Of a DNA stretch of 64,000 nt, positions 1-64,000 are shown piece after piece. The position numbers were made by a program, and so were the translations under genes. Below the pieces are notes generated by a model. It was given only the letters and a program-made list of their open reading frames with translations. It did not search any database and had not been told where the DNA came from. How positions within the stretch are numbered: position 1 is the stretch's first letter; every line of letters starts with the position of its first letter. Source of the stretch: Amaurobius ferox (taxonomy: Eukaryota; Arthropoda; Arachnida; Araneae; Amaurobiidae); contig OX578152.1 in assembly GCA_951213105.1 (NCBI GenBank), forward strand, positions 69,108,727-69,172,726. The letters run 5' to 3'.

Positions 1-2070
1 TTGAGAACCTAGAAGTATTTTCCTAGAATTGGGACGAGATTCTGAAGTTCTTTTATGCAATCTAGGGTAGTGGCATATATCAAAAAATATTTTGGAGATT
101 ACTCGGTTACTAGTACGTGTTCTCATTTTGTCCATGATATAATCTAACAAAGCAGACTTTTTCTAGAAGAATTGGTTTCTCACTGAAAGCATATATTTAT
201 GATTATTTCCCAGGGATGGTGAACATTTTAATCTCAATTAGTTCCAAGCGAATACCTGAATTCTTTGCAGTAACACAATGTACCCCCATGTCATTTGGAT
301 TAGAAATTAAAAAAAAAATGTTCTGATCTTAAAATATCATTTTACTAGTGTTAATAAATAAGTTCTTTAATCGTTAGTACCCATGTTGCTTAAACAAATG
401 AGATAAGCTAAAAGTTTTTGTAAAATTCAAAATTTTTTATTAAACAAATAAATGAAAAATTATCGAATGTTGCAAAACGTAAATTTTACACGAGAAATAG
501 AAAATAAAGTGTTTGACTTAATCTATAGTCCAAAATTCAAACATGCTTCTAAGTAAACTAAGTTTTGACCAGTTTAAGTTAAGTTGAAATCTAAGTTTTG
601 TGTTATTACCAGTGATTTAATAACAGCAATCATGGGAGCGGAGCCTCTGACAAATTTTTATTGTAAACCCAATATTTTGAAAATTAATTTTACTCTTCAA
701 TCTTTATAGGGCAAGCCTCCCTTCCATTTTGCCACCCTATATAGTAAATTTACTGCTTGTTACTTCTAGAGCACCATTTATCTTGCAAAATAAAATGACA
801 TAATGCCAATGGTGCTTCTCCATTTTACTAAAGGTTCAACGATTTTTTAAGCCAGCTATGACAGTTTAGTTTGTATTGGTATTATTCAATTTAATCAAAA
901 ACTTGATCATTAGTTCTCATAACTGATAAGATTTAATTTGTTTAAAATATTTAAACAAACCCATGCCTTAACATCTCTTAGATATAACATTAAGATGCAA
1001 ACTATTTTGTTTCATGAGCAGATTTAAAGGAGTATTGGAAATATAAAAATTATATTGTTTCCGGAAGAGAGTGCTAATATGTAGAATGGTGAATTCCGTT
1101 TGTTTTTAGATTAATGAGTTCAATTAATCCTTGCTTTAACTCCCAAGCATAATTGGGCACATTTTCAAGTAATTAATAAAAATCCTTGTGTGTCCAACAT
1201 ATTTTGGAACAATAACAGAATTTGGAGCTTTTTTATAACTTTCTGAAAAGATATAAGCTTATTGTTACTGAATTAAACAAGCATATTAAACATTTGTATT
1301 CTTTCAAGAGATATTGCACTTTTTGTGTAGAAAGTGAAAATTTCTATAATGTGCAGTAAAAGTCATGTAATCTGAGCTAATTGAGACTGGGGTATGTTCG
1401 GATTAAGCTGGGTGTTGAAATTTTTCGATATAAAAACCAAATCGGATGTTTGCTCTTCATGGTGATGTCAACCTACATGTTTTTCTTGCTATTGCTCAGC
1501 CATTTTCACCAAAAAATAAACTTTACAAGCCATTTCATCATGTCATTAAAAAGTCGTATGTTGGTGTATACATATCGACACTTTTTCCAGTTACTTGGAG
1601 GTTAATGAGTTACCTGTAGCTATTGGTACTCTGAAGTTAATGGGTTACTTGAGGAAGCATTATTAGCCAATGCTCATTCGTATCCTCTTGAATCGGAACT
1701 TACCAGCAGTAACATCAGAATAGTTTTCTGCCTCCAAATGTAACCTATGGACCATGGATGCGAGTTCTGTAACGAGTCTGGATTTTTCTGCAGAGTATGA
1801 AAACTCTGCAGAAAAAATCTTTTACAACCTAGCAGTACAGAATGGGTAATTTCTGACGAAAATATTCACAGTCATTAAAACAATACTAACGCTGACATTG
1901 TGATGTCTTCAGAGATCAAAGAAAATCAATGTAAATCTTATGAAAGTGATTATAGATGTGGGTTGAAAAATTTTCTGTGGATAATTTTCCGCTATTTTTT
2001 TCCGGAAAATTTTCAGCTTTTTATTTTCTCCCCAGTTCATTTGAAAATGAAATGTAATATTCTTTCCCAT
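1..2070. other. AT-rich noncoding DNA
   Basis: No reading frame with recognisable protein similarity and no clear transposon ends were seen. The only distinct structure is the hairpin at 1781-1819, listed separately. The short open frame at 1381-1605 begins at a TTG and looks like chance. Confidence 0.6.
1781..1819. repeat. 16-bp perfect hairpin
   Basis: Two inverted arms, each with the core CTGCAGAGT / ACTCTGCAG flanked by A/T runs, enclose a 6-nt loop. It may be a remnant of a small inverted-repeat element; no function is evident. Confidence 0.7.
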
Positions 2071-2982
2071 ACGCATAGCCAGGGGGGTGCCCGGGCACCC
2101 CCCTGATCTGGAAAATATAGAACCCTCAGTGCCACGATTTGCAGAAAGACAAGTTCATCGAAGTAATGTGAAGTGCAATTCATCATTTAATTTTTATTAA
2201 GTAAATTTAGCCATACCGTTACTTGACAGCATAATATCAAATTTGAAATCGTGATTCACTGGACTAGAAAAAAAGTTTCATCCTTATTATCCATTTTACC
2301 TTCAATTTTATTGAACGAAACTAAAGTAAAAATGCTTTGCAACAATTGAGGGAGATTTATAATGCTGAATTGCCAACCCCAGAACTCTTAGCTCAAGAAA
2401 TGAAGCGCTGGTGTGCACATTTCAAATCTAATTCCCAATCAGATCTTCCAAACACACCAGCTACAGCTTTAAAATATACACATGGAAATTTCTTTCCAAA
2501 TATCAGCGTTCTTCGTATTGCAGCAACCGTGACATCTTGTTAATGTGAACGTTCCGCAAGCAGTTTGAGGAGACTGAATAATTACACTAGAGCTATGAGG
2601 ACTGAAGAAAGAAATAGTTCCCTTGCTTTAATCCATATTCACTACAACAAAAATATATCAATTGACAGAGTAATTGATGTTTTTGCTAGTATACACGCAA
2701 GAAAATTGCAGTTAGGAAATATTGGCTAAAATAGAGTAAAACGACCTTTCAGTTACCGCAGGTCATTTCTAGATTCAAGGACATTTTTTTTTTTATTGTA
2801 ATTAATAATTAATGTGTGTTAAGTGTTTTAAAAAGTTTCCTGTTTTCATTTGAAAATGCAGTTACTTATCTTGTATACAGGGCCTGATGAAAGTATTTTT
2901 TAATAAATGCTCCTATAAGAATTTTTCCCCTTACGAATTTTTTTTAATCAGGGCACCTCCCCGCGCCAACAGCTGGCTATGC
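2071..2982 (+). mobile_element. hAT-superfamily DNA transposon, internally deleted
   Basis: The left end carries GCATAGCCAG followed by a 22-bp perfect GC-rich palindrome (2082-2103). The right end carries the inverse, CTGGCTATGC, at about 2973-2982. Between them is only the C-terminal part of a hAT transposase, broken by a stop. At about 0.9 kb it is far shorter than an autonomous hAT element, so it is a deleted, non-autonomous copy. The exact terminal bases and the expected 8-bp target-site duplication could not be fixed by eye. Confidence 0.7.
2337..2729 (+). pseudogene. hAT transposase C-terminal (dimerisation) domain, one nonsense codon
   Basis: The frame reads through a segment ending TVTSC, then an in-frame TAA at 2541-2543, then CERSASSLRRLNNYTRAM and a further stretch to the stop at 2727-2729. 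Cys-Glu-Arg-Ser followed by LRRLK/N is the hallmark of the hAT C-terminal dimerisation region in THAP12/P52rIPK- and ZMYM1-like transposases. The TAA sits where hAT proteins usually have a Glu, so it looks like a single GAA to TAA change. No catalytic or BED zinc-finger part is present, so it is non-functional. Confidence 0.8.
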
Positions 2983-3972
2983 CTATATTTCCACACTGCT
3001 TTTTGAAATGTAGGTGACTTTACAAGAAGTCTTTGATTATTTAGTTTTCTAATTTTGAATAGGAAAGGGAATAATGCTTTATTTTTAAGAAAAGGGGTAG
3101 GCAAAAACTAAAAGGGTACAAGTGACATTTTACTCATTCTGATAAAGCAGCAGGTAATGTTTTTAGAAACCTTTTCTTTCAGAAATTAATTCCGTAAAAT
3201 TTATGAAAATATAATAAATATGGAATACTTTTGCAAGTGATTTGGCTGAAGAAAAATAGTACTTTAAAACAACGCTAAATATATGCTTAACTCAATGTCC
3301 ACCAAATTGTTTCTTTTATCTTATGGTACTCACCCATTCAATTATAAACAGATATTTTTAAAACAATTTTTAATATATATAGGAATTATTTTTTATACAC
3401 ATTTAATTATAAGCATTTTTAAAAATATTTTTATATATTTAATATATTTTTTATATCTTAGATAAACTGAACAATTTATTTTTCTTTTTATCATTGTTAT
3501 TATTAATTATTTAGTATAGTAGTAGTAGTAGAGAGTAGTAGTCATTCAAGAATGTTGTAGATTCAGGGCTCATGCAGAGTAAATTTATGTACTATAGGGT
3601 TTAAATAGGAGTTTTTCAGATTTCTCGTTCAATTATCAGCAGCAAAGTTATCTGATTAAAACCCCATTGGTCTAAACCATGTTCTTTTTTTGTTTAAACC
3701 ATGGTTTGGTAAAGGACTCCCCCCCCCCCTCCCCCTAGTTTTCCCAACCCTGATCAACAGGCATTTTTTAAACATTGTTAATAAAATGTTTAATACCTTA
3801 TTTTTAAATCAAAAGCAATTTTTATTTTTTCCTATAATATTTTTATATCCCAGTAAATAAAACTGCTGCTTGTGAGAATAAAAATTTCTAATCTTTCCTT
3901 AAAGAAAGTAAGCATATGAAAGTTATGTATTTAATAATTTATTTCTAACACCTGTGATAAACAATACATTAT
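2983..3972. other. AT-rich intergenic DNA
   Basis: No gene seen. It holds a short TAG trinucleotide run near 3518-3540 and a C-rich tract near 3718-3735. Confidence 0.6.
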
Positions 3973-4909
3973 TACTTTCCTTATATACATAATGTATAAG
4001 GAAAGTATTGTGACGGGGTCGAAAATTCGAAATCGAGTTTTCGGCGGGAGAGCACTTCTCAAGCATCCCTGATCACGAATCAAACATTTTTGAAGTGATG
4101 TCTGTGTGTGTGTGTGTGTCAGTGAGTCTGTGGAGACGATAACTGACGAACGAATGGACCGATTCGAACCAAATTTGGTACAAAAATCACAATCCGTAAA
4201 CACTGGAAGCCTATTGTTTTTATACGTAATCGAATGTCCAGAACCCCCTAAATTTTCGAATAAAATTTTGAAAAAATCGTCAAAAAATCAAATCCACTAA
4301 TAAAGTTACGCAAATAGACATTTCTTATGTAATTTTTCATTAGAAAACGATTGACATAAATTTTAGAACGCTAACGTGAACCGTTTTCGAGATATTGCAT
4401 ATTTTTCAAAAAAATTATTAGAAAGTCATATAAAATGAAAAAAAAAATATTTCCTATTGATAAACATGTTCACTCTTCATATGTAATGCCATGCGATAAA
4501 TTGGGTGACATCATTCTCGTGGATCTAGCTCGTTCCATTCATGAAAAAAGATACTTTGGCTAATACTTTTGTATTTGAATGCCAATAGTCATTTATCTGC
4601 TGTAAGAACAACTTATTTCTTCATCCATAACGCTTGGCGAGATTTTGGCGACGAATTTGGCGGAATGTCGCCAAGTTGGCGACTTTTGAAATGTTGCCAA
4701 ATTAACGAAAATCTCGCCAAATGGATAAAAATGACGCTAAATCAATGAAAATGACGACTAATTGTCGAAAATTATCTTGGAAATTCAATATCTTGGAAAG
4801 AATATTAGTATCTACTATTATATAAGAAAAACCTATTTTTTTACTGTAAAAGTAGTAAATTCCTTACATTATATAAGGAAAGTCATGTGTTGCCCATATC
4901 AGATTTTTT
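3973..4909 (+). mobile_element. Hairpin-ended repeat, family A (copy A1)
   Basis: It starts with a hairpin whose arms are ACTTTCCTTATA and TATAAGGAAAGT, then reads TATTGTGACGGGGTC. A GT microsatellite follows at about 4098-4122. Middle blocks are shared with all other A copies, and the right end has ATATAAGGAAAGTCATG and then (C)CATATCAGATTTTT. The right GGAAAGT is inverted relative to the left ACTTTCC. There is no coding capacity. The plan resembles non-autonomous Helentron-associated (DINE-1/HINE) elements, which is inference. Confidence 0.8.
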
Positions 4910-5880
4910 ATGATTTAGAAGGGCTTTAGCAATTTTTATTTATTTTTAATGTATCATTTGTTTTGTGCATTGTTTTAAATTTATGATTACAAAATATTTT
5001 TTCTATTGTTTTATATAAAATATAGGTAATTATAACTTTTTAAAATCACAGGTACTCAACGAAAATATTAAATTGCAGCTGCTGACTTCAATATATATGT
5101 ATGAGAAATTTTTGTGCATAGAATATTTTTACATATTTCTAAATTTAAACTCTTTTTTTTTTATACCATGTTATTTACTTCCCGTGTACCTTCGGGGGGG
5201 GGGGGGGGGGTTCTTCTTATAGTTATGTTATTTAATATATATGTATGACTGTAGTTCTAATGTAAGATCAAATACTTTTAAAAGTCACTAGACATATTAT
5301 TCTAGCTTAAATGTAATATTTAAGAATAAGTTCAAAATTTTTCCGGAAAACCCACATCTCTAAAAGTGATATTGGTGATCCAAAGACAATGATGTCTCAT
5401 GCAAAAGGCACAGACACACAAAATTTCTCTAAAATATGTGGAGCAACACATTAAAACCTCATTCAGTCATGCCATGTTTATGAAATGCTGGTGGGCACAG
5501 CAACTTCATCTCGGACGTTTGCCATTCATCAGAGAAAAAAAAATAAATAGGGTCTATTCAATGTTGCAAAGCCACAGAAAAAAAAAGAGTACTATAAACT
5601 CCATAACTGAAGATTAATTTGGTACTTTCGCATCGCTGGATATCTGCAAAACAGGTTGTTTATTTTATTTCTTGCTGAACTGTTCGTATTATCCGAAATT
5701 TTGGATCACCGAGTTTCGGACTACAGGGATTTCACTTTTGAAGATATCTCCTAAACAATATCAACTCATTTATGGTTGAAAGTATTTAAAAAGCATCCAC
5801 TCATTTTATAATGCTGATCATTTAAGTCGTATGAACTTTAGATTAAAAAACGTATAATATCTTAGGAACAGCACATATTT
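4910..5880. other. Intergenic DNA with a 17-G tract
   Basis: No gene recognised. A run of 17 G lies at 5194-5210. The 72-codon open frame at 5399-5617 resembles no known family. Confidence 0.6.
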
Positions 5881-6135
5881 GCATGCTAAATGATATACTC
5901 TTTTAAAAGAATAATTTCATATAAAACGACTATTTGTATAAAAATTTCAATAAAATTATTTATTTGCCGTAGCCCACGATCTTCAGCTACACCCCTAAGT
6001 GCCGCCTATTTGTATGCTAAATGATATACTCTTTTAAAAGAATAATTTCATATAAAAGGACTATTTGTATAAAAATTTCAATAAAATTATTTGTCGTAGC
6101 CCACGATCTTCAGCTACACCCCTAAGTGCCGCCTG
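5881..6135 (+). repeat. Tandem duplication, about 131-bp unit, two copies
   Basis: The block beginning with ATGCTAAATGATATACTC and ending near AAGTGCCGCCT occurs twice, starting at about 5883 and 6014. The second copy is a few bases shorter. Confidence 0.85.
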
Positions 6136-6151
6136 TTCAATATTATTTATA

Positions 6152-6666
6152 CTGGGTGATTTAAAAGTTCGGAGCAAAAGTAAAACGCTATAAAAAATAT
6201 CTATCGGTCGGAGAGACATGCGGATTAATATTCACCGTGGTGGGGGATTTTGTATGGCATGAAAAAAAAATAGTTCCAAATCTCGACACTCGGGGAGCTG
6301 CGGCAGATAAAGCCATGGAGATGACTTATGCATGGAGGTGATTGTACACATGACTGGCCTGCGAGATGCGAGATCCCCAGATTTCACATCCTGTGATTTC
6401 TCGTTGTGGGGATACCTAAAATCACGGGTGTGAGATCTGGGGATCTCGGAGGCCAGTCATGTGTGCAATCACCTCCATGCATAAGTCATCTCCATGGCTT
6501 TATCTGCCGCAGTCCCCCGAGTGTTGAGAGTTTGAACTAAGTGTTTTTCATGCCACACAAAATCCCCCACCACGGTGAATATTAATCTGCAAACCACATG
6601 TCTCTCCGACCCAGAGATATTTTTTTATAGCGTTTTACTTTTGCTCCGAACTTTTGAATCACCCGG
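6152..6666. mobile_element. Snap-back (foldback) element derived from a mariner-type transposon
   Basis: Two inverted arms of about 248 bp face each other around a loop of about 18 nt near 6400-6417. The ends read CTGGGTGATTTAAAAGTTC and, inverted, CCGGGTGATTCAAAAGTTC, flanked on both sides by TA, the mariner target. Near the centre the plus strand can be read as DWPAR, then RSPDFTSCDFSLWGYLKS, which matches the conserved region before the last catalytic residue in mariner-like transposases. The element is therefore a fragment of a transposon end and transposase duplicated in inverted orientation, and is non-coding now. Confidence 0.85.
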
Positions 6667-8387
6667 TATATTAAAATATTATGTTTTCCCAGGGAAGCAT
6701 AATTTTTCCAAAGGTGTCTTAATTGTTGAAGGATATAGTGTTTAAATTAATGTCTTGTAAACAATGAACTTGGTTTTAAGGGGAAGGTCCTTTCTTTTGT
6801 TCCGATTCATTAGGTGTTTTACATATGCAAAAATTTAATTTTTCATGAGAAATGTTAGTTTTTATTTCCGTCCTTTACGGCGCCTTAAATCGAAAGTGAT
6901 ATGGTATTATTTATGTTAATCTGTTTCCTGAAGGCTGACGTAAATTCACGGTGCCTCAATTCAGGTGTTTTCTTTAATCGAGGAAGGAGGACCTTCAAGA
7001 AATTCGAATTAAAAAATTCCAATTTTCTGAAAGATTGCCTTTTTTTTTATTATTTTTGCTGCTTAATTCGAGTTGAATAGAATCCCAATTGTGAAAGGAC
7101 ACATTATTTATATTGTGTTTATATTTTATGAGAACTTTTCTTTTGACGCCCTGGTTCTGCAACCTATTTTCAAGAAAAGTACAATGCCTGTATTAATTTT
7201 TGAGAAAAATAAAAATATATAAATATATATTGAAATAATTCTATATTCTAAAACATGGAAACTTATCTTTCAAATTCGTGGATATACTTGACATCTAGAC
7301 CGAAAGTCTAAGACATCGTTTGCATATTGCCCGCAAAAGAAAAGTGTTGGCTAACTTTTAATCTAATTCGAGTTAAAAAGAAAATTCGAGGAACCGTATC
7401 ATCCAGAGACCTAAAATATGTACAACCATAAAAAAAAAAAAAATGAAAAACCGGATTGCGATTAATTGCACAATTTATATCGTAACACAAGACGGAAGAT
7501 ATCATTCGATAGGTACTAATGTCTTTTTACAAATATCAATATTTACTATTTGCATAAGGGGGCCATCTTCATCGTTACTTTGGCACAACTCCGAAATCTT
7601 TGAGGGCATTGATCATTACATATTCGGATTCACCGAAAACTTTCATGCAGATTGAAATAAAAAATAATGAAAAAAGGCCTATAATTGACCGAGAAAATCC
7701 TTAAAAACTAGGGTGCGTCTAAAAATTGAACTCTACAGCAAAAAGGGCGAATTCCGATCTGGTTCCGCCAGTATATGATGTTCTGTCGCTTTCACCTACG
7801 TTTTGGTTTAATGTTATACACATATATAATAATTGTTTTTGAAACATTGATGAATTAGGTGCGGTGTTCGATGTTTTTAATCATAGATGGTTTTCTAAAA
7901 ACATCAGAGGTTTTCTTCCGATAACTTTGGGAATGGTCTCCAGAATGCGTAATAATAATTGAATTTTGAATACAAATTGACAATACAGTCTGTATTGCAC
8001 GGATAAAACTGTAATTTTACCGACTTTCAGACTCAACTGCATCGAACAGCGCCAAAATTAACAGTTGTTTCTATTTACAATTTTTATGAACATTAATTTA
8101 ATAATTAATAATAAATATTTTTAATATGCTCGAATATTAAAATTTTTCTGATTTTTTTTTTTTTTTTAGAAAAGTATGCAAATTCTATTTTCTTGAAAAA
8201 TTGATTTATCTCGAATATGCACTTTGTTGCAAAAATCTGTATGCACCCATAAGAAATTAATCTACAGCCGCGAAACTCGGCATGTATGCATAGTTAGAGG
8301 AGATATACAAACGATTAGAATTTGGGAGGGGGAAAAAGAAAAAAAAACCGTTTTATTAAGAAATAGTGGAAACAAGAAGATTTCATT
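6667..8387. other. AT-rich intergenic DNA
   Basis: No protein family could be recognised in the short open frames (7308-7505, 7443-7655), and no clear repeat boundary was seen. Confidence 0.5.
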
Positions 8388-8603
8388 TTAGTACGTGGTA
8401 AATCCTCTCCTGGCAACTATAGAAGCCGATATTCGGTACGGCATAGAGTCAATTAAGTTGCTTAAGTCCTGTGGATGATATTACCAAACTATTTCAATTA
8501 TCAGATAATTCAGTAGTATTCTGAGAAGGCTGCAATTGTCGTCCCAGCATGCTCTAGACGTGTTCTATTGGTGATAGGTCTGGGGATCTGGATGGCCATG
8601 ATA
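8388..8603 (-). pseudogene. Tc1-like transposase C-terminal relic
   Basis: The minus strand reads SWPSRSPDLSPIEHV, a stop, SMLGRQLQPSQNT and later LIDSMPYRISASIVARRG with a terminal TTY and stop. This is the classic Tc1 order: a WP-x-S-PDL-x-PIEH block, then a C-terminal segment with LI-x-SMP-x-R-x-x-A. At least two internal stops and one frameshift separate the segments. Only the last part of the transposase remains. Confidence 0.8.
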
Positions 8604-9044
8604 TGGTATTAAATCGTCGAAGACATTGTTGAGAAAGTCGTGCAGTATGTGGTCGAGCGCTGTGTTGTTTCGTTGATAAGTGGTACCTGGGCCGCTTAAC
8701 AACATAGGCAGTATTATATTTAATGAAAATGAGATTACATTTAATGAATTATATTTGAATTATGTTTAATAATGAATTATATATGAATTATATTTAATGA
8801 ATTATGTATTATATTTAATGAAAAACAGATTTATTTGGAACATCATAAAACTATCAAATAAGCATAGACGCGAACACACACAGCAAGTACTGCTACCGCC
8901 ACATTTTTGAGAACATGTAAATATAACCACAGTGTTGCCAAAAGGTAATTGCAGAAATTATGTGAACTGTCTCATGTATTGGCATCAGTTCCCAACACTC
9001 CTTGTTGATATATGCTCATTTCAGTGTAAACACAGTTCACCCTT

Positions 9045-9607
9045 AAGTCCTCATAAAATTCGCTTGGATACGATCTTCGCCAGAATGTCAGCAACATTGT
9101 CCTTCGATGGTACATACACAAAAGTCAAAGCATCACTGAGTACAAGATCACGCATGAAAAATGTCTTATGTCAATGGGCTTACTTCTCTCCGATTTTTAA
9201 CAATGGAAATTGCTCCTTGATTGTCAACAAGTATATATTGTGGTTCATTCACAAAAAGAGTTATCTGCAGGGTTCTTTACAAGGGTTCTTTAGCAGTTTG
9301 GTACATAGCTCTGCTTCAGAAGATCAGAGTGAAGTGCAAATTTGTTTCTTACTGCACCACGAAATAGCTGCTCCTGCCAACAACATGACGTACCCACTAA
9401 ATGACTTGAGATCAACTCGATCGCCACCCCAATCAGCATAAAAAATATCAATTTCTCTCCAGTCTTTTTGAAAATTAGCTGTTGGTCTTTAGTCTCCTTT
9501 AAGTATCTAAGCATATATTTAATTTTTCTGGTCTTTAGATCTGGATGTGTTCCACAGACTAAGAACAACAAATTTCCAACTGCTTGTCTATATGGCACGT
9601 GCGCCAA
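9045..9607 (-). pseudogene. Ty1/copia pol relic (RNase H end of the polyprotein)
   Basis: The minus strand opens with VPYRQAVGNLLFLVCGTHPD and continues with a block ending LRYLKETKDQQLIFKKTG. After frameshifts it reads LFVNEPQYILVDNQGAISIV and later VPSKDNVADILAK. These match, in order, the RT-RNase H connection, the RNase H D-N-Q motif and the C-terminal P-x-x-x-x-ADI-x-K motif of copia Pol. No LTR pair, integrase or gag was found nearby, so it is an isolated decayed fragment. Confidence 0.85.
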
Positions 9608-10199
9608 ACCCCATACCAGTCTGTCGCGACTTATCCACTTGTAATATCTTTATTAGGATATACATCATACAAAATAACACGCGAAATGTCAAAAGTATGC
9701 AATGAAATTACCATTTAAATATAACATAGCATCTTTATAATATAGATTCAAAAATACAAAGTACCAAAAATTTCAAAACAGAGTTTTTACAAGTATAATT
9801 GATTCATTATCCTATGATGACAAGTTACATAAAAGCTAAAATATCAATCTAAATAAAAGAAATACTCGTAACATTTCATCACTCATAAGTATCCTACAGG
9901 AAAAGTGATTAACAACGGAACTAATCGTTCCGAAACCTTCCTTCAATGAAAATATTAAGCTAAACTTCTCTACTTGGCAAAAACATATATCACATCATAT
10001 TTAATGTAATCTTAATACATAAATAAATGAGTAATACTATAATACAATAATAGACAAGTCTATTGCAAAAAAATAAATAAAAATAAAATAAAATAAACAA
10101 AAATAAAATAATAGATGTGAATAATTAAATCTCACAATATATACATAAAATGCCGGTTTCACATTTTAACTATTATCTTTTGAAATGTCGACAGAAGTG
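9608..10199. other. 3' flank of the minus-strand gene
   Basis: AT-rich sequence downstream of the gene at 10200-12775. No clear polyadenylation signal could be singled out. Confidence 0.5.
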
Positions 10200-12775
10200 T
10201 CACTCACTTACTAGATCAATCAGCCGATCTTTTAACAACCGATCCCATATCTGCTGCCACTCTGTTTCTATCTCATCCAGATTTTTTTCACCCAGGTCTT
10301 TCTCATCTAGATCTTTTTCATTGATAACTTTCTCATTGAGATCTTTCTCATCGAGACCCTTCTCATCAAGAATTTTCTCGTTGAGATCTTTCTCATCGAG
10401 ATTTTTCTCATCCAGTTCTTCCTCACCGAGACCTTTCTCTTTCATATATTTCTCATCCAAATCATTATTCAGATCTGTGTTATCGAGATCTGCTTCATGA
10501 AGATCATTCTTATTGAAGTGTTCTTCATCAAGTTCTTTCTGAACGAGATTGTTCTCAATGTAATGCTTAACTTTCTGCCTGAAATCTTTCACACTTTGTG
10601 CATCTGATAAACCCCATTTCAAATACTGGGAAACAACTTCTGTGTCACCATCCCAAAGCAGATATGAAATTGTTCTTATAACAGAGTCACTAAACATGAT
10701 GTCTAATCTCAGCACACCGATTTCCTCTGGAGATACCTCAAACCACTCGAGAAAGAGGTCAGCATCCTGCCATTGTTTATAGTAAATCAAATCTAAATCT
10801 TGTACCACATCTACGTGAACATGTTTTTCAAGAAGTGTCTGTTTAAAAAGTTTCCTTTCCACCTCGGCGGGAAACACCCAACAGAGAATTTGCGACATTT
10901 TAGATATTAAATGATGGACATCTTTCCGCTCCCATAAACAGTTATCTATAATCATCCCACCAAGATAATGTATGTCTAAGACATTGAGCAGCTGTTCTTT
11001 ATATTGCTGTCGAGTACCTTCAGATGGCAAACACCATTCCAATATTCCATCCATACAATCAGTACCAAAATCCAATAGAATATAGAAAATAGCTAGTTGT
11101 GGATCCCAGTCTGAAGGACTTACATCAAAAGGGCGTTCCTTCGACAACGCATTCATGGACACCCCATTCTGCAGCAACACATTCCAAATTAGTCCAGTTT
11201 TGAAATCGCAAATTTCCTCATCTGAGAACCCCCCCCCCCCCCCCCCCAGTGCCCCAACAACGAATTTACGTACTGCCCATTCTCACGAGATAGAATCCAG
11301 AAACAGACCTCTCTTCCTTTGGTTGATAGCAAAAACTTTCTTTTTAAGTCAGTTATTTCCTCTTCCGATAGACAATAAGCTAATATCATGTCCAACATTA
11401 CATGACATTTGTTATTGATAAAATGGTAACAAAATATTGTTCCATTTTCATGCATAACTGACCTTTTTTCTTCCATTGTTGCGTATTGTAAGATATTATT
11501 AATAATTTCTATATTTTTATGCGTAAAAGGCCGTTTTTCTACAATATAGTGCAACATTCTAGAAGCTACATGCGTCGCAAATACATAGCGATGATAATTC
11601 TGTGGGGTTATTTTCCACAGCTCCACGAATAAGTATCCATAATTGTAATAATGAATCATATTTTTAAGGCCGTGGCTTCTATACTTTGTAAGTATATCCA
11701 ATAACAGTTCTCCATAGTGCCTTTCTGTTACAATGCCCCAAAACCTGTTGATAATTGTTATAAAATATTCCTGATAGGGAGATTCTAGAAAACAACCGAA
11801 TACTTTATTATAGCGATTGTAGCCAGGAAAGGATTTTAATACATTTTCATAAATTCCAGCCATTTGCTCCTGTGACATCTGCGATGCAAGGAAATACAAA
11901 ATACCGCTATAATGCTTTTCCATGGTGCACCAACATTTAGAATGATACACTTTATATCGACAGCATTCCATATAGGGGTCGTCCTTACTTCTTTGGATAA
12001 TGTTATATTCTGATAAAGCGCTTTGTGCAGCTTCAACAATGACTTTCTCCTTAGTACTGTCACTCAGTAAATTCCAGCAATAGACAACAGCTGTTCTCCG
12101 CCCTTCACTAATAGCATAATCAAGTCCATGTTCATAGAAAAGTTCACCACGTTCTATAAATTCTTCCAATCTCCCTGCCATACGGTAAGACCACAGAGTG
12201 ACTAAATTCCATTTCCTAAAAATCTCAGGGATGTGTTTATTTAAAAATTCCTCCCTAAGTACTGTCGGAATTTGATCCCACAGCGGACGAAGGCAGGGCT
12301 CCAGACAGTACAAACATGCTAACTCATATCGCATGGATACGGAGATCCTGTCATCTTCTACCAAGCGTTTTGCTACCTTTCGTTCGTTTATTCTTCCATC
12401 CATCGTCCAGTCTGAGCGGGTTAAAAACTGATCTTGAGCATGAGGAACCTTGGGAAGCCAAATTTCGTGTTCTGCGTTCCAGTCAAACAATCGAATGGCT
12501 ATTAACCAAATACGATCAATTAGACGCCCCTTTAATGTGCCCGGAAGCGTTTCGCATATGGAAGAATATTCTTCTATCAAATACTGTACTTTCAAAGGAT
12601 TCTCAAAACACTCTGGATGTACTTTGTTGTCTAGGATATGCTTCGCCAGTGGAAAATTATGACACACTTGAATGGCTAACCTCGTCAAGGTCAATTCTTC
12701 TAGTGAGGGCGGAGTTTTCATATAACCGCCAATCAACTTTTCTGAAAAAAACTCGTTACTTATGCTCATTTTCAA
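10200..12775 (-). CDS. Uncharacterised paralogue family member with pentapeptide-like tail; one frameshift at a 19-G tract
   Basis: I do not recognise the family. The 5' part (12775 down to 11189) encodes 528 residues. The 3' part (open from just after the G tract to the stop at 10200) continues the same protein in another frame. The break is a run of 19 G (coding strand) at 11229-11247. Right after it the other frame reads FSDEEICDF, matching the paralogue at 15.3-17.8 kb, so one gene is split by this tract. Compared with the paralogue the run has grown by about 11-12 bases; one more G, or two fewer, would keep frame. The joined product would be about 850 residues, intronless, with no signal peptide. 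The body is rich in charged and aromatic residues and is probably helical. The tail (10270-10530) holds about a dozen five-residue repeats of the form L-D/N-E-K-x. The start is the ATG at 12775 or the second at 12769 (MSIS), which the paralogue shares. Confidence 0.7.
10270..10530 (-). repeat. 15-bp coding minisatellite (pentapeptide-like repeats)
   Basis: Fifteen-base units, on the plus strand like TCATCGAGATCTTTC, are repeated in frame inside the gene and encode runs such as LDEKD, LNEKI, LDEKG. The five-residue spacing with a central Leu is reminiscent of pentapeptide-repeat proteins, but the typical A-D/N-L-x-x consensus is not met. Confidence 0.75.
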
Positions 12776-13720
12776 ATCTCCTTTTATTTATTTATTTTTA
12801 TTAGAAATCGGTTTAGAGGAGTCTGTCGTATCTGGATTATTGTGTTGTCTGGATGTACTGGTGGTCCTAAATGGGAAGGATTTAAGATTAAACGTTTATT
12901 TTGCTAACTTCTTCTTGCACTCACGGAGAATCATCTAAACTCTGCCTTTGGAGATTGAATCAGCAGGGAACTCCATATGATATCACTGCAAATAATTAAA
13001 AAAAAATCTAAAAATTTAAAAGTGTTACATTTTTTTTTTACCAGACCGTCCGGTTTACTCCAAAGTTTAGATAGCTAAAAAACGGTCTGCCAAACAATAA
13101 TTATATAAATTATATAAATTTATACATTCAAAACTTAACAGGAACTACATCAATATAGTACAAATAAGACGATCATACTATAGAAAATACTAAAATGAAG
13201 TATATAGATAGCAATAACAAAACAAAAACAATGAAGAGTAGAAAAGTAAAAATATTGAGTGTAAATTACAGGACTAAAAAGCAGAATTTAGCAAAGAAAA
13301 CCACAAACCAAAAGGAAATAAAATATAAAAATAAACACAAAACTGATGATCATATAAGAAGATTTTCAACAAATTAAAAAGACGCATTAGATATTATATG
13401 CAATATTAAAAAATATAGATTAGGAACATTAGCCGGAGATCACATTAAGAACATTACTAAATATTACATTACAATATTACTCGAAAATATTACATTATGA
13501 ATATTAGCCGGAGTGTACCAATTTTATAAATTCAAGATGATGACTAATATCAAAAGTAGGTTAAAAAGAGAGAAAAATATATAAGAAAGCCAGGGGCTCC
13601 AAAAAATAAAGAAAAAAAAATATTCCTCATCCATTTCTTCTGTAATTTCATGTGCAATGATAATATTACAGGTTTATTGCAAATAATTAATCGGGTTTAA
13701 CCTAGAATAAAGAACTTATC
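12776..13720. other. 5' flank of the minus-strand gene, AT-rich
   Basis: No gene recognised. The lysine-rich 60-codon frame at 13195-13377 is what chance gives in A-rich DNA. No promoter element could be assigned. Confidence 0.5.
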
Positions 13721-13795
13721 TGCCCCAAACGGGAATCGAACCCTGAATCTTCGAACTGGCCAGCCGACGCTCTACCGTTAAGCTACTGGGTCGGA
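13721..13795 (-). tRNA. tRNA-like sequence, probably a tRNA pseudogene or SINE head
   Basis: On the minus strand it has a good A box (TAGCTTAACGGTAGAGC) and a perfect B box (GGTTCGATTCC). The acceptor ends can pair at 6 of 7 positions (GACCCAG with TTGGGGC) and the D arm pairs fully. Against a working tRNA: the anticodon loop lacks U33 and the anticodon and T stems carry mismatches. Downstream on this strand is a segment with AATAAACCTGTAA that recurs in the opposite orientation near 14224, which fits a SINE body. Confidence 0.45.
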
Positions 13796-14662
13796 AATAC
13801 AAGCTCTAATTGTCAAAGTGAATTCTGCGAAGTCCTATATTTTCCAAGTTATGGATCGCACTTGTTCGTGATAATCAGGTAATAGAAGGGAATATCTCAA
13901 ACTTGGAAATTTTCGCCTTCAGATTTTCCCCTGTGACATACCAGGTGACAGCATGAGCAGCATTTCTAAAATTAGTGTCTTCTGCGCAATTTCACAGACA
14001 AAGATGTATTGCTACTTTGATGACCATCAACGCTGAGATGCTGATACATTTGTGGACCGAACTTCACTATCGCATGAACATATGTCGTGTAACGTGTGAA
14101 GTGTACATTTATAGTGTTATGACTAAAACTATGACAATTTTTAGTTCTTTTCGTATAGCACTCATTGTTTTATGCTTAATATTTTGCGAAATACGCTGTT
14201 TTGAGACCCGATGAATTGTTTGTAATAAACCTGTAAAAATTTTAACATTAGAAATGGAAGAATTAATATTATTAACTTTGGAGAACTGATGATCCTTATT
14301 ATAGCTGGACAGCTTTGATAAATGAAATTTCTTAGAATATGTGGAGGAAAAAATACAATGTTTGATATATTCGATAAAGATGCAAAGAGAGTATTGGGTA
14401 CTTTTAGTTTTTCGTTTATAGAGTTTATAGTTAGTTTATATTTATGCATTAAAAAGAAAACATTTGTTTTGAGTCGGCAGCGCATGCAATTCACATACAG
14501 CACTGTCATTACTTGTATTAGGCCAGTGATCTCCAACTTCGCCCAGTAGATGTATCATCCATTCCCTAGCTGCCTGAATAGAGAGCTAAGGGTGTCAGAG
14601 TTGGTTCGTGGGGCCAGCATAGGGAAATGATCAGATAGCAATATTTTGGGACTTCAAGGTGC
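13796..14662. other. Intergenic DNA
   Basis: No recognisable coding sequence. A block with TTTGTAATAAACCTGTAA near 14219-14237 resembles, inverted, the flank of the tRNA-like sequence at 13721-13795. Confidence 0.45.
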
Positions 14663-14893
14663 AAAAACGCTATACTAATAAACAAATATGTGATACAAAG
14701 ATTTCCATCCAGTGATTTAATAAAATATGCCTTTTGCTAACGATCATTGTTCCTTTGAAATTGCGTCGTTAATAACAGTAGAAAAGCTATACTAAGAAAC
14801 AAATATTTGATAGACGTATTTCCATTCAGTGATTTAGTAAGATATGTCACTTGTTAACGATCATTGTTCTTTTGCAATTATGTCGTTAATATG
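14663..14893 (+). repeat. Diverged tandem duplication, about 115-bp unit
   Basis: Two adjacent copies share GCTATACTAA, CAGTGATTTA and AACGATCATTGTTC in the same order, ending in TCGTTAAT. They are visibly diverged, so the duplication is old. Confidence 0.75.
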
Positions 14894-15199
14894 CAAGCAA
14901 AAGAACTTTCCTGATTGCGTTACTGATTGAGACGTCAGCATTAAGAAATTCTTCTTCAAATTCACATCTCACATTCTGGCGAAAAATCGTTAAAAATGTA
15001 GACTTCTTTGATTCCTGTTATTTAGTAACATCCACATGAAAAGTTTTCTAATTGAGCCTATTTTGAAAATAATTTATCCTGTACAAAATGGTAAGAATTC
15101 GTTTTTCCCATAAGCGTACATAAAATCTTTTATGTAACTTAAAAAAATAACAGTTTCTGATAAAATATATATATTATGTAGTGTGCCTTTGACAATCCA

Positions 15200-15308
15200 T
15201 TTTTATCAACCCATTCCATCTGCTCCAATTTTTGTCAACCCATTCCATCTGTTCCAATTTTTATCAACCTATTCCATCTGTTCCAATTTTTATCGACCCA
15301 TTCCACCT
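15200..15308 (+). repeat. 29-bp minisatellite, nearly four copies
   Basis: TCAAC/TCGAC markers recur at 15206, 15235, 15264 and 15293, an exact 29-bp period, with the core CATTCCATCTGTTCCAATTT. It lies just beyond the 3' end of the neighbouring pseudogene. Confidence 0.85.
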
Positions 15309-15310
15309 GT

Positions 15311-17768
15311 TTACCTCGCATCGATATCTTTATGATTGTGATATTTTTCATAGAGATCTTTCTCATACATCTGTTTCTCATCGACGTATTTTTCATTGAC
15401 ATCTTTCGCATCGAGATCTTCCCGAAGGTGAAAATGCTTGACGTCCTCATTGAAATTTTTTGCAGTTTGTGCATTTGACAGACGCCATTTCAAATACTGC
15501 GAAACAGTTTCTATGTCACTATCCCAAAGCAGGTCTGAAATTGTTCTTATCACATGCTCTTTATATATGAAGTCTGAACTTACCACATCGATTTCTTCTG
15601 GAGATAGCTCTAACCACTCGAGTAAAAGGTCGGCATTCTAACATTTTTTATAATAAACCAATTGTATCAGCACGTCTTCGTGAAAATATTTTTCAAAAAG
15701 TGTCCGCTTGAAAAGTTTTCTATCTATCTTGGAAGGAAATACTCAATTTAGAGTATTCAACATTCTAGATATTAAATACATGACATTTTTTTCCGCCGTA
15801 CATTTATATTTAATCTTAAAAAGATATTATATTTATCTAAAACGGTGATAAACTGTTCTTTGTATTGCTTTAGAGCGGTTTCAGAGGTCAAACACCACTC
15901 CAATATTCCATCCACACAATCAGTATAGGAGTCTTTCATTAAATAAGTAAGAGAAGAGCCCTTTGTGGATCCCACAACACAATGACATCAGAATAAAAGT
16001 GTCTGTTCAACAACCAATTCACGGAAACTCCACTCTCTAAAATCATACCCCAAATTAGTTTAGGCCTAAAATCAGAAATGTCCGCCTCTGGAAAAGCACC
16101 CCACCTCAACAACGAAATCAAATACTCTATTTTCTCCAGATACAGAAGCCAAAAACAGCTTTCTTTCCCTTTCCATGCTAGCAAAATCCACTTTTTAAAA
16201 TCAGTTACTTCCTCTTTTGACAAACACCAACCGGACATGATATCGACCTTTACATGATTTTTACCCTCGATAAAATAGTAAGAAAAAAGCAATCCATTGT
16301 TGTACATTAGTGATCTCCTTTCCTCCACTGTTGCGCGTTGCAAAATATTATGAATTGCTTCTGTGTCTTTATGAGTTAAGACTCGATCTCTTACAATGCT
16401 AACCATTTTAGGAACTAGCTGCGTCTCAAATAAATAGCGACAATAATTCTCTGGCGATATTTCACATAACTCTATCAATAAGCATCCACAATCGAAAAAA
16501 ATTTAACACGCTTTTAATGCCGTTGAAATCATACTTTTCAAATAAATCAAATAACAAACGATAATAGTGAATTTTTGTTAAAATGCTCCACAACTTGGTG
16601 ATAACTGTTATAAAATATCCCTGATTCGGAGATTCTAAAAAATAATCGAATACTTCACGTCGATATTCATCGTGCAGGTGAATTTATGAAATAGAATAAT
16701 TTGTTCCCCAGACATCTGTGATGCAAGAAAATACAAAATATCGCTATAATGTGCCTTCATGGTGCACCAATATTTTGAATGGAACACGCTATACTGACAA
16801 CACTTCCCACTCACTGTTTTCTCATTTTTCCATATGTGATTATATTCTGACAACACGCTCAGAGCAGCTGTAACAATGGTTTTCTGCCTCCTATTTTCGC
16901 ACATTGCAGCCCAGCAATAAACAACAGCTGTTCTCCGCCCTTCCTTAACAGCTTCCTCAAATCCGCGTTGCCAGAATAGGTCCTCAAACCTCTCTTCCCG
17001 TCTTCCTGCCATACGGTAAGACCACAGTCTGACTAAATTCGATTGCCTATAATTGCGATGGCATTGTTCCTTTAAAAACTTTTCCCGACGTTCTGCAGGA
17101 CATCGATTCCACAGAGGACGAATGTAGGACACTATAAAGTGCAAACATGCTAATTGATAGCGCTCTGATACTGGAATTTTATCATCTTTCACCAATCGTT
17201 CTGCTACCTGTCTTTCATTTATTCTTCCTTCTGCCGTCCAGTCTGAGGGGGTTAAAATCTGATCTTGAGGATGAGGAATCTTAGAAAGCCAATTTCTGTG
17301 TTCTGTGTTCCAGTCAAACAATCGAAGGGCTGTTAACCAGATACGATCAATAAGAGGCTCCTTTAGTGTGTATGGAAACTTCTTGCATATCGGAAAAAGC
17401 TCTTCTATCAAATATCTTTCTTTCATATGAATCTCAGTCCATTCTGGATGTAATACTCTATCGCATAGGGCCTCTTTCTTCCGAGAAAAATGATGACACA
17501 GCCGCTCCTTTAACGCATACTGCAGCGTCTCGCTCATGTAAGAATGTTTTTCTATCAGATCCCGTTCTTTTAAATGATTCTCAGCCCACTCTGAATATAC
17601 TCTGTCGTCAAGGATGTGCTTCGTCAGAGGAAAATGATGACACAACTGAATAGCTAACCTCGTCATGGACTGTTCTTTCAGTGAGAGTGGAGATTTTTCA
17701 TAACCTTTAATAAAATTTTCGGAGAGAAACTGGTCACTTATACTCATTTTCCTGATGTATTTTGTCAA
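15311..17768 (-). pseudogene. Paralogue of the 10.2-12.8 kb gene, broken by several frameshifts and stops
   Basis: The order of conserved blocks is the same as in the gene at 10200-12775: an MSIS start, TRLAIQLCHHFPLTKHILDD, LIDRIWLTALRLFDWNTEH, a GRRTAVVYCW motif, then ISPENYCRYLF, the LIWGMILESGVSVNW block and a short L-x-E-K tail near 15330-15420. The frame is lost near 16680, has stops near 16500, shifts again near 15960 and decays before 15590. Near the N-terminus it has an extra unit of about 50 residues: the HHFPLTKHILD...LKERL segment is followed by a second diverged copy (HHFSRKKEALCDRVLHPEW). The two loci are tandem, same strand, about 2.5 kb apart, so local gene duplication is likely. 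Confidence 0.8.
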
Positions 17769-18360
17769 AGAATATATACATATATGTATTTTGATACAAT
17801 TAAAAACCCAGTGTAACTTTTAGCTACCATTAAACACTTTTACACAAACTTCTGAACTTTGCACTGTATTTTTAGCAGTTTTACATCTGGAACTTGGATA
17901 ATGATAGTGAGAAAATTGTGTATGTAGTATTTGAATTCCCATATAAAAGATGCCTGTAGCGTGGATGTAGGTGGTACTGCACTTGCGTTGGATTGTGATT
18001 ACGTCCCAGGAATTGGAAGGTGGAATCGGAACAGCGTGAAAATATGAATGTACTAATTATATGTCTGTCCTCAATGTGTAACGTCCGTAGTGTCTTAAAA
18101 ATAAAGTAATTAAGGCATACCTGGATGTATTCAATGTGTCGTTCCAAGTCATTAATGAAAAGGTGATAATCAAGAAGGGAACCAAATTACTGAACCACCC
18201 AAGATTGCGCCAGAATGTATTTTTCACGTAATGTAGACACACAAATGCACTTTACATTGGATGTTGCGTAGCAACCATGTTTTAATCGTTCTCACCACTC
18301 ATGACGTAAAGCAGTCTTAATTTTGTATATGGAAAGACCTTGGACACATTTAAATTCTTC
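17769..18360. other. Intergenic DNA
   Basis: No supported gene or repeat. Short frames at 17881-18147 and 18057-18242 show no recognisable family. Confidence 0.45.
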
Positions 18361-18583
18361 ACGCTGCTACAACTGCCGCCGTGTTCATGCGGAGTACGAT
18401 CACGTTAAACATGTGGGTCCTTAAGTCCCTCCGAGAGTTGGTGGTAGGGGAAGGAGGGTACGGTCCCTGTGGATGCCTCCCCCACTGGGTTCCGGTCTAA
18501 ATTGGGTGGCTCTTCCCGGCCGTCCAAACAGTTACCTTACACCTTTCTTGTAGGTCGGACGGTCTGGGTCTCAACAACAACAA
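18361..18583 (+). mobile_element. SINE, 5'-truncated copy lacking the tRNA head
   Basis: It matches the body of the full-length SINE at 51591-51876 from CGCTGCTA...ACTGCCGC to the (CAA)n tail, including GGGTTCCGGTCTAAATTG and GGTCGGACGGTCTGGGTCTC. The tRNA-related head is missing, as expected for a truncated retroposed copy. Confidence 0.9.
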
Positions 18584-20281
18584 TATTTAAATTTTTATTT
18601 AGTTATGCTTTCATGTAGAGGATATAGGAGAAATGGCGCAGCAAGTTGTCCTTTCCAACCATCATATGCCGATACACAGAATTCTTATACGTGTTTAAGT
18701 GCGGTAATAATTGCTCCAGTCTCGTTCAGGATACTGAAAAACTTTCACTTCTCTTACAATTTTAAGAGGAGCAACACGGGATTTCTGCTACTTGTATGGA
18801 GCTTGTGGAACTTGCGTGATTTGTGGAACCACCGCCTATATCTGGATGAAAAGTGCATGAAATAAATTCTTTTCTAAGTGTCTCTCTGATTTCTTGGAAA
18901 ATTGCTATCAATAAACATTAGCATTACAAAATCGAGATTCTATTGTTCTCGGACATGGGCAATGGGGTCTCATGGGCAATCTTCTCAAAGGTTTTATTCT
19001 ATAGATATATAAGCTGTGAATGAGGACGATTCGAGATATAGTTTTGCTCCACAAATTCCTTCTTGGACACGCGTTGAGGCTCCTCCAAATATAGAAAAGG
19101 ACATCAGTAACTCCACAAGATCTCACTGAAATGAAAGTAAAATAAAGAGGAAAGAAAACATCTGGAAGGTAAGTCATCACTCGATTGTCTTATACATTCA
19201 AATTTTATGGTATTTAGTTTTCATATCACAATCATAATCAAAATCAAATAAAACATATATATATTTCAAATTTCGTGCCCAACTTATTTTTCAAAATATT
19301 TCATAAAAAATCAATAAAAGTTTCTTTTCCCAGTTGTCAACAGCTTAGTGCCGCCGATGTAGATATAAAAGTCTTGAAAGTAACTTCGAAAATAATTTTA
19401 TTTTTCTAAGCAACAGAAAAAAATTATTTCCATTCTGTAAAAAAAAAAAATGAAATCATATTAAGAAAACTCCAATATCGTTTGAGACAATCATTCAGGA
19501 GCAGCTGGAATAAGATAAGTAGCCCTGCATTGTATGCATTTCTATGGCGAAAGGCCTAAATTATTTATTAAAACTGTCCATTTTGTAAAAATAAATAATG
19601 AGCGCAATACAAATTAGACCTGAGACAATAAAGAATATTCTTACACATTCAAAATTATTTTACCTTTCAATTTATTTTTTTTCTCCCTATATTTACTCTG
19701 TCGTACAAGTATGAAAAAATACAAAAGTACATATACTAAATACTACCCCTTTTCTATTGTGTGAACTAACAACAGCAACTTAGTTTACTAACACTAGCGA
19801 CAACTAGATATAATTCTCAAAGCATTATGGCATTTGGAAGAGTTTCATCCATATGAGTTTTATCTCCTTCTTTCTAACTCCATGGTTTAAATATAGCTAT
19901 CAATCGTATGGAACTGTAATCAATCAATCGTATGGAATCAATCGTATGGAAGCCTGACTACTTTTTATTTAATTTCCTCCAAATGTGATTTTGAACTTGG
20001 CCTTTGCAGTTTCGTTTCACTTATGCTAAAGTGTACATGAATTTGATGCCAGCTGCATGGAAGAACCAAAGCTGTCTGTTCTTATAGAAGTTCACAATAG
20101 TGCGGATTATGGTATTGTGGATTACGTCAATTCCATTCAGATGAACGCATAATAAACACGAAACCGGTCCGATAATGATAGAATTTTAAAATATAATTTT
20201 ATTAACGTCGGATTTCGGATCACCCATTCCGGATTCGTGTCGGTTTGATGGGTAGTAATTTTCTCAGTCGAGAGTCATTTT
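18584..20281. other. AT-rich intergenic DNA
   Basis: No coding region or repeat boundaries recognised. A short local repeat of CAATCGTATGGAA occurs near 19900-19950. Confidence 0.5.
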
Positions 20282-20311
20282 TACTTCCTCATACGTAGTA
20301 TTGAGAAAGTA
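20282..20311 (+). mobile_element. Left-end hairpin of a family C repeat, cut by an insertion
   Basis: TTACTTCCTCATACGTAGTA followed by TTGAGAAAGTA is the family C left hairpin (compare 30317-30350). Family C sequence resumes at about 22118 after the Tigger-like insertion. Confidence 0.65.
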
Positions 20312-22016
20312 CAGTCAACCTTCCTATAACGCGATTAATTCGCACCGCTTTATATGGAAATCGCGTTTTAAGGAACTCAGATCAATTTATACCGTGCTGT
20401 ATGAAAACAGCATACCGTGTTGTATGGAAACCGCGTTATAAGAAACTTATAATTAGTAACAAGAAAGATCAATCATGCTTAAAGCATTGATTATGAGACA
20501 CTTTGCAACTTCAATGCAATTTTATTTAAACATCTCTAAAATGCAATACATTCCTCGGTAATATTTTAAAACTTATCACAATACTACATTAATTTATTAT
20601 ATTTGAAAACTTAAACCTTCATCGAAAAAAATAAACTTCATTCAAATGACGGCATTGAAATATAAATTGCCTGGTTTAAACATCTCTAAAATGTGATACA
20701 TTCCTCTGTAATAATTTTAGAATTATCATAATACTACGATAATTTATTATATTTGAAAACTTCATCGAAAACAACTGAAATTCATTCAAATGACGTCATA
20801 GAAAAAATAACACGCCTGGCTCTCTCAATAAATGCAGCATTTCATTCATAAATAATTTCCCATTCATGTCATTCATCACAATACTATAATAATTTATTTT
20901 ATTTAAAAATTAAGATCATGGAGCTACAAGTAATTAAACTCAATGCTTAAAACTTCACTGAAAAAAATCGTCCATCTCTTTGTAAAATCAGTGAATATTT
21001 CATTCATATCAGCTATGCAGACTCCATGAACTAAATGATTTTGTGTTAAAGAAATACAGCAATTCTAATACAACTCATTCTGCATATTTTGCTGTTTACA
21101 TTTTACATAGGAGAAAAATAGGCTTCGTTGTAGAAATAATCAAATTTGGATGAAAATTTAAACTCAAATATATTGTAATTAAATTGTTTCAGTATGTAGA
21201 TGCACAGAATTTAAGCAAAAATAAAGTAGTTTTAGGACGGATACAACACTCAATATGAATTAAAAAGAACTTTAAAAATCACGATTTTGAGACAAGATGG
21301 ATGCCATATTTCATTTTGAAGTGGGTCACGTGATCGCTTCATATAAGAGGTGTTATTATTATTTTAATTTTTATTTAAAAAACTACTGAATATATTTCGC
21401 TGAATTTTTTTTTATATATTTTATGGAACACATTTGAATATTACCTAAAATTTTCGAAGCAATTTGTGAATTTTAAATCCGCTTAAAAAATGTTTGAGAA
21501 ATTAGGTCCCATAGGGCTCAATGTATTTCATTTTTTCGACCCGGGTTCAATCCAAAACTAATTGGGTGACATTATTCATTTATATTCCCATAGGTTCTAC
21601 AGACCGTCTGAACAACATACTAAAATTTCATTTTGATTAAGTCATTTTTAAGGCAGTTATCGTGCTAACGGACAGACAGGCAGACAGAATGAACAAAGTC
21701 ATAAACACTTTTCAACTTTGTTGTAAAGTGTTAAAAAATAGAAGATTTATATCTCTTTATATGGAAACCGCAATGCTGTATATTTCTGCATTTACAAGGG
21801 ATTTCCCTGATAACAGAAATTGAAAAATGGTGATGTACGTGAATTAAAAAACAGGGAAAATTCCCTTTAATTTCAACCGTAGAAGTGTAATAGAAAAATT
21901 CATGCTGTAAGGAGATTGCTTAAGCTAATTGAATTGTATTATAGAGGAACCGCTTTATAAGACTACCGCGTTATATGGAAACCGCGTTTTATGAGTACCG
22001 CGTTATTGGAGGGCTG
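20312..22016 (+). mobile_element. pogo/Tigger-like DNA transposon, non-autonomous
   Basis: The left end begins CAGTCAACCTTCCTATAACG right after a TA. The right end, inverted, reads CAGCCCTCCAATAACGCG. Both ends carry repeated blocks of the type ACCGCGTTATATGGAAACCG, typical of pogo/Tigger inverted termini. There is no transposase frame in the 1.7 kb interior. A TA is visible only on the left; further ACCGCGTTAT blocks lie beyond the right end to about 22075, so the right boundary is less certain. Confidence 0.6.
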
Positions 22017-22117
22017 TCGCAATTTTTGCTCTGCATTTTATGGAAACCGCGTTATGAGAATACTGCGTTATATGAATTAAATTGAGAATATGAGATTATT
22101 CTTTAGAGTTATATAAG

Positions 22118-22800
22118 AATACTGGTGGAGTGTATCGTTTTCGCGAAAATTTTCGATTTCGAGATTTTAATGCCGATATATGTTTCAAGACCTCCTGGAC
22201 ACGTTTCGACTATTTTTGGAGGGATGTCCGCTTGTCTGTCTGTATGTATGTTTATGGTCAATTTCTTTTGTACACAACAGCGGGCACAAATATTAATGTA
22301 TTTTCACGAAACTTAATACCCTGCTTTGTTATCAAAAAATCCAGAACTAGATAGAATGTTTTTAAACTTCGAGTGAAAACTTCTAAATGTATTTGAAATT
22401 TTATATCTTCTTAACATGGTAGCATAGGACAAAACTTGACATAATTATGCATAAAAGGGTTTACTTATGGTTAAATGATCACGAGACTTTATAGTTTCAA
22501 TAATTGTTGTTAAAAAGGCAGCGATACAATTTTGTTTGCTCGTGACGTAATTGCCCCCCCCCCCTTTGGGTATCAAGTTACCCGCCCCCGGGGGTACATT
22601 GTTAAGTATGGTATGAATCGAAATATGTTTTAAAGCCCTTTAAAGTGAAGGGTAACACGTTTTATTTGTAATCATTTGGACCTATGGTACCGATTTCTCA
22701 TAAATTTCCCTGTAAAATTTGAAAAAGAAATAGCTACAAAAAATAGTTTCTGGTATGAGAGAGTCGAGTTGTGCCCCACTTCAATTAATTTTTTATTTCA
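22118..22800 (+). mobile_element. Hairpin-ended repeat, family C (remainder)
   Basis: It aligns block by block with the copies at 30318 and 34442: TTTTCGATTTCGAG, AAGACCTCCTGGACACGTTT, GATGTCCGCTTGTCTGTCTG, GCATAGGACAAAAC, ATGATCACGA, a polypyrimidine/C tract and GAAGGGTAACA. No coding capacity. Confidence 0.7.
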
Positions 22801-22814
22801 GGTGCAGGTCGAGT

Positions 22815-24100
22815 CAAACCCGACCCGCGCAGGACTCCTCTGTGGACGCGATATCTCCTGAACAGATAGCGAGCGTTTCGTATAAAATTTGGTTCAAAAA
22901 TTATAATTGGTGACTATTGAAACATAATTAATTTAAAACCCGATCGAACGTTCGGAAAATCCCCCACCCCCACCCCCCTAGATTTCGCAATGGAATTTTG
23001 AAAAAAATGTTTAAAAAATCAGAACATTCATTAATATTAAATAAATATTTATTTTGGACGTAATGCATCATTAGAAAACGAATAGCACCCATTTTATAAT
23101 TCTAGCAGGAACCAACTCGAGATGTTATACTTTTTACATGAAACTTTATCGAAAAAGTTACATAGAAGTAAAACAGTAGGGTGAGTGTTAATAAATCTTC
23201 TGCCCTATCCGCGTTCTGTTAACTTTCGCAGATCACGTTTTTCGCCGAAATTCTGTTCAAACAGTTGCGAAATATTTTCTGAAAGATAAAATGCAATGCT
23301 TAGATTATATTAAAACTAAATTTAATACTCAATAAAATATAGAACATACTTTTTATTTTAATCTAAAATATTTTTGGTGCTGCCATCTGTTTTCGTCATT
23401 TAATTCATACCGACTATTTTTATTTTTTAATGAACATTTTTAAATGTCCATTCCTTCTAATACGGTATGAAATACAACAACAGATCATATATAATAATAC
23501 CACAATCACGGAAAGGTAATTTCTCATTCTATAAATTTGATAAGGGTAATGAATGTACATCCCTGAGGACTGCAGCTTTGTCTTTAAGTTCCTTTGTCTT
23601 CAAGTCTAAGTACCTTTCTGTGATTGTGGCATTATTATATATGATCTGTTGTTGTATTTAATACTGTATTAGCAGGAATAGACATTTAAAAATGCTCATT
23701 AAAAATAGAAATGGTCGGTATGAATTAAATTACGACAGAGGTGGCAGCACCAAAAATATGTTGGATTAAAATAAAAAATATATTCTATATTTTATTGAGT
23801 ATTAAATTTAGTTTTATTATGATCTAATCTAAGCATTGCATTTTATCTTTCAGAAAATGTTTCGCAAATGTTTGAGCAGAATTTCGGCGGAAAACGTGAT
23901 CTGCGAAAGTCAACAACGAGCGGATAGGGCAGAAGATTTACTGACGCTCACCTTTAAATATGTTCACTTTCTATATATAATATTATATGCGAGAAATACC
24001 ATTTTCGTGGATCGAGCTCATTCCATTTGAAAGAATACACATTTTGTAATATGTACTTTGTATTTTGTCGCCAAACATTTCGCCAATACGTACAGCTCAC
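22815..24100 (+). mobile_element. Diverged family A-like repeat, interrupted by a foldback element
   Basis: Blocks such as GATATCTCCTGAACAG, AAATTTGGTTCAAAAAT, TTAGAAAACGAATAGCA and, after the interruption, TTCGTGGATCGAGCTCATTC follow the order seen in family A but are much diverged. The element at 23179-23953 is inserted in the middle. Confidence 0.6.
23179..23953. mobile_element. Foldback element with about 340-bp inverted arms
   Basis: The left end GGTGAGTGTTAATAAATC and the right end GATTTACTGACGCTCACC are inverted matches. The pairing continues inward through TTCTGCCCTATCCGC, GATCACGTTTT-CGCCGAAATTC, GCAATGCTTAGAT and CAACAACAGATCATATATAA. The arms (about 23179-23516 and 23605-23953) enclose a loop of about 88 bp. 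No open frame of note. It sits inside a family A-like repeat. Confidence 0.85.
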
Positions 24101-24400
24101 ACTGCTGATAAAGAACAAAATTAAAATAACTTCATTAAAAGCAGCATAAAATACAAAATTAACAGTATCTCGATTAATTAATATAGTATTAACAGATATT
24201 ATTTATTTTGTATTTTATGCTGCTTTTATTTTAATTTTATTCTTTAGGAATTTGAGCTGTACTTATTGGCGAAATATTTGGCATCAAAATACAAACTATT
24301 ATCAAAAGTGCCTTTTGAATACAATGAGTTTGATCCACGAGAAAGTTGTCAGTAAATATCTCGCATGTTATTCACATCTTACATTTATGCCATAGAACAC
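23954..24400. repeat. Imperfect palindrome built from two inverted family A-like segments
   Basis: The left half (to about 24165) and right half (from about 24188) pair through TCGTGGATC / GATCCACGA, GTATTTTG-CGCCAAA and AAAAGCAGCATAAAATACAA. It looks like the 3' part of one repeat facing a fragment of another in opposite orientation. Confidence 0.7.
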
Positions 24401-24447
24401 TATGTTAACGTCAATGGCTTTTTGATACGGATTTCGCATATGAGTAT

Positions 24448-25260
24448 AAAAAATCTGATGTGAGCAGTACATGACTTTCTATACAGAATCAAATTCATTG
24501 TCTCTTTATTTCTTTAATAATTCCTTTAATTGAGTTTAAATGCACTAAATAACACGCATGGTTATTTGAAATTACAGTGAATTTACACTTTTAATTCAGT
24601 TTTTTTCTTTTTTTGGTAACTGGCATTAGTTTCAAAACCGGCGTAGCAAAAATGCGAAAAAAATTATATATCTCGAGAATGACTAGCCCCAACGTAATGG
24701 GGTTGGTCTTGTTCTTTTCATTGTAAAGAATTACGTATAAAAAAAAGTATTTAATTGATATATTTGAGCATACATAATCGTTTATTTTAGATTTTGATGA
24801 ATTTTGCGGACCATTTTGCAAAATAAGGCAGTTTTTTTTTTCTCTCCCAAATAATATCGAAATCTTATCAGCAGCAGGGCAAGCCACAAGTGACTTATAT
24901 CAAATTTTATAAAAATTGGTCAATTAGTTTGTATACTAGAGTGGATATATACGATTTTTGCGGACCATTTCGCAAAAAGGACAGGTTCTTTTATCCCGAA
25001 TCATACCCAAATCTAATCAGCACCAGGATCGCCCGTTAATGACTTTCCTATAGAATTTTAGGAAATTTGGTACATTAGTTTGTGAGTTAGAGTGGATACA
25101 TACATTTCACAGACAGTCACACACACACACACAGTCGTCACGCTAAACATAGTTCCTTCGTGTTCTAGAGGTCCCAAAAGTGTAGATCCGTTGAAAACTC
25201 GAGTTGCGATTTTCGGCATGATTCCAATACTCTCCCAATACATGTATTGCAGGGAAAGTA
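24448..25260 (-). mobile_element. Hairpin-ended repeat, family B (copy B1)
   Basis: Read on the minus strand it starts at 25260 with TACTTTCCCTGCAATACATG and ends at 24448 with the constant right end (inverse of AAAAATCTGATGTG-GCAG). It has a short CA microsatellite at 25118-25133 and the family B blocks CGAGTTTTC, CTAATCAGCACCAGG (inverse) and GGACCATTTCGCAAAAAGG. Its neighbour B2 follows with no spacer. Confidence 0.85.
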
Positions 25261-26033
25261 AAAATCTGATGTGGGCAGCACATGACTTTCCCTGCAGACT
25301 TATATACACGTTCTCTTTATTTTAATTAAATTTAATTAACTTTTAATTCAATTTTCGTTCTCATTTGGTAACTGGACTCACTTTCAAAGGTGGCGTAGAG
25401 AGAAAAATAAAATATCTGGTCTTAATGTAACTGCTAGTCTTAATGTAATGGGGTTGGTCTTATTCTTTTCTTCGTTAAAAATTACGTATTAAACAAGCAT
25501 TTAATGGATATATTTGAGCATACGTAGTTTTTTATTATAGATTTTGTCGATTTTTGCGGGCCAATTTGCAAAAAAAAAAGGCATGTTAATTTTACACGAA
25601 TCATACCAAAATCTAATCAGCACCAGGGTGATCTACGAGCGACTTATCTACCGAATTTTGTGAAATTCGGTCCATTAGTTTTTCAGCTAGAGTGGATACA
25701 AGCTTTTGAGGGCCATTTCGCAGAAAAGGCGTGTTCTTTTATCCCGAATCGTACTAATCAGCACCAAATTCGCCCACAAGTGACTAACCTACCAAATTTT
25801 ATGAAATTCGGTCCATTAGTTTTTTGTTAGAGTGGATACAATATCTGCACAGACAGACAGACACACAGACAGACACACAGACAGACAGACACACACACAG
25901 ACGTCACGCTAAAAATAGTTTTTTTGTATTCTAGAGGTCTCGAAACGTGTAGATCCGTCGAAAACTCGAGTTGCGATTTTCGGCATGATTCTAATACTTT
26001 CCCTATATATTACCATGTATTGCAGGGAAAGTA
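25261..26033 (-). mobile_element. Hairpin-ended repeat, family B (copy B2)
   Basis: It directly abuts B1 and B3. An ACAG/CACA microsatellite lies at about 25848-25905. Complete from the hairpin (25997-26033) to the right end (25261-25300). Confidence 0.9.
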
Positions 26034-26912
26034 AAAATCGGATGTGGGCAGCACATGACTTTCCCTGCAGGCTTAAATTCATATTATCTTTTTCTTTAAT
26101 AATTCATTAGATTGAGTTTCATTGAACCAAATAACACTAAATTTACATTTTTAATTCAATTTTTGTTATTATTTGGTAATTTGATATTTTTCCGAAATCG
26201 GCGTAACAGAAATGCAAGAAATCTCAAATATCTTGAGAACGGTTAGTCCTAAAATATAATGGAGTATGTTATATTATTTTCCTCTTCACACAAAATATGC
26301 GTATAAAATAATAATTTAACTGATACATTTGAGCATACACTACTTAATCCTTTTTTTTTTAGATTTTGGCGATTTGGGCGGACCATTTCGTAAAAAAAGG
26401 CAGGTTGTTCTTTTCCGAATCGTACCAAAATCTAATCAGCACCAGAGTATCCTACAAGTAACTTGTCTACCAAATTTTGTGAAATTTGGCAAATTAGTAT
26501 TTTAGCTAGAGCTGATAAAGGAAATTTTTACGGGCCATTTCGTAAAAAAAGGCGGGTTCTGTTTTTACGAATCATACCAAAAACTAATCAGCACCAGGGT
26601 CACATCCAAGTGACTTACCTACCAAATGTTATATAATTAGGACGATTAGTTTTTGAGTTAGAGTGGATACATACATTACACAGACAGACAGACGGACACA
26701 CAGACAGACAGACACACAGACAGACAGACCGACATACAGACAGACACACAGACAGACACACAGACAGACACACACACAGACGTCACGCTAAAAATAGTTT
26801 TTTCGTATTCTAGAGTGCTCGAAACATGTAGATCCGTCGAAAACTCGAGTTGCGATTTTCGACATGATTCAAATACTTTCCCTATACATTACCATGTATT
26901 GCAGGGAAAGTA
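26034..26912 (-). mobile_element. Hairpin-ended repeat, family B (copy B3)
   Basis: Third unit of the head-to-tail array. It has the longest CAGA/CACA microsatellite (about 26678-26785), and its hairpin faces that of B4 across about 45 bp. Confidence 0.9.
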
Positions 26913-26957
26913 AAAAGTGCTTTCGCCATTAGAGTCGTAATTGAACCAAATTTTTTT

Positions 26958-27896
26958 TACTTACCCTGCAATACATGGTAATGTATAGGGAAAATATTGG
27001 AATCATGCCGAAAATCGCAACTCGAGTTTTCGACGGGTCTACACGTTTTGGGGCCTCTAGAATACGAAAATACTATTTGTTGCGTGAGTTTCTCCAACAC
27101 GCCCGGTTTGGATGCGATAACTAATGTTACATCTTGTTACAAATTAACAATGCAACACTATTTTTAGCCTGACGTCTGTGTATGTGTCTGTCTGTCTGTG
27201 TGTCTAAAACTATTTTTATTGTCAAAAAAACTATTTTTAGCGTGACTCTTGTGTGTGTATGTCTGTGTAATGTATGCCTCCACGCTAACTCAAAAACTAT
27301 TGGATCTAATTTCATAAAATTGGTAGGTAAGTCACTTGGGTGTGACTCTGGTACTGATTAGTTTTTGGTACGATTCGTAAAAAAACCCGCCTTTTTTTGC
27401 GAAATGGCCCATAAAAATCTCATGTATCCACTCTAGCTAAAATACTAATGGACCAAATTTCACAAAATTGGGTAGATAAGTTACTTGTAGGATACTCTGA
27501 TGCTCATTAGATTTTGGTACAATTTGGAAAAGAACAATCTGATTTCTTTTACGAAATGGCCTGCAAAAATTGCCAAAATCTAAAAAAAAAGACTACGTAT
27601 GTTCAAATGTATCAATTAAATGCTTGTTTTATAAGTAATTTTTGACGAGGAAAAGAATAAGACCAACTCTATTACTCTAGGACCAGCCATTCTCGAGATA
27701 CTTGAGATTTTTCGCATTTTTGTTATGCCGCCTTTGGAAAATGTCCAATTACCAAATAAAAACAGAAATTGAATTAAAAATGCAAATTTAGTGTTATTTT
27801 GTGCAATTAAACTCAATTTAATGAATTATTAAAGAAATTAAAAAAATGAATTTGAGTTTGCAGGGAAAGTCATGGGCTGCCCACATCAGATTTTTT
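26958..27896 (+). mobile_element. Hairpin-ended repeat, family B (copy B4)
   Basis: Opposite in orientation to B1-B3. The left block is interrupted near 27080-27235, where the ACTATTTTTAGCGTGAC block and the microsatellite are partly repeated around a short unrelated stretch. The right end GGGAAAGTCATG..CCCACATCAGATTTTT is intact. Confidence 0.9.
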
Positions 27897-28193
27897 ACAT
27901 TGCGTTAATTCAATGCTAATAATAATTTGTATGGCTTAATTTAATTATACTTATAGTTCGCGACTTTAACGTACAAATATTAGATTGCTGCCATAGTATT
28001 AGACTCACCTTTATTAGACAGGTAAATTCTTTACCAGCGTTTGAAAAATAATTAACGAAAAATTAAATTCATTATTGACATACAGAAAACATAATTACAA
28101 TTTCGGTTTTGATTTTATGGAATTCAAACCATCGGTTTTATACAATAAAATATTAAAATTTTATATAAATATTAATTTTCAATTTATTAAAAA
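27897..28193. other. AT-rich spacer
   Basis: Nothing recognised. Confidence 0.5.
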
Positions 28194-28968
28194 CGTTTGA
28201 TATTGATTAACAGATGAAGGAAATATTTCTTACAGCTGCTAATTGTTAAGCTATCTTTGCGCAAAATTAAAGTTAATTTGGTACTTCAAAATAGTTTTAT
28301 TTTTCAAACTGTTCTGAGAGCTCGAAATTTTAATTCATGATTCAATGCTAAAAACATTTTGTCGTAGATCTTGCTTATGATTATTTCACTTCGCAGTAGA
28401 GGTAAATTCATTGATTTATATAGGAAAAGTTATATACTGCTCACATTAAATTTTTTTAATGCATTGCTTTCTTAAAATTCACCCCAGAAATTTGATTTTT
28501 CATTGAAAACATTTATAAACTTAAAAAGAGATTGAAGTGAATAATTTTGATAATATTGAAATAACAATAAGCTTGGTAAAATTACATTAGCAAAATTATT
28601 CATATCATTCAATTGAAAAAAATTGACTGACTAAAGGGTGGATTACACAGCTGAAATCGTTGAAGTTAGAAACTTGAAATTTTGCATACACTTGAGACTT
28701 GACCTATTAGTGAAAAGAAAAAAATCTAAAATTTTGAAACTCTAAACATTTATACTTTTCTTAGTGAAGAGAAAATCTAAAATCTCTTTAGTGAAGAGAA
28801 AAATCTAAAATTTTGAAATTCTAAACATATACTTTTCTTTTGAACTTCTAAAAATTTATAAATTGCTGAATTTTTTGTTCTAACACTCTTTTAACTGTAA
28901 CTCGAGAACAGCTAGACACGCAAAATTTGTTTTCATACCATCATGTGTAGAAAAAATGTCCTAATTTT

Positions 28969-29713
28969 TACTTTCCCTGCAATACATGGTAATGTATAAG
29001 GAAAGTATTGGAATCGTGCCGAAAATCGCAACTCGAGTTTTCGACGGATCTACACGTTTCGAGACCTCTAGAATACGAAAAAACTATTTTTAGCGTGACG
29101 TCTGTGTGTCTGCGTGTCTGTCTGTGCAGATTTTGTATCCACTCTAACTAAAACACTAATGGACCAAATTTTATAAAATTTGGTAAGTCACTTGTGGGCG
29201 AATCTGGTGCTGATTAGTTTTGGGTACGATTCGGAATAGAAGAACCCGCCTTTTTTTGCGAAATGGCCCGCAAAAGTTTGCATCCACTCTAGCTGAAAAT
29301 CTAATGGACCAAATTTCACAAAATTTGGTAGATAAGTCGCTTGTGGGTCACCCTGGTGCTGATTAGATTTTGGTATGATTCGGAAAAAAATAACCTGCTT
29401 TATTTTGCAAAATGGCCCGCAAAAATCGACAAAATCTAAAATAAAAAACTACGTATGCTGAAATATATCCATTAAATGCTTGTTTTATACGTAATTTTTA
29501 ACGAAGAAAATAATAAGACCAACCCCATTACACTAGGACGTGCCGTTCTCGAGATATTTTCGTTTTTTTTTTCTCTACGCCACCTTTGAAAATGAGTCCA
29601 GTTACCAAATGAGAACGAAAATTAAATTAATAGTGAATTAAATTTCATTAAAATAAAGCGAATGTGAATATAAGTCTGCAGGGAAAGTCATGTGCTGCCC
29701 ACATCAGATTTTT
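28969..29713 (+). mobile_element. Hairpin-ended repeat, family B (copy B5)
   Basis: Complete: hairpin at the left, GTCTGTGTGTCTGCGTGTCT microsatellite at about 29099-29125, and the right end GCCCACATCAGATTTTT. It has an exact twin at 33093-33837. Confidence 0.9.
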
Positions 29714-29927
29714 CTTATTTAATTCTATTAGTGTACTATTAACCGTTCTCGAGATATTTTAGTTTATTTTTACAGTAAACGATTTTTTTCTATTACATTT
29801 TATCATTAAATTTATTTGTAGTTTTTGATTCCACTGTGGTAACTATGGTAACTGTTTCAAATACCGGAATAGTTGAATGGTCATTTTTAAAATCAAACTG
29901 CGAAAAATAATGCCATAATGAATTGAT

Positions 29928-29975
29928 TTTTAGATTAAATTGATTTTTAGATTAAATTGATTTTTAGATTAATGC
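29928..29975 (+). repeat. 19-bp tandem repeat
   Basis: AATTGATTTTTAGATTA is repeated about three times; the same array occurs at 34052-34099 in the second duplication copy. Confidence 0.8.
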
Positions 29976-30317
29976 CATAATTATTGATTTTTAGATTCTT
30001 AAATTAATTATTTTAGATTTTTAAGATTAAATAAGGTAACATACAGTAATCAGAGATGAAATGCTGTTTTACATATCGCAATTTCTGTGTTGAAATAAAT
30101 ATAAAATGGGCGCCATTTTTATAATTAAATTTGAAGGGTTTTTTGATATTTAGAACATTAAGTGTGTAGGCGCCACATTTAGTTATTACTAACCATTTCT
30201 CCCGCGCTAAGCCAGAGTGAAAATATGTAATAGGTAATAAAAGTGAAGCTTTAAAAGGGTGAATTTTTGCACATTTATAATATCAACCACGGTGCAGAAC
30301 TTAATTATGCCAATTTT

Positions 30318-31010
30318 TACTTTCTTATGCGTAGTATGGAGAAAGTATTGTTTTCACAAAAGTTTTCGATTTCGAGTTTTTGATGCCAATATATGTTTTA
30401 AGACCTCCTGAACACGTTTTGACTATTTTTGGAGTGATGTCCGTCTGGCTGTGGTCGATTTCTTGTATACACGATAGCAGTCACACATATTATTGGATTT
30501 TCACGAACATGTATAATCCGGCTTTGTTATCGAACCATCTGGAACTAGATAGCATTTTTTGAAATTCGAGCGAAAAATTCGAAATTGATTCGAAATTTTA
30601 TGTTTTTTTAACATAGCAGCATAGGACGAAATTTGATATAATCAGGCATAATGGTTCAATGATCACGAAACTTAATAGTTTCAATCATTCTATTGAAGAA
30701 TAGTCGCGATAGAATTTTTGTGTTCGTGATATTATTAGCACTCTTGATGGGGAGAGGGGGGCTAATTACCCCCTGGGTGGTAGATTTTCAAATTTGGTGT
30801 CAATCGAAATATTTATTTCAAGCCCTATTAAATGAAGGGTAACATGCTATAACTGGAATCATAAACGATACAGATTTTTCAAACCTTTTCTTGTAAAATT
30901 TGAAAAAAAAAAAAAAAAAATCACAAGCTACTGTCAAATGGATTCTGGTATGAGAAAGTTGAAAGTCGAGCCACACTTCAGTTAATTCAGTAAGAAGACT
31001 ATTTTCATCA
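30318..31010 (+). mobile_element. Hairpin-ended repeat, family C (copy C2)
   Basis: It begins TACTTTCTTATGCGTAGTAT with GGAGAAAGTATTG completing the hairpin, then TTTTCGATTTCGAG and GATGTCCGTCTGGCTGTG. The right end is not defined by a shared terminal motif, so the end coordinate is approximate. Twin at 34442. Confidence 0.7.
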
Positions 31011-31309
31011 TACATTCGTGCATAAAATAAAACTTTATAAAAAAAAATTGCAACTTAATTTTTAGAGTATTAGTTTCGTAGTCTTTAACAGGGCTTTAAA
31101 GTTCTATTAAATAAATAATAACGTAATAGATAAAAATCTTAGAAAATTGTATTTAACTGTATTGTCATAACTTCAAGTGCCACTTTATACCAGATCTTAA
31201 CATAATCTTCAATTGTACGTTTCTGAAGTTATAGGTTTTTTCCCCCTAATGATTTCTTGAGAAGTGTTTACGTGGTTCTTTACTGCAATTATCAAAACTT
31301 AAAACTCAC

Positions 31310-31353
31310 CTGTGCAAACATCGGCGTTGATGTGCCGGAACAACTTCTTTCAT
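31310..31353 (-). other. Candidate first coding exon with a consensus splice donor
   Basis: On the minus strand an ATG at 31353 opens 14 codons (MKEVVPAHQRRCLH) and reaches CAG|GTGAGT, a perfect donor, at 31310/31309. The surrounding sequence is GC-richer than its neighbours. A TATA-like CTATATTTAG lies about 100 bp upstream. No downstream exon was identified, so this could be chance or an exon remnant. The duplicate at 35434-35477 is identical. Confidence 0.2.
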
Positions 31354-31569
31354 TGTGTCTCTCTACACTTTCTCCCAGTCAAAAGTCGCACTTGGCAATA
31401 TTTTCGGCGTGGGCGCAGCCATGACGTGGGAAAAGATTACGGGGCTAAATATAGAATGAAGTGATGCTTACGGATGACAGACACCACGTTTTCTCGCCCC
31501 GTGCTTATTCAATTTTTATTTCTAATTGGAAATAGGACGTATTTCCAAAGGCTAAATATCTACTAAAAA

Positions 31570-32023
31570 CTAAAATACCTTGAGAAGGGCTAGCCCTATT
31601 GTAATGGAGTTTATCTTATTCTTTTCATCGTCAAAAATTACGTATAAAACAAGCATTTAATTTATACATTCATTTAACCATACGTAGTCTTTTGTTTTAA
31701 ATTTTTGCGATTTTTGTGGGCCATTTTGCAAAAAAAAAAAATAAAAAAAAATGGCATATTCTTTTATCTCAAATCGTACCAAAATCTAATCAGCTAATCC
31801 ATAAGTAACTTACCTGTAAAATTTTATGAAATTCGGTCAATTAGTTGAGTTATAGTGGATACATACATTGTACAGACACACACACACACAGACGTCACGC
31901 TAAAAATAGTGTTTTCGTGTTCTAGAGGTCCCAAAAGTGTAGATCCGTCGAAAGCTCAACTTGCGATTTTCGACATGATTCCAATACTTTCCCTATATAT
32001 TACCAAGTATTGCAGGGAAAGGA
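31570..32023 (-). mobile_element. Hairpin-ended repeat, family B (copy B6, right end missing)
   Basis: The left hairpin lies at 31987-32023 and the CA microsatellite at 31879-31891. It runs out near 31570, before the right-end motif. Confidence 0.8.
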
Positions 32024-33092
32024 AAAAGTGTAAAATCAATCAAAAGGGATTTTAATTCCTTCCCCATTCTTCCCCAAAGGAGTGTGAAATGCAATGTAAT
32101 AAAATTCTGATGTGGACACCGCAAGACTTTACATAATGCAAATACTTTACAAATATCTTTATTGGTTTCTCCTGATATTTAATCCTTATAATATGCAGTA
32201 AAATGCTTAATGTATTTTTGAAAAAGTGTGAATTGCTGTCATTTTTCTTTTACTGAACAACAAGAAGTAAAATGGGCGCAAACTACTTTTCTTTTACTCA
32301 AAGAATTCAGCTGCATTCGTTTGATATTGATTAACAGATGAAGGAAATATTTCTTACAGCTGCTAATTGTTAAGCTATCTTTGCGCAAAATTAAAGTTAA
32401 TTTGGTACTTCAAAATAGTTTTATTTTTCAAACTGTTCTGAGAGCTCGAAATTTTAATTCATGATTCAATGCTAAAAACATTTCGTCGTAGATCTTGCTT
32501 ATGATTATTTCACTTCGCAGTAGAGGTAAATTCATTGATTTATATAGGAAAAGTTATATACTGCTCACATTAAATTTTTTTAATGCATTGCTTTCTTAAA
32601 ATTCACCCCAGAAATTTGATTTTTCATTGAAAACATTTATAAACTTAAAAAGAGATTGAAGTGAATAATTTTGATAATATTGAAATAACAATAAGCTTGG
32701 TAAAATTACATTAGCAAAATTATTCATATCATTCAATTGAAAAAAATTGACTGACTAAAGGGTGGATTACACAGCTGAAATCGTTGAAGTTAGAAACTTG
32801 AAATTTTGCATACACTTGAGACTTGACCTATTAGTGAAAAGAAAAAAATCTAAAATTTTGAAACTCTAAACATTTATACTTTTCTTAGTGAAGAGAAAAT
32901 CTAAAATCTCTTTAGTGAAGAGAAAAATCTAAAATTTTGAAATTCTAAACATATACTTTTCTTTTGAACTTCTAAAAATTTATAAATTGCTGAATTTTTT
33001 GTTCTAACACTCTTTTAACTGTAACTCGAGAACAGCTAGACACGCAAAATTTGTTTTCATACCATCATGTGTAGAAAAAATGTCCTAATTTT

Positions 33093-33837
33093 TACTTTCC
33101 CTGCAATACATGGTAATGTATAAGGAAAGTATTGGAATCGTGCCGAAAATCGCAACTCGAGTTTTCGACGGATCTACACGTTTCGAGACCTCTAGAATAC
33201 GAAAAAACTATTTTTAGCGTGACGTCTGTGTGTCTGCGTGTCTGTCTGTGCAGATTTTGTATCCACTCTAACTAAAACACTAATGGACCAAATTTTATAA
33301 AATTTGGTAAGTCACTTGTGGGCGAATCTGGTGCTGATTAGTTTTGGGTACGATTCGGAATAGAAGAACCCGCCTTTTTTTGCGAAATGGCCCGCAAAAG
33401 TTTGCATCCACTCTAGCTGAAAATCTAATGGACCAAATTTCACAAAATTTGGTAGATAAGTCGCTTGTGGGTCACCCTGGTGCTGATTAGATTTTGGTAT
33501 GATTCGGAAAAAAATAACCTGCTTTATTTTGCAAAATGGCCCGCAAAAATCGACAAAATCTAAAATAAAAAACTACGTATGCTGAAATATATCCATTAAA
33601 TGCTTGTTTTATACGTAATTTTTAACGAAGAAAATAATAAGACCAACCCCATTACACTAGGACGTGCCGTTCTCGAGATATTTTCGTTTTTTTTTTCTCT
33701 ACGCCACCTTTGAAAATGAGTCCAGTTACCAAATGAGAACGAAAATTAAATTAATAGTGAATTAAATTTCATTAAAATAAAGCGAATGTGAATATAAGTC
33801 TGCAGGGAAAGTCATGTGCTGCCCACATCAGATTTTT
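33093..33837 (+). mobile_element. Family B repeat (duplicate of B5)
   Basis: Second-copy twin of 28969-29713 at the 4124-bp offset. Confidence 0.9.
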
Positions 33838-34441
33838 CTTATTTAATTCTATTAGTGTACTATTAACCGTTCTCGAGATATTTTAGTTTATTTTTACAGT
33901 AAACGATTTTTTTCTATTACATTTTATCATTAAATTTATTTGTAGTTTTTGATTCCACTGTGGTAACTATGGTAACTGTTTCAAATACCGGAATAGTTGA
34001 ATGGTCATTTTTAAAATCAAACTGCGAAAAATAATGCCATAATGAATTGATTTTTAGATTAAATTGATTTTTAGATTAAATTGATTTTTAGATTAATGCC
34101 ATAATTATTGATTTTTAGATTCTTAAATTAATTATTTTAGATTTTTAAGATTAAATAAGGTAACATACAGTAATCAGAGATGAAATGCTGTTTTACATAT
34201 CGCAATTTCTGTGTTGAAATAAATATAAAATGGGCGCCATTTTTATAATTAAATTTGAAGGGTTTTTTGATATTTAGAACATTAAGTGTGTAGGCGCCAC
34301 ATTTAGTTATTACTAACCATTTCTCCCGCGCTAAGCCAGAGTGAAAATATGTAATAGGTAATAAAAGTGAAGCTTTAAAAGGGTGAATTTTTGCACATTT
34401 ATAATATCAACCACGGTGCAGAACTTAATTATGCCAATTTT

Positions 34442-35134
34442 TACTTTCTTATGCGTAGTATGGAGAAAGTATTGTTTTCACAAAAGTTTTCGATTTCGAG
34501 TTTTTGATGCCAATATATGTTTTAAGACCTCCTGAACACGTTTTGACTATTTTTGGAGTGATGTCCGTCTGGCTGTGGTCGATTTCTTGTATACACGATA
34601 GCAGTCACACATATTATTGGATTTTCACGAACATGTATAATCCGGCTTTGTTATCGAACCATCTGGAACTAGATAGCATTTTTTGAAATTCGAGCGAAAA
34701 ATTCGAAATTGATTCGAAATTTTATGTTTTTTTAACATAGCAGCATAGGACGAAATTTGATATAATCAGGCATAATGGTTCAATGATCACGAAACTTAAT
34801 AGTTTCAATCATTCTATTGAAGAATAGTCGCGATAGAATTTTTGTGTTCGTGATATTATTAGCACTCTTGATGGGGAGAGGGGGGCTAATTACCCCCTGG
34901 GTGGTAGATTTTCAAATTTGGTGTCAATCGAAATATTTATTTCAAGCCCTATTAAATGAAGGGTAACATGCTATAACTGGAATCATAAACGATACAGATT
35001 TTTCAAACCTTTTCTTGTAAAATTTGAAAAAAAAAAAAAAAAAATCACAAGCTACTGTCAAATGGATTCTGGTATGAGAAAGTTGAAAGTCGAGCCACAC
35101 TTCAGTTAATTCAGTAAGAAGACTATTTTCATCA
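34442..35134 (+). mobile_element. Family C repeat (duplicate of C2)
   Basis: Second-copy twin of 30318-31010. Confidence 0.7.
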
Positions 35135-35433
35135 TACATTCGTGCATAAAATAAAACTTTATAAAAAAAAATTGCAACTTAATTTTTAGAGTATTAGTTT
35201 CGTAGTCTTTAACAGGGCTTTAAAGTTCTATTAAATAAATAATAACGTAATAGATAAAAATCTTAGAAAATTGTATTTAACTGTATTGTCATAACTTCAA
35301 GTGCCACTTTATACCAGATCTTAACATAATCTTCAATTGTACGTTTCTGAAGTTATAGGTTTTTTCCCCCTAATGATTTCTTGAGAAGTGTTTACGTGGT
35401 TCTTTACTGCAATTATCAAAACTTAAAACTCAC

Positions 35434-35477
35434 CTGTGCAAACATCGGCGTTGATGTGCCGGAACAACTTCTTTCAT
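35434..35477 (-). other. Candidate exon (duplicate)
   Basis: Identical twin of 31310-31353, with the same splice donor and ATG. Confidence 0.2.
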
Positions 35478-35693
35478 TGTGTCTCTCTACACTTTCTCCC
35501 AGTCAAAAGTCGCACTTGGCAATATTTTCGGCGTGGGCGCAGCCATGACGTGGGAAAAGATTACGGGGCTAAATATAGAATGAAGTGATGCTTACGGATG
35601 ACAGACACCACGTTTTCTCGCCCCGTGCTTATTCAATTTTTATTTCTAATTGGAAATAGGACGTATTTCCAAAGGCTAAATATCTACTAAAAA

Positions 35694-36147
35694 CTAAAAT
35701 ACCTTGAGAAGGGCTAGCCCTATTGTAATGGAGTTTATCTTATTCTTTTCATCGTCAAAAATTACGTATAAAACAAGCATTTAATTTATACATTCATTTA
35801 ACCATACGTAGTCTTTTGTTTTAAATTTTTGCGATTTTTGTGGGCCATTTTGCAAAAAAAAAAAATAAAAAAAAATGGCATATTCTTTTATCTCAAATCG
35901 TACCAAAATCTAATCAGCTAATCCATAAGTAACTTACCTGTAAAATTTTATGAAATTCGGTCAATTAGTTGAGTTATAGTGGATACATACATTGTACAGA
36001 CACACACACACACAGACGTCACGCTAAAAATAGTGTTTTCGTGTTCTAGAGGTCCCAAAAGTGTAGATCCGTCGAAAGCTCAACTTGCGATTTTCGACAT
36101 GATTCCAATACTTTCCCTATATATTACCAAGTATTGCAGGGAAAGGA
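35694..36147 (-). mobile_element. Family B repeat (duplicate of B6)
   Basis: Second-copy twin of 31570-32023. Confidence 0.8.
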
Positions 36148-36567
36148 AAAAGTGTAAAATCAATCAAAAGGGATTTTAATTCCTTCCCCATTCTTCCCCA
36201 AAGGAGTGTGAAATGCAATGTAATAAAATTCTGATGTGGACACCGCAAGACTTTACATAATGCAAATACTTTACAAATATCTTTATTAGTTTCTCCTGAT
36301 ATTTAATCCTTATAATATGCAGTAAAATGCTTAATGTATTTTTGAAAAAGTGTGAATTGCTGTCATTTTTCTTTTACTGAACAACAAGAAGTAAAATGGG
36401 CGCAAACTACTTTTCTTTTACTCAAAGAATTCAGCTTCTGCACCTTGAGAATTTGTTTTTACTTTATTTATTTAAAAGAATATATGTTAAAGTCTTAGTA
36501 ATAGCTTACGAGATAAAATCTAATACAAGAGATACAGATGAAAACATTGTAAGATACATTATAATAC

Positions 36568-37849
36568 AAAAAAGATCTGTTGTGGGCAGCACATGACTGT
36601 CCTTATATAATGCAATGAATTTACTACATTTACAGTAAAAAAAAAAAGTCATTTTTATAGTAGATACTTATATTCTTTCATAGATATTGAATTTTCGTCA
36701 ATGAGTCATCATTTTCATTGATTTAGCGTCATTTTTATCCATTTGACTAGATTTTCCTTAATTTGGCAACATTTAAAAAGTCGCCAAGTTGGCGACATTC
36801 TTTCAAATTCGTCGTCGAAATCTCGCCAAGCGTTAGGGACGAAGAAATAAGTTATTCTTATAGCAGATAAATGATTATTGGCGTTCAAATACAAAAGTAT
36901 TACTCAAAGTACCTTTTCACATGAATGGAACGAGCTACATCCGCGAGATTGACGTTACCAAAATTATTGCATGATATTACATATGAAAAGTGAACATGTT
37001 TCGCAACAGTTAATATATTTTTTTAATTTATGGTATTTTTTGATAAATTTATTTGAAAAATATGCAACATCTCGAGAACGGTTCATACTAACGTTCTAAA
37101 GTTTATGTTAATTGATTTCTACAGAAAAATTACATAAGAAATGTCTATTTGAGTAACTTTATTAAAAGTTTTTATTTTTTAATGATTTTTTTTTCAAAAT
37201 TTCACTTGAAAAATTTAGGGAGGTTCTGAATTTTCGATTGCGTTTAAAAACAATAGGCTTCCAGTATTCACGGATTGTAATTTTTGTACCAAATTTCATT
37301 TGAATCGCTCCATTCGTTCGTGAGATATCATCTCCACACACACACACACACATAGAGACATCACGCCAAAAATGTTTGATTTGTGATCAGGGATGCTTGA
37401 AACGCGCTCGTCCTTCGAAAACTCGAATTCGAAATTTCGAATTTTCGTCACAATATTTTCCTTATACATTATGTATATGTTACCGGCAATGTATAAAATG
37501 CCGGCATTCTATAGAATACCTAGGCATTTTATAGAATACCGGCCATTTTTAGGCAGAGTATAAAATAAGAGAATTATTATATACTTTCCCTAGACATTGT
37601 AGATAATACCCAGGCATTCTATAGAATGACAAATGCTATTTAGGCAAAGTATGAAAAAAGGAATGAATCGCAGATATATTTCATACTTTGCCGGTTTGTC
37701 ATTTGGCATTCTATAGAATGCCTAGGAAATGTATGAAATGTTAATCGTTTCATAGATTGCCGACCAGTTTTCGGTATTCTATAAAATGCCTAAGTATTCT
37801 ATAGAACGCCGGCTTTCATAGATTGCCGGCAACATATATAAGGAAAGTA
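36568..37849 (-). mobile_element. Hairpin-ended repeat, family A (copy A2) with a foldback insertion in its hairpin
   Basis: Read on the minus strand, the left-end hairpin arms are ACTTTCCTTATATA (37837-37849) and TATACATAATGTATAAGGAA (about 37457-37477). They are separated by the 355-bp element at 37479-37833. The right end lies at 36568-36600. A near-identical 37-38 bp direct repeat flanks the whole unit (36534-36571 and 37852-37888). Confidence 0.85.
37479..37833. mobile_element. Foldback element with about 175-bp inverted arms
   Basis: The ends GTTACCGGCAATGTATAAAA and, inverted, GTTGCCGGCAATCTATGAAA pair. Pairing continues through CATTCTATAGAATACCTAGGC, AATACCG, GGCAAAGTATGAAA and GAATGAATCGCAG, almost to the centre. 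It is made of repeated ATTCTATAGAAT palindromes and encodes no protein. AT-rich TATAT flanks both sides, consistent with a short AT target duplication. Confidence 0.85.
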
Positions 37850-37888
37850 ATACAGATAAAACATTGTAAGATACATTATAATACAAAA

Positions 37889-38254
37889 TATTTCGCAACA
37901 AATTATTTTTAAAAACACTTACGGATGAATGAAGAACGTCAAGATTATCAAATAGTTATACAGTTTATCAAGGAAAGCTGTTATAAAGTTTACCAAAGTT
38001 ATGAATGGCACAATAACAACCAATATTAGTACTAAATTTCCTTTCAGTAAATAAACTCATAGTCCTAGTTGAGTACTGGAGGAATATGAAACCCGATTTC
38101 ATTCAAGACAGGAATACAACCAGTTTTGTTATTGTAAACATTTTAAGAAATAAAATAGAACGGAATCTCTTCTGTTCTGTAAGCTGTTAACATTACACAT
38201 ATTTCGAAGAAAAGTAACAGATAAAGTATAACAGCACTATGTATATGTGCTAGT
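37889..38254. other. AT-rich spacer
   Basis: No gene or repeat boundary recognised. Confidence 0.5.
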
Positions 38255-39876
38255 TACTTTCCTTATATACATAGTATAATGTATAAGGAAAGCATTGTGA
38301 CGCGGTCGAAAATTCGAATTCGAGTTTTCGACGGGAGAGCACGTTTCAAGCATCCCTGATCACGAATCGAAAATTTTCGAGGTGATGCCTGTGTGTATGT
38401 GTGTGGAGACGATATCTCACGAATGAATAGAGCGATTTGAATGAAATTTGATACAAAAATTACAATCCGTGAATACTGGAATTCTATTGTTTTTATATGC
38501 AATCGAATGTTCAGAATCCCACTAAATTTACGAGTGAAATTTTGAAATAAACATCAAAAATTCAAAACCTTTAATAAAATTACGCAAATAGACATTCCTT
38601 ATGTAATTTTTCCTTAGGAAACAATTAACATAAACTTTAGAACGTTAGTATGAACCGTTCTCGAGATATTGCACATTTTCCAAATAAATTTATCAAAAAA
38701 TACCATAAATTAAAAAAAATATTAACTGTTGCGAAACATGTTCCCTTTTCATATGTAATATCATGCGATAAATTTGGTGACATTATTCTCGTGGATCTAG
38801 CTCGTTCCATTCATGAGAAAAGATACTTTGGGTAATACTTTTGTATTTAGACGTAAACAGTCATTTATCTGCTGTAAGAATAACTTATTTCTACGTCCAT
38901 AACGCTTGGCGATATTTTGGCGACGAATTTGGCGGAACGTTGCCAACTTGGCGACTTTTTAAAATGTTGCTAAATTAACGAAAATCTCGCCAAATGGATA
39001 AAAATGACGTCAAATCAATGAAAATTGCGACTAATTGGCAAACATTCAATATTTTGGAAAGAATGTAATAATCTATGAGTAACCTTATGAGTATCTAAGA
39101 ATAACCAATTTTTCCGTCCGTAACGTTTGGATAAAATTCTGGTGACGAATTTTTCGGAATAACTCCAACTTGGTGACTTTTTAAATGTTGTCAAATTGAC
39201 GAAAATGTCACGTAATTGATAAAAATTCGCCAAATTGATGAAACAGACGTCGCCAACTTGGGGTCTATTTTAATGTTGCCGAAGTTGCAAAAATGTCGCC
39301 AAATTGATAAAAGTGACGTCAAATGGGAAATTAAATTTTGCAAATTTTGATTTCTGTCCATATGACGGGCATACCTTCTAGTATATAAGAAATTCCCTCC
39401 TTTCCGTTTGTTTGTAGCTCTTAGTAATGCATTTGGCGAACTTGCCGAACAATCTAGCGAAGCATAGTCAACTTGGCGATATTTCTCTCCAGATTGACGA
39501 AAATATCGCCAAATTGCAAAAATGACGCTAAATTAATGAAACTGACGCCTAACTGGTGAATTAATTATTAAAATATTTTAATGTATGGACTATATCGCTT
39601 ATTAAGGATGCTATAAATATTGATAATTGTTTATTTAGAGTTGCGCGAAATATTATTTAATTGGGTACTTTGAGATAGTTTTACATGTTGTCATCCAGAA
39701 AATCGCCATATGTACAATTTAACACTAAAAACACAGTACCGTGGATCTTATACATTAATTTTTGACTGTAAAAGAAGTAAATGCATTATATAAATTTTTC
39801 TTATATAATGTAATGCATTTATATATGCATTGCATTATATAAGGAAAGTCATGTGCTGCCCACATCAGATTTTTTT
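38255..39876 (+). mobile_element. Hairpin-ended repeat, family A, long variant (copy A3)
   Basis: It has the A-type hairpin and blocks, then repeated gene-free modules with GCCAAATTG/AATGACG motifs (about 39020-39560). An extra block near 39600-39770 is shared with copy A5. It ends in the usual GGAAAGTCATGTGCTGCCCA and right end. At 1.6 kb it is the longest A copy and may show a fuller progenitor structure. Confidence 0.75.
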
Positions 39877-39964
39877 AGAATGATGTGTTGTGGCGTGTAG
39901 GGCTGTCATTACCTCAAACCTTTGACTTCTCTTGGTTCTACTGTCCGAGCTCGATACCGACATA

Positions 39965-40160
39965 ATATTTTGATGTGGGCAATACACGACTTCCCCTACC
40001 ATAATACAATTGCTTTACTTCTTTCAATACGAAATAATGTTAGACGAGATTTCCACGACGCAATGATTTTAACGTTGAAAAGTTCACTGACACTTTGCGC
40101 TATTCTGGATGACAACATGTAAAAGTATTTGAAAGTACCGAATACACTTATATTTCACGC
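39965..40160 (-). mobile_element. Inverted fragment of the family A long variant
   Basis: It begins on the plus strand with TTTTGATGTGGGCAATACAC (inverse of the right end). It continues with the inverse of the A3/A5-specific block, including GATGACAACATGTAAAAGTA. Confidence 0.6.
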
Positions 40161-40203
40161 AACCCAAATTGAGATTCCGACTTGAGTGGAAGTGCTAGAT
40201 TAT

Positions 40204-41177
40204 TACTTTCCTTATATACATAATGTATAAGGAAAGTATTGTGACGGGGTCGAAAATTCGAATTCGAGTTTTCGAAGAGAGAGCACATTTCAAGCATCTC
40301 TGATCACGAATCAAACATTTTTGAAGTGATGTCTGTGTGTGTGGGTGTGTGTGTGTGAAAGTATGTGTGTGTGTGTGTGAAAGTATGTGTGTGTGTGTGT
40401 CAGTGAGTCTGTGGAGACGATTACTGACGAAGGAATGGACCGATTTCAACGAAATTTGGTACAAAAATCGCAATCGTAAACGCTGGAAGCCTATTGTTTT
40501 TATATGCAATCTAATGTTCAGAACCCCCCTAAATTTTCGAGTGAAATTTTGAAAAAATCGTCAAAAAATCAAAACCGCGAATAAAGTTACGCAAATAGTC
40601 ATTTCTTATGTAATTTTTCATTAGAAAACGATTGACATAAATTTTAGAACGCTAACATGAACCGTTCTCGAGATATTGCACATTTTTCAAAATAATTATC
40701 AAAAAGTCATAAAATAAAAAGAAAATATTTCCTATTGAGAAACATGTTCACTTTTCATATGCAATATGATGTGATAAATTTGGCGACATCATTCTCGTGG
40801 ATCTAGCTCGTTCCAATCATGAAGAAAGATAGTTTGAGTAATACTTTTGTATTTGAACGCCTATCTATAGTCATTTATCTGCTGTAAGAATAACTTATTT
40901 CTTCGTCCATAACGCTTGGCGAGATTTTGGCGACGGATTTGGCGGAATGTCGCCAACTTAGCGAGTTTTTCAAATGTTGCCAAATTAACGAAAATCTCGC
41001 CAAATGGATAAAAACGACGCTACATCAATGAAAATGACGACTCATTGAAGAAAATTCAATATCTTGGAAAGAATATAAGTATCTACTATAAGAATAACCT
41101 TTTTTTTTAACTGTAAAAGTAGTAAATTCATTGCATTATATAAGGAAAGTCATGTGTTGCCCACATCAGATTTTTTT
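40204..41177 (+). mobile_element. Hairpin-ended repeat, family A (copy A4)
   Basis: Complete copy: hairpin 40204-40240, GT microsatellite about 40331-40400, GGCGAGATTTTGGCGACGGA block and intact right end. Its end lies about 225 bp upstream of the gypsy element. Confidence 0.9.
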
Positions 41178-41401
41178 GAAACGTTGTAAAGGTTGCACTG
41201 CCAAGTTACTCTGTGCGGGCCATCGAGGTAGTATTATATGGAGAGAGCTTAAGGGTTGCAATCATCGTCAAAGATAACGGCAGGTGTTGTACGGACGAAT
41301 TTCCAGAGAACGCGTTTCTCCCCACTGTGACCCTATACATTTCAATGGCAATTTCACACCGTGAGCGTACTCGAGAAATATAAATGGTAAAATAATGAAT
41401 G

Positions 41402-42933
41402 TGTTGGGTTGCTTTAGAATTTAGGTAATTTGGAGATTTGAAAATTTACTTTTATTTCTTTTTCCCTGGCTCAATATTCTTAATTTGGTAATATTTAAAT
41501 AATATTTATTGGCTTTTTCATTTATTCTTTAATTAGAATATTTTTAATCTTCTAAATTAATTTTCTTTATAATATTCTTAGTTAAAAATGTTCCATTCCT
41601 TAAATTAATATTACTTTTGATTTGCAAATTTTAGAAATTATTTATTTATTTGATTCCCCTTAAAATTCCCTTTAATTTGATATCCCATTTTCCCATTTTT
41701 GGTTAGAAATTCCGTTTGTTCTTCAGTTTCAAGTTATTTCCATGTCTCACTGCAATTCAAAAATTTCAGTTGCGGCCATTTTCGGAATTCTGTTTTGCGG
41801 GCTTTTTACTGCGATTAATAACGCCACCTAAGCGTTTTCGCGCCTCTTTGGAATTCGTAATTTTTTTTAATTGGTTCGCGTTTTTACGGATCGTCTGCTC
41901 TCGGAATTATGAGTATTATTTTGGCAATTCTAATTTCGGTAAGCGAATTTTAATTGCTGCCGTTTATCTAAACTCGCCCTTTTGCCGCACATATAAATAC
42001 GCGCGTAGAACTTTTCAGTTTGAGTTTTTTGTTGAAATCCTTCGTCGGTGTTAGCGCGAGAAGCGCGTTGTTTATTTTCGAATGGAACTTATGTTCCACG
42101 CGAGCTTTTAATGGAACGTTAAGTTCCTCGCGTTATTCTTTTTTTTCATTAGTTGTTTTAATTTAAATTATGCATTTTTCAAGCTTTTATCGTGGAATTC
42201 GCGACGTAACTCTCCAGAAAAGTACGTGGTGAAATTCCTTATGCGAGCTGCGTGAACGTAGTTTCTGACGAGGACGGCCGTTCTAAAAAGATCCGAGTGT
42301 TCCAGAAGTAGCTGTTAGGTCTGATCTCCTGAGTACTGATGTTTTTCAAGAAAATGCTGAAGCCTCTCCTGTTTCAAGTTTGGTGATTTCCAGTAAACCA
42401 GTTTTTCCAAAATCTGTGCAGCTCCAAAGATTGGAACTTCCCCCCCCCCCCCCTTGTCTGATGGCCCATCCGGGTGAATACACATGTTTTATTTAAACTC
42501 TTAATTTCTTTAATTCTGAATATGATTTCTTAATATTTTTGAAATGCATTTAATCAAAATTTATTCTGTAAATTTAAAATTCTAAACTTTATTCTGAGAG
42601 CAAATTTCTAAACCTTCATAAATTTTTAAGAGCCTGGGTTAAATTCTAAAATTATTTAAATTTAATATTTTTGTTAATGATTTTTTGATGGGATTTAAAA
42701 TAGATTGTTTTGAGTAAAGTTTTTATGTTAATTCCTTAATTTTAACTAAGTTGATAAAATTCTAATGTTAATTCTTCCTGAGTTGCCTGCCTGTGAGCAG
42801 TGTTTTTGTATTTGTTAATTTGAATTAATTTGAAGTACTATTTAATAAACTAATTTTCTTTAAACTAAATATTATGTCTTCATTTATCCTTTTTTAAACA
42901 CAGCAGGTTTTATTCTATCTGTCAAACACAACA
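41402..42933 (+). repeat. 5' LTR
   Basis: It begins TGTTGGGTTG and ends CACAACA, with inverted TGTTG/CAACA termini. A TATA-like TATAAATA lies at 41993-42000, after which a run of CG dinucleotides (ACGCGCG, TTAGCGCGAGAAGCGCG) stands out in the AT-rich surroundings. An AATAAA signal is at 42844-42849. A C tract of about 14 lies near 42440-42453. Confidence 0.97.
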
Positions 42934-42940
42934 GTAGTTT

Positions 42941-42950
42941 TGGTGCCGTG
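42941..42950 (+). promoter_or_regulatory. Primer-binding site, probably tRNA-His
   Basis: TGGTGCCGTG lies 7 nt after the LTR end. It is complementary to the 3' end (CACGGCA plus CCA) of eukaryotic tRNA-His, from memory of that tRNA. The match is 10 nt and then weakens. Confidence 0.65.
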
Positions 42951-43023
42951 TACCAGTCTAGAAATTGCTCTCATGTTTTATAATATTTATTAGTAGTATT
43001 AAACTTTCAATTGTATTGCAATT

Positions 43024-44466
43024 ATGGATGATGTTAGAGAAAGTAACTGTATGTATATTTCTGTATTTGGATCAGACGAAACTGGAGATGGCTCTAAAGA
43101 TAAGCCTTTTGAAACTTTATTATATGCAATGTTCTCTGTTGGTAAAGAGCCATTTCCTTCATTTCTCACAAATTCAAACGATGGTAAAGATTGGGATTTA
43201 ATTCCCAGAAGTCAGGTTGCTAGTACCAAGAAAACTTGGTTATCCTTACTGGAAAGAAATTTACCCTCTAAAATAAACATTGAGGCAACCTCTGATAATG
43301 TAAATTCTGTTTGTAACAAAAATATTGATTCAAATGTTAATAGTAAACAATATGACTTAAATGAACAGGGATTAAAAATAGATTCTTCTAAATGTAATGT
43401 AATGAGTAATTTTAAAACAGTCTCTTCAATAGGAGACTTTTTAGATTCAATCCCAGTGTTTTCAGGAGAGGAATCTGGCCTCCCATTAGAGGATTACATA
43501 GATAGGATTAAAATGTTAGCCGACCATGCAAATTGGTCAGAGTCAGACAAGGTCTTAGTTTTAAAGTTAAAACTGTCAGGCATAGCTGCAAGATTTATTA
43601 GAGATAATCCTAAGTTAAAAGAAGAGAAATCTTTCTCTCAAATTCTTAAAGCTTTACGCGACAGATTTTCCTCAATAGAATGTTTACACAGTAACTTGAG
43701 AGCATTTTTGCAAAGTTATCAGAGACCAAATGAATCTGTGCGTCAGTTTGCTGCCAGAGTTGAGGCTTCCTCATATAAAACTGTTTCACCTGCCTTACTG
43801 AATGACAGAGTGGCAAACCAGCAAAGACTTGATGTCTTGTGCTCGGTTTTCATTGAAGGCTTGAAGCCTCATTTCAAACGGCTAATCCTACCTCAAAACC
43901 ACAAGAGTTTTGACTCTGCAAAAAGGCATGCTGTGGCAGAGGAAGAGGTGTGGAGCAAGCAACATGGGGATGACCCCCAATATGTAATGAGTCTTGGTGA
44001 ATCTGAAAATAAGCAGCTCCATGATGAGCTTAAGAGAAATAGAATGGAGGTAGAGAACCTCACTAAAAGGCTTGCTGAGTTGCAAACTCAGATTAACACC
44101 AAACCACAGCTGCCTCAAACTAGAGTGACAAAGGATAGCCGAAGGTGTTTTTCATGTGGTCTATTAGGTCACATAAGTGTGGATTGTAGGAAATTTCCTC
44201 AATCACACAGGTTCAACAGAAATTCTAGGTCTCTACCTACTCGAATGTATCAACAACCTTTTTATTTTCCACAACCTACACAAATCAATCCATATAATTT
44301 TCCACAACAAACGCAGGGATTTCAACAACCTACTCAATTTTTTTACCATCAGCCAAATCAAAACTTTCAGCCTGACATTAATGAAACTAAACCTAAAATG
44401 AGTTACAACACTTTTTATACACCTAGGAGTGATAAAAATGACAGTGAAAAACAGAATTTAAACTAA
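43024..44466 (+). CDS. gag: Gag polyprotein with an N-terminal AsnRS UNE-N-like domain
   Basis: 480 residues; structural protein of the retrotransposon particle. Residues 10-72 carry GSDETGDG (16-23), KDKPF (25-29), VGKEPFP (39-45), W57-x-x-I60, SQ (63-64) and KK-x-W (69-72). In that order and spacing this is the conserved core of the N-terminal appended (UNE-N) domain of eukaryotic cytosolic asparaginyl-tRNA synthetase, not a normal Gag feature. A low-complexity Asn/Lys linker follows. Residues about 127-330 look like a gypsy capsid region (VFSGEESGLPLEDYIDRI, then LKLKLSGIAARF). A coiled-coil-like stretch precedes the CCHC zinc knuckle C375-x2-C378-x4-H383-x4-C388, which binds RNA. The tail is rich in Gln, Asn, Pro and Phe. 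The start is the first ATG, 90 nt after the LTR. The stop directly follows the frameshift heptamer. Confidence 0.92.
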   Translation: MDDVRESNCMYISVFGSDETGDGSKDKPFETLLYAMFSVGKEPFPSFLTNSNDGKDWDLIPRSQVASTKKTWLSLLERNLPSKINIEATSDNVNSVCNKNIDSNVNSKQYDLNEQGLKIDSSKCNVMSNFKTVSSIGDFLDSIPVFSGEESGLPLEDYIDRIKMLADHANWSESDKVLVLKLKLSGIAARFIRDNPKLKEEKSFSQILKALRDRFSSIECLHSNLRAFLQSYQRPNESVRQFAARVEASSYKTVSPALLNDRVANQQRLDVLCSVFIEGLKPHFKRLILPQNHKSFDSAKRHAVAEEEVWSKQHGDDPQYVMSLGESENKQLHDELKRNRMEVENLTKRLAELQTQINTKPQLPQTRVTKDSRRCFSCGLLGHISVDCRKFPQSHRFNRNSRSLPTRMYQQPFYFPQPTQINPYNFPQQTQGFQQPTQFFYHQPNQNFQPDINETKPKMSYNTFYTPRSDKNDSEKQNLN

Positions 44467-47400
44467 GTAAGGGTGAAGGGAGTTTTCACTCCAACTTACC
44501 TTCTGAGGCCCTTGGGGTGTTACCAGTGGTGCAAAATTCAAATTTGATTTCATTACAGAATTTGTCTCTACCAGTGATTTCTGGTATGATAAATAATGTT
44601 GATATTCCTATACTTATTGATTCTGGTGCTTCTATTAATGTGTTGTTTACAAATGTATTATCTCATTTAAATATACCTGACAGTCAATTAACTAAATGTA
44701 ATATAAATTTAAAAGGCATCTCTAGTGATATTATAAAAGTTTCCAAAAAATTAAATATTAATTTAAATTTAAATAACAAAATATTTAATGTTGATTTTTA
44801 TATTATGGACTGTGATTCTTGTAATTATTCAGCAATACTTGGTGTGAAATTTTTAAAGGGTTATAAGATGTCAATAGATTTTAGTAATAATGTTTTATAC
44901 AATAATATTGTAACTGTGCCTTTTGCAATTAAGGATGAATCTGTACCATTTTCATTATCTAATGCAACTCAATTCTTTAATAATTATGAAATTAACAGAG
45001 AAAATACTTTGAATTCTGAAAAATATAGGGATAATTTGTGCTATGCACTTAGGAAATACACAATTCCTCCTCTATCGGAGGCTTTCATACAACTAAAATT
45101 AAAAGAGATTGTTAAATTTAATTCACCTACTGTGATGATTGAGCCTTTAAACAACAGTAAAATTCTGGTCGCTAGATCAGTAAATAATGTATCTAGATCT
45201 AATATATATAATGTAAAAGTATTGAATTTGTCAACTGATGAGTTGCACATAAATAAGCATTCAAATTTAGCAAAAATTGTTCCTATCACAGTAGTATCTT
45301 CCTTTTCAGTTAACAATATTACTGAGTCAAGTGCAGAGAGTGGTGATAATTTTGATGTTTGGGGAGGAAATTTTGATCTTTCACACTTAGACTATAATGA
45401 AAAAAGACAAATAGAGAGTTTAATTAATGATTATAAGCATATTTTTGCTAATTCTATTCCAGATTTAAAGGGGTGTGATACAGTTTTTCATAACATTAAC
45501 TTAAAAGATGATATTCCTGTTAAACAGAAACCTTATAGAGTTCCTTATCATGTAAGAGATGAATTAGATAGACAAATTAATGAGCTTCTTGAAAATGACA
45601 TTATACAAGAAAGTGATTCACCATTCTCCGCACCTGTACTGTTTGTTAAAAAGGCAGATGGAACATTAAGATTAGTAACAGATTTTAGAAAATTAAATGA
45701 TAAAACTATTGATGATATTTTTCCACTGCCAAATATCACTGAATTGATTGATAGTTTAAGTGGTGCGAAATATTTTTCTACATTAGACTTAACATCTGGA
45801 TTTTATCAAATGAAATTGCACCCAGACGACACACACAAATATGGCTTTTCTACACCTTTTGGCCACTATGAATGGAAAAGAGTCCCTTTTGGTTTGAAAA
45901 ATGCCCCCAGCTCCTTTCAACGACTTATGTCCATCGTCCTAGCTAAACTTTCCCCTTTACAAATTTCTATTTACATAGATGATATTGTTATTGCATCTAG
46001 AACCTTTGAGGAACACTTAATGAAATTAAAGGTAGTATTTGATAGATTATCTCAACATAAATTATGTTTAAAGCCAAGTAAATGCAATTTTTTTAAATCT
46101 TCAATAAATTATTTGGGTTTTCAAGTTTCTGAAGGTATTGTCCAGCCTGACCCCTCAAATTTAAAAACTGTTAAAAATTTTCAAAAACCCACCTCTAAAA
46201 AACAAATTCGCCAATTTTTAGGATTAACTGGTTTCTACAGAAAATTTATTGAAAATTACTCCTTAAAAGCTCTTCCCTTAACTAATTTAACTAAGCAAAA
46301 TATTAAATTCTCTTGGACCCCTGAAGCAGAAAATTCTTATCAAACCTTAAAATCCGAATTACTTAAAGAACCCATTTTACATCTCCCTGATTTTTCAAAA
46401 CCGTTTTCGGTATGTACCGATGCATCAAATTTTGCTCTTGGAGCAGTTCTCTGTCAAGAAGGAGAGGATGGATTTTTGCACCCTATTGCTTATGCTAGTA
46501 AAAAACTAAAAGATGCAGAAATAAACTATAGCACAGTCGAGAAAGAGACTTTAGGAGTTGTCTGGGCAACATCCTATTTTAAGCAATACCTTTTGGGAAA
46601 ACATTTTACTGTTTATTGTGATCAGGCCTCCCTTTCAAATGTTTTGAAATTAAAAGACCCCACTTCTAGGATAGCACGGTGGATAATGTCCATGACCCAG
46701 TTTAATTACAAAATTATTCATAAACCTGGTCGCCTAAATTTAACAGCTGATTATCTATCTAGATGTGTAAATAATGTAACAGTAAACACTATAGACTTGG
46801 ATGTTGATACAAACCTTCTTTTAAGAGTACGTAATTCTCAAAATTCTGACCCTAATTGTATAAGAATTGGCTCATGCTTAGATAAAAATATTGACCCATT
46901 CCCTAAAAATTTAATGTTTTTCTTAAAAGATGATGTATTATATTGTACTAATAGGAAACCTAAATTAAAATATCAAAGAAAAGAGCGTATTGTTGTTCCA
47001 CAAAATTTGATCTCTGATATTCTAAATTATTGTCATGATTCGATCACTGCAGGACATGGTGGTTTTAGAAGGACTTTGAGGAAAAATCAGCAACACTTTT
47101 ATTGGCCTAGGATGTATGTTCAAATTTTAAATTATGTTAAGAGTTGTCCTGATTGTTTACAGAAAAGAGGATTTAAACAAAAGCAAAAAGCTCCTTTACA
47201 GAGGTTTCCAAATTCTACTTACCCTATGGAAAGAATAGCTATGGATTGTATTGGCCCCATGCCTCTAACTTACTCTGGCAATAAGTACATACTGGTGATT
47301 ACGGACTATTTTACTCGTTGGCCAGAAGCTTATGCTATCCCCAATATTAAATCTGAAACTATTTTAAATTGTTTAGAAAACTTCTTTTCTCTTCATGGTG

Positions 47401-48176
47401 TGCCAAAACACATTATCACTGACAAAGGATCTAATTTCATTTCGAATGCTGCCATGAAGTTGTATGAAAAATTAGGTATTGAAAAACATACCACTACTAG
47501 CTATCACCCACAATCAGATGGAGTTTGCGAGCGTTTAAACAGTAAAATAATTAACACACTTAGTCATTTAGTGTCTGAAACACAAGAGGATTGGGATCGA
47601 CATTTATCTTTTGCCTTGCTGGCCCACCGAACTTCAATCCATTCCTCGACTGGTGAGTCTCCAGCTAATCTTCTCTATGGTAGAGAATTAATTTTGCCAC
47701 ATCATCTTCTTTTTAATTTAAATGAACAAAATTTTACCACTGTTAGTGACTATAGTCAGGATTTGGCAATTCGTATGAAAAAATCTTTTGAAATAGTAAA
47801 GAAGAACTTACTTAAAGCAGCTAAAACACAAGAGACATACAGAAATAAGTCTGCTGTTTTAAAAGATATAAAAGTTGGAGATTTAGTATATTTATACATT
47901 CCTGTTTTTCCAAGAAGACATTGTAAGAAACTCTCCAAACTTAATAAAGGTCCTTTTAAAGTTATACAAAAAACATCTAATGTAAACTTTAAAATTCAAC
48001 ATGTAAATGACACACGAAATATTCAGTTGGTGCACATTGACAGATTAACAAAAATTCCAGAAAGAGATTCTGTGTTCTTTTTTTGTGCACAATCTGATAA
48101 TTCAGCAAGTAATACATCTCATGAGAATGATATAATTCCAACACAAAGATATAATTTACGACAAAGGAAAAACTAG
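44448..48176 (+). CDS. pol: Pol polyprotein (protease, reverse transcriptase, RNase H, integrase)
   Basis: The frame has no ATG near its beginning and is expected to be made as Gag-Pol by -1 frameshifting at 44457-44463. Residues are counted here from the GTG at 44517. Aspartic protease: DSGA 35-38. Reverse transcriptase: LDLTSGFYQ 423-431 and the YIDD active site 486-489. RNase H: TDAS 634-637, with DYLSR 745-749 at its end. Integrase: zinc-binding H840, H847, C877, C880, catalytic D910, D969, E1005 (35 residues between the last two), then a GPF-containing C-terminal region, no chromodomain, ending RYNLRQRKN. The domain order is Ty3/gypsy. No stops or frameshifts were seen and all catalytic residues are present, so the element may be active. 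Confidence 0.96.
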   Translation, partial: KTEFKLSKGEGSFHSNLPSEALGVLPVVQNSNLISLQNLSLPVISGMINNVDIPILIDSGASINVLFTNVLSHLNIPDSQLTKCNINLKGISSDIIKVSKKLNINLNLNNKIFNVDFYIMDCDSCNYSAILGVKFLKGYKMSIDFSNNVLYNNIVTVPFAIKDESVPFSLSNATQFFNNYEINRENTLNSEKYRDNLCYALRKYTIPPLSEAFIQLKLKEIVKFNSPTVMIEPLNNSKILVARSVNNVSRSNIYNVKVLNLSTDELHINKHSNLAKIVPITVVSSFSVNNITESSAESGDNFDVWGGNFDLSHLDYNEKRQIESLINDYKHIFANSIPDLKGCDTVFHNINLKDDIPVKQKPYRVPYHVRDELDRQINELLENDIIQESDSPFSAPVLFVKKADGTLRLVTDFRKLNDKTIDDIFPLPNITELIDSLSGAKYFSTLDLTSGFYQMKLHPDDTHKYGFSTPFGHYEWKRVPFGLKNAPSSFQRLMSIVLAKLSPLQISIYIDDIVIASRTFEEHLMKLKVVFDRLSQHKLCLKPSKCNFFKSSINYLGFQVSEGIVQPDPSNLKTVKNFQKPTSKKQIRQFLGLTGFYRKFIENYSLKALPLTNLTKQNIKFSWTPEAENSYQTLKSELLKEPILHLPDFSKPFSVCTDASNFALGAVLCQEGEDGFLHPIAYASKKLKDAEINYSTVEKETLGVVWATSYFKQYLLGKHFTVYCDQASLSNVLKLKDPTSRIARWIMSMTQFNYKIIHKPGRLNLTADYLSRCVNNVTVNTIDLDVDTNLLLRVRNSQNSDPNCIRIGSCLDKNIDPFPKNLMFFLKDDVLYCTNRKPKLKYQRKERIVVPQNLISDILNYCHDSITAGHGGFRRTLRKNQQHFYWPRMYVQILNYVKSCPDCLQKRGFKQKQKAPLQRFPNSTYPMERIAMDCIGPMPLTYSGNKYILVITDYFTRWPEAYAIPNIKSETILNCLENFFSLHGVPKHIITDKGSNFISNAAMKLYEKLGIEKHTTTSYHPQSDGVCERLNSKIINTLSHLVSETQEDWDRHLSFALLAHRTSIHSSTGESPANLLYGRELILPHHLLFNLNEQNFTTVSDYSQDLAIRMKKSFEIVKKNLLKAAKTQETYRNKSAVLKDIKVGDLVYLYIPVFPRRHCKKLSKLNKGPFKVIQKTSNVNFKIQHVNDTRNIQLVHIDRLTKIPERDSVFFFCAQSDNSASNTSHENDIIPTQRYNLRQRKN
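44457..44463 (+). promoter_or_regulatory. -1 ribosomal frameshift site TTTAAAC
   Basis: The heptamer is in the correct phase (AAT TTA AAC then TAA stop in gag). A -1 slip leads into the pol frame, which is open from 44448. Downstream RNA can fold: GTAAG (44467-44471) with CTTAC, GTGAA with TTCAC, and AAGGG with CCCTT near 44509-44513, allowing a stem-loop or pseudoknot. TTTAAAC is among the most efficient known slippery sequences. Confidence 0.85.
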
Positions 48177-49202
48177 AATGACATTTTTTTTATTTTATTG
48201 TTGCGCAACATAATTTTTTTTCAAGTGTATAATTTTTGTATGTGTGTATTTGTTATTGATACATTGCAGAATGCTGCAAACTGGATTTAATTGATGTTGA
48301 TTTTAAGATAAAATTTGTTATTGTTGTTATTGATATTGCAGATTACTGCAGGATTTAAATAAATGATTGAGAGAAAAGATTAATTTGGATTATATGAATT
48401 GATGATAATATTTATAGATAGAGATATATTGTTACTTATTTATTGTTATTGAGTGCAGATTTCTGCAAATATTTAATTACGTGGTCCATGACGTAAGTTC
48501 TGATCACATATGTTGATATTTTTTTTGGTATATATTTGATGTCGGTAAAAGTATTAGAGTTCTGCAAAGATAAAAGGGCAGTGTATATAAGATAACTTCA
48601 GAATACAGATGATATTGTTTGGTTTTGAATGGACATGAATAGATACTTGTGTCTTTGAAATTTTAGTATATCATTGTTGCTTATTGATAATAATTGTTAT
48701 TGTGTCAATTGTCATTTGACACTTCTATTGAAATTTTATTTATTTTATACAACTTATGTACATTGTTTTACTTTTTTAGATCACTCTATTTACACATTTT
48801 TTTTTTCTCTTTCCAGCTGGTATTTATTTATATTTTGTAGTGGAAGTGAGAGTTGTTTCTCATTGGTTATTTAAGGTACCTTTTCAAAATTCAATGTTTC
48901 GATTCTTTGAAAACTATTTGGCTGGTCCAATGTTTTCTTAAAAATTTATTTTTATTATTAGCTAATGAGAATCAATGTCAAATCCTCTACCTTTACTTTT
49001 GTCTACACAAATTTAGTGATCTGATGTACAAAAATTTATTCATTATATAATTCTTGTTTTAGTCTATAGTTTGTTAACAAACTGCTTATTCCGAAATAGA
49101 GGTTGAATTCGGATAAAAATTGCTATACTTAAATTGATAACTTCTGATAGATATTTTATTTTTATTATCAAAAATTTTTCATTTTTCAAATGAAAAATTT
49201 TT
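48177..49202 (+). other. Retrotransposon noncoding region between pol and the 3' LTR
   Basis: About 1 kb without an open frame longer than 66 codons, so no envelope gene. It contains three near-identical 14-bp imperfect palindromes of the form TGCAGA-N2-CTGCA at 48265, 48337 and 48454. Confidence 0.8.
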
Positions 49203-49220
49203 GGGGGATAGGTGGAAGGA
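49203..49220 (+). promoter_or_regulatory. Polypurine tract
   Basis: GGGGGATAGGTGGAAGGA, almost all purine, ends 3 nt before the 3' LTR; it is the expected plus-strand primer. Confidence 0.8.
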
Positions 49221-49223
49221 ATG

Positions 49224-50753
49224 TGTTGGGTTGCTTTAGAATTTAGGTAATTTGGAGGTTTGAAAATTTACTTTTATTTCTTTTTCCCTGGCTCAATATT
49301 CTTAATTTGGTAATATTTAAATAATATTTATTGGCTTTTTCATTTATTCTTTAATTAGAATATTTTTAATCTTCTAAATTAATTTTCTTTATAATATTCT
49401 TAGTTAAAAATGTTCCATTCCTTAAATTAATATTACTTTTGATTTGCAAATTTTAGAAATTATTTATTTATTTGATTCCCCTTAAAATTCCCTTTAATTT
49501 GATATCCCATTTTCCCATTTTTGGTTAGAAATTCCGTTTGTTCTTCAGTTTCAAGTTATTTCCATGTCTCACTGCAATTCAAAAATTTCAGTTGCGGCCA
49601 TTTTCGGAATTCTGTTTTGCGGGCTTTTTACTGCGATTAATAACGCCACCTAAGCGTTTTCGCGCCTCTTTGGAATTCGTCATTTTTTTTAATTGATTCG
49701 CGTTTTTACGGATCGTCTGCTCTCGGAATTATGAGTATTATTTTGGCAATTCTAATTTCGGTAAGCGAACTTTAATTGCTGCCGTTTATCTAAACTCGCC
49801 CTTTTGCCGCACATATAAATACGCGCGTAGAACTTTTCAGTTTGAGTTTTTTGTTGAAATCCTTCGTCGGTGTTAGCGCGAGAAGCGCGTTGTTTATTTT
49901 CGAATGGAACTTATGTTCCACGCGAGCTTTTAATGGAACGTTAAGTTCCTCGCGTTATTCTTTTTTTTCCTTAGTTGTTTTAATTTAAATTATGCATTTT
50001 TCAAGCTTTTATCGCGGAATTCGCGACGTAACTCTCCAGAAAAGTACGTGGTGAAATTCCTTATGCGAGCTGCGTGAACGTAGTTTCTGACGAGGACGGC
50101 CGTTCTAAAAAGATCCGAGTGTTCCAGAAGTAGCTGTTAGGTCTGATCTCCTGAGTACTGATGTTTTTCAAGAAAATGCTGAAGCCTCTCCTGTTTCAAG
50201 TTTGGTGATTTCCAGTAAACCAGTTTTTCCAAAATCTGTGCAGCTCCAAAGATTGGAACTCCCCCCCCCCCCCCTGTCTGATGGCCCATCCGGGTGAATA
50301 CACATGTTTTATTTAAACTCTTAATTTCTTTAATTCTGAATATGATTTCTTAATATTTTTGAAATGCATTTAATCAAAATTTATTCTGTAAATTTAAAAT
50401 TCTAAACTTTATTTTGAGAGCAAATTTCTAAACCTTCATAAATTTTTAAGAGCCTGGGTTAAATTCTAAAATTATTTAAATTTAATATTTTTGTTAATGA
50501 TTTTTTGATGGAATTTAAAATAGATTGTTTTGAGTAAAGTTTTTATGTTAATTCCTTAATTTTAACTAAGTTGATAAAATTCTAATGTTAATTCTTCCTG
50601 AGTTGCCTGCCTGTGAGCAGTGTTTTTGTATTTGTTACTTTGAATTAATTTGAAGTACTATTTAATAAACTAATTTTCTTTAAACTAAATATTATGTCTT
50701 CATTTATCCTTTTTTAAACACAGCAGGTTTTATTCTATCTGTCAAACACAACA
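49224..50753 (+). repeat. 3' LTR
   Basis: Near-identical to the 5' LTR, including the TATA-like and AATAAA signals. Differences include GGAGATTTG/GGAGGTTTG, GTAATTT/GTCATTT and TATCGTGG/TATCGCGG. Confidence 0.97.
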
Positions 50754-51576
50754 GTTATGTACTGTTGTAATTACGGCTGCAAGTAAAAGCATGTACAAGG
50801 AGGGCTTTACTCTTTTCATGGATAACATTTGTTTTCATTATATATCTTACAAATATAGTTAAAAAGTAATTGTGCTAGATTTTAGCGTGGTGCACTTCAT
50901 TTGGCTATTAATTTCATTGCTTTTAATGCTGTATAATTAGAAGTTTTGCTTTATTTTTGGTGTTTGTGATATTGCAAAAGACTTATAATGTCATTCTAAC
51001 ACTTTAAAAAAACATTTGGAGTACTTTGCTGATAGTTATAGAGTTATTTTCGGTATCCTCGTATGTTTTCCCTTCGAGGTAGAACTTGGCGACGGTTGGC
51101 GACTCACAAGATTGGGTGGCTAGGGAGGAAAAATGGGAGTTTTAACGAGAGTAAAGACGTGTCGTAAGATAAAATTTTACGTTCATAAAATATAATAATA
51201 GTTTACATTCATTGAAAATGTCAGCTAGATTTCACATCATAACTTTTCGGTGCATTTTAGATAAAGATATATGAGCATGATCTCATTTCTAGTTCAGAGT
51301 AAATCGTACTTAATAAGTATTACTAGTTAGCATGGACGACCCTAGGGGATGACAAGGGAGCACTTCAAAATCACAAAGGCGGACATCAAACTAGTCGATG
51401 TTGTTAATCTTATCCTTGAATCCCACCGGATAAATTCTATAGGTGCCGATGCTGGTTAGAATTAATTTCATATAAACATCTCGATTAAAAAGATATATTT
51501 TCCCCCGTTCACAAATTAAAAATCAAAGGATGTATCACCAAACTCCCAGTGTTTTCAAGAAGTATTTTGGAATTAC
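50754..51576. other. Intergenic DNA
   Basis: No gene recognised. Confidence 0.5.
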
Positions 51577-51890
51577 ACTCTTGTTTAGTTTGGCGAGGTA
51601 GCCCAGTGGTTAGCACGAGGGAATTGCACTCGGTAGGCCTGGGTTCGATTCTCTCCGCTGCTAAAACTGCCGCTGTGTTCACGCGGAGTACGATCACGCT
51701 AAACATGTGGGTCAGTAGGTCCTTCCGAGAGGTTGGTGGTAAGGGAAGGAGGGTACGGTCCCTATGGATGCTTCCACACTGGGTTCCGGTCTAAATTGAG
51801 TGGCTCTTCCCGGCCGTCCAAACAGTTACCGTACACCTTTCTGGTAGGTCGGACGGTCTGGGTCTCAACAACAACAACTCTTGTTTAGTT
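51577..51890 (+). mobile_element. Full-length tRNA-derived SINE with 14-bp target-site duplications
   Basis: The SINE occupies 51591-51876. The head has a pol III A box (GGTAGCCCAGTGGTTAGCAC) and B box (GGTTCGATTC). The body is shared with the truncated copy at 18361, and it ends in a (CAA)n tail. ACTCTTGTTTAGTT lies directly on both sides (51577-51590 and 51877-51890), a perfect 14-bp target duplication typical of LINE-driven retroposition. It has no coding capacity. Confidence 0.95.
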
Positions 51891-53375
51891 CTCGAGAAAT
51901 AAATATGCCTTGCCCAAAGAAGTATTTGAATCACCGACTTCTTGATCATGCGTTAGCAATCTATTAAATGAGCAATCTTAACTCTAAAAGAACCTCACAT
52001 TCTCTTCATCATAATTTAAGTAATAGGCTTCTTGATCTAGTAACAGCTCTACCAATATATAAATATTTTTACTTCTGTCATACATTTTTATTTACATACG
52101 TTACATTACAAATGCAGAAGCATTTAATAAAAAATTAACTCTATTTAAAAGTCATTAAAACTTAATTCTGCACATAGCTTTAATTATAATTTTAGTCCTA
52201 ATGCTTCAGTTGTTTTTAAAATTTTTAGAAATAATTTTGGATAGATTGATTTGCAATTTTTCCTATAAGTTTTTAATATTTAATATGTACAACATTTGAT
52301 ATTTTGATGCCACATTGAGTTAGCCTACTGTAATTGTGCTTACGGAGTCTATGGTGTGTGGGTCTATTTAATTCTGGATGCAAATTTCACAATATGTATT
52401 TAAAGCATTTTTCAAACGAATTATTAGCAACCAAATCTCTGAAACTATTATAATTAAATGCAATTTTTTTTATTTTGTGCCATAATATTTTATAATCTTA
52501 TTCATTTCCTATATATACTTCATAGAAAAACATTTTAAAACAATTTCCAAATTCTATATCGATTAAACATGCAAAAACCTTCCGAACACGTTTTGACAAT
52601 TTAAGAATCGTGGCTATTTCAATAGAGCCCCTATTTATGAATTTAGACATAATTTTGTATTTTATTCTGAAATGTCATTTTATAAACAAAAAATATATAA
52701 ATAAAGTCAAATATTTCATTATTGCAAATATTACATTTTTTTATATTTGACAGTACGCATACAATATATTAAAATAAATTAGATGTAAAAATGACTCAGT
52801 CGTATTACGCCTCAAAGCATATATGGATACTGCTAACACAACTTTCAAAGATAAAAGTGGAGAATTCTACATTTTACGCAAGCATGCATATAATTTTTCC
52901 ATATACTTTTTAATTATTTTTAAATATATTATGCATATTCTTCAATTTGTATACTTGTAATCTATTTCATATCATATTTTATTTGCAATTGCTTTATAGT
53001 TCAATTTGTTTTAAGAAATTGACTTTATTAACTAAATTATTCTTTAGTAATAAAATGTTTTGGTAATAAAATATTCTAATCCTATTTCGTATTTTTCTTC
53101 ATACATATTCTTTAAAATCCTGTAACGTATAACACGTATAACAACTTCCCGTTCTCCCTCATCCTCTAGAAGTTAAAAAAAAAAAAAAAACAGAAGGTAC
53201 GCGACACAGTTTAGGCGATAAATCGCCAAATCATGAATGGCCTTCTCCTCCTCAACCACTAGCACCTGCTCTATGTTGGACCATGTTTCTAACATGGTCA
53301 GATTGGACTGCGCTCTCTCCATATATACTAACTCGTTGGTGCGGGCGGTGTTGTAAAGGTCGCTACCGAATTAAT
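51891..53375. other. AT-rich intergenic DNA
   Basis: No gene seen. A poly-A tract lies near 53175-53190. The part nearest 53375 may be internal sequence of the old LTR element described next. Confidence 0.5.
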
Positions 53376-53899
53376 CTGTTCAGGCGCCATTGTAAAGGTT
53401 TTTTTCTGACTTAAGTTCCATTAATGATCTACAACATTTAATAAACACATACTTTATTCCAGCTAACTTCGCTGACAACTCAATACACAATTACATACAC
53501 AGAATATTTACAAGCTAGCACTATCATATCTATACCTCGACCTAATCTTAACCTTTCTTACTGAACTGAATTAGCAATACTTAGCAACTATTAAATCATA
53601 GCTATCTATACTCACAATATTGTAAAGGCCACCACCTTCGCTGCGTGCTTCCATTAATGAACAGACGAACCACACTCTCGTATAAAGATAACCGCCAAAG
53701 CTGACGGCGACGTTTTCATTCTTGCATCTCACTCGACTACTGATACTGGAGATATGATCTGACTTCTGCCGAACGCTTGCCGCATTTATAGTCCTGGCCG
53801 GTCGTGAGTATGCGACTCTCGAATACAGAGTTGAGGCGTTTCGTGCATAAATTAACATAATGAACAGTAGAATTGGCATACAATAATAGAATCCTTACA
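53376..53899 (-). mobile_element. Old LTR (about 509 bp) plus primer-binding site on the minus strand
   Basis: On the minus strand the LTR runs from TGTAAGGATTC (53899) to CCTTTACA (53391). It has a TATA-like ACTATAAATGCGG and an AATAAAG signal near its end. One base further, TGGCGCCTGAACAG (53389-53376) matches the 3' end of tRNA-Lys at 13 of 14 positions, the usual lysine primer site. No gag or pol was recognised beyond it, so only one LTR and the start of the internal region survive here. Confidence 0.8.
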
Positions 53900-54599
53900 A
53901 CGTGGTTTTGACTTTTTTAAAATTATTTCTTTGTATTGCCAGTTCTTATTCGAATTTTCGAAATATATAGATTTTTTCGTTGATCTGGAAGCTGAGACAA
54001 ATCGAATGAGACCAAGATCGAGATTCTGATTCAAGTGGAAGTTCTCGATTGCTTTGAAAAGTGCTCTTGGATTTTTTAATTGTTCCTTTGCCCCATCACT
54101 CCCTAATTAATGATTTTCGAGATATTAGATTTATTTCGTTGACCTGGAAGCTGGGGCGGATTGAATGAAAGCAAAAATAATATTCTCGCTTAAGTGGAAG
54201 TGCTCGATCATTAAACTAAGTGGTTTTGAGTTTTTTTTTATTATTATTTATTTCATTGTAACCCATAATTCAAATTTTTGAAATTTTAGATTTTTTTCAG
54301 CAGTCTGTAAAGTTTAAATATCTTTTTATCCTCTTTACATGCCGTTTTTTGTAGAGGATTTTTACTTAATCTGCCAAAAGTGATTTAACTCAAACTTAGA
54401 GTATTTGATATTTCGACCTTTCACAGTCCAAGGGCAATAACACAGGACGACACTGTTTAAATATAAATCAGTTTATTGGGGACTTCACAGAAATTACAAC
54501 AGCTTGCTGTTTAAAGCAACGGACAACATAGATACTAATTGTAATTGCACACGCCCAGAATACAGGACAATTATACAAGCTACTACAATGTACTAGACT
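53900..54599. other. AT-rich intergenic DNA
   Basis: It contains a loosely repeated segment with GATCTGGAAGCTG/GACCTGGAAGCTG and TGGAAGT-CTCGAT near 53980 and 54140, suggesting an old tandem duplication of about 160 bp. No gene. Confidence 0.45.
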
Positions 54600-54604
54600 G
54601 GTGA

Positions 54605-54731
54605 TAAAAAAGCGTTTTTTTCGTATTCCAGATGTCTCCAAACGTGTAGATCCATCGAGAATTCGAATTGTGATTTTCGGCATGATTCCAATATTTTCCT
54701 TAAACATTACCATGTTTTGCAGGGAAAGTAA
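54605..54731 (-). mobile_element. Family B repeat fragment (left end only, B7)
   Basis: It carries the inverse of the left hairpin and the first block. The flank after the hairpin, AAAGTGCTTTGTCCATTAAAG, resembles the flank after copy B3 at 26917-26936. Confidence 0.75.
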
Positions 54732-54774
54732 AAGTGCTTTGTCCATTAAAGTGGTAATTAAAGTCGTAAAGTCA

Positions 54775-54804
54775 TGGATACAGACAATCTTTGGGGGCCA
54801 TTTC

Positions 54805-54839
<35 letters not shown>

Positions 54840-56044
54840 TTTTTATCCCGAATCATACTGTGAGACCAGAAATAGATCTCACATTTGATGAGACAGTTTT
54901 ATGTATAAATTTATGGTGGCCAAAACGGCGAACAATACGTGTAGTCTGGCTGGCACCGAGTTTTATCACCCCGTGAACCTAAAAGTCAGGAGACATAAAT
55001 TTAGGGGGCCATGACAGAGGGGCTGAGCTGGGCCTTACGAGATGTCGAATGGTTCCATTGGTTAAAGGAGTAACCAATAAAAAAGAAGATTGTTACGTCA
55101 AACTCAATGCGGCAAATAGAAGAAAAGGGGGAGTTACCCCCCCCCCCCCCCCAACGAGGGAACCACAGCCTGTGACCCGAGAATCAAAAAGACAATTATG
55201 AAGATGGACGTGAGTAGATTTGTACAACTTGTGCACATATAGTTTGTACAACATGACTTAAAGACTTGTGCAAATGTTCCAAAAATACTGGCTAGATCCA
55301 TATAAGGTGGAGTACAATCAGATCTACGAGAAGGAGCCAAACACCGCGAGTTATGGCGGTGCAAATAACTGATGCAAGCATTTGATATATGATCAAAGCC
55401 CAAGACAGATTTGAAGGTATATGCTCATTAACAATCACAGGTCATAGACACATGATAGTAATTTTAATAGTACTGGTCACATATGTCTCCTCCGCTGAAA
55501 TAATATAATTAATAATATGAATAATTGGTGTAATTAAACAATTTGGATTTGATGTTGATAATAAATGATTTATTGTTAAAGTTTAAATGGTTCAGTCAAT
55601 GAGTATTATAATAATTAATTATTCCTTTACAGGACTCACACGAAAGTTAAATAATTGGAGGGTTTTATATAGCGACACAACTAGCAATGAACGATTAAAT
55701 ACTAAATCCACTATGTATGAATTAACGGCCGTGTCAATCTTAAATGAATTTAATAATTAAAAGTTTAACTTTAAACTTTACTTATTTGTGTCCCACACAT
55801 ACCAAAATCTTATCAGTCCCAGGGTAACCCCAAGTGACTTGCATATAAAATTTTAAGAAATTTGGTTAATTAGTATTTGAGATAGAGTAGATACAAATTA
55901 TGCACACACAGACGTCATTCTAAAAATAGTTTTTTCGTGTCCCAGAGATTCCAAAATCTGTAGATTCGTTGAAAACTCGAATTGTGATTTTCGACATGAT
56001 TCCAATACTTTCCTTATGCATTACCATGTCTTGCAGGGAAATTA
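54775..56044 (-). mobile_element. Family B repeat (B8) split by a solo LTR
   Basis: Family B blocks run from GGATACAGACAATCTTTGGG to TCCCGAATCATAC, are interrupted at 54859-55797, and resume with ACCAAAATCTTATCAGTCCC to the left hairpin at about 56008-56044. A poly-A run of about 30 lies near 54808-54836. Confidence 0.8.
54859..55797. mobile_element. Solo LTR with 5-bp target-site duplication
   Basis: The 939-bp insertion starts TGTGAGACC and ends GTCCCACA, and is flanked on both sides by CATAC (54854-54858 and 55798-55802). TG...CA ends with a 5-bp duplication are the signature of an LTR, here without internal region. A C tract of about 15 lies at about 55138-55152. The orientation is not determined. 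Confidence 0.8.
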
Positions 56045-56420
56045 AAAAACTCCAAGTACAAAAGACAAAAATCTGTTCAAAAAAAAAAAAATTATGAAAT
56101 CTGAAAATGGTTTGCACCAAGTTCCCGCCGGACTGGAGCTATACTTTCAGATGTAGGGTACTCTGCTGAAGGATCCTGACTCTGATTTGAAGAAGAGTTA
56201 GTGACTAATATACTAATTTTTTATAGTAAAAGGAATATTTTTCACATAAAATATTCGATCTATCCATAGAAAAGTTTATGATGTATGTCTTTATATGCGT
56301 TGAAATTATATTTATTGCCTCTAAAAGATTACTGTATTATGCATTTGATTAATTTTAAACGTAGACATTTTAGTCCTATTTTTTTATTATTTTTAGTCGT
56401 AATTTTTAAAAGTAGTATTT

Positions 56421-56575
56421 TACTTTCCCTATATACATAGTATAATATGTAGGAAAAGTATTCTGACGAGGTCGAAAATTCCAATTCAATTCGAGTGTTC
56501 GACGGAAGAGCATGTTTCAAGCATGAACTCAAATCGAACATTTTTGAGGTGATGTCAGCGTGCGTGTGTGTGTGT

Positions 56576-56624
<49 letters not shown>

Positions 56625-57026
56625 GTGAGTCTGTGGAGACTATATTTCACGAACGCCATATTTCATCCCCAATTGACAAAAATATCGTTAAAAGTCCAAA
56701 AATGGCTCTAAGTTAACGAAAATGACGCCAAATTGATGAATTCATTATTAAAATATTTTAATATATGTAATTGCTTTAATATATATACATTGCTTATTGC
56801 TGATGCAATCAATATTGGTAATTGGTAATTCAAAGTTGCGGGAAAAATAAGTTAATTGGGTGCTTTGAAATAGTTTTACATATCGTCATCCGAAAGAGAG
56901 CCAAATGTACAATTCAACGTTAAAAATATTGTTCCGAGGATCTTATACTTCATTTTTTCACTGTGAAATACATAAATTCATTGCATTATATAGATAAAGT
57001 CATGTGCTGCCCACATTAGATCTTTT
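56421..57026 (+). mobile_element. Hairpin-ended repeat, family A, deleted long variant (A5)
   Basis: The left hairpin and first block are followed by a long GT microsatellite (about 56563-56622). The sequence then jumps to the modules also seen in A3 (ATTAAAATATTTTAAT, GAAATAGTTTTACAT) and the right end. Confidence 0.8.
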
Positions 57027-57429
57027 AAAGTTTTAGGGGATTTATTTTACCCAACGCCCTAAAATGTTTCGCATCAAAAAGTGACGAAAATAACATGCCG
57101 ACAAAACAATTTCCCTAATTATCGCAGTTCTTTTTACAAATTTCATTGCTACGCCCCCTAGCTGAGAAGTTATGCACATTTGCATCTCCAGCGTAGGAAA
57201 ATAAGTTTTGCATCTTCAGAGTGGGAAAAGAAAAGGAACATAACGCAGTGGAAGATGCTGCTCTTTCGCATGTCGCTTGATGTTTCCACTTTAACAGGTG
57301 ATTCTCGTATTTGATAAATATTTTTTTCCATAAAGGATTTTTGCACAGTTACTATTATTGAGTGAATATTTTACTTATCGTTTATAATGATTCGTATAAA
57401 ATATACAATTTTTAAAAAATATATGATAT

Positions 57430-57572
57430 TACTTTCCCTGCAATACATGGTGATGTACATAGGGAAAATATTGGAATCATGTCGAAAATCGCAACTCGAA
57501 TTTTGATGTCTCTATTCGTTTTGGAACCTATAGAACACAAAAAAATTATTTTAAGCATGACGTCTGTGTGTA

Positions 57573-57614
<42 letters not shown>

Positions 57615-58141
57615 TGTGTAGTGTGTCTGTGTGTCTGTCTGTGAAATGTCTGTATCCACTCTAGCTGAAAACGAATAGGCCAAATTTTATAAAATTTGGT
57701 GGATAAGCCACTTGTGGGTTACGCTGGCATTGATTGGATTTTAGTACTATTCGGACAAAAAGAACCTTCCTGTTTTTTGCAAAATAGCCTGCAAAAATCG
57801 TCAAAATCTACAAAAGACTACGCATGCTCTAATGTATTAATTAAATGCTTATTTTACACGTAATTTCTGACGATAAAAAGAATAAGACCTACTCCATTAC
57901 TCTAGGATTAGCCATTCTCGAGATATTTTAGTTTTTTCGTATATTTGCTACGATGGTTTTGGGAATAATTACAGTTACCGAAAGGAAACGAAAATTGATA
58001 TAATAGTGCAAATTCAGTGCAATTTCAAATACTTATGTGTGTTTTTTTGTGCAATTAAACTCAATGAATTATTAAATAAATAAAGGGAAAATGAGTGTGA
58101 ATCTGTAGGGAAAGTCATGTACTGCCCACATCAGATTTTTT
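57430..58141 (+). mobile_element. Hairpin-ended repeat, family B (B9)
   Basis: Complete copy; the microsatellite includes a pure GA run (57583-57611) between GT/GTCT stretches (57560-57645). Confidence 0.9.
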
Positions 58142-58326
58142 AAATTCTTCACAAAAACATTTCTTTTCGCCTAGAAATTTTAATGGGGAAACATATTTTT
58201 TTCCTATAAAATTAGCATTTATCAGATTGTTTTCTGTAAAATAGAATATAATAAACTTATTAAAAATTAAAAAAAAAAATATTTAATTTGATTTTATGTT
58301 GCTAGGCAACGGAAATAAATTATTTT

Positions 58327-59271
58327 TACTTTCCTTATATACATAATGTATAAGGAAAGTATTGTGACGGGGTCGAAAATTCGAATTCGAGTTTTCGACG
58401 GGAGAGCACGTTTCAAGCATCCCTGATCACGAATCAAACATTTTTGGAGTGATGTCTGTGTGTGTGTGTGTGTGTGTGTGAAAGTATGTGTGTATGTGTG
58501 TGTGTCAGTGAGTCTGTGGAGACGATAACTGACGAACGAATGGACCGATTCGAACCAAATTTGGTACAAAAATCACAATCCATAAACACTGGAAGCCTAT
58601 TGTTTTTATACGTAATCGAATGTTCAGAACCTCCCTAAATTTTCGAATGAAATTTTGAAAAAATCGTCAAAAAATCAAAACCGCTAATAAAGTTACGCAA
58701 ATAGACATTTCTTATGTAATTTTTCATTAGAAAACGATTGGCATAAATTTTAGAAGGCTAACATGAACCGTTCTCGAGATATTGTACATTTTTCAAAAAA
58801 ATTATGAAAAAGTCACATAAAAAAAAAATTCCTATTGAGAAACATGTTCACTTTTCATATGTAATACCATGCGATAAATTGAGTGACATCATTCTCGTGG
58901 ATCTAGCTCGTTCCATTCATGAAAAAATATACTTTGAATAATACTTTTGTATTTGAACGCCAATAGTCATTTATCTGCTGTAAGAATAACTTTTTTCTTA
59001 GTACATAACTCTTGGCGAGATTTTGGCGACGAATTTGGCGAAATGTCGCCAACTTGGCGACTTTTTGAAATGTTGCCAAATTAACGTAAATCTCGTCAAA
59101 TGGATAAAAATGACGCTAAATCAATGAAAATGACAACTAATTGTCGAAAATTCAATATCTTGGAAAGAATATTAGTATCTACTATAAGAAAAACCTATTT
59201 TTTTACTGTAAAAGTAGTAAATTCATTACATTATATAAGGAAAGTCATGTGTTGCCCACATCAGATTTTTT
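58327..59271 (+). mobile_element. Hairpin-ended repeat, family A (A6)
   Basis: Complete copy with GT microsatellite at 58456-58505 and an intact right end. Confidence 0.92.
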
Positions 59272-59690
59272 ATTTTGTAAAACTGTTTAAATATAGCACT
59301 CAACTGTATTGAAATGATAAAACTGACATTATTTTATTTAATATTTCGTCTAATAAGGTAATTGTTAAATGAATTAATTTAACAAATAAAAGATAATTTA
59401 GTTTTATTCTTTAGAAAAGTTTTAGTAATCTCGAAAATTACTTTCTAAACAACGTAAAGCAACGTAAACAATTTAAAGCAACATAAATCAACGTAAACAA
59501 TGTAAAGCAACGTAAAGCAACGTAAATGAGTTACTTCCTAAGCAACGTAAGTATATCATTTTCATTTTATAAAAAATGTTTAATATAGCTATCAAGTGTA
59601 TTGACATTATAAATCTGACATTCATTTTTTTTAAAATTTCATTCAATAATCAAATTGTTAAATGAATTAATTTAACAAACTATAAATTGT
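59272..59690 (+). repeat. Duplicated flank segment and AACGTAAAGC short tandem repeats
   Basis: A segment with GTTTAAATATAGC, CTGTATTGA and GTTAAATGAATTAATTTAAC occurs at about 59277-59385 and again at 59577-59690; a third diverged version follows A9 at 62425. Between the two lies an array of AACGTAAA(G)CA units (about 59450-59550). Confidence 0.75.
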
Positions 59691-59776
59691 TCTTAGTCTT
59701 TGAAAAGTGTTTAAATAGAAGTTACGAAAGTAACTTCGGAAATAACTTTTGTTTCTAAACAACGGGAACAAATTAT

Positions 59777-59913
59777 TACTTTCCTTATATACATAATGTA
59801 TAAGGAAAGTATTGTGACGGGGTCGAAAATTCGAATTCGAGTTTTCGACGGAAGAGCACGTTTCAAGCATCCCTGATCACGAATCAAACATTTTTGAAGT
59901 GATGTCTGTGTGT

Positions 59914-59964
<51 letters not shown>

Positions 59965-60761
59965 TATGTGTGTGTGTGTGTGTGTGTGTCAGTGAGTCTG
60001 TGGAGACGATAACTGACGAACGAATGGACCGATTCGAACCAAATTTGGTACAAAAATCACAATCCGTAAACACTGGAAGCCTATTGTTTTTATGCGTAAT
60101 CGAATGTTCAGAACCCCCCTAAATTTTCGAATGAAATTTTGAAAAAATCGTCAAAAAATCAAAACCGCTAATAAAGGTACGCAAATAGACATTTCTTATG
60201 TAATTTTTCATTAGAAAACGATTGGCATAGATTTTAGAACGCTAACATGAACCGTTCTCGAGATATTGTACATTTTTCAAAAAAATTATGAAAAAGTCAC
60301 ATAAAAAAAAAAAAAAATCCTATTGAGAAACATGTTCACTTTTCATATGTAATACCATGCGATAAATTGAGTGACATCATTCTCGTGGATCTAGCTCGTT
60401 CCATTCATGAAAAAATATACTTTGAATAATACTTTTGTATTTGAACGCCAATAGTCATTTATCTGCTGTAAGAATAACTTTTTTCTTAGTGCATAACGCT
60501 TGGCGAGATTTTGGCGACGAATTTGGCGGAATGTCGCCAACTTGGCGACTTTTTCGAAATGTTGCCAAATTAATGAAAATCTCGCCAAATGGATGAAAAT
60601 GATGCTAAATCAATGAAAATGACGACTAATTGTCGAAAATTCAATATCTTGGAAAGAATATTAGTATCTACTAAAAGAAAAACCTATTTTTTTACTGTAA
60701 AAGTAGTAAATTCATTACATTATATAAGGAAAGTCATGTGTTGCCCACATCAGATTTTTTT
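59777..60761 (+). mobile_element. Hairpin-ended repeat, family A (A7)
   Basis: Complete copy, very similar to A6 and A8, with an expanded GT array (about 59905-59990). Only 6 bp separates its end from A8. Confidence 0.93.
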
Positions 60762-60767
60762 CATTAT

Positions 60768-60904
60768 TACGTTCCTTATATACATAATGTATAAGGAAAG
60801 TATTGTGACGGGGTCGAAAATTCGAATTCGAGTTTTCGACGGGAGAGCACGTTTCAAGCATCCCTGATCACGAATCAAACATTTTTGAAGTGATGTCTGT
60901 GTGT

Positions 60905-60959
<55 letters not shown>

Positions 60960-61752
60960 TATGTGTGTGTGTGTGTGTGTCAGTGAGTCTGTGGAGACGA
61001 TAACTGACGAACGAATGGACCGATTCAAACCAAATTTGGAACAAAAATCACAATCCGTAAACACTGGAAGCCTATTGTTTTTATACGCAATCGAATGTTC
61101 AGAACCCCCCTAAATTTTTGAATGAAATTTTGAAAAAATCGTCAAAAAATCAAAACCACTAATAAAGTTATGCAAATAGACATTTCTTATGTAATTTTTC
61201 ATTAGAAAACGATTGGCATAAATTTTAGAACGCTAACATGAACCGTTCCCGAGATATTGCACATTTTTCAAAAAAATTATCAAAAAGTCATAAAATAAAA
61301 AAAAATATTTCCTATTGAGAAACATGTTCACTTTTCATATGTAATACAATACGATAAATTGGGTGACATCATTCTCGTGGATCTAGCTCGTTCCATTCAT
61401 GAAAAAAGATACTTTGAGTAATACGTTTATATTTGAACGCCAATAGTCATTTGTCTGTTGTAAGAATAACTTATTTCTTCGTCCATAATTCTTGGCGAGA
61501 TCTTGGCGACGAATTTGGCGGAATGTCGCCAACTTGGCGACTTTTTGAAATGTTGCCAAATTAACGAAAATCTCTCCAAATGAATGAAAATGACGCTAAA
61601 TCAATGGAAATGACGACTAATACTCGAAAATGCAATATCTTGGAAAGAATATAAATATCTACTACAATAAAAACCAATTTTTTTACTGTAAAAGTAGTAA
61701 ATTCAGTACATTATATAAGGAAAGTCATGTGTTGCCCACATCAGATTTTTTT
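60768..61752 (+). mobile_element. Hairpin-ended repeat, family A (A8)
   Basis: Complete copy with GT array at about 60898-60985. It shares with A9 private changes such as AATACGTTT and CATTTGTCTGTTG. Confidence 0.93.
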
Positions 61753-62420
61753 TATACGCAATCGAATGTTCAGAACCCCCCTAAATTTTCGAATGAAATT
61801 TTAAAAAAATCGTCAAAAAATCAAAACCACTAAGAAAGTTACGCAAATAGACATTTCTTATATAATTTTTCCTTAGAAAACGATTGGCATAAATTTTAGA
61901 ACGCTAACATGAACCGTTCTCGAGATATTGCACATTTTTAAAAAAAATTATCAAAAAGTCATAAAATAAAGAAAATTATTTCCTATTGAGAAACATGTTC
62001 ACTTTTCATATGTAATACCATACGATAAATTGGGTGACATCATTCTCGTGGATCTAGCTCGTTCCATTCATGAAAAAAGATACTTTGAGTAATACGTTTG
62101 TATTTGAACGCCAATAGTCATTTGTCTGTTGTAAGAATAACTTATTTCTTCGTCCATAATTCTTGGCGAGATTTTGGCGACGAATTTGGCGGAATGTCGC
62201 CAACTTGGCGACTTTTTGAAATGTTGCCAAATTAACGAAAATCTCTCCAAATGAATGAAAATGACGCTAAATCAATGGAAATGACGACTAATACGAGAAA
62301 ATTCAATATCTTGGAAAGAATATAAATATCTACTATAAGAAAAACCTATTTTTTGTACTGTAAAAGTAGTAAATTCAGTACATTATATAAGGAAAGTCAT
62401 GTGTTGCCCACATCAGATTT
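61753..62420 (+). mobile_element. Family A repeat (A9), left third missing
   Basis: It begins inside the element (TTATACGCAATCGAATGTTC) immediately after A8 and then repeats A8 to the right end. It looks like a tandem duplication of the last two thirds of A8. Confidence 0.9.
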
Positions 62421-62679
62421 TGTAAAATGTGTTTAAACTGTACTTAATCAATACAAAACAATTGCCCTCAAATGAATCCTGAGAAATTTTTATTTAATTT
62501 CATTCAATATGGAAATTCTTAAATGAATTATCTTAAACAAACGATTAACTATTTTTAATTAAAAAAAATGTTTAAACAGATGTTTACATTTCCCGAGGAG
62601 CTGGAAACGTTTTAAAGTGCATTAAGTGCATTAAGACGTAGACGCATTAAAAATGCAAATTGGATATCATATTAGAAAA

Positions 62680-62793
62680 GTATCCACGTTATTTTATGCA
62701 ATTAAACTCAATTTAATGCATCATGAAATAAAAAGATAAGAAAATCAATTTGAGTCTGCAGGGAAAGTCGCGTGATGTTCACATCAGATTTTT
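62680..62793 (+). mobile_element. Family B repeat fragment (right end only)
   Basis: CAATTTGAGTCTGCAGGGAAAG and then GTTCACATCAGATTTTT form the family B right end; the rest is missing. Confidence 0.75.
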
Positions 62794-62837
62794 TATGCTG
62801 TTACGGAAAACTAGAGCAACATAAATAAGCACCAATA

Positions 62838-63016
62838 ACACAATAATGCAGCATACAACTGTTTTGAGGGTATATTGGAACCCCTTCATCCGCGTAAGAG
62901 AACCAACAAACCTGAAGCCCAAAAGAAGATTCCTATTTTGGACTTCGGGTTTGTTGGTTCTTGCGCTGACGAAGGGATCCAACGCATTTTCGAAACAGCT
63001 GCATGTTGCATTATCA
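62838..63016. repeat. Foldback repeat with about 85-bp arms
   Basis: The arms pair from AATAATGCAGCATACAACTG through GAACCAACAAACC and CTGAAGCCCAAAA, around a loop of about 10 nt near 62926-62935. Confidence 0.8.
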
Positions 63017-63050
63017 CTTTCCCTGAAATACATGGTATTGCATAAGGAAC
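63013..63050 (+). mobile_element. Family B left-end hairpin fragment
   Basis: TATCACTTTCCCTGAAATAC and GCATAAGGAAC resemble the B hairpin, followed by unrelated sequence before the next complete B copy. Confidence 0.6.
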
Positions 63051-63068
63051 TTTTATTTTACTTATTAT

Positions 63069-63860
63069 TACTTTCCCTGCAATACATGGTAATGTATAGG
63101 GAAAGTATTGGAATCGTGTCGAAAATCGCAACTCGAGTTTTCGACGGACCTATACGTTTTGAGACCTCTAAAACACGAAAAATCTATTTTAGCGTGACGT
63201 CTGTGTGTGTGTGTCTCTCTCTATGTGTGTGTGTCTCTGTGTGTGCCTTAGAGCAGGAAGAAGAAGTATCTCTCCTCTAAGGTGTGTGTGTGTCTCTGTG
63301 AGTGCGTGTGTCTCTCTCTGTGTGTCTCTCTCTCTATGTGTGTCTCTGTGTGTGTGTGTGTGTGTCTCTGTGCCTGTCTGTGCAATGTATATATTACTCT
63401 AACTCAAAAACTAAAAGACCAAATTTTATGAAATTTTATAAATAAGTCACTTGTGTGTGACCCTGGTGCTGATTAGATTTTGGTATGATTCGGAAAATAA
63501 GAACCTGCTTTTTGTTGCGAAATGACCCGCAAAAATTGTCAAAATAAAAGACTACGTATGCTCAAATGCATCCATTAAATGCTTGTTTTATATGTAATAT
63601 TTGAAGCTGAAATGAATAAGACCAATCTCATTACTCTAGGACTGGCCGTTCTCGAGATACTTTAGTTTTTTGCATTCTTTGTACGTCGGTTTTGAGAATA
63701 AGTCCAGTTACCGAAAGAAATCGAAAGCTGAATTAGAAGTGTAAATTCAGTGCAATTTAAATTAATTATGCGTGTTATTTAGTGCAATTAAACTCAATTT
63801 AATGACTTATTAACGGAATTAAGTGAAAATGAATTTGAGTCTGCAGGGAAAGTCATGTGC
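63069..63860 (+). mobile_element. Family B repeat (B10), extreme right end missing
   Basis: Complete from the hairpin to GGGAAAGTCATGTGC, but lacks the CCACATCAGATTTTT end. A long mixed GT/CT microsatellite at about 63200-63385 includes a short unique insertion (AGAGCAGGAAGAAGAAG). Confidence 0.9.
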
Positions 63861-63936
63861 TTTTTGTGTTATTTGTGATTATTTATATTGCTCTAGTTTT
63901 CCTTAATCTTCATACAAAGTGTATTTTACTTATTAT

Positions 63937-64000
63937 TACTTTCCTTGCAATACATGGTAATGTATAGGGAAAGTATTGGAATCATGCCGAAAATCGCAAC
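63937..64000 (+). mobile_element. Family B repeat (B11), running off the window
   Basis: Left hairpin and first block only; it continues beyond the window edge. Confidence 0.9.

Follow-up and report, generated by a model that had tools for sequence, protein, structure and literature searches.

A UNE-N domain of asparaginyl-tRNA synthetase type at the N-terminus of a Ty3/gypsy Gag protein from a spider genome

Introduction

The Gag protein of a Ty3/gypsy retrotransposon in the genome of the spider Amaurobius ferox begins with a domain homologous to UNE-N (AsnRS_N, PF20917), the N-terminal extension of the eukaryotic cytosolic asparaginyl-tRNA synthetase (AsnRS). The same fusion occurs in a second Gag from a separate source, two related Gags lack the domain, and in the two proteins that carry it conservation is unequal, with the domain far closer in sequence than the linker that follows it. 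The likely explanation for the whole is that an ancestral element captured the domain from a host gene, retained it and came to employ it as a docking module. Its identity, capture and retention, taken jointly, are very probable; docking as its function is a tentative proposal suggested by the pattern of residue loss. Here we describe the element and its Gag, weigh the alternative origins and roles of the domain, and compare the fusion with known systems.

The element and its surroundings

The window, by which we mean the whole stretch of 64,000 nucleotides that was analysed, contains the features listed in Table 1. The order of gag before pol, the position of integrase after RNase H and the paired LTRs identify the element as Ty3/gypsy. 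Because its two LTRs (1534 and 1532 nt, more than 99% identical) show no more than 9 substitutions and 2 gap columns between them, the insertion is recent; near-identical LTRs and open gag and pol frames thus agree with the first-pass annotation, which had called the element young and intact. No target-site duplication is present at the LTR flanks (41385-41399 and 50754-50768; TGAA versus GTTA), perhaps as a consequence of recombination between copies. The interval of about 1 kb between pol and the 3' LTR is without an ORF of 150 aa, and the RNA downstream of the TTTAAAC heptamer folds no better than shuffled sequences (z -0.48). Within Gag, the Pfam match to PNMA (PF14893) spans residues 154-272, and the zinc knuckle scores 18.9 bits, below the Pfam cut-off of 20.8. 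The 10 nt of the primer-binding-site-like sequence probably match the 3' end of animal tRNA-His and not that of tRNA-Asn, as the first-pass annotation had pointed out.

Table 1. Features of the Ty3/gypsy element, in positions of the window
Feature	Position	Strand	Basis or remark
Ty3/gypsy element	41400-50753	+	paired LTRs, gag, pol
5' LTR, 1534 nt, TGT...ACA	41400..42933	+	pairwise vs 3' LTR
Primer-binding-site-like sequence, TGGTGCCGTG	42941..42950	+	7 nt past 5' LTR
gag ORF, 480 aa	43024..44466	+	translation
UNE-N / AsnRS_N domain, Gag residues 9-77	43048..43254	+	Pfam, PDB sequence search, AsnRS profile
Linker, Gag residues 78-128, poorly conserved	43255..43407	+	alignment with P0001
Capsid-like region, Gag residues 129-320	43408..43983	+	boundaries set by the authors
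CCHC zinc knuckle, Gag residues 374-390	44143..44193	+	C..C....H....C in translation
pol frame, -1 relative to gag	44448..48176	+	open; protease, RT, RNase H, integrase
TTTAAAC heptamer, -1 frameshift phase	44457..44463	+	directly 5' of gag stop codon
Mostly purine stretch, polypurine-tract-like	49211..49221	+	sequence 5' of 3' LTR
3' LTR, 1532 nt	49222..50753	+	pairwise vs 5' LTR

Elsewhere in the window, the minus strand of 10200-17768 holds neighbouring long ORFs, at least two of which seem to be copies of a single host gene, with similar starts and a cysteine-rich middle when compared by eye; Pfam found no family above cut-off in four ORFs of this interval. At 13721-13792, also on the minus strand, there is a marginal Rfam tRNA match (30.7 bits, gathering threshold 29), where ARAGORN reports no tRNA.

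The N-terminal domain of Gag

The first-pass annotation had recognised an AsnRS N-terminal domain in Gag residues 10-72, which correspond exactly to 43051-43239 of the gag ORF, and had placed it ahead of a capsid and a zinc knuckle. Both the identification and the placement stand, with the reservation that the knuckle lies below cut-off. In the profile search the whole Gag matches Pfam AsnRS_N with 33.2 bits (E 7.1e-8) and its first 100 aa with 35.4 bits (E 1.4e-8), scores above the cut-off of 27 bits, and AsnRS_N is the only Pfam family at E<=1 for these 100 residues. The second Gag, P0001, scores 35.5 bits. The matches cover positions 1-54 to 1-57 of the 91 in the profile, with the remainder unmatched in both Gags; judged by this coverage the Gag domain is a truncated relative of AsnRS_N. 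No Pfam family for the anticodon-binding or catalytic synthetase domains matches Gag at E<=1, and Gag is not a synthetase.

Compared with PDB chains, the Gag sequence retrieves five sequences at E<=10: human UNE-N (4zya, E 1.3e-14), full-length human AsnRS (8tc8, E 2.8e-13), the weakly matching N-termini of the Brugia (2kqr, E 0.016) and Schistosoma (8fa3, E 0.018) enzymes, and an unrelated chain (E 1.2). BLASTP aligns the domain to bee AsnRS with 31/59 identical residues and one gap. A protein search with Gag residues 1-100 returned 12 proteins from 38 candidates, 11 of them with AsnRS domain architecture (7 from snails and bees) and one Gag, P0001. The fold predicted by a low-confidence structure model is strand-helix-strand-strand-helix.

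A custom profile built from 11 AsnRS N-termini (88 positions) separates the Gags clearly: the window Gag scores 65.3 and P0001 70.9 bits, compared with 0.3 and -1.2 bits for the Gags P0013 and P0014 and a best score of 6.1 bits among the 898 shuffles reported of 1000 made. The first-half motif, YxS..GSDxTGDGxxxxP[FY], is not specific to AsnRS, since motif scans of viral and prokaryote contigs found it at 14 and 53 loci, respectively, and of three such loci that were run through Pfam one carries DUF1565 above the cut-off and two do not. One might accordingly suppose that the domain derives from the GSDxTGDG cap found in beta-helix-like proteins of bacteria, or that the likeness arose by chance. 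Even though the 67 loci were chosen by the presence of the first-half motif, the best stretch of each attains at most 34.4 bits, ending at or before position 52 of the 88, far from the scores of the two Gags, and DUF1565 is not among the Pfam matches of Gag at E<=1. The second half moreover points to AsnRS on its own: residues 38-80 alone give two matches to human AsnRS (E 8.8e-5 and 0.0016), with no further PDB chain within E<=10, and against the custom profile the second half alone scores 21.2 bits versus a maximum of 8.2 among the 1667 shuffles reported of 2000. With Pfam, residues 38-100 alone reach 12.7 bits for AsnRS_N (E 0.17), which is below cut-off. The two halves of the domain thus match AsnRS separately, and an origin outside AsnRS is highly improbable in the face of the full-domain scores and the separate match of the second half.

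Set beside loci L015, L016, L017 and L051, the first half of UNE-N as encoded at 43024-43134 (YxS..GSDxTGDGxxxxP[FY]xxxxxA) strongly resembles a segment of proteins from bacteria and archaea.

Capture from a host gene and retention

P0001 is a 480-aa Gag on a 2421-nt contig from a separate public source, 'lgn', and belongs to the same or another species. It shares with the window Gag a domain-Gag junction that is identical in kind, and it bears directly on the assembly. The window alone would not suffice to reject a chimera in which a host NARS exon had been joined to the element; since a different Gag from another source carries the same fusion, and the reading frame runs continuously across the junction, such a chimera is extremely improbable and the fusion can be regarded as real, as had been supposed at first reading.

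Related Gags without the domain give the polarity of the change. Over residues 130-400 the window Gag shares 50% identity with P0013 and 47% with P0014; both of these start just before the capsid region, and AsnRS_N was not found in either. UNE-N is present in the human, Brugia and Schistosoma enzymes as well as in snail and bee AsnRS, and its occurrence across these animal synthetases points to the host gene as the probable donor. The domain is described as mammalian-specific in one source (PMC7424529) and as eukaryote-specific in another (PMC12513289), and the present matches agree with the latter description. In Gag it is intronless and stands at the very start of the protein, the same position as in AsnRS, which would fit the uptake of the 5' part of a NARS mRNA. 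We therefore propose that the gag gene of an ancestral Ty3/gypsy element was extended at its 5' end by an intron-free copy of the 5' coding part of the host cytosolic AsnRS gene, encoding the globular UNE-N domain, most plausibly by taking in NARS mRNA during reverse transcription, and that selection would afterwards have maintained the domain while the joining linker drifted.

The retention of the domain can be followed along the alignment of the window Gag with P0001, the boundaries of its parts having been set after the alignment was viewed. Identity is 3/7 in residues 1-8 (1 gap column left out), 61/69 in the domain (9-77), 28/51 in the linker (78-128; 3 gap columns left out), 186/192 in the capsid region (129-320), 45/52 in the coil (321-372), 17/19 around the zinc knuckle (373-391) and 68/87 in the tail (392-480; 2 gap columns left out), with no gap columns in the domain, capsid region, coil and knuckle. 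Fisher's test of domain versus linker gives p 4.7e-5, a value that is descriptive because the boundaries were set with the alignment already seen. This one protein pair points to a domain preserved to roughly the same degree as the coil and knuckle, though not as strictly as the capsid. Taken together with its absence from P0013 and P0014, its preservation in two Gags upholds the earlier proposal of capture followed by retention.

Retention might nevertheless be passive, the domain being a harmless folded N-terminal cap that persists since the start codon and reading frame cross it. The basic roles of Gag are carried by the capsid and zinc knuckle, P0013 and P0014 manage without the domain, and the case for retention is drawn from a single protein pair. 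Against a mere passenger speak the difference in identity between the domain and the adjoining linker and the 25 AsnRS core columns that are kept in both Gags, and we consider this alternative improbable. A domain that has seemingly been captured and kept is probably of some use to the element.

Residue changes and the possible role of the domain

Counting as conserved those columns shared by at least 10 of the 11 AsnRS, 25 of 38 are kept, the same ones in both Gags. One of these 25, Thr20 of Gag, aligns with T17 of human NARS1; in cells from patients, T17M was accompanied by lower levels and activity of the NARS1 protein (PMC7424529). The basic positions have fared differently: of the 7 conserved basic columns 2 are kept, 1 has changed from K to R (K62), and 4 (K30, R37, K66 and K67, among the 13 changed columns) are lost in both Gags. 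The lysine pair that follows KSQ (or KAQ) in 11/11 AsnRS is A-S in both. Work by Frugier in 2000 is said to have linked the lysine segment after KSQ to tRNA binding. Over 68 aligned residues the net charge is -3 in the window Gag and -5 in P0001, compared with +3, +4 and +2 over the same region in the three of the 11 AsnRS for which it was computed. In those three AsnRS, too, the stretch of 40 residues behind the conserved W carries a net negative charge, so the unmatched end of the profile provides no argument from charge. A core that is kept while basic residues are lost in our reading favours protein docking over tRNA binding, by an argument from loss.

The idea of tRNA binding through UNE-N, on which the first-pass annotation had speculated, is hence weakened by the loss of the lysine pair, the net negative charge and the lack of a match beyond positions 54-57 of 91. 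The domain could still have kept an RNA role, binding tRNA or the RNA of the element and helping to load primer or genome into particles. UNE-N may help to anchor AsnRS on tRNA (PMC12513289), and matrix, at the corresponding position of HIV-1 Gag, is a ligand of tRNAs as well as of the multi-synthetase complex (PMC9967848). K69, K70 and W72 are present in Gag, and human AsnRS likewise has KK before W. Given four of seven basic columns lost in both Gags, the acidic charge, the unmatched profile end and a primer site presumably unlike tRNA-Asn, we regard an RNA role as unlikely.

Alternatively, by analogy with HIV and LysRS, the element may recruit AsnRS or AsnRS-tRNA into its particles through an interaction hard-wired by gene capture. 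A synthetase's own domain stands at the N-terminus of Gag; the primer site, though, presumably resembles tRNA-His and not tRNA-Asn, and any self-association of UNE-N or contact with the AsnRS body is hypothetical. HIV-1 particles package LysRS, which interacts with the viral Gag or GagPol (PMC9967848), a parallel that still leaves recruitment of AsnRS an unlikely reading of the fusion.

The domain occupies the position that matrix has in retroviral Gags. Our preferred reading, docking by protein contact, would make it a folded module that attaches Gag, and through Gag the particle under assembly, either to a host protein that partners UNE-N or to AsnRS, by protein-protein contact and not by direct binding of tRNA. 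Published accounts of UNE-N are not uniform: besides the possible anchoring of tRNA named above, its function has been called unknown, with no direct part in charging expected of it (PMC7424529), and an interaction with CCR3 has been reported (cited in PMC7014954). The contact of HIV-1 matrix with the multi-synthetase complex runs through EPRS and depends on RNA (PMC9967848). Gag might use UNE-N to enter the network of host synthetases, so that Gag, AsnRS or tRNAs gather at the sites where particles form, a reading that we place on the unlikely side. If the domain does act, the element provides a test of what UNE-N is for and of the extent to which retroelements rely on synthetases as they assemble; a natural, enzyme-free UNE-N core that has lost the lysine pair after KSQ but is otherwise kept would allow docking to proteins to be told apart from the binding of tRNA.

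Comparison with known systems

The domain follows UNE-N of AsnRS (PF20917; 4zya, 2kqr, 8fa3) over some 60 residues in order with few gaps; it differs in lying inside Gag without a synthetase body, in being acidic, in having lost the KK after KSQ and in lacking a match to the end of the profile. The Ty3/gypsy Gags P0013 and P0014 resemble the window Gag from the capsid region onwards and differ in having no AsnRS_N. P0015, a gene model from the spider Stegodyphus dumicola, has pieces that match Gag (39% identity) and Pol (46%); its N-terminus, unlike that of the window Gag, matches a family of endonucleases.

Extra domains gained by LTR elements include the chromodomain and a DnaQ-like exonuclease (PMC6338049), with further examples in PMC9289625. 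Among the matches listed from titles and abstract starts of open-licence papers, none concerned an aminoacyl-tRNA synthetase domain in Gag. The nearest precedent found is the AlkB m6A demethylase of orchid Ty3/gypsy elements (PMC9289625), likewise a host-type domain that was gained and maintained; AlkB is however an enzyme encoded by a separate ORF in plants, whereas here a non-enzymatic domain forms the N-terminus of Gag. HIV-1, with LysRS and the multi-synthetase complex, offers the other parallel, a link between Gag and synthetases in which the N-terminal matrix position is the contact (PMC9967848). HIV-1 binds host synthetases as partners, whereas here, as known from sequence, gag itself contains a portion of a synthetase gene; if Gag does use the domain to enter the synthetase network, the element would have fixed in its own genes a recruitment that in HIV comes about through binding.
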